Shown here piece after piece: positions 1-42,239 of a stretch of 42,239 bases of DNA; positions within the stretch are counted from its first letter, which is position 1, and each line of letters begins with the position of its first letter. The notes below the pieces were generated by a model. It was not told where the DNA came from. It worked only from the letters and a program-made list of their open reading frames with translations, and ran no database searches. The DNA is from Pacificibacter marinus. Its GTDB lineage: Bacteria; Pseudomonadota; Alphaproteobacteria; Rhodobacterales; Rhodobacteraceae. Location of the stretch: contig NZ_JAHKPU010000042.1 in assembly GCF_018860505.1 (NCBI RefSeq), forward strand, positions 1 to 42,239, in the 5' to 3' direction. Made by a program: the position numbers and the translations under genes.

Positions 1-69
1 CCCTAGGGACTGCCATTGGCCAACACTCCTTGAAAATGAATACTCAAGCCTCAGCAACTGCGGGGCGCT

Positions 70-1092
70 TTAGTGTCGAGATGCAGCCGCGTTGTGGACC
101 ACGGTCTCCCCCCCAGCCATGCCCTGTTCAAACATATTGGCGCAGGCACGCCCTTGGTGTTTCGAAGCATACAGCGCCCTGTCCGCATCTTGCATCATTT
201 GGTCTGGATCAATTGCCTCATAGAAATCCGTTGTGGTGATTCCGATAGATCCCGAAATACGGCACACCGTATCGCCAAAAGGCACAGGCACTTGCAACTG
301 GCTGATGATCCGTTTGGCGACCTTCAGCAAGCGGTCCGCCTCTGTCATTTTGTGTAAAATGAGAATGAATTCATCCCCCCCCACACGCGCCACCATATCA
401 TCGCCACGCGTTTCTTGGACAAGAATCTTGGCGACCTTTTGCAGCACCGCATCCCCCGCTGCGTGCCCCCAAGTATCATTGACGTCTTTGAAGTAATCCA
501 AATCAAGATGCATCAATGCAAAAGGAAAGGCCCCACGGATCATTCGATCCAGCACATGATCCATCGCACGGCGGTTTTTAAGCCCTGTGAGCGTATCGGT
601 GAATGCCTGCTCTTCAGCGGCCACTTTGGCCCCTTGCAGGCGCATGTTAAGCTGTTTTGTTTCTTCCAAGACCGCGGATTTTGCCTCAACAAGATAAAGC
701 ATTTCAACAGCCAAATCCGTGGCCGCGAAGTCACCAGCTGTCAGACGATACGCGCGTACGGAATCGACAACAGATATGCCAAACGACAGGTTGAGCAACA
801 ATCCATCACAGCCCGCCACCGGTGTCGCCACGCCTTTAAGAGTCGTAGGCACGCCGTCCTTAAAGGTGAGGTAAAGCTTTTTATCCGTTGGCAGAAGGCG
901 ATCGCCTTTTTGACGCCCGTCATCACGCAATTCGAAAACATCAAAAACAGTTTTTTTCAAGAAAGCCGTTTCACTGCGTAGCTTGCACAACGTCGGCCCC
1001 ACGCCGCAGATCACGCCAGCCGCGTCCAAAATCAGATGCATAGGCATCAACAGATCAAGAGAGGGTTTATCAAAATTGACTACATGCATCAT
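70..1092 (-). CDS. Diguanylate cyclase with HNOBA-like sensor domain (H-NOX partner)
   Basis: A 340-residue GGDEF protein expected to make c-di-GMP from two GTP in the cytoplasm. Residues about 5-125 resemble the haem-NO-binding-associated (HNOBA) domain, ending in the pattern LLLNLSFG followed by DFAATDLAVE. Residues 130-165 look like a coiled coil, and the GGDEF domain covers about 165-330. The active-site motif GGDEF is intact at 238-242, and an RxxD inhibitory site (RGDD, 229-232) lies the usual five residues upstream, so product inhibition is likely. No membrane segment is visible. The start lies 3 bp after the stop of the H-NOX-like gene, so the two are almost surely co-translated and form a sensor-cyclase pair. 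In known bacterial H-NOX systems the H-NOX protein binds its partner cyclase and changes its activity. That this happens here is inferred. Confidence 0.9.
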   Translation of the reverse strand: MMHVVNFDKPSLDLLMPMHLILDAAGVICGVGPTLCKLRSETAFLKKTVFDVFELRDDGRQKGDRLLPTDKKLYLTFKDGVPTTLKGVATPVAGCDGLLLNLSFGISVVDSVRAYRLTAGDFAATDLAVEMLYLVEAKSAVLEETKQLNMRLQGAKVAAEEQAFTDTLTGLKNRRAMDHVLDRMIRGAFPFALMHLDLDYFKDVNDTWGHAAGDAVLQKVAKILVQETRGDDMVARVGGDEFILILHKMTEADRLLKVAKRIISQLQVPVPFGDTVCRISGSIGITTTDFYEAIDPDQMMQDADRALYASKHQGRACANMFEQGMAGGETVVHNAAASRH

Positions 1093-1095
1093 TTT

Positions 1096-1686
1096 TCAAA
1101 CCGCCTGTGCAGCAAGATCAAAACTGCGCCCCTCGGCAAAGGATTCTTCCAATAATTGAATATTGATGATTTCTTCACCTGAATCGCGCCACCCTTGGTG
1201 TTCCAAGAACACCAGCGCGCCGTAGTCATCCGCCATAGCGCGCATGACGCCCACCATCGCATAACCGAACCCAGGCATCGTATGCAGACAGGTTAAGCTA
1301 TGCGTCCCGTCAGGGTTTTCAAAAACTTCAAGTTTGGGCACTTCAAGATCTGGCAAAGCGAGGCGTGAGCGCCCTTCGATTTCATTGAGAGAGAACAAGA
1401 ATTCCCTATATTCATCCCCCCCAAATCGCAGCAGCCTGCGGATCGCTTCCACGTTGGGATGAGACACAAGATAGGTTCCGATGTCTTCCAGCATTGCGTC
1501 TACGGGCTTTGACAAATTGCGCGCAGCCGAGGCCAACAGTTTGATGGTGACATCGTCAGGATAATTCAACATGGCTTCGAAGTTATCGAAACCAAGGTCA
1601 GCTTGCTCGGCAACATCGGACCAAATCTGTGGCCCGTATGTGTCGCGAAGAAAACATTGAATTGCGCGATTTATCATCCCATGCAT
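1096..1686 (-). CDS. H-NOX-like (HNOB family) protein with altered haem pocket
   Basis: A 196-residue stand-alone H-NOX fold protein. The start MHGMINRAIQ and the central pattern IGTYLVSHPN...RRLLRFGG...FLFSLNEI are typical of the family. I chose the ATG at 1686, with an AGGG-like ribosome site upstream, over an in-frame TTG two codons earlier. In canonical H-NOX proteins a His after the LxxL segment (His102 in the Thermoanaerobacter protein) binds haem and a YxSxR motif binds its propionates. By eye the His position is Glu104 here, and the YxSxR region reads C-L-H-T-M (133-137). The protein may therefore use another ligand (His 2, 76, 129, 135, 163 and Cys 133 are available) or be haem-free. 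It sits directly upstream of its cyclase partner. The family call is firm; the ligand it senses is open. Confidence 0.85.
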   Translation of the reverse strand: MHGMINRAIQCFLRDTYGPQIWSDVAEQADLGFDNFEAMLNYPDDVTIKLLASAARNLSKPVDAMLEDIGTYLVSHPNVEAIRRLLRFGGDEYREFLFSLNEIEGRSRLALPDLEVPKLEVFENPDGTHSLTCLHTMPGFGYAMVGVMRAMADDYGALVFLEHQGWRDSGEEIINIQLLEESFAEGRSFDLAAQAV

Positions 1687-1846
1687 AAGCAATAGGCCCT
1701 TTTACTTGTACAGGCCTAAGACTACGCGCCACGACTTAATAAAGTACCAAGAGCCACCATTGCATTTCGCAAATAACCTTAAAATGCTGACATATATCCC
1801 CTTGCGTCACCCAAAAACAGCATCAAGCCGCCCCAAACAGAGCATC

Positions 1847-2542
1847 TTATGCAAAGAATGCAGCGATTTCGGCCACATCCTGCACCACAATGTCAGCCCA
1901 AGGTGTCAAATCTGCGCGGCTTGCGGTTCCGGTCAGCACGCCAATCGTTTGCATCCCCGCCGCGCGTCCTGCGCGCAAGTCGTGCAAACTGTCCCCCACC
2001 ATCACAGTGCGCGCAGGATCGACCCCCAGCGCCATGGCGGCAGCCAAACAGCCATCAGGCGCAGGTTTGCTGCCAAAGCCGCTGTCGAACCCGATCACCA
2101 CATCAAAAGCGTCTTGCACACCAGCGTGTTGCAGATGATCCCGCCCGACCTGTTCGAAATCATTGGTCACCACACCCATTTTGATCTGATGCGTTTGAAA
2201 TATCTGTAGAGACCTGTCCAAATCGCGCACAGGCACGGGCACAGCGACATCCATTTTCGACATCATGCGGGTTAAAATATCTTCTTCGCTCAAATCTGGA
2301 AAAATCGGCTTAAGCCGTTCTATTTGCTCATCAGGTGTACTGGACACGGCAAAGCCATCGGCCAAAAATTGCCCCTGCGCGATATCAAAGCCCAAGACAC
2401 CGGCCACAGCCTGCGCCACGGCTGCATCGTCTTGCGCCAAACGATCAATCACGGCGGCAGCCCAAGGCGACCACGACTTTTGAAAATCAAAAAGGGTGCC
2501 GTCTTTGTCGAACAAAATCGCGCGAACTGATGTTATGTCCAA
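1847..2542 (-). CDS. HAD-superfamily hydrolase, phosphoglycolate phosphatase-like
   Basis: A 231-residue HAD phosphatase. Motif I is FDKDGTLFDF, with nucleophile Asp12 and acid/base Asp14. Motif II (VVTND, about residue 115), a motif III Lys in GSKPAPDG and motif IV in MVGDSLHDLRAG are all present, and the helical cap lies between motifs I and II. The length and the GVVTND...KPAPD pattern fit the Gph/PGP-like branch, but the substrate cannot be read from sequence. The start is a TTG preceded by GGAGGA at 6-7 bases, and it lies inside the end of the DUF3572 gene (10-bp overlap), so the pair is translationally coupled. Confidence 0.85.
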   Translation of the reverse strand: MDITSVRAILFDKDGTLFDFQKSWSPWAAAVIDRLAQDDAAVAQAVAGVLGFDIAQGQFLADGFAVSSTPDEQIERLKPIFPDLSEEDILTRMMSKMDVAVPVPVRDLDRSLQIFQTHQIKMGVVTNDFEQVGRDHLQHAGVQDAFDVVIGFDSGFGSKPAPDGCLAAAMALGVDPARTVMVGDSLHDLRAGRAAGMQTIGVLTGTASRADLTPWADIVVQDVAEIAAFFA

Positions 2543-2811
2543 TGGATGTCCTCCCCGCCGGGCAACGCCTGTCGGGCGCGTACAACGTCATAAGGGTCTA
2601 TCGATGCATTCTGGGCGAAATCGTTAACCCATTCATCATTCATCATAACGAACTCCAGAACGGCAGCCAAAAGCTCTGGTTCACTGGCCCGATTGCGCAG
2701 ATCATCTTCGCCAAGTCCCGTAGACCCAAGAAAAACAGGCAAAAGCTCTTCGTTCCCGACCAACCAGACCAGAATTTTAAGGGCGAGAATCTCGGCGGAA
2801 TTTTGCTGCAT
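2533..2811 (-). CDS. DUF3572 family protein
   Basis: A 92-residue, mostly helical, acidic cytoplasmic protein matching the DUF3572 family common in Rhizobiales and Rhodobacterales. Recognisable features are AEILALKILVWLVG near the N terminus, FLGSTGL in the middle and FVMMNDEWV towards the C terminus. Its function is unknown. The ATG is preceded by AAGGAG ten bases upstream, and the spacer contains a perfect DnaA-box sequence. It overlaps the HAD gene downstream by 10 bp and is divergent from pleD across 121 bp, the probable promoter region for both. Confidence 0.8.
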   Translation of the reverse strand: MQQNSAEILALKILVWLVGNEELLPVFLGSTGLGEDDLRNRASEPELLAAVLEFVMMNDEWVNDFAQNASIDPYDVVRARQALPGGEDIHWT

Positions 2812-2812
2812 G

Positions 2813-2821
2813 TGTGGATAA
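2813..2821 (-). other. Perfect DnaA-box sequence in the DUF3572 leader
   Basis: The minus strand reads TTATCCACA between the AAGGAG ribosome site and the ATG of the DUF3572 gene. It matches the consensus high-affinity DnaA box exactly. I saw no second box beside it, so it is not an origin. It may be a chance match or a DnaA-dependent control site. Confidence 0.35.
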
Positions 2822-2932
2822 CTCCTTGGGGCTGGAAACCCTTTATTAACCTTTGAGGCTCATTTTAAACGCATATCTTAACAAAAGATGCGTCCCAATA
2901 AACATCGCATATCATAGATTTCCGAGGGCACA

Positions 2933-4309
2933 ATGGCAGGACGGATTCTCATCGTGGACAATGTCCCGACGAACCGCATTATTCTGAAAGTAAAGCTGTC
3001 ATCCGCCTTCTACGAGGTGATACAGGCGGCATCTGGCCACGACGCTGTGCTGTGCGCAGGCGAATGCCAGCCTGACATCATCATCCTTGATACTGATCTT
3101 GGGGATATGAGCGCCCATGACGCCTGTGCCCAATTGAAAGCCGGCCTAGCCACACGCCATATTCCGGTTCTAATCGCCACGCCCGCAGGCGATACCGAGG
3201 CCAAAATCGCGGCGCTCAAAGCGGGCGCGGACGAATTTTTGGCCAAACCGATTGACGAGTTGACATTGACTGCCCGCGTGCGCGCCCTCATGCGTGCGCG
3301 CGCGACCACAGATGAATTGCGCAGGCGTGACGAGACCGCGCGGTCTTTCGGTTTTGCCGAAGTGGCCTTTAATTTTGCAATACCCGGCAAAATAGCCCTT
3401 GTTGGGCGCACGGCGGAAGATGCGATGATTTGGCGTGCAGGATTGCGAGGCTTGGTCTCCGATGACATAGAAATCATCGCCGCCGATCACCTGCTGGAAA
3501 CCATCGCGGGGGGCAATGCCGCAGATATCTATGTGATTTCCAGCGACACATTTGATGACACAAGCGGGTTGCGTATGATCGCGGATATTCGCGCACGCCC
3601 GAACACCCGCTTTGCGGGGATCATTGTTGTGCATGGCCTGCAAAATCGCAAAGAAGCGGTCATGGCGCTTGATCTGGGAGCGAACGACATCATCACCCGC
3701 GGCGCAGACCCCGAAGAATTGGCCCTGCGTCTGCGGTTGCAAATGCGGCGCAAAAAAGAAGCCGATGCGCTGCGCACCTCAGTGGACGAAGGTCTGCGGT
3801 TGGCGATGATTGATCCGCTGACGGGGCTATACAATCGGCGCTACGCCCTGCCCCATATGACGCAAATTTCACAAGAATCGTCCAAATCAGGTCAAAATTT
3901 TGCGATCATGCTGATTGATTTGGACCGTTTCAAGACCATCAACGACACCTTTGGTCACTGCATTGGCGATGAGGTCTTGATCGAGGTGGCCAAACGGTTG
4001 CGCAACACCCTGCGCGGCATTGATTTGGTCGCACGCTTTGGTGGCGAAGAATTTTTGGTCTGTATGCCGATGACCACATTGGTCGATGCGCGCTCTGCCG
4101 CAGAACGCCTGCGCGCCGCGATTTGTGGCACGCCTGTCACGCAGACCGCGAACGGCACGCTTGTGTCGGTGTCAGCCTCGATCGGGCTGTCCATGGGCGG
4201 CGATACAAATGCGTCGATCGAGACGCTAATGGAGATATCGGATCGTGCGCTCTATGACGCAAAAGCCGAAGGTCGCAATCAAGTGACCCTCGGCTCTCAT
4301 GCTGCGTGA
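2933..4309 (+). CDS. pleD: PleD-type response regulator diguanylate cyclase (REC-REC-GGDEF)
   Basis: A 458-residue protein with the length and domain order of Caulobacter PleD: a receiver domain (about 1-125), a degenerate second receiver (about 155-285) and GGDEF (about 290-455). The phosphoacceptor is Asp53 in IIILDTDLGDM; the conserved Thr (LIAT) and Lys (AKPID) are present. The acidic pair that binds Mg2+ reads Asp9-Asn10 instead of Asp-Asp. The catalytic motif GGEEF is at 370-374 with the RxxD inhibitory site (RGID) at 361-364. Phosphorylation is expected to drive dimerisation and c-di-GMP synthesis, linked in Caulobacter to pole development. No divK lies next to it. The start has GAGGG four bases upstream. 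Confidence 0.93.
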   Translation: MAGRILIVDNVPTNRIILKVKLSSAFYEVIQAASGHDAVLCAGECQPDIIILDTDLGDMSAHDACAQLKAGLATRHIPVLIATPAGDTEAKIAALKAGADEFLAKPIDELTLTARVRALMRARATTDELRRRDETARSFGFAEVAFNFAIPGKIALVGRTAEDAMIWRAGLRGLVSDDIEIIAADHLLETIAGGNAADIYVISSDTFDDTSGLRMIADIRARPNTRFAGIIVVHGLQNRKEAVMALDLGANDIITRGADPEELALRLRLQMRRKKEADALRTSVDEGLRLAMIDPLTGLYNRRYALPHMTQISQESSKSGQNFAIMLIDLDRFKTINDTFGHCIGDEVLIEVAKRLRNTLRGIDLVARFGGEEFLVCMPMTTLVDARSAAERLRAAICGTPVTQTANGTLVSVSASIGLSMGGDTNASIETLMEISDRALYDAKAEGRNQVTLGSHAA

Positions 4310-4341
4310 CCGCAACGGCACTGCCTCAACGCAGCGTTTTT
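4301..4341 (+). terminator. Probable terminator of pleD
   Basis: GCTGCGT (4301-4307) pairs with ACGCAGC (4329-4335) across a 21-base loop, followed directly by GTTTTT. The left arm overlaps the last codons of pleD. The convergent heavy-metal sensor gene ends at 4393. Confidence 0.55.
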
Positions 4342-4392
4342 CTCAACGTAAGATTGCGACCTCGTTTAGGGCTCAACCGGTACGCTTGGTGT

Positions 4393-4959
4393 TTATGGTT
4401 GCGCCTTGGGTTTGGGCTTGGGCTTGGCATCAGGGCCTCCATCAGGGCCAGCATCATGGCGCGGCGGGCGTTTGAGCGCTTGATCCAAACGCACCGCATA
4501 GGCAGCCCGTGCCTCAGGCGTCATCATCGCCACATGATCGACAATCACAGACGCCCCGATGTTTTGCTTTTCAGCCAAATCATTGAGCTGTGCCAGCATT
4601 GCGCCTTGGAACAAATCTGCGTCAAACGGCTCGGCCTTGAGTGCGTCCAAAATCGCCTCGAACTTTTCTTGTGCACCCGCACGGGCCTTGGCAGGGCCGC
4701 CCGCTTTGCTGATAAAATTACGGCCGATATCGCGGCGTGCATCTCTATCCAAGGCGGACACATAGGGCCCGAACCCAAAGTCACGGGTCTGCATGGCACG
4801 TGCACGAGCATCACCAGAGGCACCGCCACGTTCACCACCGCGCAAAGCAGCCCCCGCCACCAGCCCCACGACTGCCAAGTTCACCGCCAAAGACAGGATC
4901 AAGATGAGGCGCATACGCCGTGATCCGCTTGGCTTTTTCTGAATATTCGCGTCGCTCAT
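4393..4959 (-). CDS. Periplasmic heavy-metal sensor (Spy/CpxP-like, Metal_resist type)
   Basis: A 188-residue protein with one N-terminal membrane segment (about 17-42, after a short basic cytoplasmic tail) and a helical periplasmic domain. That domain carries the family signs: repeated Arg/Ala-rich helices, LFQGAMLAQLNDLAEKQ and HVAMMTPEARAAYAVRL. The C terminus is low-complexity Pro/Lys (about 165-188). Members of this group bind metals or act as periplasmic stress chaperones. It is the last gene of a minus-strand set, 3 bp after the stop of the putative membrane regulator, so it is probably controlled by the ECF sigma factor of the same cluster. No Cys or His cluster is visible, so direct metal binding is uncertain. 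Confidence 0.75.
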   Translation of the reverse strand: MSDANIQKKPSGSRRMRLILILSLAVNLAVVGLVAGAALRGGERGGASGDARARAMQTRDFGFGPYVSALDRDARRDIGRNFISKAGGPAKARAGAQEKFEAILDALKAEPFDADLFQGAMLAQLNDLAEKQNIGASVIVDHVAMMTPEARAAYAVRLDQALKRPPRHDAGPDGGPDAKPKPKPKAQP

Positions 4960-4962
4960 AGT

Positions 4963-5394
4963 CTACCCTTCCGCTGCCAAGTCATAAAAGCTTGGCACCA
5001 AATCATCGAGCGCATAGCTCGTGGTCTCTATACTGGCACCCGCCGACTGCGCGACCGCGGTGCCGCCCCATGTTCCAGAGGCCAAATCCGTCACAGTTGT
5101 GGGCGCGCCCAAGCCGATGGCCAACCCCATAACTGTGGCTGTGGCCAAACCCGCGCCACCGCGCCAGCCGCCGACACTGTCCAACAGATTTGCAAACCAA
5201 GACTTGCGTACAGGCTGCGCGGGCTTGGATCTTGCCCAATCTGGCAGACCTGCTCCACTTGCCTCTTGCACGGAATCCGCATCGGCCAGAACCCGCGCCA
5301 TAAAGGCGTCAGACGGCACCGGTGCATCCGATTGCGCATCCGCAAACAGAGTATCTAGATCAGCATCACTGAGAAAATCTTCACGCTGTGTCAT
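4963..5394 (-). CDS. Putative membrane-anchored partner (anti-sigma-like) of the ECF sigma factor
   Basis: A 143-residue protein with an acidic N-terminal half (DADLDTLFADAQSDAP), one likely membrane segment (about 93-112, LATATVMGLAIGLG) and a short outer part. Its position, with its start inside the sigma gene (14-bp overlap if the ATG at 5394 is used), is that of an anti-sigma factor. The layout of cytoplasmic domain plus single membrane segment also fits. However, I do not see the HxxxCxxC zinc anti-sigma motif, so the role rests on gene order. An in-frame TTG two codons earlier is the alternative start. Confidence 0.6.
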   Translation of the reverse strand: MTQREDFLSDADLDTLFADAQSDAPVPSDAFMARVLADADSVQEASGAGLPDWARSKPAQPVRKSWFANLLDSVGGWRGGAGLATATVMGLAIGLGAPTTVTDLASGTWGGTAVAQSAGASIETTSYALDDLVPSFYDLAAEG

Positions 5395-5965
5395 CTTCAA
5401 ACCCCAATGTTTCGCGCTGATCTGCCAAAGCCTTGGCCAGCGCCCGTTTGCCGCGCGCGGTCAAACTTTCGACCGCCTCGACACCAATCTCTAAAACCTG
5501 CGCGATTTCTGGGTTCGATAACCCCTCGATATGGCGCAGAACGACGGCTTCTCTTTGCCGGTCTGGTAAAGTGTGCAACGCCGCATCCAGCGCTGCCACC
5601 CGTTGTTTTTGCATCAAAACCGCATCTTGTGACGGTTTGCCGTCTTCGGGTTCTGCGACCTCATCCAAACCCGTGCCGCGTTTTTTGCGCAACCGGTCGG
5701 TGCATAGGTTGGTCACCACACGGTACAACCACGTCGTCACCTTAGCCTCGCCTGTGCGCCACTCAGGGGCGATTTTCCACAAGCGCATCATCGCATCTTG
5801 CGCGACATCTTCGGCCTCGGCACGATCTTTCAACAACCGCGCCGCATAACCGATCACCCGAGGTGCGTGGCGATCTGTTAAAACCCGCGCAGCCAAACGG
5901 TCACCGTTGCCAAAGGCAATCAGCAATGCGTCGTCAGACGTGTCATTTTGGGCGTCAAAAGGCAT
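5381..5965 (-). CDS. ECF-family RNA polymerase sigma factor
   Basis: A 194-residue group 4 sigma factor. Region 2 is seen at AEDVAQDAMMRLWKIAPEW with the following TWLYRVVTNLCTDRLRK. Region 4 is seen at LPDRQREAVVLRHIEGLSNPEIAQVL with the helix-turn-helix after it. The longest reading frame starts two codons earlier (ATG at 5971), but AGGA abuts that codon. The second ATG has AGGA six bases upstream and is preferred. It should recruit RNA polymerase to stress promoters. The gene lies between an EF-hand protein gene upstream and a putative anti-sigma gene that overlaps its end, so autoregulation is likely. I could not identify its own promoter motif with confidence. Confidence 0.9.
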   Translation of the reverse strand: MPFDAQNDTSDDALLIAFGNGDRLAARVLTDRHAPRVIGYAARLLKDRAEAEDVAQDAMMRLWKIAPEWRTGEAKVTTWLYRVVTNLCTDRLRKKRGTGLDEVAEPEDGKPSQDAVLMQKQRVAALDAALHTLPDRQREAVVLRHIEGLSNPEIAQVLEIGVEAVESLTARGKRALAKALADQRETLGFEDDTA

Positions 5966-6184
5966 ATCCATTCCTATCAGACGTAGCCTGCGATGAGATC
6001 GGCGTCCATGGTCAGTTTTATCCTATGACCTGTGCCAGGTCTTAAAGTCTTGCGCAGTTTTACGCTTTTGTCGTCTTCACGCATTTGTCGTCAATGTGAT
6101 CAGGGCGCTGACGCCCCGACCTGTGTTATATAGACCTATCAGAGTTAAGGCTTACCTGACTTTAGCAAGTCCGATCACGCGAGA

Positions 6185-6694
6185 TCAATTGTCGTCGCTG
6201 TCGTGATCGTGGTCGCCACCTTTATGGTGCTTGCCGCCTTTGCCTTTGCTGTGACCGTGATGGCCTGCTGCAAATTCTTCAGCCGACAAAACGCCGTCGC
6301 CATTGGTGTCCAGACGCTCGAAAGGTGATTTTTTCGCCATCGCGTCCATTTCAGCGGCAGAGACTTCGCCATCGCCATCTGTGTCCATACGAGAGATCAT
6401 TTTCTCGATCCGCTTGGTTTGACGTTCAGCCTTTTTGCCTTTAGCAGCGGCGGCCATTTCCTCAGCAGACAATGATCCGTTGCCGTCTGTATCTGTTTCG
6501 GCAAAACGAGCCGCTTTATGCGCGTCCATTTCCTCTTGGGTCACTTGACCATCACCATTCGTATCAAACATTTCGATACTTGGCATTTTGCCACCACGGC
6601 GATCCATATCTTTTTCGCCTTGCGCAAAGCTTGCAGCAGAGGAACCAATGACAGCGATCAAAGCAACTGCAGAGATGAGTGTAGTACGTTTCAT
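6185..6694 (-). CDS. Secreted four-EF-hand protein with His/Asp-rich tail
   Basis: A 169-residue exported protein. Residues 1-24 are a Sec signal peptide with probable cleavage at SFA|QG. Four EF-hand loops of the DxDGDG type begin at about residues 44, 68, 104 and 129, each with Asp at position 1 and Glu at position 12, so all four look able to bind Ca2+. The C terminus (about 144-169) is rich in His, Gly, Lys and Asp (HHGHSKGKGGKHH, then DHDHDSDD), a possible transition-metal site. AAGGA lies ten bases upstream of the ATG. It is 213-219 bp upstream of the sigma gene on the same strand, and may be its target or the head of its operon. Confidence 0.85.
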   Translation of the reverse strand: MKRTTLISAVALIAVIGSSAASFAQGEKDMDRRGGKMPSIEMFDTNGDGQVTQEEMDAHKAARFAETDTDGNGSLSAEEMAAAAKGKKAERQTKRIEKMISRMDTDGDGEVSAAEMDAMAKKSPFERLDTNGDGVLSAEEFAAGHHGHSKGKGGKHHKGGDHDHDSDDN

Positions 6695-6940
6695 AAGATA
6701 TAATCCTTATCTGTTATCCATGCGCTCCGCTGTGTGTGTCAGTGCTGAGCGCTTATAATAGTAAAACGCGCCACCTTTCGTTTTCCGTCGCGGGGCGGAT
6801 AAAAAAGTTATGACAGCGGATTTGGCATGCCGTGTGACGCGACAACCGGACGCAACGACAATCTGTCCTCTATTTCGTAAGGTAGTCCTCTTATAAAGAT
6901 GTCATAAGCAAAACGATCTATGATCCAAAAGGCACGTCGC

Positions 6941-7363
6941 ATGACTGATACAGCTCTTCACGCATCCACCAAACCCACTGCCAGAGATTTGCCTGAGCGC
7001 GAGATGAAAACCGCCTTGTTGCGCGGTTGGAAACGCCGCTGCCCATCCTGCGGCAACGGGCCGATGCTCAAAGGCTATCTTAAAGTGCGTTCCGAGTGCC
7101 CCGTGTGCCAAGAACAGCTTCATCACCACCGCGCGGATGATGGTCCACCCTATTTGACTATTTTGATCGTGGGCCATTTGATGGCGCCAACCATGGGCTG
7201 GTATTATGTGGAATTTCGCCCCGAACCTTTGGTGATGCTCGCAGTCTTTGCGGCCGGCACCGTGGCCTTGTCTTTGTTTTTGTTGCCACGTTTCAAAGGG
7301 GCTATCGTGGCGTTCCAATGGGCCAAACGTATGGGCGGATTTGGCGACAACAAAGGCGACTGA
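6941..7363 (+). CDS. DUF983 family membrane protein with zinc-ribbon-like N terminus
   Basis: A 140-residue protein. After a cytoplasmic N terminus it has two CxxC pairs (CPSC and CPVC, roughly residues 33-58) typical of DUF983, then HHHRADDGPPYLTIL, then two hydrophobic segments (about 72-95 and 98-118). The function of the family is unknown; some members lie near cytochrome oxidase genes, but none is seen here. The ATG at 6941 has AAAGG eight bases upstream and is preferred over the ATG at 6920, which lacks a ribosome site. It is divergent from the EF-hand gene. Confidence 0.8.
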   Translation: MTDTALHASTKPTARDLPEREMKTALLRGWKRRCPSCGNGPMLKGYLKVRSECPVCQEQLHHHRADDGPPYLTILIVGHLMAPTMGWYYVEFRPEPLVMLAVFAAGTVALSLFLLPRFKGAIVAFQWAKRMGGFGDNKGD

Positions 7364-7425
7364 TCGCGCCCCTTTTTTCAACGCCCCCCGCACATGTTAC
7401 GCCGCGCCTTTTTGACAGGTGCGGC

Positions 7426-7989
7426 CTATTCGGCCAGAATGTCAGCAATGGTTTGGCGCAGGTCTTCCCATCCGCCATAGCACCCCTGCCACACACCCGC
7501 TTGACAGCCCGCAGCCCCGCGCCGACGCAGTGCGTAAATGCGATCATGCGGCACGCCTGCATAAACATAGGCGTTGAAATCAGAGGTAGAATCACCAAAA
7601 GCAGCCGTAAAGCTCCAGCCGTGATCGGCGTAAGCTTTCAAAACACGCTTTTTAAAGGCCCCCGTATCAAGCCGGTCTTCGCGGCTTTCCGTCATGTGCA
7701 ATTGACCGTCTGGAAAGCCGTGCTTGTCCAACCAATCACTGACGCCAGATTGCAACAAGCGTACCCGCGCGGAAATATAAACGATATCGAAACCCGCATC
7801 GAAAAAGGCCTTTACCGCCTCAGCAGCGCCCTGACGTGGCGTGCGCACAGACAAAATCGATGGCGTCAGCGTGCCGTCTATATCAAAGACAACAGCCTTG
7901 CGTTCACCATGCACAGCCGCATCCAGCGATGCCAAAGCCTGCGCTGCGATCCGTTCTGCAGAAGAGATGATCCCCTTAGATCGCCGCAT
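7426..7989 (-). CDS. HAD-superfamily hydrolase, LNS2/acid-phosphatase-like
   Basis: A 187-residue HAD protein from the ATG at 7989, which has AAGGA about eleven bases upstream; a GTG at 8034 would add 15 residues. Motif I is VVFDIDGTLTPS (Asp36, Asp38), motif II is IVYISAR, a Lys lies in GAFKKRVL, and motif IV is AFGDSTSDFNAYVYAG. The absence of a large cap and the YISAR...TSDFNAY pattern recall LNS2/lipin-type and class C acid phosphatases acting on lipid or small phosphates. The C terminus has two Cys (GCQAGVWQGC). The substrate is unknown, and there is no partner gene beside it. Confidence 0.75.
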   Translation of the reverse strand: MRRSKGIISSAERIAAQALASLDAAVHGERKAVVFDIDGTLTPSILSVRTPRQGAAEAVKAFFDAGFDIVYISARVRLLQSGVSDWLDKHGFPDGQLHMTESREDRLDTGAFKKRVLKAYADHGWSFTAAFGDSTSDFNAYVYAGVPHDRIYALRRRGAAGCQAGVWQGCYGGWEDLRQTIADILAE

Positions 7990-8196
7990 CAGTTTTTGTG
8001 TCCTTGTTCGATTCAATTCCAAGCCTAATGACACACCCGCGCACGAGTTTCTAGAAAGACTTTTAAAACAAGTGAAATGGCTGCGCGATTAGCCTCTTTC
8101 GACGGCATCATATTTACTCTTGCGCAACCACAGCTAAAGTCAGCAATGAGTCCTCTTTGCCGATTGCCTGCTATTTCAAGTCGACGAACGCGAGTG

Positions 8197-9453
8197 TCAC
8201 TTTAGCAGGTCGTCCTCAAACGGGAAGCGCGACAACAGCTCAATGCCAGTGTCTGTTACCAGAACCTGCTGCTCCAGCTTCACGCCTTCCTTGCCGCCAG
8301 CCTCACCAATATAGCTTTCCACACAAAGCGTCATACCAGCGACGATTTCGCCGTCATAACCCGCATCGGGAAAATCACCTTTGTGGTAAAGATACGGATA
8401 CTCTCCTGTCATGCCGCAGCCGTGCGCAGAGAGGTAGTAACGGTTTTGGTAAAACTTCTGCGGAATGTCCCACGCACGCTCGGCATAGTCGCGAAAACTC
8501 ATGCCCGCATGAATGATGCCCATGTTGCTAAGCACCTGCTCGTGCGCAACTTTGTAGAGCTCGCGCTGAGTGTCGGTGGGCTTGCCCGGCCCGGAATGGA
8601 ACGTGCGCGAGAAATCGGAGTAGTAGCCGTGGCAACCGACAACATCGGTGTCCAGCGCGATCAATTCATTCTCGCCGATCACATTGCTGGATGTTTCTTG
8701 AAACCACGGGTTAGACCGATCGCCCGCATTCAACAGGCGAGTTTCACAGTAATCCGCATTCTGCGCGATCACAGACTGGTGCAGCACTGACCACAGTTCA
8801 TTTTCGGTCATTCCGGGTCGAATGGCGGCGCGCAATTTGGCGACTCCGTTTTCCGTGGCCCGCAATGACGCATTGATGCATTTCATTTCTTCGCTTGATT
8901 TGACTGCACGGGCCATTTCGACGGGCTGCTGTGCGTCAACGATGTTGAGACCACATTCCTTTAACGCGATGGCGGTCCCTGCATTCAAGCGTTCCAGTCC
9001 AACCGTCGCACCGGCCCCAACCAACTCGCAGATGAGGTCGTTCATCTCAGTGGCCCATGCTTTTTCACGCGTCGCAATCTCAGGCCCAGCAGCGACAAAG
9101 CTGGCGGTTTTTGAGGGACGGACTTCATCGATGGTTTCGTAGCCTTCGCCAAGATGCAGGCAGCCCGTAAATTCGAACAAGATGGACCTATCAGCAGTCA
9201 AAAGCAGATAGCGTGAAGGGGCATTGCGTTGGCAAAACACCTGCATGTTCCGCGATCCAGTTGCGTATCGAATGTTGATCGGGTCTGACAAGATCACGGC
9301 ATCGACGCCGTAACGTTTCATCTCTTGGCGCACACGTCCAAGCCGGTAGAGGCGGATCGCCTTCAGATCGATGCCTTCACTTTCCGGTGCGCGGTCAAGA
9401 AGGGCGATGCCTGCCAAATCACTGCGCTCTGCGTGCCAATCGAAATTTGCCAT
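8197..9453 (-). CDS. M24-family (aminopeptidase P-like) metalloenzyme, DddP-like
   Basis: A 418-residue creatinase/aminopeptidase P-fold enzyme. The start ATG at 9453 has AGGAGA seven bases upstream; the frame is open for 61 more codons upstream, but that part has no family features. The metal ligands by pattern are Asp268 and Asp270 (ALDTD), Asp280 (SDFSRT), His344 (AHGCG), Glu379 (CVESYIG) and Glu394 (KLEQQV). Motifs such as INIRYATGSRNMQ and ETRLLNAGDRSNPWFQE resemble the DMSP lyase DddP, and Tyr339 fits its Tyr366. The place of DddP Asp377, proposed as the catalytic base, is Gly350. It is therefore a DddP-like relative whose activity (peptidase, lyase or other hydrolase) is open. A LysR gene is divergent from it, a common arrangement for a regulated catabolic gene. 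Confidence 0.8.
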   Translation of the reverse strand: MANFDWHAERSDLAGIALLDRAPESEGIDLKAIRLYRLGRVRQEMKRYGVDAVILSDPINIRYATGSRNMQVFCQRNAPSRYLLLTADRSILFEFTGCLHLGEGYETIDEVRPSKTASFVAAGPEIATREKAWATEMNDLICELVGAGATVGLERLNAGTAIALKECGLNIVDAQQPVEMARAVKSSEEMKCINASLRATENGVAKLRAAIRPGMTENELWSVLHQSVIAQNADYCETRLLNAGDRSNPWFQETSSNVIGENELIALDTDVVGCHGYYSDFSRTFHSGPGKPTDTQRELYKVAHEQVLSNMGIIHAGMSFRDYAERAWDIPQKFYQNRYYLSAHGCGMTGEYPYLYHKGDFPDAGYDGEIVAGMTLCVESYIGEAGGKEGVKLEQQVLVTDTGIELLSRFPFEDDLLK

Positions 9454-9542
9454 CGGGTGCTCTCCTGCGGTTGTTCTCTCCCTTGATAGATAACTAATGC
9501 GGAACGCGCGCATACTAAACGCTTGAAAAATTCGGGCTATTG

Positions 9543-9559
9543 CATAACCATGAGTTATG
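9543..9559. promoter_or_regulatory. Candidate LysR operator (T-N11-A dyad)
   Basis: CATAAC and GTTATG form a perfect 6-bp inverted repeat with a 5-base spacer, containing the T-N11-A core expected of LysR-type sites. The right arm includes the ATG start codon of the lysR gene, so binding would repress its own expression. The divergent M24 gene starts about 90 bp away. Confidence 0.5.
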
Positions 9560-10444
9560 AATAAGCTTAGAAAACAACTTCCGCCGCTTGATACGCTCGT
9601 TTTTTTTGAAGCGGTGATACGCAAGGGCAGCTTCACGTCTGCCTCGTCCGAGCTTTATGTCTCGCAAGCCGCTGTCAGCAAACGTATCCGGCAGCTTGAA
9701 GACTGGTTGGGCACGCCGCTGTTTGAGCGCAGCACGCGCAGCCTCAACCCCACACCGGCTGGCGAAGCGCTCGCCGAACCTGTTACCATGGCTCTCGACT
9801 ATTTGCGGACATCACTTGATAGTTTCAGATCCCCTGCGCACCCCTCCGTTAGAATTGCGGCCAATAATGCGGTCTCCATGTTCTGGCTATTCCCGCGCCT
9901 CAAAGCGTTTACCTTTAGTCAGGTCTCTTGTCCGGTTGAAACCGTTGTCACTGACGATCCCTCAAACCTGTTGGCCGCCGATAACGATCTAGCCATCATC
10001 TACGCCAGTGGCCCTCCCGAGGGTTGGACGGGACATAAATTGATGGATGAGGAACTGGCACCGGTTTCGTCGCCCAGTGGCGTTCAACAATACCGCGAGA
10101 ATCCCCAAAGCATGCCGCTGCTTGAGTATGAACGACATGCACCCGACTGGATCAACTGGGATGTCTGGGCAAAGCGTCATACGTCATCGCCACTGATGCA
10201 GCTGCCGCGAGTTGTTTGCCAAACTTACGGTCAGTCCATCGGGCGGGCGATTGCGGGCGAAGGCATTGCTTTGGCCAGCTGCACCTTGCTGCGCGAAGAA
10301 CTCGCGTCTAGCGCGCTCCTTCCGCTTGGTGAGGAGCGGCACAGAACTGGGAAGGGATACTTCTTGGTGCAGAGCACAAACCGAACTGGCCAGAAGGGCG
10401 TGGATGAACTGGTTAAATTTCTATCGGACGCAAGTATCATGTAG
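9557..10444 (+). CDS. LysR-family transcriptional regulator (GcvA-like)
   Basis: A 295-residue LysR regulator. The N-terminal winged helix-turn-helix covers about 9-68 (LDTLVFFEAVIRKGSFTSAS, then VSQAAVSKRIRQLEDWLGTPLFER). A linker helix and a periplasmic-binding-protein-like effector domain (about 92-295) follow. The pattern of the effector domain resembles GcvA-type regulators, which in this group control many unrelated pathways. It is divergent from the M24 gene with 103 bp between, so it probably controls that gene and itself through the dyad overlapping its start codon. The inducer is unknown. Confidence 0.88.
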   Translation: MNKLRKQLPPLDTLVFFEAVIRKGSFTSASSELYVSQAAVSKRIRQLEDWLGTPLFERSTRSLNPTPAGEALAEPVTMALDYLRTSLDSFRSPAHPSVRIAANNAVSMFWLFPRLKAFTFSQVSCPVETVVTDDPSNLLAADNDLAIIYASGPPEGWTGHKLMDEELAPVSSPSGVQQYRENPQSMPLLEYERHAPDWINWDVWAKRHTSSPLMQLPRVVCQTYGQSIGRAIAGEGIALASCTLLREELASSALLPLGEERHRTGKGYFLVQSTNRTGQKGVDELVKFLSDASIM

Positions 10445-10718
10445 ACTTGACCAAATGGCGCAAGCGCAGCGAAAGCTCACTTTGTCCGCTTAGCCGACAT
10501 TAAAGGCCTGCAAAATCAGAGGCCATGGCAAAATCTCTCGTCCGAACGTCACAAACTGTACCCCCTGATCTGGCCCCTGCCCCTAATGCCCTTTGATTTG
10601 AATGCGCATTCCCCGCATCTCCTTCCACATCTCCCGCAGCCTACATCTTGCGGTTTTGGTACTTGAGTGGTCTAATCCTATCCCAAAGAGCAAACACCAA
10701 GAATCGAGCACAGTGCCA

Positions 10719-12674
10719 ATGTCCGACGATCTCCTCGCAGGGGCCACCCCCGCCTACGACGCCTCCTCCATCGAAGTTCTAGAAGGCCTAGAGCCCGTGC
10801 GCAAACGCCCCGGTATGTATATCGGCGGCACGGATGAGCGCGCTTTGCACCACCTTGTGGCCGAGATCCTCGACAACTCTATGGACGAAGCCGTCGCAGG
10901 CCACGCCAATCGCATCGAGATGACCCTGCACGCGGATTTTTCCATCACCATCACCGACAATGGCCGTGGTATTCCGATCGATCCGCACCCGAAATTCCCT
11001 GACAAATCCGCTTTGGAAGTCATCCTGTGTACGCTTCACGCGGGCGGTAAGTTTTCAGGCGATGCCTATGCCACCTCTGGCGGTTTGCACGGGGTTGGCT
11101 CCTCTGTTGTCAATGCTCTGTCCGACAGTTTGGTCGTGCAAGTCGCGAAAAACAAAGAACTCTATGAACAACGTTTCTCGCGCGGCATCCCTTTAGGCCC
11201 CGTTGAAAAAATCGGATCCGCCCCCAACAAGCGCGGCACTTTCGTGACATTTCACGCCGATGAGCAAATCTTTGGCAAGCACCGGTTCAAACCCAAACGC
11301 CTGTTCCAATTGGCGCGCTCCAAGGCTTTCTTGTTCTCTGGCGTTGAAATCCGTTGGAAGACCGAAATCGATGACGGCGAGACGCCCACGCAGGCCACTT
11401 TCCACTTCCCTGGTGGCCTTGCCGATTACTTGAATGAGACCCTTGGCAAATCCATGACCTATGCCGATGCGCCCTTCGCGGGCACCGTTGAATTTCAGCC
11501 GCGCTTTGGTGTGCCGGGCAAGGTTGAATGGGCCGTCAACTGGACGCCCTCGCGTGATGGTTTCATGCAATCCTATTGTAACACCGTGCCCACGCCTGAG
11601 GGCGGCACCCATGAGGGCGGCTTTTGGTCCGCCATTCTCAAAGGCATCCGCGCTTACGGCGACCTTGTGGGCAATAAAAAGTCCAAAGACATCACCCGCG
11701 AGGACCTGATCACCGGCGGCTGCGCTTTGGTGTCTTGTTTCATCCGCGAGCCTGAGTTTGTCGGCCAAACCAAAGACCGCCTTGCCACCGCTGATGCCGC
11801 GCGTCTGGTGGAAAACGCTGTGCGTGACCACTTTGACAACTGGCTGGCCGCTGACACCAAATCCGCGGGCGCTATCCTTGATTTCCTTGTGCTGCGCTCA
11901 GAAGAACGCCTGCGTCGCCGCCAAGAAAAAGAAACCCAGCGCAAAACAGCCACCAAAAAGCTGCGTCTTCCGGGCAAGCTCACCGATTGTACGTCAAAAG
12001 ACCGCTCTGGCACCGAACTGTTCATTGTGGAGGGCGACTCTGCGGGCGGCTCAGCAAAAGGCGCGCGCAAACGCGAGACCCAAGCCCTTTTGCCGCTCAA
12101 AGGTAAAATCCTTAACGTGCTTGGCGCTGCTTCTAACAAGCTGAATACAAACCAAGAAATCAATGACCTCTGCGAAGCCTTGGGCGTTGGCATGGGCACG
12201 CGGTTCAACGTCGAAGACCTGCGCTACGACAAAATCATCATCATGACCGATGCGGATGTCGATGGCGCACATATCGCCGCTTTGCTGATGACATTCTTCT
12301 TTACCCAGATGCGCCCCTTGATCGACCAAGGGCACTTGTACCTCGCCTGCCCGCCGCTCTACCGCCTCACCCAAGGGGCCAAACGGATGTACGTGACGGA
12401 TGATGCGGAAAAAGACCTCTGGATGGACAAAGGCCTTGGCGGCAAAGGCAAAATCGACGTGCAGCGGTTCAAAGGACTTGGCGAAATGGATGCCAAGGAT
12501 TTGAAAGAAACGACAATGGACCCAAAGACGCGGAAATTAATTCGCGTGACCATTGACGAAGACACCCCCGGAGAAACCGGTGATCTGGTTGAGCGGTTGA
12601 TGGGTAAAAAACCGGAGCTGCGGTTCCAATATATTCAAGCGAATGCGCAATTTGCTGAGGAATTGGATGTGTAA
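10719..12674 (+). CDS. parE: DNA topoisomerase IV subunit B
   Basis: A 651-residue type IIA topoisomerase ATPase subunit, which with ParC decatenates daughter chromosomes. The GHKL ATPase domain (about 15-230) shows EGLEPVRKRPGMYIG, ILDNSMDEAVAG, DNGRGIP and GGLHGVGSSVVNAL. The transducer domain follows, then TOPRIM (about 430-545) with FIVEGDSAGGSAK and the metal site MTDADVDGAHI. The C terminus ends at LRFQYIQANAQ, as in ParE. The frame opens at 10602, but the 39 extra residues match nothing known; the ATG at 10719 gives the family length, though its ribosome site is weak. The 274 bp from lysR to this start hold no gene I can support. The ParC gene is not in the window. Confidence 0.95.
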   Translation: MSDDLLAGATPAYDASSIEVLEGLEPVRKRPGMYIGGTDERALHHLVAEILDNSMDEAVAGHANRIEMTLHADFSITITDNGRGIPIDPHPKFPDKSALEVILCTLHAGGKFSGDAYATSGGLHGVGSSVVNALSDSLVVQVAKNKELYEQRFSRGIPLGPVEKIGSAPNKRGTFVTFHADEQIFGKHRFKPKRLFQLARSKAFLFSGVEIRWKTEIDDGETPTQATFHFPGGLADYLNETLGKSMTYADAPFAGTVEFQPRFGVPGKVEWAVNWTPSRDGFMQSYCNTVPTPEGGTHEGGFWSAILKGIRAYGDLVGNKKSKDITREDLITGGCALVSCFIREPEFVGQTKDRLATADAARLVENAVRDHFDNWLAADTKSAGAILDFLVLRSEERLRRRQEKETQRKTATKKLRLPGKLTDCTSKDRSGTELFIVEGDSAGGSAKGARKRETQALLPLKGKILNVLGAASNKLNTNQEINDLCEALGVGMGTRFNVEDLRYDKIIIMTDADVDGAHIAALLMTFFFTQMRPLIDQGHLYLACPPLYRLTQGAKRMYVTDDAEKDLWMDKGLGGKGKIDVQRFKGLGEMDAKDLKETTMDPKTRKLIRVTIDEDTPGETGDLVERLMGKKPELRFQYIQANAQFAEELDV

Positions 12675-12678
12675 GGGA

Positions 12679-12703
12679 TTCTCGAAAGTATTACCTTCGA
12701 GAA
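12679..12703. terminator. Stem-loop between convergent parE and SIR2-like genes
   Basis: TTCTCGAA and TTCGAGAA form a perfect 8-bp stem around a 9-base loop in the 35 bp between the two convergent genes. Neither strand has a T-run after it, so it would be a weak or Rho-assisted terminator, or an RNA-stabilising hairpin. Confidence 0.4.
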
Positions 12704-12709
12704 GGAGCG

Positions 12710-13828
12710 TTATCTAAACCACTCCCCGCCATATTCATCAATGATGTCTTTTCCCGTCCCTTGAACGGTAACGACTTGATTTTCGCGCGCTGAAAGTCTT
12801 GGGTCCGACTTTGCAAATTTCACAAGTGTGCCGCGAACAACCCCTTGTCGGTACGAGCTCATACCATAGGTAGTAGCAAATACTTTTCGAAATTTGTTTG
12901 GGCCAACAGTAAGATCAGTCGCCCGTCCAAGATAACCTACATTTTGTGGAAGAAATCCAAAACCTAGGAAAACGAGATTTTGGGATGCCTTGATTGCGGC
13001 TTGAGCCTCATCTCGTTGTCCACCTGCATTTGCTTCACCAAACGTCTGAATTGTCATTTCAGCTTTAAAATGCTTTATGAAGGTAACGGGTTCGTTTTCT
13101 CCAAAAGCGATCCCTTTTTCCTCATCACTGAGCTCAGGAAGGTCGCCAATTGTTCCGTAAGGGTGAATAATCTGTATGAGATCCAGCAGACGCTTTGCTT
13201 CAGCTGCGTCAACATTTTCATAAGTTTGAATGGCACGAAAAAGGAAAAACTCAACCGCACGGTCATAGTTAAAAATAATAAGGGTCAGCTTTTTTAGCCG
13301 TTCCTCGAAATCATTTGAGCTTCCTTGGCCCCGTAATGCTCTAAAAAATGGAACAAGCCAAGTTTGACGGAGATCGCTGAAACCTATGCTATCATTGGTG
13401 AGAGCGAGTTGGAGTAAATTACGACGCCCTGGCCAGTCGGTTCTTTTCTCAGCTTCAAAAGCAACTCGCTCGTGATATAGAATCGATGCTGAAATTAAAA
13501 ATTTCCCAATTATCTCAATATCTTCATCTTGTTGTTCGTTGAGATAATTATCTATTGAGGCAGCAAGCCAAAGACCTCGTTTTATCCTAGCGGAGCAACG
13601 CACTACTCGCAGAACATTGTGCTCATCAGATCCAAACAAGTTTCGGCCACGCTTACGAACGACTTCTAAAAACTTGTCATGAGTAACAATATGCCCATGA
13701 GTTCGGTCCTCCGAAATTGCCCCTGCGAATTTTGAAATCGTGCTGATGAGCCCATCACCGGTGGGAAATCCAAAATCAAAACTTGCTCCGGCACCAACTA
13801 CAATTGTTGTTCGATCAAAATCAGTCAA
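12710..13828 (-). CDS. SIR2-like NAD+-binding domain protein, possible anti-phage effector
   Basis: A 372-residue protein with a SIR2-like fold: a nucleotide-binding start VVGAGASFDFGFPTG (GAGAS at 12-16), FNYDR with Asn187 and Asp189, IIHPYG with His222, and LVFLGFGFLPQN (about 286-296). These match the SIR2-type domains whose Asn and His hydrolyse NAD+ in defence proteins such as ThsA and DSR. The region between residues 40 and 170 and the C-terminal 70 residues match nothing I know. The start is TTG with AAGGA six bases upstream. The gene is visibly A/T-richer than its neighbours (25 of 60 G+C at 13201-13260 against 32 of 60 in a parE sample) and lies alone between parE and small unrelated genes, consistent with transfer. 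No transposase or partner defence gene adjoins. The defence role is inferred. Confidence 0.72.
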   Translation of the reverse strand: MTDFDRTTIVVGAGASFDFGFPTGDGLISTISKFAGAISEDRTHGHIVTHDKFLEVVRKRGRNLFGSDEHNVLRVVRCSARIKRGLWLAASIDNYLNEQQDEDIEIIGKFLISASILYHERVAFEAEKRTDWPGRRNLLQLALTNDSIGFSDLRQTWLVPFFRALRGQGSSNDFEERLKKLTLIIFNYDRAVEFFLFRAIQTYENVDAAEAKRLLDLIQIIHPYGTIGDLPELSDEEKGIAFGENEPVTFIKHFKAEMTIQTFGEANAGGQRDEAQAAIKASQNLVFLGFGFLPQNVGYLGRATDLTVGPNKFRKVFATTYGMSSYRQGVVRGTLVKFAKSDPRLSARENQVVTVQGTGKDIIDEYGGEWFR

Positions 13829-14063
13829 AATGCATCCTTAGACTTTTATCTAAAACGACAATCAAAACCAAATTCGTGACCATGTAAATGGATGCCATCC
13901 CAATCACAGCTTCGTGCGCGCTCTTGAGATCGGGCCAGCACCCCCCTTTATCTATAGGACAAGTCCCGCAAAACGGTCTGACGCAGCCCGAAGCTGGCTC
14001 ATCTTGGGCCTCCTTTGTGGGCAAATAAGCCCCTTTCGTGGGCATAGATTTAGGACCCTCAAA

Positions 14064-14195
14064 ATGAATAACTTTTTCAAATCCCTCATCCTCACCCTCT
14101 CCGCTTTGATGGCCTCGCCCGCTTTGGCCGACTCCGACGATCCGCGTCACACTGTGCAGTCCCAGCAGACACAAAACATCGTGGACAAACAGTAA
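14064..14195 (+). CDS. 43-residue secreted peptide, function unknown
   Basis: A very small gene. The ATG has TAGGA nine bases upstream. The product is a signal peptide (MNNFFKSLILTLSALMASPALA, cleavage at ALA|D) followed by a hydrophilic mature part of about 21 residues rich in Asp and Gln. The clear Sec signal and ribosome site argue that it is real. It is not a known family to me. It lies just upstream of another small secreted-protein gene, and the pair may share the strong terminator at 14639. The leader (13829-14063, 235 bp) holds an imperfect direct repeat CCTTTGTGGGCA / CCTTTCGTGGGCA at 14012 and 14032. Confidence 0.55.
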   Translation: MNNFFKSLILTLSALMASPALADSDDPRHTVQSQQTQNIVDKQ

Positions 14196-14307
14196 ACTGA
14201 GCGCACACTGGCCTGACTGTTTGCACATAAAGCAAAAAAATGACGGAGCCGCGACGGAACCCAGCGCCCAACGCGTATTACCTATATCCAACAGTAAGGA
14301 GGCCGTT

Positions 14308-14613
14308 ATGCGCCCGACCAAAGTAACTCGTTCTGTCCTCATCGTCACCGCCATGCTTATGGCCGCAACACCTGCTCTTGCGCGTGGACACCAGTCCGGA
14401 CAGCAAACCGTGGTGGTCACCACCACAACCAAGCAAGTGCCAGCCAAGCATGTTCAAGCCAAACCGGTTCACAAAAAACAGGTTCAGGTCAAACAAGTTC
14501 AAACCAAATATGTCCCCGTCAAACCATCCCATGCCAAGCAATCGAACAATAACGTCGGCGAAACCGCCGCCCTCATCGGTGCGATTGGCCTACTGGTTCA
14601 TGCCCTGAAATAA
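14308..14613 (+). CDS. Secreted basic protein with KxVxx pentapeptide repeats
   Basis: A 101-residue protein whose ATG has a near-perfect TAAGGAGG five bases upstream. Residues 1-28 are a Sec signal peptide (cleavage near ALA|RG). Residues about 42-76 are seven tandem pentapeptides of the form K-x-V-x-x (the last one K-P-S-H-A), giving a strongly basic, extended segment. The C terminus (about 85-101) is a hydrophobic Gly-rich helix, TAALIGAIGLLVHALK. The layout suggests a periplasmic or outer-membrane-associated protein that could bind an acidic polymer; that is inference. The family is unknown to me. A strong terminator follows 26 bp after the stop. Confidence 0.75.
   Translation: MRPTKVTRSVLIVTAMLMAATPALARGHQSGQQTVVVTTTTKQVPAKHVQAKPVHKKQVQVKQVQTKYVPVKPSHAKQSNNNVGETAALIGAIGLLVHALK
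14431..14535 (+). repeat. Seven tandem 15-bp units encoding KxVxx pentapeptides
   Basis: Units begin with AAG or AAA every 15 bp: KQVPA, KHVQA, KPVHK, KQVQV, KQVQT, KYVPV, KPSHA. The units differ at many third positions, so the array is selected at protein level or old. Copy number could vary between strains. Confidence 0.7.
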
Positions 14614-14638
14614 TTCCCGATTTCAGCGCAAGACCTGC

Positions 14639-14694
14639 GCCCCGCAATGATCTCGCGTCCTGTCCCAATCGCGCGATCGCTGCGGGGCGTTTTT
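14639..14694 (+). terminator. Strong Rho-independent terminator
   Basis: GCCCCGCA (14639-14646) pairs perfectly with TGCGGGGC (14681-14688), and an inner arm GATCTCGCG pairs with CGCGCGATC (8 of 9). A GTTTTTG tract follows. It closes the plus-strand small-gene unit. Confidence 0.8.
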
Positions 14695-14817
14695 GTCTGG
14701 ATTTGGTCGATCAAGCGGGAATGGCCGCGCAAAAACCATTAAAACATGTAAAACCGCCCTGCCCCAAAGTGTTAAACAGTTTAAAACACGCGCCATAATG
14801 TCTTTAAAACACGGGGC

Positions 14818-15498
14818 TCAGGCCTCAATCAGCACGCCATTGTCCAGCCGCAGAACGCGATCCATTTTGCCCGCCAATTCCATATTATGCGTGGCAATCA
14901 AAGCGGCCAGTCCCTCGTCGCGTGCGACCGTCATCAGCGCCTCAAACACACGGTCTGACGTCGCTGGATCAAGGTTCCCAGTCGGTTCATCCGCCAATAA
15001 CAATGCAGGTTGATTGGCCAACGCACGGCAAAACGCCACCCGCTGTTGCTCCCCACCCGACATCGCCGCAGGACGGTGATCTGCACGGGCCTCGACACCA
15101 ACAGATGTCAACAATTTCAAGGCTCTAGCCTCAGCATCCGCTTGCGGAACACCATTGGCCAGCTGCGGCAAAACGATATTTTCCAACGCGGAAAATTCCG
15201 GCAAAAGATGGTGAAACTGATAGATAAATCCCACCTGCGCCCGCCGCATAGCCGTGCGCGCATGGTCGTCCAATCCTGTGACATCTGTGCCGTTGATATG
15301 CACAGTGCCACCATTGGCGGAATCCAGCAGCCCAGCGATGTGCAAAAGCGTCGATTTACCGGCTCCAGAGGGGGCAACCAACGCCACAACTTCGCCCTTT
15401 TTAACCGTCAAATCCACACCATTGAGCACCCGAATTTCATTGGGTTTATGGATGTTATAATGCTTTTTAACCCCTTGTATTTGCAGCATATCACTCAT
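14818..15498 (-). CDS. lolD: Lipoprotein-releasing system ATP-binding protein LolD
   Basis: A 226-residue ABC ATPase of the LolD/MacB subgroup that powers extraction of lipoproteins from the inner membrane for delivery to LolA. Walker A is APSGAGKST (about 39-47), with Ala where the first Gly is usual. The Q-loop follows in YQFHHLLPEFSALENI, the signature is MSGGEQQRVAFCRAL, Walker B is LLLADEPTGNLD, and the switch His is in IATHNMELA. It overlaps the permease gene upstream by 8 bp (ATGAGTGA), so the two are co-translated. Confidence 0.93.
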   Translation of the reverse strand: MSDMLQIQGVKKHYNIHKPNEIRVLNGVDLTVKKGEVVALVAPSGAGKSTLLHIAGLLDSANGGTVHINGTDVTGLDDHARTAMRRAQVGFIYQFHHLLPEFSALENIVLPQLANGVPQADAEARALKLLTSVGVEARADHRPAAMSGGEQQRVAFCRALANQPALLLADEPTGNLDPATSDRVFEALMTVARDEGLAALIATHNMELAGKMDRVLRLDNGVLIEA

Positions 15499-16810
15499 AA
15501 CGCAGCGCCTCCACAGGGTTCATACGTGCGGCCTTACGCGCCGGAAAAATGGTCACAATAAACGACAGGCCCAAAGACAGGGATACGGCTTTGGCCACAT
15601 CGACAAATCGCAGCTCAGCAGGCAAGGCATAAATGCCCCGAATGGACGGGTCCCAAGCCCCCCCACCGTTGAGATAATTCACGAAAGCCATGATGTTATC
15701 GATGTACATCGCAAAGAGCGCCCCAAGGGCCACACCAGCCACAGTACCGATGATACCGGTGAAGGCACCACAGATGAAAAACACCCGCATTACAGAGGCT
15801 TGCGTCAATCCAATGGTGCGTAAAATGCCGATATCTCGGCCTTTGTTTTTGACCAGCATGATCAGCCCAGAAACGATATTCATCGCAGCGATAAGCACTA
15901 AAATGGATAGAATGACGAACATCACATTGTCTTCGATGTCCAAGGCGCGCAAAAACGACCCAGAGGCATCGCGCCACGTCCAAACCATGCCGCGTTCGCC
16001 CACAGCCGTCAGTAAGGGAAGCGCCAGATCATCGACCTGCTCAGGGTGTTCCACCATGACCTCGATTTCATCGGCAGCGCCCGCACGGTTAAAGTATTTT
16101 TGCGCCTCAGCGAAAGGCAGGTAAGCTCTTGTTTTATCGATATCATATCGCCCAGCGGTAAAGACATAAACGACGTCATAAGACGACACACGCGGCGAGG
16201 TTCCAAAGGCGGTTTTGGCCCCGTTTGGCGAGATCAATTTGATCCGATCACCAACAGCGACCCCCAGTTCGCGTGCGACACCAGAGCCAATAGCAATGCC
16301 ATCAGAAAAGCGCGAAATATCGCCCCAAGAGTCATCAGGCGTTTGCCCCACACGCGGGATGGTCAACAGGTCATCGTAAGAGATGCCGTAAACATCGATA
16401 GCGGCATTGGAGGACCGGTAAGACCCAAGCACCTGCCCGCGCACCAAAGGGGCGGCACGAGTGACACCTGGGACGGCGCGGATTGCATCAGACCAAGCAT
16501 CGAAATCGGTGATCGCGCGTGAGGTCTGGCCCTCTTCTACATAGATTGACGAATAGACGGTGACATGAGCGTTAGAGCCCAGAATTGTATCAACAAATTC
16601 GTTGCGAAAGCCTGTGCGCACGGCCAAAGTGATGATCAAAGCGGCCACAGCCAGAGTGATACCTATGAGTGAAATCCACGTCATCGTCGACACGCCGCCT
16701 TCTTCGCGGCGGGCACGCAAATAACGCCAAGCGATCAGCCATTCAAACCGTGAGAACGGAGGCCTTGAGACGGGTTTGGTTTGGGTCACAGGGTCTTCCT
16801 TTGGCGCCAT
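15491..16810 (-). CDS. Lipoprotein-releasing ABC transporter permease (LolC/LolE family)
   Basis: A 439-residue FtsX/LolC/E permease. It has one N-terminal membrane helix (about 40-65, WISLIGITLAVAALIITLAV), a large periplasmic MacB-like domain (about 70-270) and three C-terminal helices (about 290-425) ending in the usual PARKAARMNPVEALRYE. The ATG at 16810 is preferred over a TTG nine codons upstream. Only one permease gene lies with lolD, unlike the lolC-lolD-lolE order of enterobacteria, so the complex is probably a homodimer of this LolF-like subunit, unless a second permease is encoded elsewhere. The product works in the inner membrane. Confidence 0.9.
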   Translation of the reverse strand: MAPKEDPVTQTKPVSRPPFSRFEWLIAWRYLRARREEGGVSTMTWISLIGITLAVAALIITLAVRTGFRNEFVDTILGSNAHVTVYSSIYVEEGQTSRAITDFDAWSDAIRAVPGVTRAAPLVRGQVLGSYRSSNAAIDVYGISYDDLLTIPRVGQTPDDSWGDISRFSDGIAIGSGVARELGVAVGDRIKLISPNGAKTAFGTSPRVSSYDVVYVFTAGRYDIDKTRAYLPFAEAQKYFNRAGAADEIEVMVEHPEQVDDLALPLLTAVGERGMVWTWRDASGSFLRALDIEDNVMFVILSILVLIAAMNIVSGLIMLVKNKGRDIGILRTIGLTQASVMRVFFICGAFTGIIGTVAGVALGALFAMYIDNIMAFVNYLNGGGAWDPSIRGIYALPAELRFVDVAKAVSLSLGLSFIVTIFPARKAARMNPVEALRYE

Positions 16811-16940
16811 TGATTGCTTAGGCGACCATGTTGGCAAAGTTACAAAAGGTCAAGTTCGCCAAACATTTGCGACAGCAATAGGACGTGTTCCAAATGCCCG
16901 TCGAACTGTGCTGCATCAGTCCGCAATCCCCCTCGCACAG

Positions 16941-17441
16941 CTAAAACCGTGCTGGACGACGCCGGCGAAACGGCCACATTATGAAATGCAGCACAGCTGC
17001 AATAAAGGCCCAACCGATTGCAAAGCCAATCCCAGAGGACAAAGCGCCCTCAAGCGTCAAAGGCAAGGCAGGGCGAAAGGTGTCATAAGTCGCACGCACC
17101 ACGGCCTGATCGCGCAATCGATGCGGCATAGACACCCGCGCAATTGGCGAGGCGGTGGTGAGTGCGGCAAGGTCTTCTTTAAGCCTACGATGACGTTCAA
17201 TGGTCGCGCGCATATCATTGCGGCGATTCTCCAAAAATACTGAACCACCCATGGAGGCCAAAGCCGCGTCACGAGTCATGTTTGCTTTTCCCGCAGAGGT
17301 GTCAAAATCTTGGATCACCACAGCGAGCGCATCGACCTGTCCGCCCAAACGCTGCATATATTGTTGAGTAAATTCAGGGAATTGCGACAGCGTTGCCGCA
17401 CCGAACATCCCGCCTATGAGTGTCAGTGTTTTTAAGATCAT
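16941..17441 (-). CDS. DUF2937 family membrane protein
   Basis: A 166-residue protein of the DUF2937 family. The N-terminal hydrophobic segment (about 5-22) is followed by a long helical, charged periplasmic part beginning FPEFTQQYMQRLGGQVDAL. A C-terminal membrane helix (about 137-156, SGIGFAIGWAFIAAVLHFIM) leads to a basic tail (FRRRRPARF). The function is unknown. It lies alone between lolC/E and proS on the same strand. Confidence 0.8.
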   Translation of the reverse strand: MILKTLTLIGGMFGAATLSQFPEFTQQYMQRLGGQVDALAVVIQDFDTSAGKANMTRDAALASMGGSVFLENRRNDMRATIERHRRLKEDLAALTTASPIARVSMPHRLRDQAVVRATYDTFRPALPLTLEGALSSGIGFAIGWAFIAAVLHFIMWPFRRRRPARF

Positions 17442-17565
17442 GCTCTGCCTCGGAGCTGGTATTTTTGTTTGTTCTTACAGCAAGGTTAGTCAGATTCGCC
17501 CTATGACGCCAAGCCATCCTTATACGGTGCGCGGGTCTTTGCCGCAGAGGCCTACAGAAACAGCA

Positions 17566-17595
17566 AAACGCCCCACAAATAATTGCAGGGCGTTT
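17566..17595 (-). terminator. Probable terminator of proS
   Basis: AAACGCCC (17566-17573) and GGGCGTTT (17588-17595) form an 8-bp stem with a 14-base loop, 40 bp after the proS stop. On the minus strand the stem ends in TTTT and a T-rich stretch. It separates proS from the DUF2937 gene. Confidence 0.6.
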
Positions 17596-17634
17596 GTAAT
17601 AGTGTCGAGACATGCAAGTTAAGTGCCTGGATGT

Positions 17635-18972
17635 TTAGAGTTCCGCGTAGATTTTTGCGATTTTTTCAATGGCCAGCTCGGGCGTCATTTCCTCAGACTC
17701 ACCAGTCCGGCGCGATGTCACTTCGACCACTCCGTTTTTCAACCCACGCGGGCCAACGGTGATACGCCACGGCAGACCAATTAAATCCATCGTCGCGAAT
17801 TTGCCGCCAGCACGTTCTTTGCGATCATCATACAAAGGATCAAGACCCAAGGCTTGGAAGGATTTGTAAAGCGCCTCACAGGCTCCGTCAGCGTCCTCAT
17901 CACCTTGTTTCAGGTTCACGATGCCGACATGAAACGGGGTCACGCCTTCAGGCCAGATAATGCCCTTATCATCGTGATTGGCTTCGATCAAAGCGCCGAG
18001 CAAACGTGACACGCCGATGCCATGCGATCCCATGTGCACAGGGGTCTTTTTACCATCTTGGCCAACGACTTCTGCGCCCATGCTCTCAGAGTATTTGGTG
18101 CCGAAGTAGAAAATTTGCCCCACCTCAATACCACGCGCTGTCATTTGACGGTCCGCAGGCACCTTAGCAAACTCATCAGCGTCATGGGTCTCGTCTGTGC
18201 GCGCGTAAAGTGATGTGAATTCTTCCATCACGCCACGGCATTGATCGACATCATAAGGATCGATGTCGCGCTCACCGAGTTTGATGTCCGTGACACCTTT
18301 ATCGTAAAACACCTCGGATTCGCCTGTGTCGGCCAGCACTAAGAACTCATGCGTATCATCGCCACCAATAGGTCCTGAATCTGCACGCATAGGAATGGCT
18401 TGCAGCCCCATACGCTCATAGGTGCGCAAGTAAGACACAAGATGGCGATTGTAAGCGTGCATCGCGTCTTCTTTAGTTAAATCAAAGTTATAGCCGTCTT
18501 TCATCAAGAACTCACGGCCCCGCATCACACCAAAACGTGGACGCACTTCGTCACGGAATTTCCACTGAATGTGGTAGAGCGTCAAAGGCAAGTCTTTGTA
18601 AGACCCCACATGAGCACGAAAAATATCTGTGATCATTTCCTCATTGGTCGGACCATATAACATGTCACGACCTTGGCGATCAGAAATCCGCAGCATCTCG
18701 TCGCCATAAGCGTCGTAACGACCACTTTCACGCCACAAGTCCGCAGACTGCAATGTCGGCATCAAAAGTGGGATATGGCCCACACGCTGCTGCTCCTCAT
18801 GGACGATATTTTCGACCTTTTTCAGAACCTTATAACCCAAAGGCAACCATGAATAGATACCCGCAGATTGCTGACGGATCATCCCCGCACGCAACATCAA
18901 TCGATGAGACGCAATCTGGGCGTCCGCAGGGGTTTCTTTGAGAACGGGCAAAAAGTAACGGCTTAGGCGCAT
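17635..18972 (-). CDS. proS: Prolyl-tRNA synthetase, compact alphaproteobacterial type
   Basis: A 445-residue class II synthetase that charges tRNA-Pro. Motif 1 lies around [20 protein letters not shown], motif 2 around [29 protein letters not shown], motif 3 around [14 protein letters not shown], and the anticodon-binding domain at about 345-445. It is about 125 residues shorter than the E. coli enzyme because it lacks the INS editing domain between motifs 2 and 3. This is normal in alphaproteobacteria, which usually use a separate Ala-tRNA-Pro deacylase, not seen here. The ATG has AGG about ten bases upstream. Confidence 0.95.
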
Positions 18973-19133
18973 CGTATAGCCTCTAGGTATAGGTGAATTT
19001 ATATCCGTCTAAGCGATCCGCCTCATGCAAACAAGACGCCAAGACCTTTTGCCTTTAGAACTTAACCATTTTGTAGCCTCTCTCGTGCACAAGTATGAAA
19101 CACTTCTCTTTTTCCAAGGTTACAGGTGCGCAT

Positions 19134-19433
19134 GTGAAATACATTTTATACGGGGTGGTTATATTGTTCAGCCTCGCCTTTACGCCCATTGCGTTGCTCT
19201 CGGTGCCGCCAAAGGAATCAGGGCCTGTGATCGCAGTCTTTGCCCCATGGGCAGACATGGACAGTGCTATCAAGGCCTCTGGCACAAAGGAAATTTTTCC
19301 GATCAGAACCGTACTCGCAGCCATCATAGATGCACCGTCTCAAGAGGCACGTAATGCGCTAAAACACAGTGGCGCACTCTTTATTCTTAACGGTGACTTG
19401 CTCGCCATTCTATGCGGAGTCAAAAATGTTTAG
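19134..19433 (+). CDS. Small membrane-anchored protein coupled to the chemoreceptor
   Basis: A 99-residue protein of unknown family from a GTG at 19134 (AGG seven bases upstream). An ATG at 19095 would add 13 residues and cannot be excluded. One N-terminal hydrophobic helix ([22 protein letters not shown]) anchors or exports it. The outer part contains [23 protein letters not shown] and ends near [14 protein letters not shown]. Its stop lies inside the chemoreceptor gene (8-bp overlap, ATGTTTAG), so the two are translationally coupled. A role as an outer sensor or assembly partner for the receptor is a guess from this coupling. Confidence 0.6.
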
Positions 19434-21228
19434 TTCCCGTGACAAAATCGATCCTACCACACTGCAAGGCGTTAATGTTCTCTCTAAGCTATGCATGGGC
19501 TTAGCAATTGCCACCGTCGGCTTTGTGGCCTTAGAGGGCGGACAGATCATCATCGCCATCGTCGGGGCAGTGTTTTTTTCATCTGTTGCGTTCTTTGCAG
19601 CGCGATCTAGAACAGAATCCGCCAAGGTTTTCATCGCCCTTTCCCTCGTCGGCGTTACGATCACTTTGAATGCGGCTCTCATAGGGCATCCGCTGCAAAT
19701 TGACGTGCACATGGTGTATTTTGCTGTTCTGGCTATGATAGTGCTCATGAACAAAAATGCTGCCCTATTGACTGCGGCCGCAACCATCGCTCTGCATCAT
19801 GTGCTGTTCACGCTGGTGGCACCAGCCTTACTATATCCATCAATCGACTTGACACAAAACCTCGGACGAACAGCTTTTCATGCAGTGGTTGTGATCATGG
19901 AAACCGCAATTTTGTCCCATATGATCCACATGCGCAGCAAACTCGATGCAATCATCAAAGACAAAGAAGAGCAGACCAATGCGGCTCTAGACGAGGCTCG
20001 TGCCGCCTCCACGCAAGCCGGTGAGGAAAAAAGTCGCACAGAACAGGCCTTGATATCTGCAAAAACCGCCACCGAAGAAGCTGCCATTGCCAAGGTTGAA
20101 GCGGAACGCGCACTCGCAGAATTCCAAGAAGCACAGCTTGAACGAGCAGAACTACGTAAAATTTCAGATGCTGCTCAAAAAAATCGTGATACGGCATTGC
20201 ACCAATTGGTTACAGTCTTTGGCCGCCATCTAGACCAATTGTCTTCCGGTGATCTAAGCACAAAAATCACCGAAGCGCTGGACGACAACTACGAAGACTT
20301 ACGTCACAGCTTCAATTTGGCCGTGTCAAAGTTAGGGGCAACTATTCACCAAGTGCGAGATCAATCAGGGAACATTCAAGATCAGTCGCGCGAAATCGCC
20401 AACTCTGCCAATGATCTGTCTTTGCGCACCGAACGTCAGGCCGAAACTCTGGCTGAAATTGCAAGATCAATCACTGGGTTGACAGAATCCCTTAGCACTG
20501 TGGCCAAAGATTCTGGAGACGCTCAAAAACTTGCCGAGATTACGTCCCATGAGGCTGCTGAGGGCAGTAAAATCATGCAAGACGCGGTCAAAGCAATGGC
20601 AGAGATCGAAAACAGTTCAAAAGAGATCAATAAAATCACCAGCGTTATTGATGACATCGCATTCCAAACAAACCTGCTTGCGCTCAATGCGGGTGTCGAG
20701 GCCGCGCGCGCAGGCGATGCAGGACGTGGATTTGCTGTTGTGGCGTCTGAAGTGCGGGCGCTGGCTCAACGGTCATCAAACGCAGCGCGTGAAATTAATG
20801 AATTGATCAATTCTTCTGTTCAACAAATTTCAGGTGGCGCCGACCTTGTAAACAAAACAGGAAATGCCCTTGAAGGCATCAAAAGTTCGGTGGACAAAAT
20901 TACAAATCGCTTAAGTTCCGTGGCGGAATCGACAGCCAATCAATCTCGAAATCTCACAAGCGTGAACTCAGCTGTTGGTGAATTAGAAAGCGTCACACAA
21001 CAAAACACGGCTATGTTCGAAGAAACAACTGCGGCAAACTCTCAACTGTCGAATGCAGCTCAATCGATGAGTTCTCTTGTTCAAACATTTGTAACCACAG
21101 ATCCTGACTTTGGTGCCAGTGACGAATCCTTCGAACAAAATATTTCTGACGACCCTCTTTTATCGCAGACAGTACAGGAAGCTCATATCACGGGCAGTGG
21201 CCAAATTACAAAATCAACGGCTCTTTGA
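19426..21228 (+). CDS. Methyl-accepting chemotaxis protein with multi-pass membrane sensor
   Basis: A 600-residue chemoreceptor. Residues about 20-168 hold five to six membrane helices with conserved-looking His residues ([35 protein letters not shown]) and no large periplasmic domain, so it senses within or near the membrane. A long coiled coil (about 170-265) leads to a HAMP-like segment ([13 protein letters not shown]). The signalling domain has the hairpin tip [20 protein letters not shown] at about 405-425. No C-terminal NWETF-type CheR tether is present. The ATG at 19426 has GGAG six bases upstream; an upstream start at 19369 would read through the preceding gene. Its ligand is unknown. 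Confidence 0.9.
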
Positions 21229-21284
21229 GCAGCTAGGACTTGAACGCAAGCGACGACAGGGCGATATGTAACAAAACATGGAGA

Positions 21285-22454
21285 ATGATTTTGGCCCTAC
21301 CAGTTCGCGACCAAGTCAAATATTGGAGTATCGCCAGCGTTGTATTCTTAGGTGCAATATGGCTTTTAAGCGATGTCATGTTGCCATTCATCTTGGCAAT
21401 GGCTGTGGCTTACATGCTTGATCCAGTGGCCGACAGATTAGAGGCAATGGGATTATCACGAGCGGTTGCCACAGTGGTTATCACCGCCGTAGCAGCCTTT
21501 GCCTTTGTGCTGATTGCCTTATTGGTTTTACCAACACTTGTTGGCCAAGCCACCGATTTAATTGCCACTGCACCGCAATTGTTCGACGACTTACAAAAAT
21601 TTCTAACCGCGAAATTCCCTGAAATTCTTGACGAGCAAAGCCAGCTGCATCAGTCGTTGCTACAAATCGGTGAGACCATTCAATCCAAAGGCGGAGAACT
21701 GCTATCAACGGCCGTAGGGTCCGTCATGAGCATTTTTAACGTCATGATGATCTTATTCTTGGTACCGGTGATCACCTTTTATCTCCTACTCGACTGGGAC
21801 CGGATGGTTGAAGAAATCGATAATCTTTTGCCGCGCGATCACGCACCTGTGGTGCGTCGCCTTGCGTTCCAAATTGACAAGACGCTTGCCTCATTCATCC
21901 GCGGCCAAGGCACAGTCTGTTTGATTTTGGGCGGGTTCTATGCCGCAGCTTTAATGCTTGTTGGGCTAAAATTTGGCTTGGTGACAGGTGCAATCGCAGG
22001 GGCACTGACATTTATTCCCTATGTCGGTGCGCTTGTAGGGGGCGTTTTATCCATAGGTTTGGCACTGTTTCAATTTTGGGGCGGTACAGAGGTGGTCGAC
22101 GGGGTCACCGTTACCGCAGCAACCGATTGGCTGCGCATCGGGCTAGTGATTGGTATCTTTGCTTTGGGGCAGTTTTTTGAGGGCAATATTTTGACACCTA
22201 ATCTGGTAGGATCTTCCATCGGCTTACACCCTGTATGGCTTATTTTTGCTTTGACTGCTTTTGGAGCAATATTCGGCTTCGTTGGGATGCTGATTGCGGT
22301 GCCAGTTGCCGCGTCAATCGGTGTCGTCGCGCGTTTCGCGGTGGAGCAATACCATGAAAGTCGGTTGTATACTGGGTTAGAGGCGACAAGTCAGCGCACC
22401 GCAACGGACGCCGGCCCAGCCACCACCGCCACTGATGACCCCGAGCATTCTTAA
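21285..22454 (+). CDS. AI-2E family transporter (PerM-like permease)
   Basis: A 389-residue inner-membrane protein of the AI-2E/PerM family. It starts LPVRDQVKYWSIASVVFL, typical of rhodobacterial members. It has paired N-terminal helices (about 15-55), an amphipathic middle region (about 90-150) and a cluster of C-terminal helices with FIPYVGALVGG and GNILTPNLVGSSIGLHPVWL. Family members export autoinducer-2 or act as Na+/H+ antiporters, so the substrate is open. I chose the ATG at 21285; a TTG at 21240 is possible, and neither has well-spaced ribosome signals. hdaA starts 3 bp after its stop, an order common in alphaproteobacteria. Confidence 0.85.
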   Translation: MILALPVRDQVKYWSIASVVFLGAIWLLSDVMLPFILAMAVAYMLDPVADRLEAMGLSRAVATVVITAVAAFAFVLIALLVLPTLVGQATDLIATAPQLFDDLQKFLTAKFPEILDEQSQLHQSLLQIGETIQSKGGELLSTAVGSVMSIFNVMMILFLVPVITFYLLLDWDRMVEEIDNLLPRDHAPVVRRLAFQIDKTLASFIRGQGTVCLILGGFYAAALMLVGLKFGLVTGAIAGALTFIPYVGALVGGVLSIGLALFQFWGGTEVVDGVTVTAATDWLRIGLVIGIFALGQFFEGNILTPNLVGSSIGLHPVWLIFALTAFGAIFGFVGMLIAVPVAASIGVVARFAVEQYHESRLYTGLEATSQRTATDAGPATTATDDPEHS

Positions 22455-22457
22455 CTG

Positions 22458-23162
22458 ATGGCGGAGCAACTGACTTTTGATCTTCCTGTGCGCGAAGCGT
22501 TACAGCGCGAGGCATTTTTTGTCTCGCCATCCAATGCCATAGCACTCGCAACACTGGACACACCTGAGCTCTGGCCCAGCAACAAGCTTGTGCTCACAGG
22601 TCCTCGTGGATCAGGCAAAACTCATATGGCACATGTGTGGGCTGTGGATCGCGATGCCATCATCATTGATGTCGATGAACTGGCCCATGCAGATATTCCG
22701 ATGTTGGCCAGCATGCGCCATGTCGTGGTCGAGAATGCCGATCGCATTGCCGATTTATCAAATGCGCGCGACACCGAAGAAGCCCTTTTTCACCTACACA
22801 ATTTGATATTGGCGGAAGGTGGACGATTGTTGGTGACCGCCAGCAGACCACCAAATCTTTGGCCTCTATGCCTGCCCGATTTAGCCTCGCGCATGCAGGG
22901 CACTTGTGTCACCAAAATCAATGCGCCAGATGATGCGTTACTGTCTGCCATGCTTCTCAAACAGTTTGAGGATCGTCAGCTGGCAATTTCCTACCCCTTG
23001 ATCCCATTTTTGGTCAAACGGATGGAGCGTTCAACAGCCAATTTGCGCAGCATCGTTGAAGCGCTTGATGCTGCCGCCTTGCGGTTGGGCAAGCCAATTT
23101 CGCGCAAGTTTGCAGCACAAGTTCTGGACAATATCTCTTTGAGCGCGCAGGATAACTTCTGA
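22458..23162 (+). CDS. hdaA: DnaA regulatory inactivator-like AAA+ protein HdaA
   Basis: A 234-residue DnaA-like AAA+ protein without the DNA-binding domain IV. The N-terminal QLTFDLP (about residues 4-10) is the sliding-clamp-binding motif of Hda. Walker A is GPRGSGKTH (about 49-57), the Walker B region reads VVVENADRI, and sensor regions follow (LLVTASRPP, LASRM). Bound to the beta clamp it should stimulate ATP hydrolysis by DnaA and so limit re-initiation of replication. It is co-directional with perM (3 bp) and ppk (30 bp). Confidence 0.88.
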   Translation: MAEQLTFDLPVREALQREAFFVSPSNAIALATLDTPELWPSNKLVLTGPRGSGKTHMAHVWAVDRDAIIIDVDELAHADIPMLASMRHVVVENADRIADLSNARDTEEALFHLHNLILAEGGRLLVTASRPPNLWPLCLPDLASRMQGTCVTKINAPDDALLSAMLLKQFEDRQLAISYPLIPFLVKRMERSTANLRSIVEALDAAALRLGKPISRKFAAQVLDNISLSAQDNF

Positions 23163-23192
23163 AATCCTCTCTCATCGGCAAACTTAAGCGAT

Positions 23193-25379
23193 ATGACTTT
23201 GACGACATCAACAGATTTTCTGAATGCGCCATTCCCAGAGCCTATAGATTTACCCGCAGAATGCCTTGAGGGGCCAAAACGGTTTTTCAATCGTGAACTG
23301 AGTTGGCTAGGGTTCAACTGGCGCGTTTTAGGCGAAGCGCAAAATCCACGGGTGCCATTGCTGGAGCGATTGCGCTTTGTGTCAATTTCTGCGGCCAATC
23401 TGGATGAATTCTACACTGTACGCGTCGCAGGTTTGCGTGAATTGGCCAAAGCTGGCAACACGACACCTGCCGCAGATGGGCGATCGCCTGCTGAACAATT
23501 GGTGCTTATCTCCAAAGATGCGCGCGATTTGCTGGATGCGCAGGTTACGGCTTGGGAACAGATTCGCAGCGAGATGCATTCGCAAGGCATCTCGATTGTG
23601 GACCCAGACCAATTGAACGACGACGATTTTAAACATCTGCGAGACGTGTTTTTGACCCAAGTGTTTCCGGTCTTATCACCTTTGGCTATCGACCCCGCGC
23701 ATCCGTTTCCGTTTGTGCCCAACTCTGGTTTTGTTTTGGCCTTACAATTGGTCCGTGACAAAGACAAACGTACACTGCAAGCTCTATTGCCGATCCCTGC
23801 CCTGATTGATCGGTTTATTCGCCTGCCAGAAACCCCTGACACAATTGATCGTTTTTTACCGCTTGAAGACTTGCTGCTTATCTACATTCGCAATCTGTTC
23901 CCGGGCTACACTGCCGAAGGGTCCTGCACCTTTGGCGTATTGCGTGACAGCGATCTAGAGGTCGAAGAAGAGGCAGAGGATTTGGTGCGTGAATTTGAAA
24001 CCGCGCTGAAACGCAGGCGCCGTGGTGAAGTTGTGCGATTAAAAATTTCCCAGGGCGCGCCTGACGAATTGCGAAACGTGATCAAAGAACAATTGGGCCT
24101 GTCAGAAGACGAAATCCTTGAAGTGCCTGGCATGTTAGGACTGACAGACTTGAATGAGCTGGTGCTGGACAGCCGAAGAGATTTGCAATGGCCAAATTAT
24201 ACGCCACGCGTGCCTGAACGGGTGCAAGATCACGAAGGCGATATGTTCGCGGCGATCACTCAAAAAGACATTTTGCTCCACCACCCCTATGAAACGTTCG
24301 ACCTTGTGATTCGGTTCTTGGCACAGGCTGCAAATGATCCAAATGTGGTGGCGATCAAACAGACGCTTTATCGGACATCACATGACAGCCCGATTGTTTC
24401 AGCGCTTTGTGAAGCTGCCGAAAACGGCAAGATGGTTACGGCATTGGTCGAGTTAAAAGCCCGCTTTGACGAAGCCGCCAATATACGCCAGTCGCGCCGC
24501 TTGGAACGCTCTGGGGTGCATGTAATATACGGGTTCACCAACTACAAAACCCATGCGAAAATTTCCACAGTGGTGCGCCGCGAAGGCTCCAAACTTGTGA
24601 CCTATACGCATTTTGGCACCGGCAATTATCATCCGATTACGGCTCGAATTTATACCGATTTGAGCTTTTTCACATGTGATGCCGCGCTGGGACGAGATGC
24701 CACTAAGGTCTTTAATTACATTGGGGGCTATGCGCCGCCCGAAGGGTTGGAAAATCTGTCCATTTCACCACATACGTTGAAAACGGACCTCTTGGCTGGA
24801 ATTGCGCGAGAAGCAGAATTTGCGCGCGCCGGAAAACCCGCCGAAATTTGGGCTAAAATGAATTCCCTGATTGAACCGCAGGTCATTGACGCGCTCTATT
24901 CTGCAAGCCAAGACGGCGTCAAAATCAACCTTGTCATCCGCGGAATCTGCGGCTTGCGCCCCGGCGTTAAAGGGCTGTCTGAAAATATTCGTGTTAAATC
25001 TATTATCGGACGGTTTTTGGAACACTCGCGTATTGTTTGCTTTGGCAACGGCAAAGGCCTGCCATCGAAGAAAGCGCATGTGTATATGTCATCCGCCGAT
25101 TGGATGGGTCGCAATCTTAACCGCCGCGTCGAAACGCTGGTTGAAATCAAGAACCCCACCGTGAAAGCACAAATTCTACAACAGATCATGGCGGCAAATA
25201 TGGCCGATGTTGCACAAAGTTGGATTTTGGCAGGGGATGGCACATGGCAGCGCCCTGAACTTGATCCAGATATGACGCCTTTTTCGTGCCACCAATTCTT
25301 TATGGAACACCCGTCTTTATCGGGACGTGGCTCTGCGGGGGTTAAGGATGTGCCTGAGCTCACACATACTGACCTTTAA
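23193..25379 (+). CDS. ppk: Polyphosphate kinase 1
   Basis: A 728-residue PPK1 that reversibly polymerises the gamma phosphate of ATP into polyphosphate. The N-terminal domain begins FFNRELSWLGFNWRVLGEA and has SAANLDEFYTVRVAGL. The two catalytic phospholipase-D-like domains carry the autophosphorylated His454 (YKTHAKIS) and the second His611 (FLEHSRIV). Further motifs are HFGTGNYHP and MSSADWMGRNLNRR. The length is normal for the family. The exopolyphosphatase gene follows 108 bp downstream, so synthesis and degradation are encoded side by side. Confidence 0.95.
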   Translation: MTLTTSTDFLNAPFPEPIDLPAECLEGPKRFFNRELSWLGFNWRVLGEAQNPRVPLLERLRFVSISAANLDEFYTVRVAGLRELAKAGNTTPAADGRSPAEQLVLISKDARDLLDAQVTAWEQIRSEMHSQGISIVDPDQLNDDDFKHLRDVFLTQVFPVLSPLAIDPAHPFPFVPNSGFVLALQLVRDKDKRTLQALLPIPALIDRFIRLPETPDTIDRFLPLEDLLLIYIRNLFPGYTAEGSCTFGVLRDSDLEVEEEAEDLVREFETALKRRRRGEVVRLKISQGAPDELRNVIKEQLGLSEDEILEVPGMLGLTDLNELVLDSRRDLQWPNYTPRVPERVQDHEGDMFAAITQKDILLHHPYETFDLVIRFLAQAANDPNVVAIKQTLYRTSHDSPIVSALCEAAENGKMVTALVELKARFDEAANIRQSRRLERSGVHVIYGFTNYKTHAKISTVVRREGSKLVTYTHFGTGNYHPITARIYTDLSFFTCDAALGRDATKVFNYIGGYAPPEGLENLSISPHTLKTDLLAGIAREAEFARAGKPAEIWAKMNSLIEPQVIDALYSASQDGVKINLVIRGICGLRPGVKGLSENIRVKSIIGRFLEHSRIVCFGNGKGLPSKKAHVYMSSADWMGRNLNRRVETLVEIKNPTVKAQILQQIMAANMADVAQSWILAGDGTWQRPELDPDMTPFSCHQFFMEHPSLSGRGSAGVKDVPELTHTDL

Positions 25380-25487
25380 CCTCGCGCATTTTGGCTGGTG
25401 TTCCAAAGACAGCCGTAAACGTGCTCAACGATTGACAGCACTGCCCTTGATTTGGCAGTCTGCGCCACAGCCACCGAGGAAAACAAT

Positions 25488-27050
25488 TTGCTAACACCTG
25501 TAACAGCGCAGGCGCAAGCCGCAGCCCAAAACGAATGGGGCGTGTTTGGTCGCCCGCTTTTCCTAGACGAAGATGCGCGCGCTTTGTCACGTGTCGGTGT
25601 CGTCGATGTCGGGTCCAACTCGGTACGTATGGTTGTGTTTGATGGGGCTGCGCGTAGCCCCGCGTATTTTTACAATGAGAAAATCTTGTGTGGTTTAGGC
25701 GCAGGCCTGCGCGAAACAGGGTTATTGAATCCCACGGGTAAGGCGCGCGCCTTATCGGCGATCAAGCGATTTCAAAAGCTCGCACAAGGTATGGGAATCC
25801 CCCCACTGACAGCCGTTGCCACGGCTGCAGTGCGGGAGGCTCAGGACGGTCCTGCATTTCGGGAGGAAATATTGCAGGAGACCGGCCTGAGCCTTTGGGT
25901 TATCGACGGCGAAGAAGAGGCACGCCTGTCTGCGCAGGGTGTATTACTTGGCTGGCCTGACGCGAAAGGCATGATTTGCGACATTGGTGGATCATCGATG
26001 GAATTGGCCGTTGTCGGCGATGGTGACGTCGGCAAACGTATCACCTCGCCGCTTGGGCCACTGAAGTTGCAAGGTCTCAAAGGCGGGCGCAAAGGCATTA
26101 AAGACCACATCAAACCCATCATGGCGGACCTAGCCGAAACCATGGGGATGGATCATAAGCGCATTTTTTTGGTTGGCGGCTCATGGCGTGCCATCGCACG
26201 TATTGATATGGAACGACGCGGATACCCACTGCATGTCCTGCACGAATACCGCATGTCTGTGCGCGATGTGACCAAGACAATCCAATACATTCGCGCAAAC
26301 AATCTGGAAGAAATTCGCGCCAAAACTGGCACGTCCTCTGCGCGCATGGCCTTGGTTCCGATTGCTTCAGAAGTGCTACGCCAATTGGTACGGACCTTTA
26401 AGCCAAAGGAAATTTGTATTTCATCATACGGCATCCGCGAAGGTATGCTCTACGAACAAATGCCGACCTCTGTGCGCGCCCGTGATCCGCTTATCGAAGC
26501 CTGTCGTTTTGCCGAACAAAAAGACGCACGGATCCCCGGTGTTGGCAAGCGGTTGCACCGGTTTATCGAGCCTATTTTTAAGGCTCGCGATTACAATAAA
26601 ATGCGCCTCATCCGCGCCGCTTGTTTGTTACATGATGTGACATGGCGCGCGCATCCCGATTATCGCGCTGAAGTGTGTTTTGACAATGCGACACGCGCCA
26701 ATCTTGGCGGGCTGACACATAAGGAACGTGTGTTCTTAGGTCTTGCCTTATTGCACCGTTATAAAAACTCTCGCGAAGGCACAAGCTTTGCGCCGCTCAT
26801 TGAGATGCTGTCAGACAAGGAAATTCAAAACGCAGAAGTGCTTGGCAAAGCCATGCGCTTTGGCGCGATGATCGCCGTGGATGCACCTGACGAGATCGCA
26901 AAGCTAAGCTATTTTCCAAAGAAAAAAGAACTGATTTTGACCCTGCGTCCACAGGCAATAGATCTGTTTGGCGAAGTGTCAGAGGCGCGATTTATGTCCT
27001 TGGCGTCGTCTCTTGGTGCAAACACACAGATCAAGCACGCCAGAAGCTAA
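25488..27050 (+). CDS. ppx: Exopolyphosphatase (Ppx/GppA family)
   Basis: A 520-residue Ppx/GppA phosphatase that removes terminal phosphate from polyphosphate. The ASKHA ATPase fold is seen at VGVVDVGSNSVRMVVFDG (about 37-54), ATAAVREAQDG, IDGEEEARLSAQGV, ICDIGGSSMELAVV and ISSYGIREGMLYEQM. The C-terminal half (about 320-520) is an HD-like helical domain including LLHDVTWRAHPDYR. The start is taken as TTG with GAGGA seven bases upstream; the open frame continues 12 codons further upstream without a ribosome site. Its 3' end overlaps the convergent periplasmic-protein gene by 4 bp. Confidence 0.9.
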   Translation: MLTPVTAQAQAAAQNEWGVFGRPLFLDEDARALSRVGVVDVGSNSVRMVVFDGAARSPAYFYNEKILCGLGAGLRETGLLNPTGKARALSAIKRFQKLAQGMGIPPLTAVATAAVREAQDGPAFREEILQETGLSLWVIDGEEEARLSAQGVLLGWPDAKGMICDIGGSSMELAVVGDGDVGKRITSPLGPLKLQGLKGGRKGIKDHIKPIMADLAETMGMDHKRIFLVGGSWRAIARIDMERRGYPLHVLHEYRMSVRDVTKTIQYIRANNLEEIRAKTGTSSARMALVPIASEVLRQLVRTFKPKEICISSYGIREGMLYEQMPTSVRARDPLIEACRFAEQKDARIPGVGKRLHRFIEPIFKARDYNKMRLIRAACLLHDVTWRAHPDYRAEVCFDNATRANLGGLTHKERVFLGLALLHRYKNSREGTSFAPLIEMLSDKEIQNAEVLGKAMRFGAMIAVDAPDEIAKLSYFPKKKELILTLRPQAIDLFGEVSEARFMSLASSLGANTQIKHARS

Positions 27051-27415
27051 ATTTCGATATCGTCATCAGGCATAGGGTCAATTTCAACGCGCGGGCGTGG
27101 AAGGGGTGGCACTGGCGCGGCCGGCGTTCCCATATCGTCCTCTGCTAAAGTTTTACGCCGAATGATGATGTCGCCATTGGGCAACATTACTGGCGGTGCG
27201 TAAGCATCAAGCTCAAGTGCGAAGGATTCAAACCCTTTCAGCGCAGGCTCCAGACCATCAAAAAGATCCTGCATCAGCAGCTCCGCCCCCTCGCGCAGCA
27301 GTTCAAACCCTTCCGACATGGGCGTATCTGTCGGAGCTTGCGGGCTGTCATCAGCCCATGCCAAGCTCGGCAAAACAAAAATGACAAAAGGGATGTGACG
27401 CAAAATATGTTTCAT
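27047..27415 (-). CDS. Conserved secreted hypothetical protein
   Basis: A 122-residue exported protein. Residues 1-22 are a signal peptide (cleavage at AWA|DD). The mature part has an amphipathic segment (SEGFELLREGAELLMQDLFDGL), then MLPNGDIIIRR, then an acidic and Pro-rich tail ending DDDIEI. I recognise no domain; the pattern is common in Rhodobacterales. It converges on ppx with a 4-bp overlap and has no clear partner. Confidence 0.7.
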   Translation of the reverse strand: MKHILRHIPFVIFVLPSLAWADDSPQAPTDTPMSEGFELLREGAELLMQDLFDGLEPALKGFESFALELDAYAPPVMLPNGDIIIRRKTLAEDDMGTPAAPVPPLPRPRVEIDPMPDDDIEI

Positions 27416-27446
27416 ATTTCCTGTATACAGCTTCTGAGTTCAGGTT

Positions 27447-28529
27447 TCATCCATTCTTTGTGTCCAAATTTCCAGTCATGAGATCCAAATCCAAAGTCAC
27501 TGGAAAATGGTCGGATGCGGTCAGCAAAGCTTCACGCAATGCGACATCCTCGTAGCATGCGCGATCATCAAAAGGATGCCAAATCCGCCATCTGCCCTTT
27601 GGTGCCAAGTCTTTTGACACCATGATATAATCTAACAAAGCTGATAGATATCGATTTTCATGCCGAATGAAGAACCGTGATGTGGTGGGCGCGGCACTGG
27701 CACGTGGGGCCATCGCCATCCGCGCATGGGGATCAAACAAACGATGATCTTCCGCCCTGCGCCCCACCCCTTCACCAATCACAATCTCCAGACCTGAACG
27801 CCCGAACAAGGCTTCGAATTCATCCAGCCCAGGTCCATCGTTAAAGTCCCCAAGCACAATCAATGGATCGCCTGCACTCAAATGCTGCTCGATCCGTTCA
27901 CGTAACCAAATGCATTGTGCCTGCTGTTTTCGACGGTTTTCGATGGAAATACGAATTTCCTCATCGCGGCTCCGTGCACCATGGGGCGCTTTTGATTTCA
28001 CATGGACGCCAATCATCCGAAAGGCAAACCCAGTCGCACGCACTTGCATGGCCAATTCTAACGGAGGCTTGGAAAAGGCAATGGGATCGCGGCTCATATC
28101 AGTGTCAATATCGAGATGATAGACTGAGTTGAACATCGGGGGGCGACCATCCAGATCATCTCGCCCCGCATCCTCCACCGGTATCCCGCGCGGATCGTGC
28201 TTGGCTCGCAAAATTAACGGATCATAGAGCAGCGCGATTTCTTGTTGGGTATCATTGAGAAAGCCGGTTGTGACGGCGCGGGCGCGTATGCCTGAAAAAT
28301 CCGCAAATTGTTCAAGGGCTTGCACTGTGTCACGCTTGCGCGATGTATCTGGCGCTTCAATAACCATGATCGCATCAGCGTCCAGTGTCCTGAACACCTT
28401 TGCCAATGCATGTAATTGATCAATGCGCTTAACATCATGACGCCGCGACCAAGCGCCATCCAACAGCGGCCTGCCTTGTGCATCAAACAGCGCGTCGAAC
28501 CATTCCACATTGTACGTGGCAATGCGCAC
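27447..28529 (-). CDS. Endonuclease/exonuclease/phosphatase family protein
   Basis: A 360-residue protein with the EEP (DNase I-like) fold. Visible motifs are ATYNVEWF (residues 4-11, with Asn7), IMVIEAPD with the metal-binding Glu, IGVHVKSKAPHG, LIVLGDFNDGP and the final SDHFPVTLDL. There is no signal peptide, so it is cytoplasmic. Family members cut DNA or hydrolyse phosphodiesters or phospholipids; the substrate cannot be decided. It starts with GTG, whose G is shared with the TAG stop of the DjlA-like gene (TAGTG), so the two are tightly coupled. Confidence 0.82.
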   Translation of the reverse strand: MRIATYNVEWFDALFDAQGRPLLDGAWSRRHDVKRIDQLHALAKVFRTLDADAIMVIEAPDTSRKRDTVQALEQFADFSGIRARAVTTGFLNDTQQEIALLYDPLILRAKHDPRGIPVEDAGRDDLDGRPPMFNSVYHLDIDTDMSRDPIAFSKPPLELAMQVRATGFAFRMIGVHVKSKAPHGARSRDEEIRISIENRRKQQAQCIWLRERIEQHLSAGDPLIVLGDFNDGPGLDEFEALFGRSGLEIVIGEGVGRRAEDHRLFDPHARMAMAPRASAAPTTSRFFIRHENRYLSALLDYIMVSKDLAPKGRWRIWHPFDDRACYEDVALREALLTASDHFPVTLDLDLMTGNLDTKNG

Positions 28530-29212
28530 TAGCTTGCGCGTTCCAAAGCGATATCATCCCACGCGCCGTTAATCTCTGCCAAGCGTCGCGTCGCCATCTG
28601 TACCGCTTCTTGAGGCACCCCACGTGCGATCATTTTGTCAGGGTGCGTTTCACGAACAAGCCCTTTATAGGCCATTTTGATATCCTCAATAGCCATGTTC
28701 GGGTCCACGCCTAAAATATCATAGGGATCACGTTCGGCATCAGGCACAAAGCGCGCCCGAATGATACGAAATTTACGATCACTGATTTCGAAAATCTCAG
28801 CCACACGGTGTAAAAATGCATCCTCATTCGGGTGATATTCGCCATCCGCCATTGCGATGTGAAACAGCCCGTCCAACAGATCCAGCAGCGGCGTACAATT
28901 GTCGCCATACATGGATTTCACCCGTTTGGCGTAATCTTCGAACCCTGCAACATCTTGGCGGGCAAGGTTGAACACACGCCCCGCTGCGGCTTCATCTTCG
29001 CTGGAAATATCGAAAACTTCGCGAAAAGCCGTGACTTCGTCGCGTGTCACTTGCCCGTCGGCCTTGGCCATTTTTGCCCCTAAAGCGATCACAGCAATGG
29101 CAAAACCCACGCGTTGTTCGGGTTCAGATCGCAGACGATCAAAAACGGCAGACAGGCTTTCGCCAGCGCGCAACGCCGCGATGGCGTCTAATATGCGGAA
29201 CCAAATGGACAT
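28529..29212 (-). CDS. DjlA-like protein (TerB-like domain plus J domain)
   Basis: A 227-residue co-chaperone. An N-terminal TerB/DjlA-like helical domain (about 30-150) has two acidic motifs, MAKADGQVTRDE and MADGEYHPNEDA. A C-terminal J domain (about 162-225) has YDILGVDP and the DnaK-stimulating HPD at 190-192. Unlike E. coli DjlA there is no N-terminal membrane helix, so it should be soluble or peripherally bound. It should stimulate DnaK on unknown clients. It is the first gene of a two-gene unit with the EEP-family gene. Confidence 0.88.
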   Translation of the reverse strand: MSIWFRILDAIAALRAGESLSAVFDRLRSEPEQRVGFAIAVIALGAKMAKADGQVTRDEVTAFREVFDISSEDEAAAGRVFNLARQDVAGFEDYAKRVKSMYGDNCTPLLDLLDGLFHIAMADGEYHPNEDAFLHRVAEIFEISDRKFRIIRARFVPDAERDPYDILGVDPNMAIEDIKMAYKGLVRETHPDKMIARGVPQEAVQMATRRLAEINGAWDDIALERAS

Positions 29213-29293
29213 GAAAAGACCTTAGCGAAAAGACGAAAGACTGTCAGGTCACAAACTCATGACGGATTGCCACAGGCGCAGATACGCTGAAAT

Positions 29294-29785
29294 TCACAGC
29301 ATCTTTTGCATGAAAAGTGCATCCAGCCAGCGATCAAATTTAAAACCAGACTGCGGAATGCGACCAACCTCTTTGTACCCAAGCGCCTCGTGAAACGCGA
29401 TGGAGGCCGTGTTGTCGGCATCAATCACGCCGATCATCGATTTATGCCCCGCCTCGCGGGCATGTTCTTCGATGGTGATCAGCAAAATACGCCCATATCC
29501 ACGTCCCTGCGCGGCATCACTTAGGTAAACGGAATGCTCCATTGTATGCCGGTAGCCGTTGTTCGAACTGCGAAACTGTTCATAGGTGGCGTATCCGGCC
29601 ACCTTACCGTCAACTTCCGCCACATAAAATGCGCGCCCATCTTTGAGGCGAGCCTCAATCAAAGTGGCCCAGTCTTCGACGCTACGTTCCACCGATGAAA
29701 AGGTTGCTGTCGAGCCCTCGACCACAGGTTTCATGATTGCCTTGATGGCCTGCGCATCTGCGGGTGTTGCCGTACGAAGTGTCAT
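29294..29785 (-). CDS. GNAT-family N-acetyltransferase (phosphinothricin acetyltransferase-like)
   Basis: A 163-residue acetyltransferase. The N terminus LRTATPADAQAIKAIMKPVV, the middle VYLSDAAQGRGYGRILL (acetyl-CoA pyrophosphate loop) and the C-terminal IAFHEALGYKEVG are those of the Pat/YncA group, which acetylates phosphinothricin-like compounds or methionine derivatives. The ATG at 29785 overlaps the stop of the VOC gene (ATGA), giving strong coupling. The ATG at 29794 is an alternative. The substrate is unproven. Confidence 0.85.
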   Translation of the reverse strand: MTLRTATPADAQAIKAIMKPVVEGSTATFSSVERSVEDWATLIEARLKDGRAFYVAEVDGKVAGYATYEQFRSSNNGYRHTMEHSVYLSDAAQGRGYGRILLITIEEHAREAGHKSMIGVIDADNTASIAFHEALGYKEVGRIPQSGFKFDRWLDALFMQKML

Positions 29786-30402
29786 GCGATCCAAATCTCC
29801 CCTGAGGCTGATCCAATTTCGGCTTGTAATGACGCCACAGCGCCTTCGCCAATCGAGACCTTTTCCATCGCTTCGACAAAAGGTGCAAGTGCTGCACGCA
29901 AATCAGTTGCGTTTGGGTGGGTCAATTTCAAACGACGCAACCGTAGGTCTCGGTGCGGCAGCTGTACTGTAGGGTGCGATGATTGCCATTCAATAAAGGT
30001 CGGAAAGCACCCGTCGAACAAGGGCTTTCCATCGTCAGGCACCAACATACGCCACGCATAATCACCGCGTTCGAACGACATAATTCGCCCCACTGTGGCA
30101 GGTGCGCGTTCCCACGCTTCATCCAAATCATCACAGCGGATCACCCAATTTGACAGCTTTGGCCCACCGCCGAAATCGTCCAATCCGAACCAACGCGCAT
30201 GATCGGGCTTTGGGGCATCAGGATCGACAGAAATCACTTCGAAATATGACCCAACATCAAGGCGTGCGATGTGATTCTGCGTGCCCATAAGCGCATGGGT
30301 GCCACGGGATTCCAAAGGCACATCCAAAAGCCCTTCCGCCCAAAGGCGTCCTTGGTTTAATTCGGAAGCGCAGACCACCAAGTGGTCTAATTCATACGGC
30401 AT
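29782..30402 (-). CDS. VOC-superfamily (glyoxalase-like domain) protein
   Basis: A 206-residue protein with a glyoxalase-like fold. It starts YELDHLVVCASELNQGRLW (His7 as a likely metal ligand) and continues HALMGTQNHIARLDVGSYFEVISVDPDAP (with a Glu ligand), then a second half with FIEWQSSHP. Only one copy of the double betaalphabetabetabeta unit is clear, as in the Glyoxalase_3 group. Its activity is unknown. It is coupled to the GNAT gene by a 4-bp overlap, so the two may act on related small molecules. Confidence 0.78.
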   Translation of the reverse strand: MPYELDHLVVCASELNQGRLWAEGLLDVPLESRGTHALMGTQNHIARLDVGSYFEVISVDPDAPKPDHARWFGLDDFGGGPKLSNWVIRCDDLDEAWERAPATVGRIMSFERGDYAWRMLVPDDGKPLFDGCFPTFIEWQSSHPTVQLPHRDLRLRRLKLTHPNATDLRAALAPFVEAMEKVSIGEGAVASLQAEIGSASGEIWIA

Positions 30403-30524
30403 GGGTCACCAAAAATAATATGCTTAATCGAACGGCAGCAACGAAGCGCCGTTTTCGGGTATGGTGCCCCTCTAGCAAGAGAATGAAAAGTACAAAAGGG
30501 TCTGCACTCCCTCATGCCCATTTT

Positions 30525-32654
30525 TTATGCTTTCGCGTTGCCAATCAATTCCAGAATTTCACGCGCAGCCACCGGGATATTGGTGCCGGGCCCAAAGATC
30601 GCTTTGACCCCCGCCTCTTTCAAAAAGGCATAATCTTGCTGCGGAATGACTCCGCCACAAATTACAATAATGTCCCCTGCCCCTTGCGCTTTGAGTTCAT
30701 TGATCAATTTCGGTGCGAGCGTTTTATGCCCTGCCGCCTGTGACGAAATTCCGATGATATGCACATCATTATCGATGGCATCTTGTGCGGCCTCGGCTGG
30801 AGTTTGGAACAAAGGCCCCACATCGACGTCAAAGCCGATATCGGCAAAGGCGGTCGCTATGACTTTCGCGCCGCGATCGTGACCGTCTTGGCCCATTTTA
30901 ACCACCAGCATACGGGGGCGACGGCCCTCTTTCTCCGCGAAGGCTTCAACGTCGGCTTGGATTTGCGCAAAACCTGCGTCGCCTTCATAGGCAGCACCAT
31001 ATACGCCCGCCAAAGTTTTCACTTCTGCGCGGTGACGCCCAAATGATTTTTCCATTGCCATAGAAATTTCCCCAACAGTGGCCCGTGCCCGTGCGGCCTC
31101 GACCGCCAAGGTTAAAAGATTGCCTTTGCCAGTTTGCGCCGCCGCTTCCAGATCGGACAGAGTTTCTGACACCAAGGCATCGTCCCGCGTTTCGCGGATT
31201 TTCTCAAGCCGCGCCATTTGGCTCAAGCGCACAGCGACATTGTCGACATCTAAGATATCAATCGGATCTTCATTGTCTTTACGGTATTTGTTCACGCCCA
31301 CGATCACCTCAGTGCCACGATCAATCAAAGCTTGGCGTTTGGCGGCAGATTCCTCGATGCGCAGTTTCGGCATACCCGTGTTAACCGCCTTGGTCATGCC
31401 GCCCATGTCTTCGACCTCTTCCATCAAGGCCCAAGCTTTATCTGCCAATTCAGCGGTCAGGCTTTCGACGTAATAAGAGCCCGCCAGCGGATCGACGACA
31501 TTGGTGATGCCTGTCTCTTCTTGTAAGATCAGTTGGGTGTTGCGCGCGATGCGAGCAGAAAATTCAGTCGGCAAAGCGATGGCTTCATCAAGCGCATTGG
31601 TGTGCAAAGACTGCGTGCCCCCCAAAGCCGCTGACATCGCCTCATATGCAGTGCGGATCACGTTGTTGTAAGGGTCTTGCTCTTGCAGCGACACGCCAGA
31701 GGTTTGGCAATGGGTGCGCAACATTTTGGATTTTTCTGACTTGGGCTCGAACTCATCCATCACCCGCGTCCACAACAAACGCGCCGCACGCAGCTTGGCC
31801 GCTTCCATGAAAAAGTTCATGCCAATGGCAAAGAAGAACGACAGACGTGGGGCGAATTTGTCCACATCCATACCCGCCTTGATCGCGGTGCGTACATATT
31901 CGCGCCCGTCGGCCAAAGTGAACGCCAGCTCTTGTACCAAATTCGCGCCTGCTTCTTGCATATGGTAGCCGGAAATCGAAATCGAGTTGAATTTCGGCAT
32001 CTCATTGGCGGTATATTCAATGATATCTGCGATGATCCGCATCGAGGGTTCAGGCGGATAAATATAAGTGTTGCGCACCATAAATTCTTTGAGAATGTCG
32101 TTTTGAATGGTGCCCGCGAGCTGCGCTTTGTCGTGGCCTTGCTCTTCACCAGTGACGATGAAAGACGCCAAAATCGGGATCACCGCGCCATTCATGGTCA
32201 TTGACACGGACACTTTATCCAGCGGAATACCGTCAAATAGAATTTTCATGTCTTCCACGCTGTCGATCGCCACACCTGCCTTGCCGACATCGCCCTCAAC
32301 ACGCGGATGATCACTGTCATAGCCACGGTGGGTGGCCAAATCGAAAGCAACCGACACGCCCTGTTGGCCCGCATCCAGTGCTTTGCGATAAAAGGCGTTT
32401 GATTCTTCTGCCGTGGAAAAGCCCGCGTATTGGCGAATGGTCCAAGGGCGTCCTGCGTACATCGTCGCTTTCACGCCCCGCGTAAACGGCGCCTCCCCAG
32501 GCGTGTTGCCAAGATGGGGCAAGTCTTTGATGTCATCTTCGTCATAGAGTGGCTTGACCGTGATGCCTTCCAGCGTTTCCCACGCGAGGCTGTCCACAGG
32601 CTTGCCGCGAAGCTCTTTGCTGGCAAGATCAGTCCAGAGTTTTCTATCGGTCAT
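30525..32654 (-). CDS. mcm: Methylmalonyl-CoA mutase, B12-dependent
   Basis: A 709-residue single-chain mutase that turns (R)-methylmalonyl-CoA into succinyl-CoA. The N-terminal TIM barrel carries the substrate and radical site, with [30 protein letters not shown] and [14 protein letters not shown]. The C-terminal cobalamin domain has the base-off motif DxHxxG, with Asp590, His592 as cobalt ligand and Gly595, then [12 protein letters not shown] and [16 protein letters not shown] precedes the ATG by about eight bases. It completes the propionyl-CoA pathway with pccA and pccB on the same strand. Two GCAAA repeats lie upstream (32697 and 32730), weaker than the clusters at pccB and pccR. No epimerase gene is present in the window. 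Confidence 0.96.
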
Positions 32655-32765
32655 GAGAGGTCCCTTTCAAACATGTGTGACTGCAGGGCCATTGCAGCAA
32701 AACACTTGGTGGTAATCTTGGTAAATCCTGCAAAGGGCCCTATATAGACAGGGACCGGAGGATCG

Positions 32766-33227
32766 ATGAAACACATATTTCTCAGCGCCCTAGGCGCAGT
32801 TCTAATCAATGTCGCGCCCGCAGCCTTTGCACAAGAGACACCAGTTTTGGCGCCCCTGTCGCAAGATGCAGAGGGCGTAAGTTTGGCGGATTTCAAGTGG
32901 ATCAACCGCGTCGTGGCGGTCTTTGCCGACAGTCCACTTGATCCCAGTTTTCGCCAACAAATGGATCTGCTGGCAGAGCGACCCGAGCGATTGTTCGAGC
33001 GTGATATTGTCGTGCTGACGGACACCAATTCTGATACGTTGAGCGACGTGCGCAAAACACTGCGTCCGCGTGGCTTTGCTTTGGTGGTGGTCGATAAAGA
33101 CGGCACTGTGTTGTTGCGCAAACCCGACCCGTGGGATTTGCGTGAACTGACACGCGCCATCGACAAAACACCGCTACGCCAGCAAGAAATCCAAGACATC
33201 AAAGACGCCGCACAGGCCGCACGATAG
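32766..33227 (+). CDS. Secreted DUF4174 family protein
   Basis: A 153-residue exported protein. Residues 1-22 are a signal peptide (cleavage at AFA|QE). The mature part resembles DUF4174: LADFKWINRVVAVFADSPLDP, then DIVVLTDTNSD, then RPRGFALVVVDKDGTVLLRKPDPW. This has a thioredoxin-like beta-strand order but no CxxC. GGAGG lies four bases before the ATG. It is inserted on the opposite strand between pccA and mcm, a place where this family is often found in Rhodobacterales as I recall. No link to propionate is visible. Confidence 0.75.
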   Translation: MKHIFLSALGAVLINVAPAAFAQETPVLAPLSQDAEGVSLADFKWINRVVAVFADSPLDPSFRQQMDLLAERPERLFERDIVVLTDTNSDTLSDVRKTLRPRGFALVVVDKDGTVLLRKPDPWDLRELTRAIDKTPLRQQEIQDIKDAAQAAR

Positions 33228-33287
33228 GCTGCGGTCACGTGCGAGGCTTTGAGCCTGAGGATTGGCATAGCTTTGTAGGCCAAGAGA

Positions 33288-35285
33288 TTATTCAAACTCC
33301 ATGATCACTTCGTCGACTGCCAAGCTGTCACCCGCGTTGGCGTTGATTTTGGACACCACGCCTTTGCGCTCTGCACGCAGGATGTTTTCCATTTTCATCG
33401 CCTCAACAGTGCATAGCGTTTGCCCTTCTTGGATTTCATCGCCAACAGCCACATCAACGCCCACGATCAACCCAGGCATTGGGCACAGCAGCAATTTGGA
33501 CGTGTCCGCAGGTACTTTTTCAAGCATGTGCTTTGACAATTCTGCCGCACGCGGACTGCGCACGTAGACTGTGAGGTCGGCACCACGATTGCGGATGCGG
33601 AAACCGCCTGCCACTTTGCCCACTTTCAACGTCACCTTTGCGCCATCAATCGCAACCACAGCCAAGGTTTGCCCTGGCACCCAAGCGCTTTCAACGCGCA
33701 TCAGCTGATCGCCCAGCGTGACGTTCGATCCGGTTTTATCGGCCTCGATGCTGACAGGGAATTCTTGATCACCGATCTGCACAACCCAGTCAGAGCCAAC
33801 AATGCGTTCGTGGTTGTCCATACGGCCAGAAATGCGCGTGCGACGAATTTCAGCGACACGGTACATCGCCGCACTGGCTGCCGCGATTTTGCGCAGTTGC
33901 GCATCACTCAGCACAGCACCTTCAAACCCGTCGGGGTATTCTTCTTCGATAAAGGCGGTGGTGATATTGCCAGAGACAAAGCGCGGGTGATCCATAACGG
34001 CAGACAAAAACGGCAGGTTATGCCCGATACCTTCGATCTCGAACGCATCCAAAGCATCGCTCATGTGATCAATAGCTTCGGCGCGCGTTGGTGCCCAAGT
34101 GCAGAGTTTCGCGATCATCGGATCGTAATACATCGAAATCTCGCCGCCCTCAAAAACGCCTGTGTCATTGCGCACAATATGGGTATCTGAGACGCTTTCG
34201 GCAGGCGGGCGATATTTGCTCAAACGGCCGATGGAGGGCAAGAAATTGCGGTAAGGATCTTCGGCGTACAAACGGCTTTCCATTGCCCAGCCATTCATTT
34301 GCACGTCTTCTTGTTGGATGCCCAAAGGCGCGCCTGCGGCGATATTGATCATCTGTTCGACCAAATCGATACCGGTGATCAACTCGGTCACTGGGTGTTC
34401 CACCTGCAAGCGGGTGTTCATTTCAAGAAAGTAGAAATTGCGGTCGCCATCGACGATAAATTCCACAGTCCCAGCTGAGGCGTAATCCACCGCTTGCGCC
34501 AAAGCGACAGCCTGTTCGCCCATGGCTTTGCGGGTGGCCGCGTCCAAAAACGGACTTGGCGCTTCCTCAATCACTTTTTGATTGCGGCGTTGGATCGAGC
34601 ATTCGCGTTCTTGCAAGTAAATGCCATTGCCATGAGTATCGCAAAGCACTTGAATTTCGATGTGGCGCGGCTGGGTGACGAATTTCTCAATAAAAATACG
34701 ATCATCGCCAAAGGATGACGCGGCCTCGTTTTTGGACGATTGAAACCCTTCGCGCGCCTCAGCGTCATTATAGGCCACGCGCATGCCCTTGCCGCCGCCA
34801 CCCGCGGAGGCTTTGATCATCACAGGATAGCCGATTTCGCTAGAGATTTTCACGGCTTCGTCAGCGTTCTCGATCAACCCCATATATCCCGGAACGGTGC
34901 TGACATTGGCGTCCTGTGCGAGTCTTTTCGACGTGATTTTGTCGCCCATAGCTTCAATCGCGCCCACAGGAGGCCCGATAAAGGCCACGCCTTCAGCTTT
35001 CAACGCCTCGGCAAATTTGGCATTCTCAGACAAGAACCCATAACCAGGATGCACAGCTTGCGCGCCAGTCTGGCGTACAGCCTCCAAAACCTTTTCAATC
35101 ACGATATAGGATTGGTTGGCTGGCGCAGGCCCGATGTGAACCGCTTCATCCGCCATTTTCACATGCAGCGCATTTTTGTCAGCATCTGAATAAATGGCGA
35201 CGGTTTTGATCCCCATTTTCTGCGCGGATTTTATGACACGGCAAGCGATTTCACCTCGGTTGGCGATCAGAATCTTGTCAAACAT
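33288..35285 (-). CDS. pccA: Propionyl-CoA carboxylase alpha subunit (biotin carboxylase plus BCCP)
   Basis: A 665-residue subunit. The biotin carboxylase domain (about 1-450) starts FDKILIANRGEIACRVI and has the ATP-grasp loop KASAGGGGKGMR and EMNTRLQVEHPVTE. The BT linker domain (about 470-580) follows, and the biotin carrier domain at the C terminus has the biotinylated Lys631 in EAMKMEN. The ATG at 35285 has GGGAG six bases upstream and is preferred to an upstream in-frame start. With PccB it carboxylates propionyl-CoA. Its own leader (35286-35370) has no GCAAA motif, so it may be expressed from its own promoter after the terminator at 35371. Confidence 0.96.
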   Translation of the reverse strand: MFDKILIANRGEIACRVIKSAQKMGIKTVAIYSDADKNALHVKMADEAVHIGPAPANQSYIVIEKVLEAVRQTGAQAVHPGYGFLSENAKFAEALKAEGVAFIGPPVGAIEAMGDKITSKRLAQDANVSTVPGYMGLIENADEAVKISSEIGYPVMIKASAGGGGKGMRVAYNDAEAREGFQSSKNEAASSFGDDRIFIEKFVTQPRHIEIQVLCDTHGNGIYLQERECSIQRRNQKVIEEAPSPFLDAATRKAMGEQAVALAQAVDYASAGTVEFIVDGDRNFYFLEMNTRLQVEHPVTELITGIDLVEQMINIAAGAPLGIQQEDVQMNGWAMESRLYAEDPYRNFLPSIGRLSKYRPPAESVSDTHIVRNDTGVFEGGEISMYYDPMIAKLCTWAPTRAEAIDHMSDALDAFEIEGIGHNLPFLSAVMDHPRFVSGNITTAFIEEEYPDGFEGAVLSDAQLRKIAAASAAMYRVAEIRRTRISGRMDNHERIVGSDWVVQIGDQEFPVSIEADKTGSNVTLGDQLMRVESAWVPGQTLAVVAIDGAKVTLKVGKVAGGFRIRNRGADLTVYVRSPRAAELSKHMLEKVPADTSKLLLCPMPGLIVGVDVAVGDEIQEGQTLCTVEAMKMENILRAERKGVVSKINANAGDSLAVDEVIMEFE

Positions 35286-35370
35286 GTGCTCTCCCTTTTT
35301 CTTTCTTCGTATCGATTGCCCAGCACACACAGTGGCGCGGCCAGCGATGGTATTTCAAATCATGCGCATG

Positions 35371-35412
35371 AAAAAAGGCTCCCGAGCTGGCCAGCTCGGA
35401 AACCTTGTTTTT
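35371..35412. terminator. Strong bidirectional terminator
   Basis: A perfect 18-bp palindrome (CCGAGCTGG / CCAGCTCGG, 35382-35399) is extended by AAGG/CCTT arms, with an A-run before it (35371-35376) and a T-run after it (35407-35412). It ends the small lipoprotein transcript on the minus strand and isolates pccA. Confidence 0.8.
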
Positions 35413-35468
35413 CATTACGCCCAAGTCCGCCAAACAGCGCACTCAAAGCCAAATCTGTAGACTGTTTT

Positions 35469-35669
35469 TTAGCGACAAACGCCTGCGTCGTCGCACAGTG
35501 CGCCAGCAGCAGCGCCGCCAAGCGCGCCAACGGCCGCACTGCCACCCGTCGCATCCGCAACAAGTGCGCCAGCAAGACCACCCGCGATGGCGCGTTCTGC
35601 GTCGTTGTCCAAACAACCGGCAAGGGCTGTGACTGAGATGAGGGCGAATGTAAGAAGTGATTTGCGCAT
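35469..35669 (-). CDS. Small lipoprotein with Gly/Ala-rich glycine-zipper-like segment
   Basis: A 66-residue lipoprotein. The signal peptide ends in the lipobox LAGC with Cys19 as the lipidated residue. The mature part has a Gly/Ala-rich stretch (AIAGGLAGALVADATGGSAAVGALGGAAAG) like the glycine-zipper segments of small outer-membrane lipoproteins, and a terminal CDDAGVC that could form a disulphide. It is probably in the outer membrane and made from its own short transcript, ended by the palindromic terminator 57 bp downstream. Function unknown. Confidence 0.75.
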   Translation of the reverse strand: MRKSLLTFALISVTALAGCLDNDAERAIAGGLAGALVADATGGSAAVGALGGAAAGALCDDAGVCR

Positions 35670-35795
35670 GATTTTACTGCTCTTTGTTGTGTTGCACTTA
35701 CTTTCACTCTGCCAAAAAAAGCAGTTCGAGAAAAGTAAAATCCACAGACACGAACAGTTTCGGCGAAAGGCGGCGCAAAACGCGCAGCATCACCG

Positions 35796-35846
35796 AAAGA
35801 AAAAGAAAGAAGGCAAGGACCGCACGCATCGGGTGCAATCCTTGCC
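35796..35846 (-). terminator. Minus-strand terminator-like hairpin, possible sRNA 3' end
   Basis: GGCAAGGA (35812-35819) pairs with TCCTTGCC (35839-35846), with an inner GCAC/GTGC stem. On the minus strand the T-rich sequence TTCTTTCTTTTTCTTTC follows. It lies 175 bp beyond the stop of the 36021 gene, which is far for that operon, so it may end a separate small RNA. Confidence 0.55.
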
Positions 35847-35900
35847 CCAAGGGAAGGGTCGTAAGAACGTCGTGTATCTGAGCGCGCAATGTTCGAAGCG
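35796..35900 (-). ncRNA. Candidate small RNA of roughly 100 nt (speculative)
   Basis: The hairpin and T-tract make a good 3' end. A weak promoter-like pair (TTGATA at 35930-35935 and an AT-rich segment near 35907-35914 on the minus strand) would start it near 35900. No known sRNA family is recognised. Confidence 0.2.
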
Positions 35901-36020
35901 CACCGGATATCAATAGAATGAAAGACCGCTATCAAACACGCAAGCTTTGCGTCAAAAGCCCCCCCAGCACGGGCAAACTTTTGCGCAATGACGTCATATG
36001 ACAGCGACAATCCGCGCATC

Positions 36021-36434
36021 CTACCAAGGCTCCTCATCGGTTTCAGCATCTGCATCAAAGGGATCATCTGCCACGAACAAATCAGGGAACGTCACTTGGG
36101 CAATCTTGACATTGACTTGGATCAGCGCCTCGTAAGAGGCAGGATCAAAATTGTCAGGATCAGCGGGCACGATTTCACGCCCCCAAAACCATGACAAACG
36201 CCCCGCATCCAAATTACCGCGTTCGAACGGTTGATCGCCGAACATTTCCCAAATCGCAGTGAGAAAGGCCGCATCCACGCGTTTGTCGACAGGCTTGCGA
36301 TCTTTGAAACGCTCTAACGCTTTGAGCGGCGTCACGCCTTTTGGATTGGCGCGGCGCAACGTAAATTGATAATCCGAGCCGGGAAAGCGCCCGGGAAAAC
36401 CCTTGTGTTTGGGCATGTAATCTTTGGGTGGCAT
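36021..36434 (-). CDS. Hypothetical protein in the pccB operon
   Basis: A 137-residue soluble protein I do not recognise. The N terminus is basic and aromatic (KHKGFPGRFPGSDYQFTLRR), the middle is ALERFKDRKPVDKRVDAAFLTAIWEMFGDQPFERG, and the C-terminal half is acidic, ending DADAETDEEPW. There is no signal peptide or membrane segment. The ATG has AGGAGA nine bases upstream and lies 1 bp after the ridA stop. It is the last gene of the run pccB-37246-36842-ridA-36021. Confidence 0.65.
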   Translation of the reverse strand: MPPKDYMPKHKGFPGRFPGSDYQFTLRRANPKGVTPLKALERFKDRKPVDKRVDAAFLTAIWEMFGDQPFERGNLDAGRLSWFWGREIVPADPDNFDPASYEALIQVNVKIAQVTFPDLFVADDPFDADAETDEEPW

Positions 36435-36435
36435 G

Positions 36436-36840
36436 TTATGCGTTCTCCTGCGGTCTGCGCGCGATCAGGTCGATTTCGACCAATGCGCCAACAGCCAGAG
36501 CGGTCACGCCCACCGTGGTGCGTGCCGGAAGCTGGCCTTCGAGGAAATAACTTTTGTAGGTGTCATTGAACAGCGCGTAATCACGCTCAAATGCGGTCAA
36601 AAAGCACCGACATTGCACAACATGACTTAAATCAAGATCCAACTCGGCCAATATCAGCGCAAGATTGTCCATCACACGCCGCGTTTGTGCTTCGATCCCA
36701 TCTGGCAAAGGCGCATCTGGGGCATTCGGATCGGTGGGCATTTGCCCCGTCAAAATCACCCAACCATCGTCTTCGACCGCATGGGAAAACGGCGCGACAG
36801 GGCGTGGGCCTTTGTCAAACAAATGAAACTTAGGTGCCAT
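36436..36840 (-). CDS. RidA family (YjgF/YER057c) enamine/imine deaminase-like protein
   Basis: A 134-residue RidA-fold protein. It starts MAPKFHLFDKGPRPVAPFSHAVEDDG, then VILTGQMP, a middle TRRVMDNLALIL and VVQCRCFLT, and LPARTTVGV with the conserved catalytic-site Arg. The terminal VEIDLIA has Asp where classic RidA has Glu (Glu120 of E. coli). Family members hydrolyse reactive enamines and imines that PLP enzymes release. The ATG has GGAGG eight bases upstream. It starts 1 bp after the preceding gene, and the next gene starts 1 bp after its stop, so it is deep in an operon. The reactive intermediate it would handle is unknown. Confidence 0.85.
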   Translation of the reverse strand: MAPKFHLFDKGPRPVAPFSHAVEDDGWVILTGQMPTDPNAPDAPLPDGIEAQTRRVMDNLALILAELDLDLSHVVQCRCFLTAFERDYALFNDTYKSYFLEGQLPARTTVGVTALAVGALVEIDLIARRPQENA

Positions 36841-36841
36841 T

Positions 36842-37249
36842 TTAAAACGCCTCCCATTCGCAGACTGTGCCCGCTGGGCGGTAGGCCTCAAACACCTGTG
36901 CCACATCTTGTTCGATGGATCCGAAAACAGTTTCGCGCTCGGACAAAGAAATAACGATCACCGACGGCACGGGGGCCGCGATGCGTGGCATCGCATAGGT
37001 ATCGCACAAATAGGCCAGATCAGCCTCAAGTTCATCATAGCTCAAGGCAGCCAGCGTTTGCGGCAATTCAGGCGCAACGAAACGAAAGCGCGCTGTCAGC
37101 CCTGTGGCAGGACGATCCAGCAAGCTTTCAAAAAACGTGACCGGCTGGCCAGAGGGGACAGTGATAACATCCAATTCCCGTGGCGTCAGATCGGCATGGG
37201 CCGATGCTGCGGCGGCGACTGTCAGCGCAAGAAACAATGCAACTTTCAT
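36842..37249 (-). CDS. Secreted hypothetical protein
   Basis: A 135-residue exported protein. The signal peptide is MKVALFLALTVAAAASAHA with cleavage at AHA|DL. The mature part includes VPSGQPVTFFESLLDRP, ELPQTLAALSYDELEADLAYLCDTYAMPRI and a C-terminal EAYRPAGTVCEWEAF; the two Cys may pair. GGAGG lies eight bases before the ATG at 37249, which overlaps the upstream gene by 4 bp. I recognise no function. Confidence 0.72.
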   Translation of the reverse strand: MKVALFLALTVAAAASAHADLTPRELDVITVPSGQPVTFFESLLDRPATGLTARFRFVAPELPQTLAALSYDELEADLAYLCDTYAMPRIAAPVPSVIVISLSERETVFGSIEQDVAQVFEAYRPAGTVCEWEAF

Positions 37250-37617
37250 GCTGCGGCCCTCCGCGCACTGCGCACCCATCTGGCGCGACGATCAGGGCAT
37301 TCCAAAACATCAGACACCAAAGTTTCGGATCGCAGCTTCGGAAAACGCCCAGCAACAGCGCCGCCTGCGGTGATTTCCAAATCATCACCTTGCACTTTGA
37401 CCTGCACCACAGGCGCAAAGCCACGCAAGGATTGCAACACGCGCCACATGTCTTGACGCACCTGCGTGGCCATACGCCCTTTTCGCAGGTTTGCACCGCC
37501 TGAAATCACGGTTTTCGCCGAGAAATCAAAGCGTGCGGGCAAACGACGAGACAGCGTGAGCACTCCGTCGTCCGCGCGCAGCATATGCCACTGTTGATGC
37601 ATTCCAGTTTTTCCCAT
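37246..37617 (-). CDS. Conserved hypothetical protein downstream of pccB
   Basis: A 123-residue basic cytoplasmic protein of unknown family. It contains LTLSRRLPARFDFSAKTVISGG, a helix QVRQDMWRVLQSLRGFAPVVQV and an Arg-rich C terminus (CPDRRARWVRSARRAA). GAGGA precedes the ATG by four to five bases. It starts 22 bp after pccB and overlaps the next gene by 4 bp (ATGA), so it is probably translated from the pccB message. Confidence 0.68.
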   Translation of the reverse strand: MGKTGMHQQWHMLRADDGVLTLSRRLPARFDFSAKTVISGGANLRKGRMATQVRQDMWRVLQSLRGFAPVVQVKVQGDDLEITAGGAVAGRFPKLRSETLVSDVLECPDRRARWVRSARRAAA

Positions 37618-37639
37618 GGTGTCCTCACATTATCCCAAA

Positions 37640-39172
37640 TTACAGAGGGATATTGTCGTGCTTCTTCCATGGATTTTCGAGCTTTTTATTGCGAAGTGAC
37701 GCAAAAGCCCGCGCCACACGTTTGCGCGTGGATTGCGGCTGGATCACCTCATCGATAAATCCGCGCTCTGCGGCGACGAATGGATTGGCAAAGCGGTCTT
37801 CGTAATCAACCGTATGAGCCGCGATTTTTTCCGCGTCATTCAAGTCACCACGGTGGATAATTTCAGTCGCCCCTTTGGCGCCCATGACCGCGATCTCTGC
37901 GGTTGGCCACGCATAATTAAAATCACCACGCAGATGTTTGGACGCCATCACGTCATAAGCTCCACCATAAGCTTTGCGTGTAATAACAGTGACTTTCGGG
38001 ACGGTTGCCTCGCCATAAGCAAACAAAAGCTTGGCACCGTGTTTGATAACGCCACCGTATTCTTGGCTGGTGCCAGGCAAGAACCCAGGCACATCCACAA
38101 GTGTCAGAACAGGAATTTCAAAGGCATCACAAAACCGCACAAACCGCGCGGCTTTTTTGGAACTGTCAATATCAAGACAGCCCGCAAGCACCATGGGTTG
38201 GTTCGCCACAACGCCGATGGTTTGACCTTCTATGCGGGCAAAGCCTGTGATTATATTTTTGGCATGTTCGGCTTGGATTTCATAAAAATCACCCTCATCG
38301 ACAACTTTATGAATCACTTCCTTCATATCGTAGGGCGTGTTCGCGTTATCAGGAATGATCGTATCAAGCGACAAATCAATGCGCGCGGGATCATCAAAGA
38401 ACGGACGCACAGGCGCTTTTTCGCGATTGTTTTGCGGCAAAAAATCGATCAAGCGACGCACTTCGATCAAGGTTTCCACGTCATTCTCAAAAGCGCCATC
38501 TGCAACGGATGATTTTTTGGTATGGGTGGACGCACCGCCCAGTTCCTCAGCGGTGACCACTTCGTTGGTGACTGTTTTCACCACATCAGGACCAGTCACA
38601 AACATATAGGACGTGTCTTTCACCATGAAAATAAAGTCCGTCATGGCAGGCGAATAAACCGCACCGCCAGCACAGGGCCCCATGATCACAGAGATTTGCG
38701 GCACAACGCCAGACGCCATGATATTGCGCTGAAACACTTCGGCGTAGCCCGCCAAAGACGCCACACCTTCTTGAATACGCGCGCCGCCGGAATCATTGAT
38801 GCCGATCACGGGCGCGCCGTTTTGCATCGCCATATCCATAATCTTGCAGATTTTTTCCGCGTGCGTTTCAGACAAAGAGCCGCCGAACACCGTAAAATCT
38901 TGAGAGAACACATAGACCATACGGCCATTGATTGTGCCCCAACCTGTGATCACCCCATCACCCGCAGGCTTGGATTTTTCCATACCGAAATCGGTACAGC
39001 GATGGGTTTTGAACATGTCAAATTCTTCGAAACTGCCTTCGTCCAGCAAAAGCTCGACCCGTTCGCGCGCTGTCAGCTTACCTTTGGCGTGCTGTGCGTC
39101 GATACGGCGTTGCCCCCCGCCCAAACGGGCGTCAGACCGACGATCATGAAGTTCTTGAATGATATCTTTCAC
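37640..39172 (-). CDS. pccB: Propionyl-CoA carboxylase beta subunit (carboxyltransferase)
   Basis: A 510-residue carboxyltransferase that moves CO2 from carboxybiotin to propionyl-CoA. The two crotonase-like halves show [16 protein letters not shown] with [17 protein letters not shown] in the first, and [16 protein letters not shown] with [19 protein letters not shown] in the second, both with oxyanion-hole Gly-Gly pairs. The start is GTG with GAGGAG about eight bases upstream; the frame is open for 18 more codons upstream without a ribosome site. Its promoter region (39173-39390) is shared with the divergent MFS gene and carries seven GCAAA repeats, probable PccR sites. Four small genes follow in the same direction. 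Confidence 0.96.
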
Positions 39173-39227
39173 AGGTAGGCTCCTCTTCGGCTTATCCCAC
39201 CTTAGCTGCGTGATCAGCGCGAACAAA

Positions 39228-39338
39228 GCAAAGTTTGGCAGATTTGCAAAGGATGCAAAGGCGGCCTTGCGCTAATTGCAAAGTCGCAAATCAGATCAAG
39301 GCAACAGATGGCGCAAACATGACGAACCCCTGTGCAAA
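39228..39338. promoter_or_regulatory. Cluster of GCAAA repeats, probable PccR operator
   Basis: Seven GCAAA copies on the plus strand start at 39228, 39246, 39255, 39278, 39286, 39313 and 39334. The second is part of a perfect palindrome TTTGCAAA (39243-39250). The pair at 39276-39291 reads TTGCAAAGTCGCAAAT, close to the pair before pccR. The ScfR/PccR/RamB family is known to bind TTTGCAAA-type sequences. It lies between divergent pccB and MFS genes. Confidence 0.65.
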
Positions 39339-39390
39339 TGCGCGCCAAGATTGCGGTAGACGTCCGCCCTTTCGCTTCTATTGTGAGCCA

Positions 39391-40605
39391 ATGAACACAC
39401 ATTCAAAAATCCGCTTTTTAGACCGAACCACACCGCCACATATTCTAACATTGGTGCTCATGGCTGGGATTTCCGCCATGACGATGAACGTATTTTTACC
39501 CGCTTTGCCAGAAATGACCGAATATTTCGGTACAAATTACGCGTATATGCAGCTGTCCATTGGCGTTTTCATGGGCATGAACGCAGCTTTGCAACTGATC
39601 GTCGGACCGATGTCAGACCGCTTTGGCAGGCGCCCTGTCGCCCTTGTTGGCGTAGTTTTGTTTATCATTGCCACCTATGCCGCAATGCAGGCCACCACGA
39701 TTCAGATGTTTTTGATCCTACGCGGCGCGCAAGCGGGCGTGGTCACAGCGATGGTGTTGTCACGCGCTGTCGTGCGCGACGTCTACCCCGGCGCAATCGC
39801 CGCCAAGATGATGGCCTATGTGACCATGGGCATGTCTTTGGTGCCGATGATCGCACCAACAGTTGGCGGATTTTTGGCTATGGCTTTTGGCTGGGAAAGC
39901 ACATTTTGGTTGCTGTTGATATCTGGCTTAGGTTTGCTTGCGTTACTTTATTTCGACATGGGAGAAACCGCGCCGACATCCAGCGGATCGTTTCTTGATA
40001 TGGCAAAAGGCTTTCCTGACCTACTGACATCACAACGATTTTTGGGATACGCCCTGTGTTCTGCCCTTGCCTCTGGCGCGTTTTTTGCCTTTTTGGGCGG
40101 CGCGCCGTTTGTTGGTGTGCAGATTTTTGGCATTTCTGAGGCCGCCCTCGGCATGGGGATTGGTGCCCCCGCCATCGGATACTTTTTTGGCAACTTCCTT
40201 TCCGCACGCTACTCGGTGCGAATCGGCATGAACAATATGTGCCTCATCGGCACCTTGATCCCCTTTACTAGCATTACCCTATGCGCCTTGTTCATTTACA
40301 CGGACCACATCACAGCCTTTTGGTTCTTTGCGTTCATGATCCCGCTTGGCTTTGGCAACGGTTTGACACTGCCCAACGCCATCACAGGATCCATGTCAGT
40401 GCGCCCAAAGCTGACTGGCACCGCCGCGGGCCTTGGCGGCGCGATGATGATCGGCGGTGGCGCAGCCTTATCGGCTTTTGCGGGAACATTTATGTCCGTG
40501 GATCACGGTATCCTACCCCTGTTGATGATTATGATGATAGTGTCCCTACTGAGCATCATAGCCATTGTTTGGGTTATCCGTAGGGAGCGCGCCTTAAGCC
40601 TGTAA
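39391..40605 (+). CDS. MFS transporter, Bcr/CflA-type multidrug efflux
   Basis: A 404-residue inner-membrane protein with about 12 helices. The Bcr/CflA signs are AGISAMTMNVFLPALPEMTEYFG at the first helix, the loop 2-3 motif GPMSDRFGRRPVALVG (residues about 72-87), LRGAQAGVVTAMVLSRAVVRD and a late LPNAITGSMSVRPKLTGTAAGL. It should export small hydrophobic compounds in exchange for protons. The frame opens upstream at 39235, but the ATG at 39391 gives the family start. It is divergent from pccB across the GCAAA cluster and followed by pccR, so it may be a PccR target, perhaps exporting an organic acid. That is inference. Confidence 0.88.
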   Translation: MNTHSKIRFLDRTTPPHILTLVLMAGISAMTMNVFLPALPEMTEYFGTNYAYMQLSIGVFMGMNAALQLIVGPMSDRFGRRPVALVGVVLFIIATYAAMQATTIQMFLILRGAQAGVVTAMVLSRAVVRDVYPGAIAAKMMAYVTMGMSLVPMIAPTVGGFLAMAFGWESTFWLLLISGLGLLALLYFDMGETAPTSSGSFLDMAKGFPDLLTSQRFLGYALCSALASGAFFAFLGGAPFVGVQIFGISEAALGMGIGAPAIGYFFGNFLSARYSVRIGMNNMCLIGTLIPFTSITLCALFIYTDHITAFWFFAFMIPLGFGNGLTLPNAITGSMSVRPKLTGTAAGLGGAMMIGGGAALSAFAGTFMSVDHGILPLLMIMMIVSLLSIIAIVWVIRRERALSL

Positions 40606-40685
40606 AGCAAGGCTCCTCGCGCGGGACAGACTGAAAGCGTACATAAGTCGCACTGCAGACCAAAGACTTCCCCTTGCGCACTAGG

Positions 40686-40723
40686 TTTGCAAAAGCGATG
40701 CTAGACATACGCAAACATGCAAA
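40686..40723 (+). promoter_or_regulatory. GCAAA repeats before pccR, probable autoregulatory site
   Basis: A perfect palindrome TTTGCAAA (40686-40693) is followed by a direct pair ACGCAAACATGCAAAT (40709-40724) ending 13 bp before the start codon. The pair resembles that upstream of pccB. The palindrome-to-pair distance is 23 bp here and 33 bp at pccB, one helical turn apart. Confidence 0.6.
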
Positions 40724-40736
40724 TATGTGAGGTCCC

Positions 40737-42134
40737 ATGGCTCAGCAGAAACTCTACGCTGGCGCAAAGCTACGCGAAACGCGCACCCGTTTGGGACTGA
40801 CCCAACGGGCATTTGCGGAAAAGCTCGGGGTGTCTTTGCCCTACCTCAACCAAATGGAAAACAATAATCGCCCCGTGTCGACAGGCGTTGTTTTGGCCTT
40901 GGCGCAAGAATTCGGCTTTGACGTGACAGAACTGTCAACAGGGGATGCCGAACGCATGGTTACAGACATGCGCGAGGCGCTGGCCGATCCGGTTTTCTCC
41001 GACGGCGCACCACCTTTGGCTGACTTACGTCTGGCAGCAAGCAACGCACCTGCACTTGCGCGAGCATTTCTAAAACTGCACAGCGCCTACAGACAGGGCT
41101 CAGAACGATTGGCCTCACTCGATGACGCGTTGGGTCGCGACGACAGCCCCGCCCGCCCATCGCCGTGGGAAGAGGTCCGTGACTTCTTTCACTATTGCGA
41201 CAATTATATTGATTCCATCGATCGTGCGGCAGAACATTTTTCCAGCCCGAACGGACAAACGCGCGACGCGTCAGTTGCCGCAACTGACGTTTTAAAATCA
41301 CAAGGCATCCACGTCCGCTACAATTCAGACAACGTGCGCCATTTTGACAAAGAACGAGGCATTCTATCGCTATGCGCACGCACATCAAAGGCCACGCAAA
41401 GCTTTCAAATTCTTCACCAATTGGCGCTGCTAACGCAGAATGATTTGCTGGATGCGACATTGGATTTGGCGCGTTTTCACACAGAAGACGCGCGTAAAAT
41501 TGCCCGCATTGGCTTGGCCAATTACTTTGCTGGTGCGGCCTTGCTTCCCTACACCGACTTTTTGGCGGCAGCAGGCGAGACACGCCATGATCTTGAAATG
41601 CTCGGGGACCGCTTTGGGGCCTCAATCGAACAAGTCGGGCATCGCCTGTCCACACTGCAACGCGTCGGCGCAAAAGGCATCCCATTCTATTTCGTGCGCG
41701 TGGATCAAGCCGGCACCATCACCAAGCGGCACTCGTCTACACGGCTTCAATTCGCGCGCTACGGCGGCGCCTGCCCCTTGTGGAACGTACACCAAGCCTT
41801 TGAAACACCGGGTCGATTCTTGCGCCAATTGGCGGAAACACCCGATGGCGTGCGCTATCTATCGATTGCGCGTGACGTGTCTAAATCTGGCGGATCTTTT
41901 CATGCGCCAGTGCGACGCTATGCGATTGGGCTGGGCTGCGAGATAAGTCACGCGTCCGATTTGGTCTATGCCGATGATTTGGATGTGAAAAACCCGAATG
42001 CTTATGAACCCATTGGCATTTCATGTCGCATCTGCGAACGCAAAAACTGCCACCAGAGATCTGTGCCGCCCTTGGAGCGCGCCTTGACCATTGACCCCGA
42101 CAAACGCGGCACCCTGCCCTATTCAATTGATTGA
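40737..42134 (+). CDS. pccR: Short-chain fatty acyl-CoA regulator PccR (ScfR/RamB family)
   Basis: A 465-residue XRE-type regulator. The N-terminal helix-turn-helix (about 8-62) has RLGLTQRAFAEKLGVSLPYLNQM. The central part is an IrrE/ImmA-like domain, where the HExxH zinc-protease motif has decayed to HQLAL (227-231), so it should not cut proteins. The C-terminal domain carries Cys430, Cys433 and Cys438 (CRICERKNC), a possible metal or cluster site. PccR of Rhodobacter sphaeroides activates propionyl-CoA carboxylase genes in response to a short-chain acyl-CoA; position beside pccB supports the same role. GAGGT precedes the ATG by three bases, and GCAAA sites upstream suggest autoregulation. 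Confidence 0.9.
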   Translation: MAQQKLYAGAKLRETRTRLGLTQRAFAEKLGVSLPYLNQMENNNRPVSTGVVLALAQEFGFDVTELSTGDAERMVTDMREALADPVFSDGAPPLADLRLAASNAPALARAFLKLHSAYRQGSERLASLDDALGRDDSPARPSPWEEVRDFFHYCDNYIDSIDRAAEHFSSPNGQTRDASVAATDVLKSQGIHVRYNSDNVRHFDKERGILSLCARTSKATQSFQILHQLALLTQNDLLDATLDLARFHTEDARKIARIGLANYFAGAALLPYTDFLAAAGETRHDLEMLGDRFGASIEQVGHRLSTLQRVGAKGIPFYFVRVDQAGTITKRHSSTRLQFARYGGACPLWNVHQAFETPGRFLRQLAETPDGVRYLSIARDVSKSGGSFHAPVRRYAIGLGCEISHASDLVYADDLDVKNPNAYEPIGISCRICERKNCHQRSVPPLERALTIDPDKRGTLPYSID

Positions 42135-42239
42135 ATGGGGCTTGAGCCCTTTGGTGTGGCCTCACAAAGACGGCCAGAACCATTCAACAATGTATCGATA
42201 TCATGAAAGAATGGAAAATGGCGCGGTTGACGGGACTCG

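Follow-up and report, generated by a model that had tools for sequence, protein, structure and literature searches.

An H-NOX-like protein of the group 5 type without the proximal haem histidine is paired with a diguanylate cyclase in Pacificibacter marinus

The window, the whole 42,239-nucleotide stretch of Pacificibacter marinus DNA that was analysed (NZ_JAHKPU010000042.1), encodes on its reverse strand an H-NOX-like protein of 196 amino acids (1096-1686) that belongs to the group 5 type and is devoid of the proximal haem His, followed on the same strand by a diguanylate cyclase of 340 amino acids (70-1092). The reading that we favour with moderate confidence, as judged from sequence comparison, is that this group 5 H-NOX gave up His-ligated haem and was kept as a dedicated regulatory subunit, probably an inhibitor, of the adjacent HNOBA-type GGDEF cyclase. 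It is supported by the absence of both the His and the YxSxR motif, by the constant pairing of the two genes, by strong selection and by the intact motifs of the cyclase. Members of this family carry the annotation haem NO-binding protein and have been regarded as NO sensors, a reading that is unsafe because 146 of the 158 sampled members lack the haem ligand.

The original prediction had read an H-NOX fold from the 1096-1686 protein, and this was borne out by an HNOB (Pfam) match (E=5.3e-22, 78.9 bits, cut-off 25.5) aligning residues 2-157 to profile positions 1-157 of 163, by an AF2 model (pLDDT 89.0, pTM 0.83) and by Foldseek, whose top match for that model was the Nostoc H-NOX (TM 0.79-0.86). 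When the protein was compared with solved structures by phmmer, residues 1-172 aligned to Nostoc Alr2278 (4iae, E=9e-19), and Glu104 (codon GAA, 1375-1377, reverse strand) faced the haem His105 of Nostoc in an alignment that is gap-free around the site. The family alignments agree, since relatives with near-identical local sequence carry His in the Glu104 column (SLDDLHDRARLAV in L013 and L143). Thus the by-eye placement of Glu104 at the position of the haem-ligating His holds in the alignment both to Nostoc and to these relatives. Likewise, residues 133-137 (1276-1290, reverse strand) read C-L-H-T-M in the translation where Nostoc has Y-Q-S-T-R, as phmmer and the family alignments confirmed, so that the propionate-binding YxSxR motif is replaced as had been proposed.

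HNOB genes of any kind were found in 296 of 394 sampled Rhodobacteraceae genomes, most of those with a match having a single HNOB place, and in 32 of 61 genomes of near and far relatives; at the level of the class 18 of 385 genomes had them and at that of the phylum 103 of 398, both of these samples taking in some Rhodobacteraceae. When named genomes were scanned with the family alignment A1, at least 593 stretches were returned, 577 of them encoding relatives, and the best 80 were kept. Loci L001-L206 contained 207 HNOB reading frames, of which 171 scored best with the profile of the window's clade. One of these clade H-NOX genes, L081, is broken by a stop codon; removal of its two pieces left 169 rows, 158 of them distinct. 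Outside the clade, L266 has HNOB matches in two separate frames.

At the haem-ligand column, the 158 distinct clade rows, a non-random sample drawn from near relatives of the window and from the tops of lists that were ranked by score and in part cut short, carry Pro in 109, Glu in 17, His in 12 and other residues in 20 (Gln 6, Arg 4, Asn 3, Lys 2, and Val, Gly, Asp, Ser and Tyr once each), which makes 12 residue types overall. A His missing from so many distinct members is neither chance nor sequencing error. By comparison, His stands in 72 of 73 canonical H-NOX rows and Gln in one, the canonical rows being those outside both the clade and the PilZ-fused group described below, with L040 included; seven partial or odd rows (six with His, one with a gap at the site) were excluded from this count. 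L073 is a canonical-type H-NOX in which YxSxR is present and Gln stands at the ligand position. L040 is also among the 158 clade rows, as a canonical-looking member on a long branch, and without it 157 rows and 11 His remain. In this Rhodobacteraceae genome a canonical-looking, Nostoc-like H-NOX with His and YxSxR (L040:1498-2046) adjoins an HNOBA-GGDEF-EAL protein (L040:2043-3485), and the two are a candidate ancestral version of the H-NOX/cyclase pair.

A tree of 132 rows, built by a quick method and with 66 of 129 inner branches below 80, requires at least nine changes between His and not-His and at least 29 changes for all residue states; losses and regains of the His are indistinguishable on it because its backbone is poorly resolved. 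The His-bearing L143 falls within a Pro group. In the sub-branch of the window (SH-aLRT 97; eight tree rows) the ligand position is occupied by Glu, Lys, Val or Gln. An association of His with Trp at the Ser place of YxSxR (6/12 His rows vs 6/146 His-less rows, Fisher p=3.5e-5) was dropped, the tree giving one independent pair on starred branches and nine on all.

The variability of the ligand position and the one broken clade copy would be in keeping with a sensor in the course of being lost. Against such decay, which we regard as scarcely credible, stand the presence of an HNOB gene of some kind in about three quarters of the sampled Rhodobacteraceae genomes, the intact motifs of the partner cyclase and the substitution rates. 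For nine close pairs, dN/dS was 0.012-0.054 for the H-NOX and 0.065-0.127 for the cyclase, the H-NOX value being lower in every pair, and three canonical H-NOX pairs gave 0.058-0.10, with synonymous change approaching saturation in three of the twelve comparisons made for H-NOX. With values this low, the loss of His in the clade is not decay, and the gene is under strong selection. Together with the cyclase gene found downstream in 168 of 169 rows, this upholds the earlier claim that selection has kept the pair together.

The original prediction had also offered haem ligation by another residue. Haem might still be bound by His2 or His76, or without a protein ligand, and NO might still be sensed. 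His2 is present in 139 of 146 His-less rows, where the 73 canonical rows have Lys in 55, Tyr in eight, Leu in six, Gln in three and Arg in one; a His occupies the place of Nostoc residue 77 (His76 of the window protein) in 112 of 146 His-less rows, and Pro117 of the window protein lies in a column with Pro in all 158 clade rows, whose Nostoc counterpart, Pro118, is a haem contact. However, the propionate motif YxSxR has been lost as well; His2 cannot be read as compensation because its frequency is similar where the proximal His is retained (10/12), and the His at Nostoc 77 is absent from 34 of 146 His-less rows and from the Paracoccus protein. Neither His2 nor His76 is thus supported as a replacement ligand by the row counts. 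Glu104 itself was rejected, given that other rows of its sub-branch carry Lys, Val or Gln instead and Glu is therefore not a fixed replacement. When a compensating ligand was sought in the 146 His-less clade rows, none appeared with the loss of His, which counts against ligation by another residue, and we judge it unlikely that haem is still bound.

Redox sensing through Cys133, the other chemistry that had been suggested, fares differently according to scope. Of the 21 rows in the window's sub-branch, 20 have Cys at this position (Nostoc 134), so that the idea may hold there; clade-wide Cys occurs in 112 of 146 His-less rows and it is absent from the Paracoccus protein, so that it does not extend to the clade. 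Haem-free redox sensing has been published for the V. cholerae H-NOX, as the relevant passage of a 2022 review reports (PMC8738867), but that protein uses three Cys on zinc, whereas the protein of the window has two in all (C11 and C133) and so not the three conserved zinc-binding Cys of the V. cholerae type. Between zero and five Cys occur per protein in the 146 His-less rows, 34 of which have one or none, and the review, in its account of group 5, describes no conserved Cys. We therefore think redox control by Cys133 very improbable.

The partner encoded at 70-1092 comprises an HNOBA-like N-terminus, a long helix and a GGDEF domain. Its active-site motif GGDEF (residues 238-242, 367-381, reverse strand; domain match E=4e-44) and, five residues ahead of it, the I-site RGDD (an RxxD; residues 229-232, 397-408, reverse strand) are both intact, as had been stated from the translation. 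Among the complete partner cyclases of the clade, GGDEF is found in 164 of 164 and RxxD in 162 of 164, four incomplete partner frames having been left out of the tally. The HNOBA match of the window's cyclase (E=0.041, 13.8 bits) lies below the cut-off of 23.4, and 66 of 71 homologous partners match at E<=0.1, the best at 2e-10. The long signalling helix, predicted from the secondary structure of the model, spans residues 127-168 (589-714, reverse strand), and its residues L132, Y133, E136, A137, L148, L152, A155 and A159 are invariant in 71 partner rows. The VIA list for the cyclase held no sGC PAS row and was filled by GGDEF matches; sGC beta chains appeared in the Foldseek list at ranks 36, 37 and 41 (TM 0.31-0.32), on which we base no claim.

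The stop codon of the H-NOX gene ends at 1096 and the ATG of the cyclase is at 1092, so the intergenic gap is the 3 bp originally noted (6 bp if the second ATG, at 1089, is used). A homologous cyclase gene follows the H-NOX gene on the same strand in every clade row but one, in which the sequence is cut 136 b past the H-NOX gene; the predicted start of the cyclase lies between -20 and +141 b from the H-NOX stop and in 161 of 168 rows between -8 and +60. Covariation between H-NOX and cyclase (152 pairs, Neff 105) reached a maximum z of 6.2 vs 5.0-6.1 in six pairing shuffles and was taken as null. In the 300 b preceding the H-NOX gene, no CtrA-type site (TTAA-N7-TTAA) was found in any of 155 stretches, 0.3 being expected from single-base shuffles. 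About 1.2 kb from the pair, the window encodes a PleD-like protein with two receiver-domain stretches and a GGDEF domain (2933-4309, forward strand), and a HAD hydrolase and a DUF3572 gene lie in between.

To see where the clade departs from canonical H-NOX, constraint was compared between 130 clade rows and 68 canonical rows over 166 columns (Nostoc numbering). In the ranking of lost constraint S136 came first, Y134 sixth and H105 seventh, all three of which are haem contacts in H-NOX proteins. The eleven largest gains were at F89, G91, D69, R84, L159, S76, E68, A153, S100, D154 and G157, and the columns that gained constraint include the charged D69, R84, R88, D154 and D155. Two conserved segments specific to the clade emerged from the alignment and the constraint comparison, namely RRLLRFGG (residues 83-90, 1417-1440, reverse strand), in which R83 is kept in 156 of 158 rows and R87 and G90 in 158 of 158, and RAMADDYG (residues 149-156, 1219-1242, reverse strand). 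AF2 confidence is lowered at the former, with a mean pLDDT of 76 for the block 81-90. The clade further has its own C-terminal tail with GRxFxL (residues 180-196, 1099-1149, reverse strand): past window position 180 the median length is 16 residues in the clade vs 0 in 35 canonical rows, and the motif G[RNKQ]xFxL occurs in 150 of 158 clade rows vs 0 of 35 canonical ones. In the lone-chain AF2 model the tail falls below pLDDT 50 at 185-188 and 192-196, which would fit a peptide that folds on its partner.

These data also bear on whether the old haem cavity now accommodates another small molecule as the true input to the cyclase. The protein retains its fold, and Pro118 and two glycines present in 158 of 158 clade rows (G70 and G146, presumably the published H-NOX hinge glycines) are kept, and selection stronger than that on the partner suggests more than a passive scaffold; yet the cavity is not known to take such a ligand, and the gains of constraint at charged residues and the flexible tail suggest partner binding, so that we hold a new cavity ligand to be unlikely. 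In the regulatory-subunit reading that we prefer, the mechanism may be derived from that of an ordinary H-NOX, in which NO breaks the Fe-His bond, releasing helix F and switching the partner. The H-NOX of the window would have no haem and hence no Fe-His bond to break, and we propose that it is therefore a permanent released form. Locked in this state, it could dock on the cyclase through the clade-specific surface formed by RRLLRFGG and RAMADDYG, with the GRxFxL tail joining in, and, once docked, it would most likely hold the cyclase down. A haem-free domain of H-NOX fold that acts as partner in a PAS/coiled-coil cyclase is familiar from the alpha subunit of soluble guanylate cyclase, which differs from the protein of the window in that the domain lies within one polypeptide and is eukaryotic.

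That H-NOX proteins may lack the His is already published at the family level, and the protein of the window is a further member of group 5. The passages of the 2022 review that treat this very large group, collected with the P. denitrificans protein as query, state that fewer than 10% keep the proximal His and that most have Pro, and they pose as a question how these proteins sense (PMC8738867). The sampled clade is alike in its 12 His and 109 Pro among 158 rows, and it shares with group 5 the homology to the P. denitrificans protein, the usual absence of His and the adjacent GGDEF gene (168/169); the window's own sub-branch differs from the mostly Pro group in having Glu, or Lys, Val or Gln. 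Kumar and Spiro (2017), in the part of their paper that concerns this protein, described the H-NOX proteins of P. denitrificans and R. sphaeroides as being without the axial His (PMC5588039). HnoX/DgcA of Paracoccus denitrificans (Pden_3719/3720) is the same gene pair as in the window, and its H-NOX (strain HAMBI_2443, L269) is 38% identical to the window protein over the full length and differs in having Pro at the site and neither Cys133 nor His76.

The same passages of PMC5588039 report that the P. denitrificans hnoX mutant is partly biofilm-deficient and that the dgcAB mutant overproduces biofilm. Deleting the His-less H-NOX thus affects biofilm in the reverse direction to the dgcAB double mutation, and this deletion phenotype demonstrates that an H-NOX without the His is active in vivo. 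The authors suggest that DgcA is inhibited by H-NOX, and they note that NO acts also without H-NOX in this organism. In a 2025 study of P. denitrificans, the biofilm defect was described again and c-di-GMP was not measurable (PMC12582929). A different case is Hnox/Dgc1 of Dinoroseobacter shibae, the same gene pair with an H-NOX of the same family (40% identity to the window protein), whose Hnox is listed as a haem NO sensor inhibiting Dgc1 in the relevant sections of the reviews PMC8846402 and PMC7232146. It is the NO-bound Hnox that is reported to inhibit Dgc1 (Bedrunka 2018, as cited there and in PMC6473078). The D. shibae homologue (L067) has His at the ligand position and keeps the Arg of YxSxR, and it is therefore no stand-in for the His-less majority.

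The sole pair that these review sections list as an NO-controlled haem pair accordingly belongs to the His-keeping minority. What is added here is the contrast with D. shibae, the constraint map, the dN/dS values, the lack of a substitute ligand, the tail motif and the Glu/Lys/Val/Gln branch; we found no prior report of these points in the portions covered of the open-licence literature searched, and the main text of an alphaproteobacterial survey of c-di-GMP genes (PMC9756655) contained none of the six H-NOX terms sought. We are evenly divided on the broader proposal that gas sensing is not the function of most members of the main H-NOX family in Rhodobacteraceae, which would act instead as haem-free cyclase subunits, either in a frozen form that mimics the effect of NO or with a ligand in the old haem cavity, and that within this family NO sensing is left only in a few His-keeping lineages. 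Members of the clade form a natural series, with His, Pro, Glu, Lys, Gln or other residues at a single position next to a cyclase that stays constant, which lets the loss of haem sensing and the retention of cyclase control be compared together. Which signal, if any, a His-less H-NOX passes to its cyclase, a question in print since 2022, is sharpened here and is experimentally accessible.

The genome of the window encodes a second H-NOX (L001, G000:C8), a canonical protein with 22% identity to the first over 125 residues, which is followed by a frame resembling, by eye, a hybrid histidine kinase. With this canonical proteobacterial type of H-NOX, associated with a histidine kinase, the protein of the window shares the HNOB domain and differs in the His and YxSxR that the former has. 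Finally, in other families of the phylum, we observed a group of PilZ-fused HNOB proteins of ~420 aa (L249, L251, L253, L254, L255, L257, L258, L259, L261, L262 and L265) with a C-terminal PilZ domain in 11 of 11 scanned. Seven of the 11 have Leu, Phe, Val or Trp instead of the axial His and nine keep YxSxR, and this is a separate loss of the ligand, in the context of a c-di-GMP receptor.
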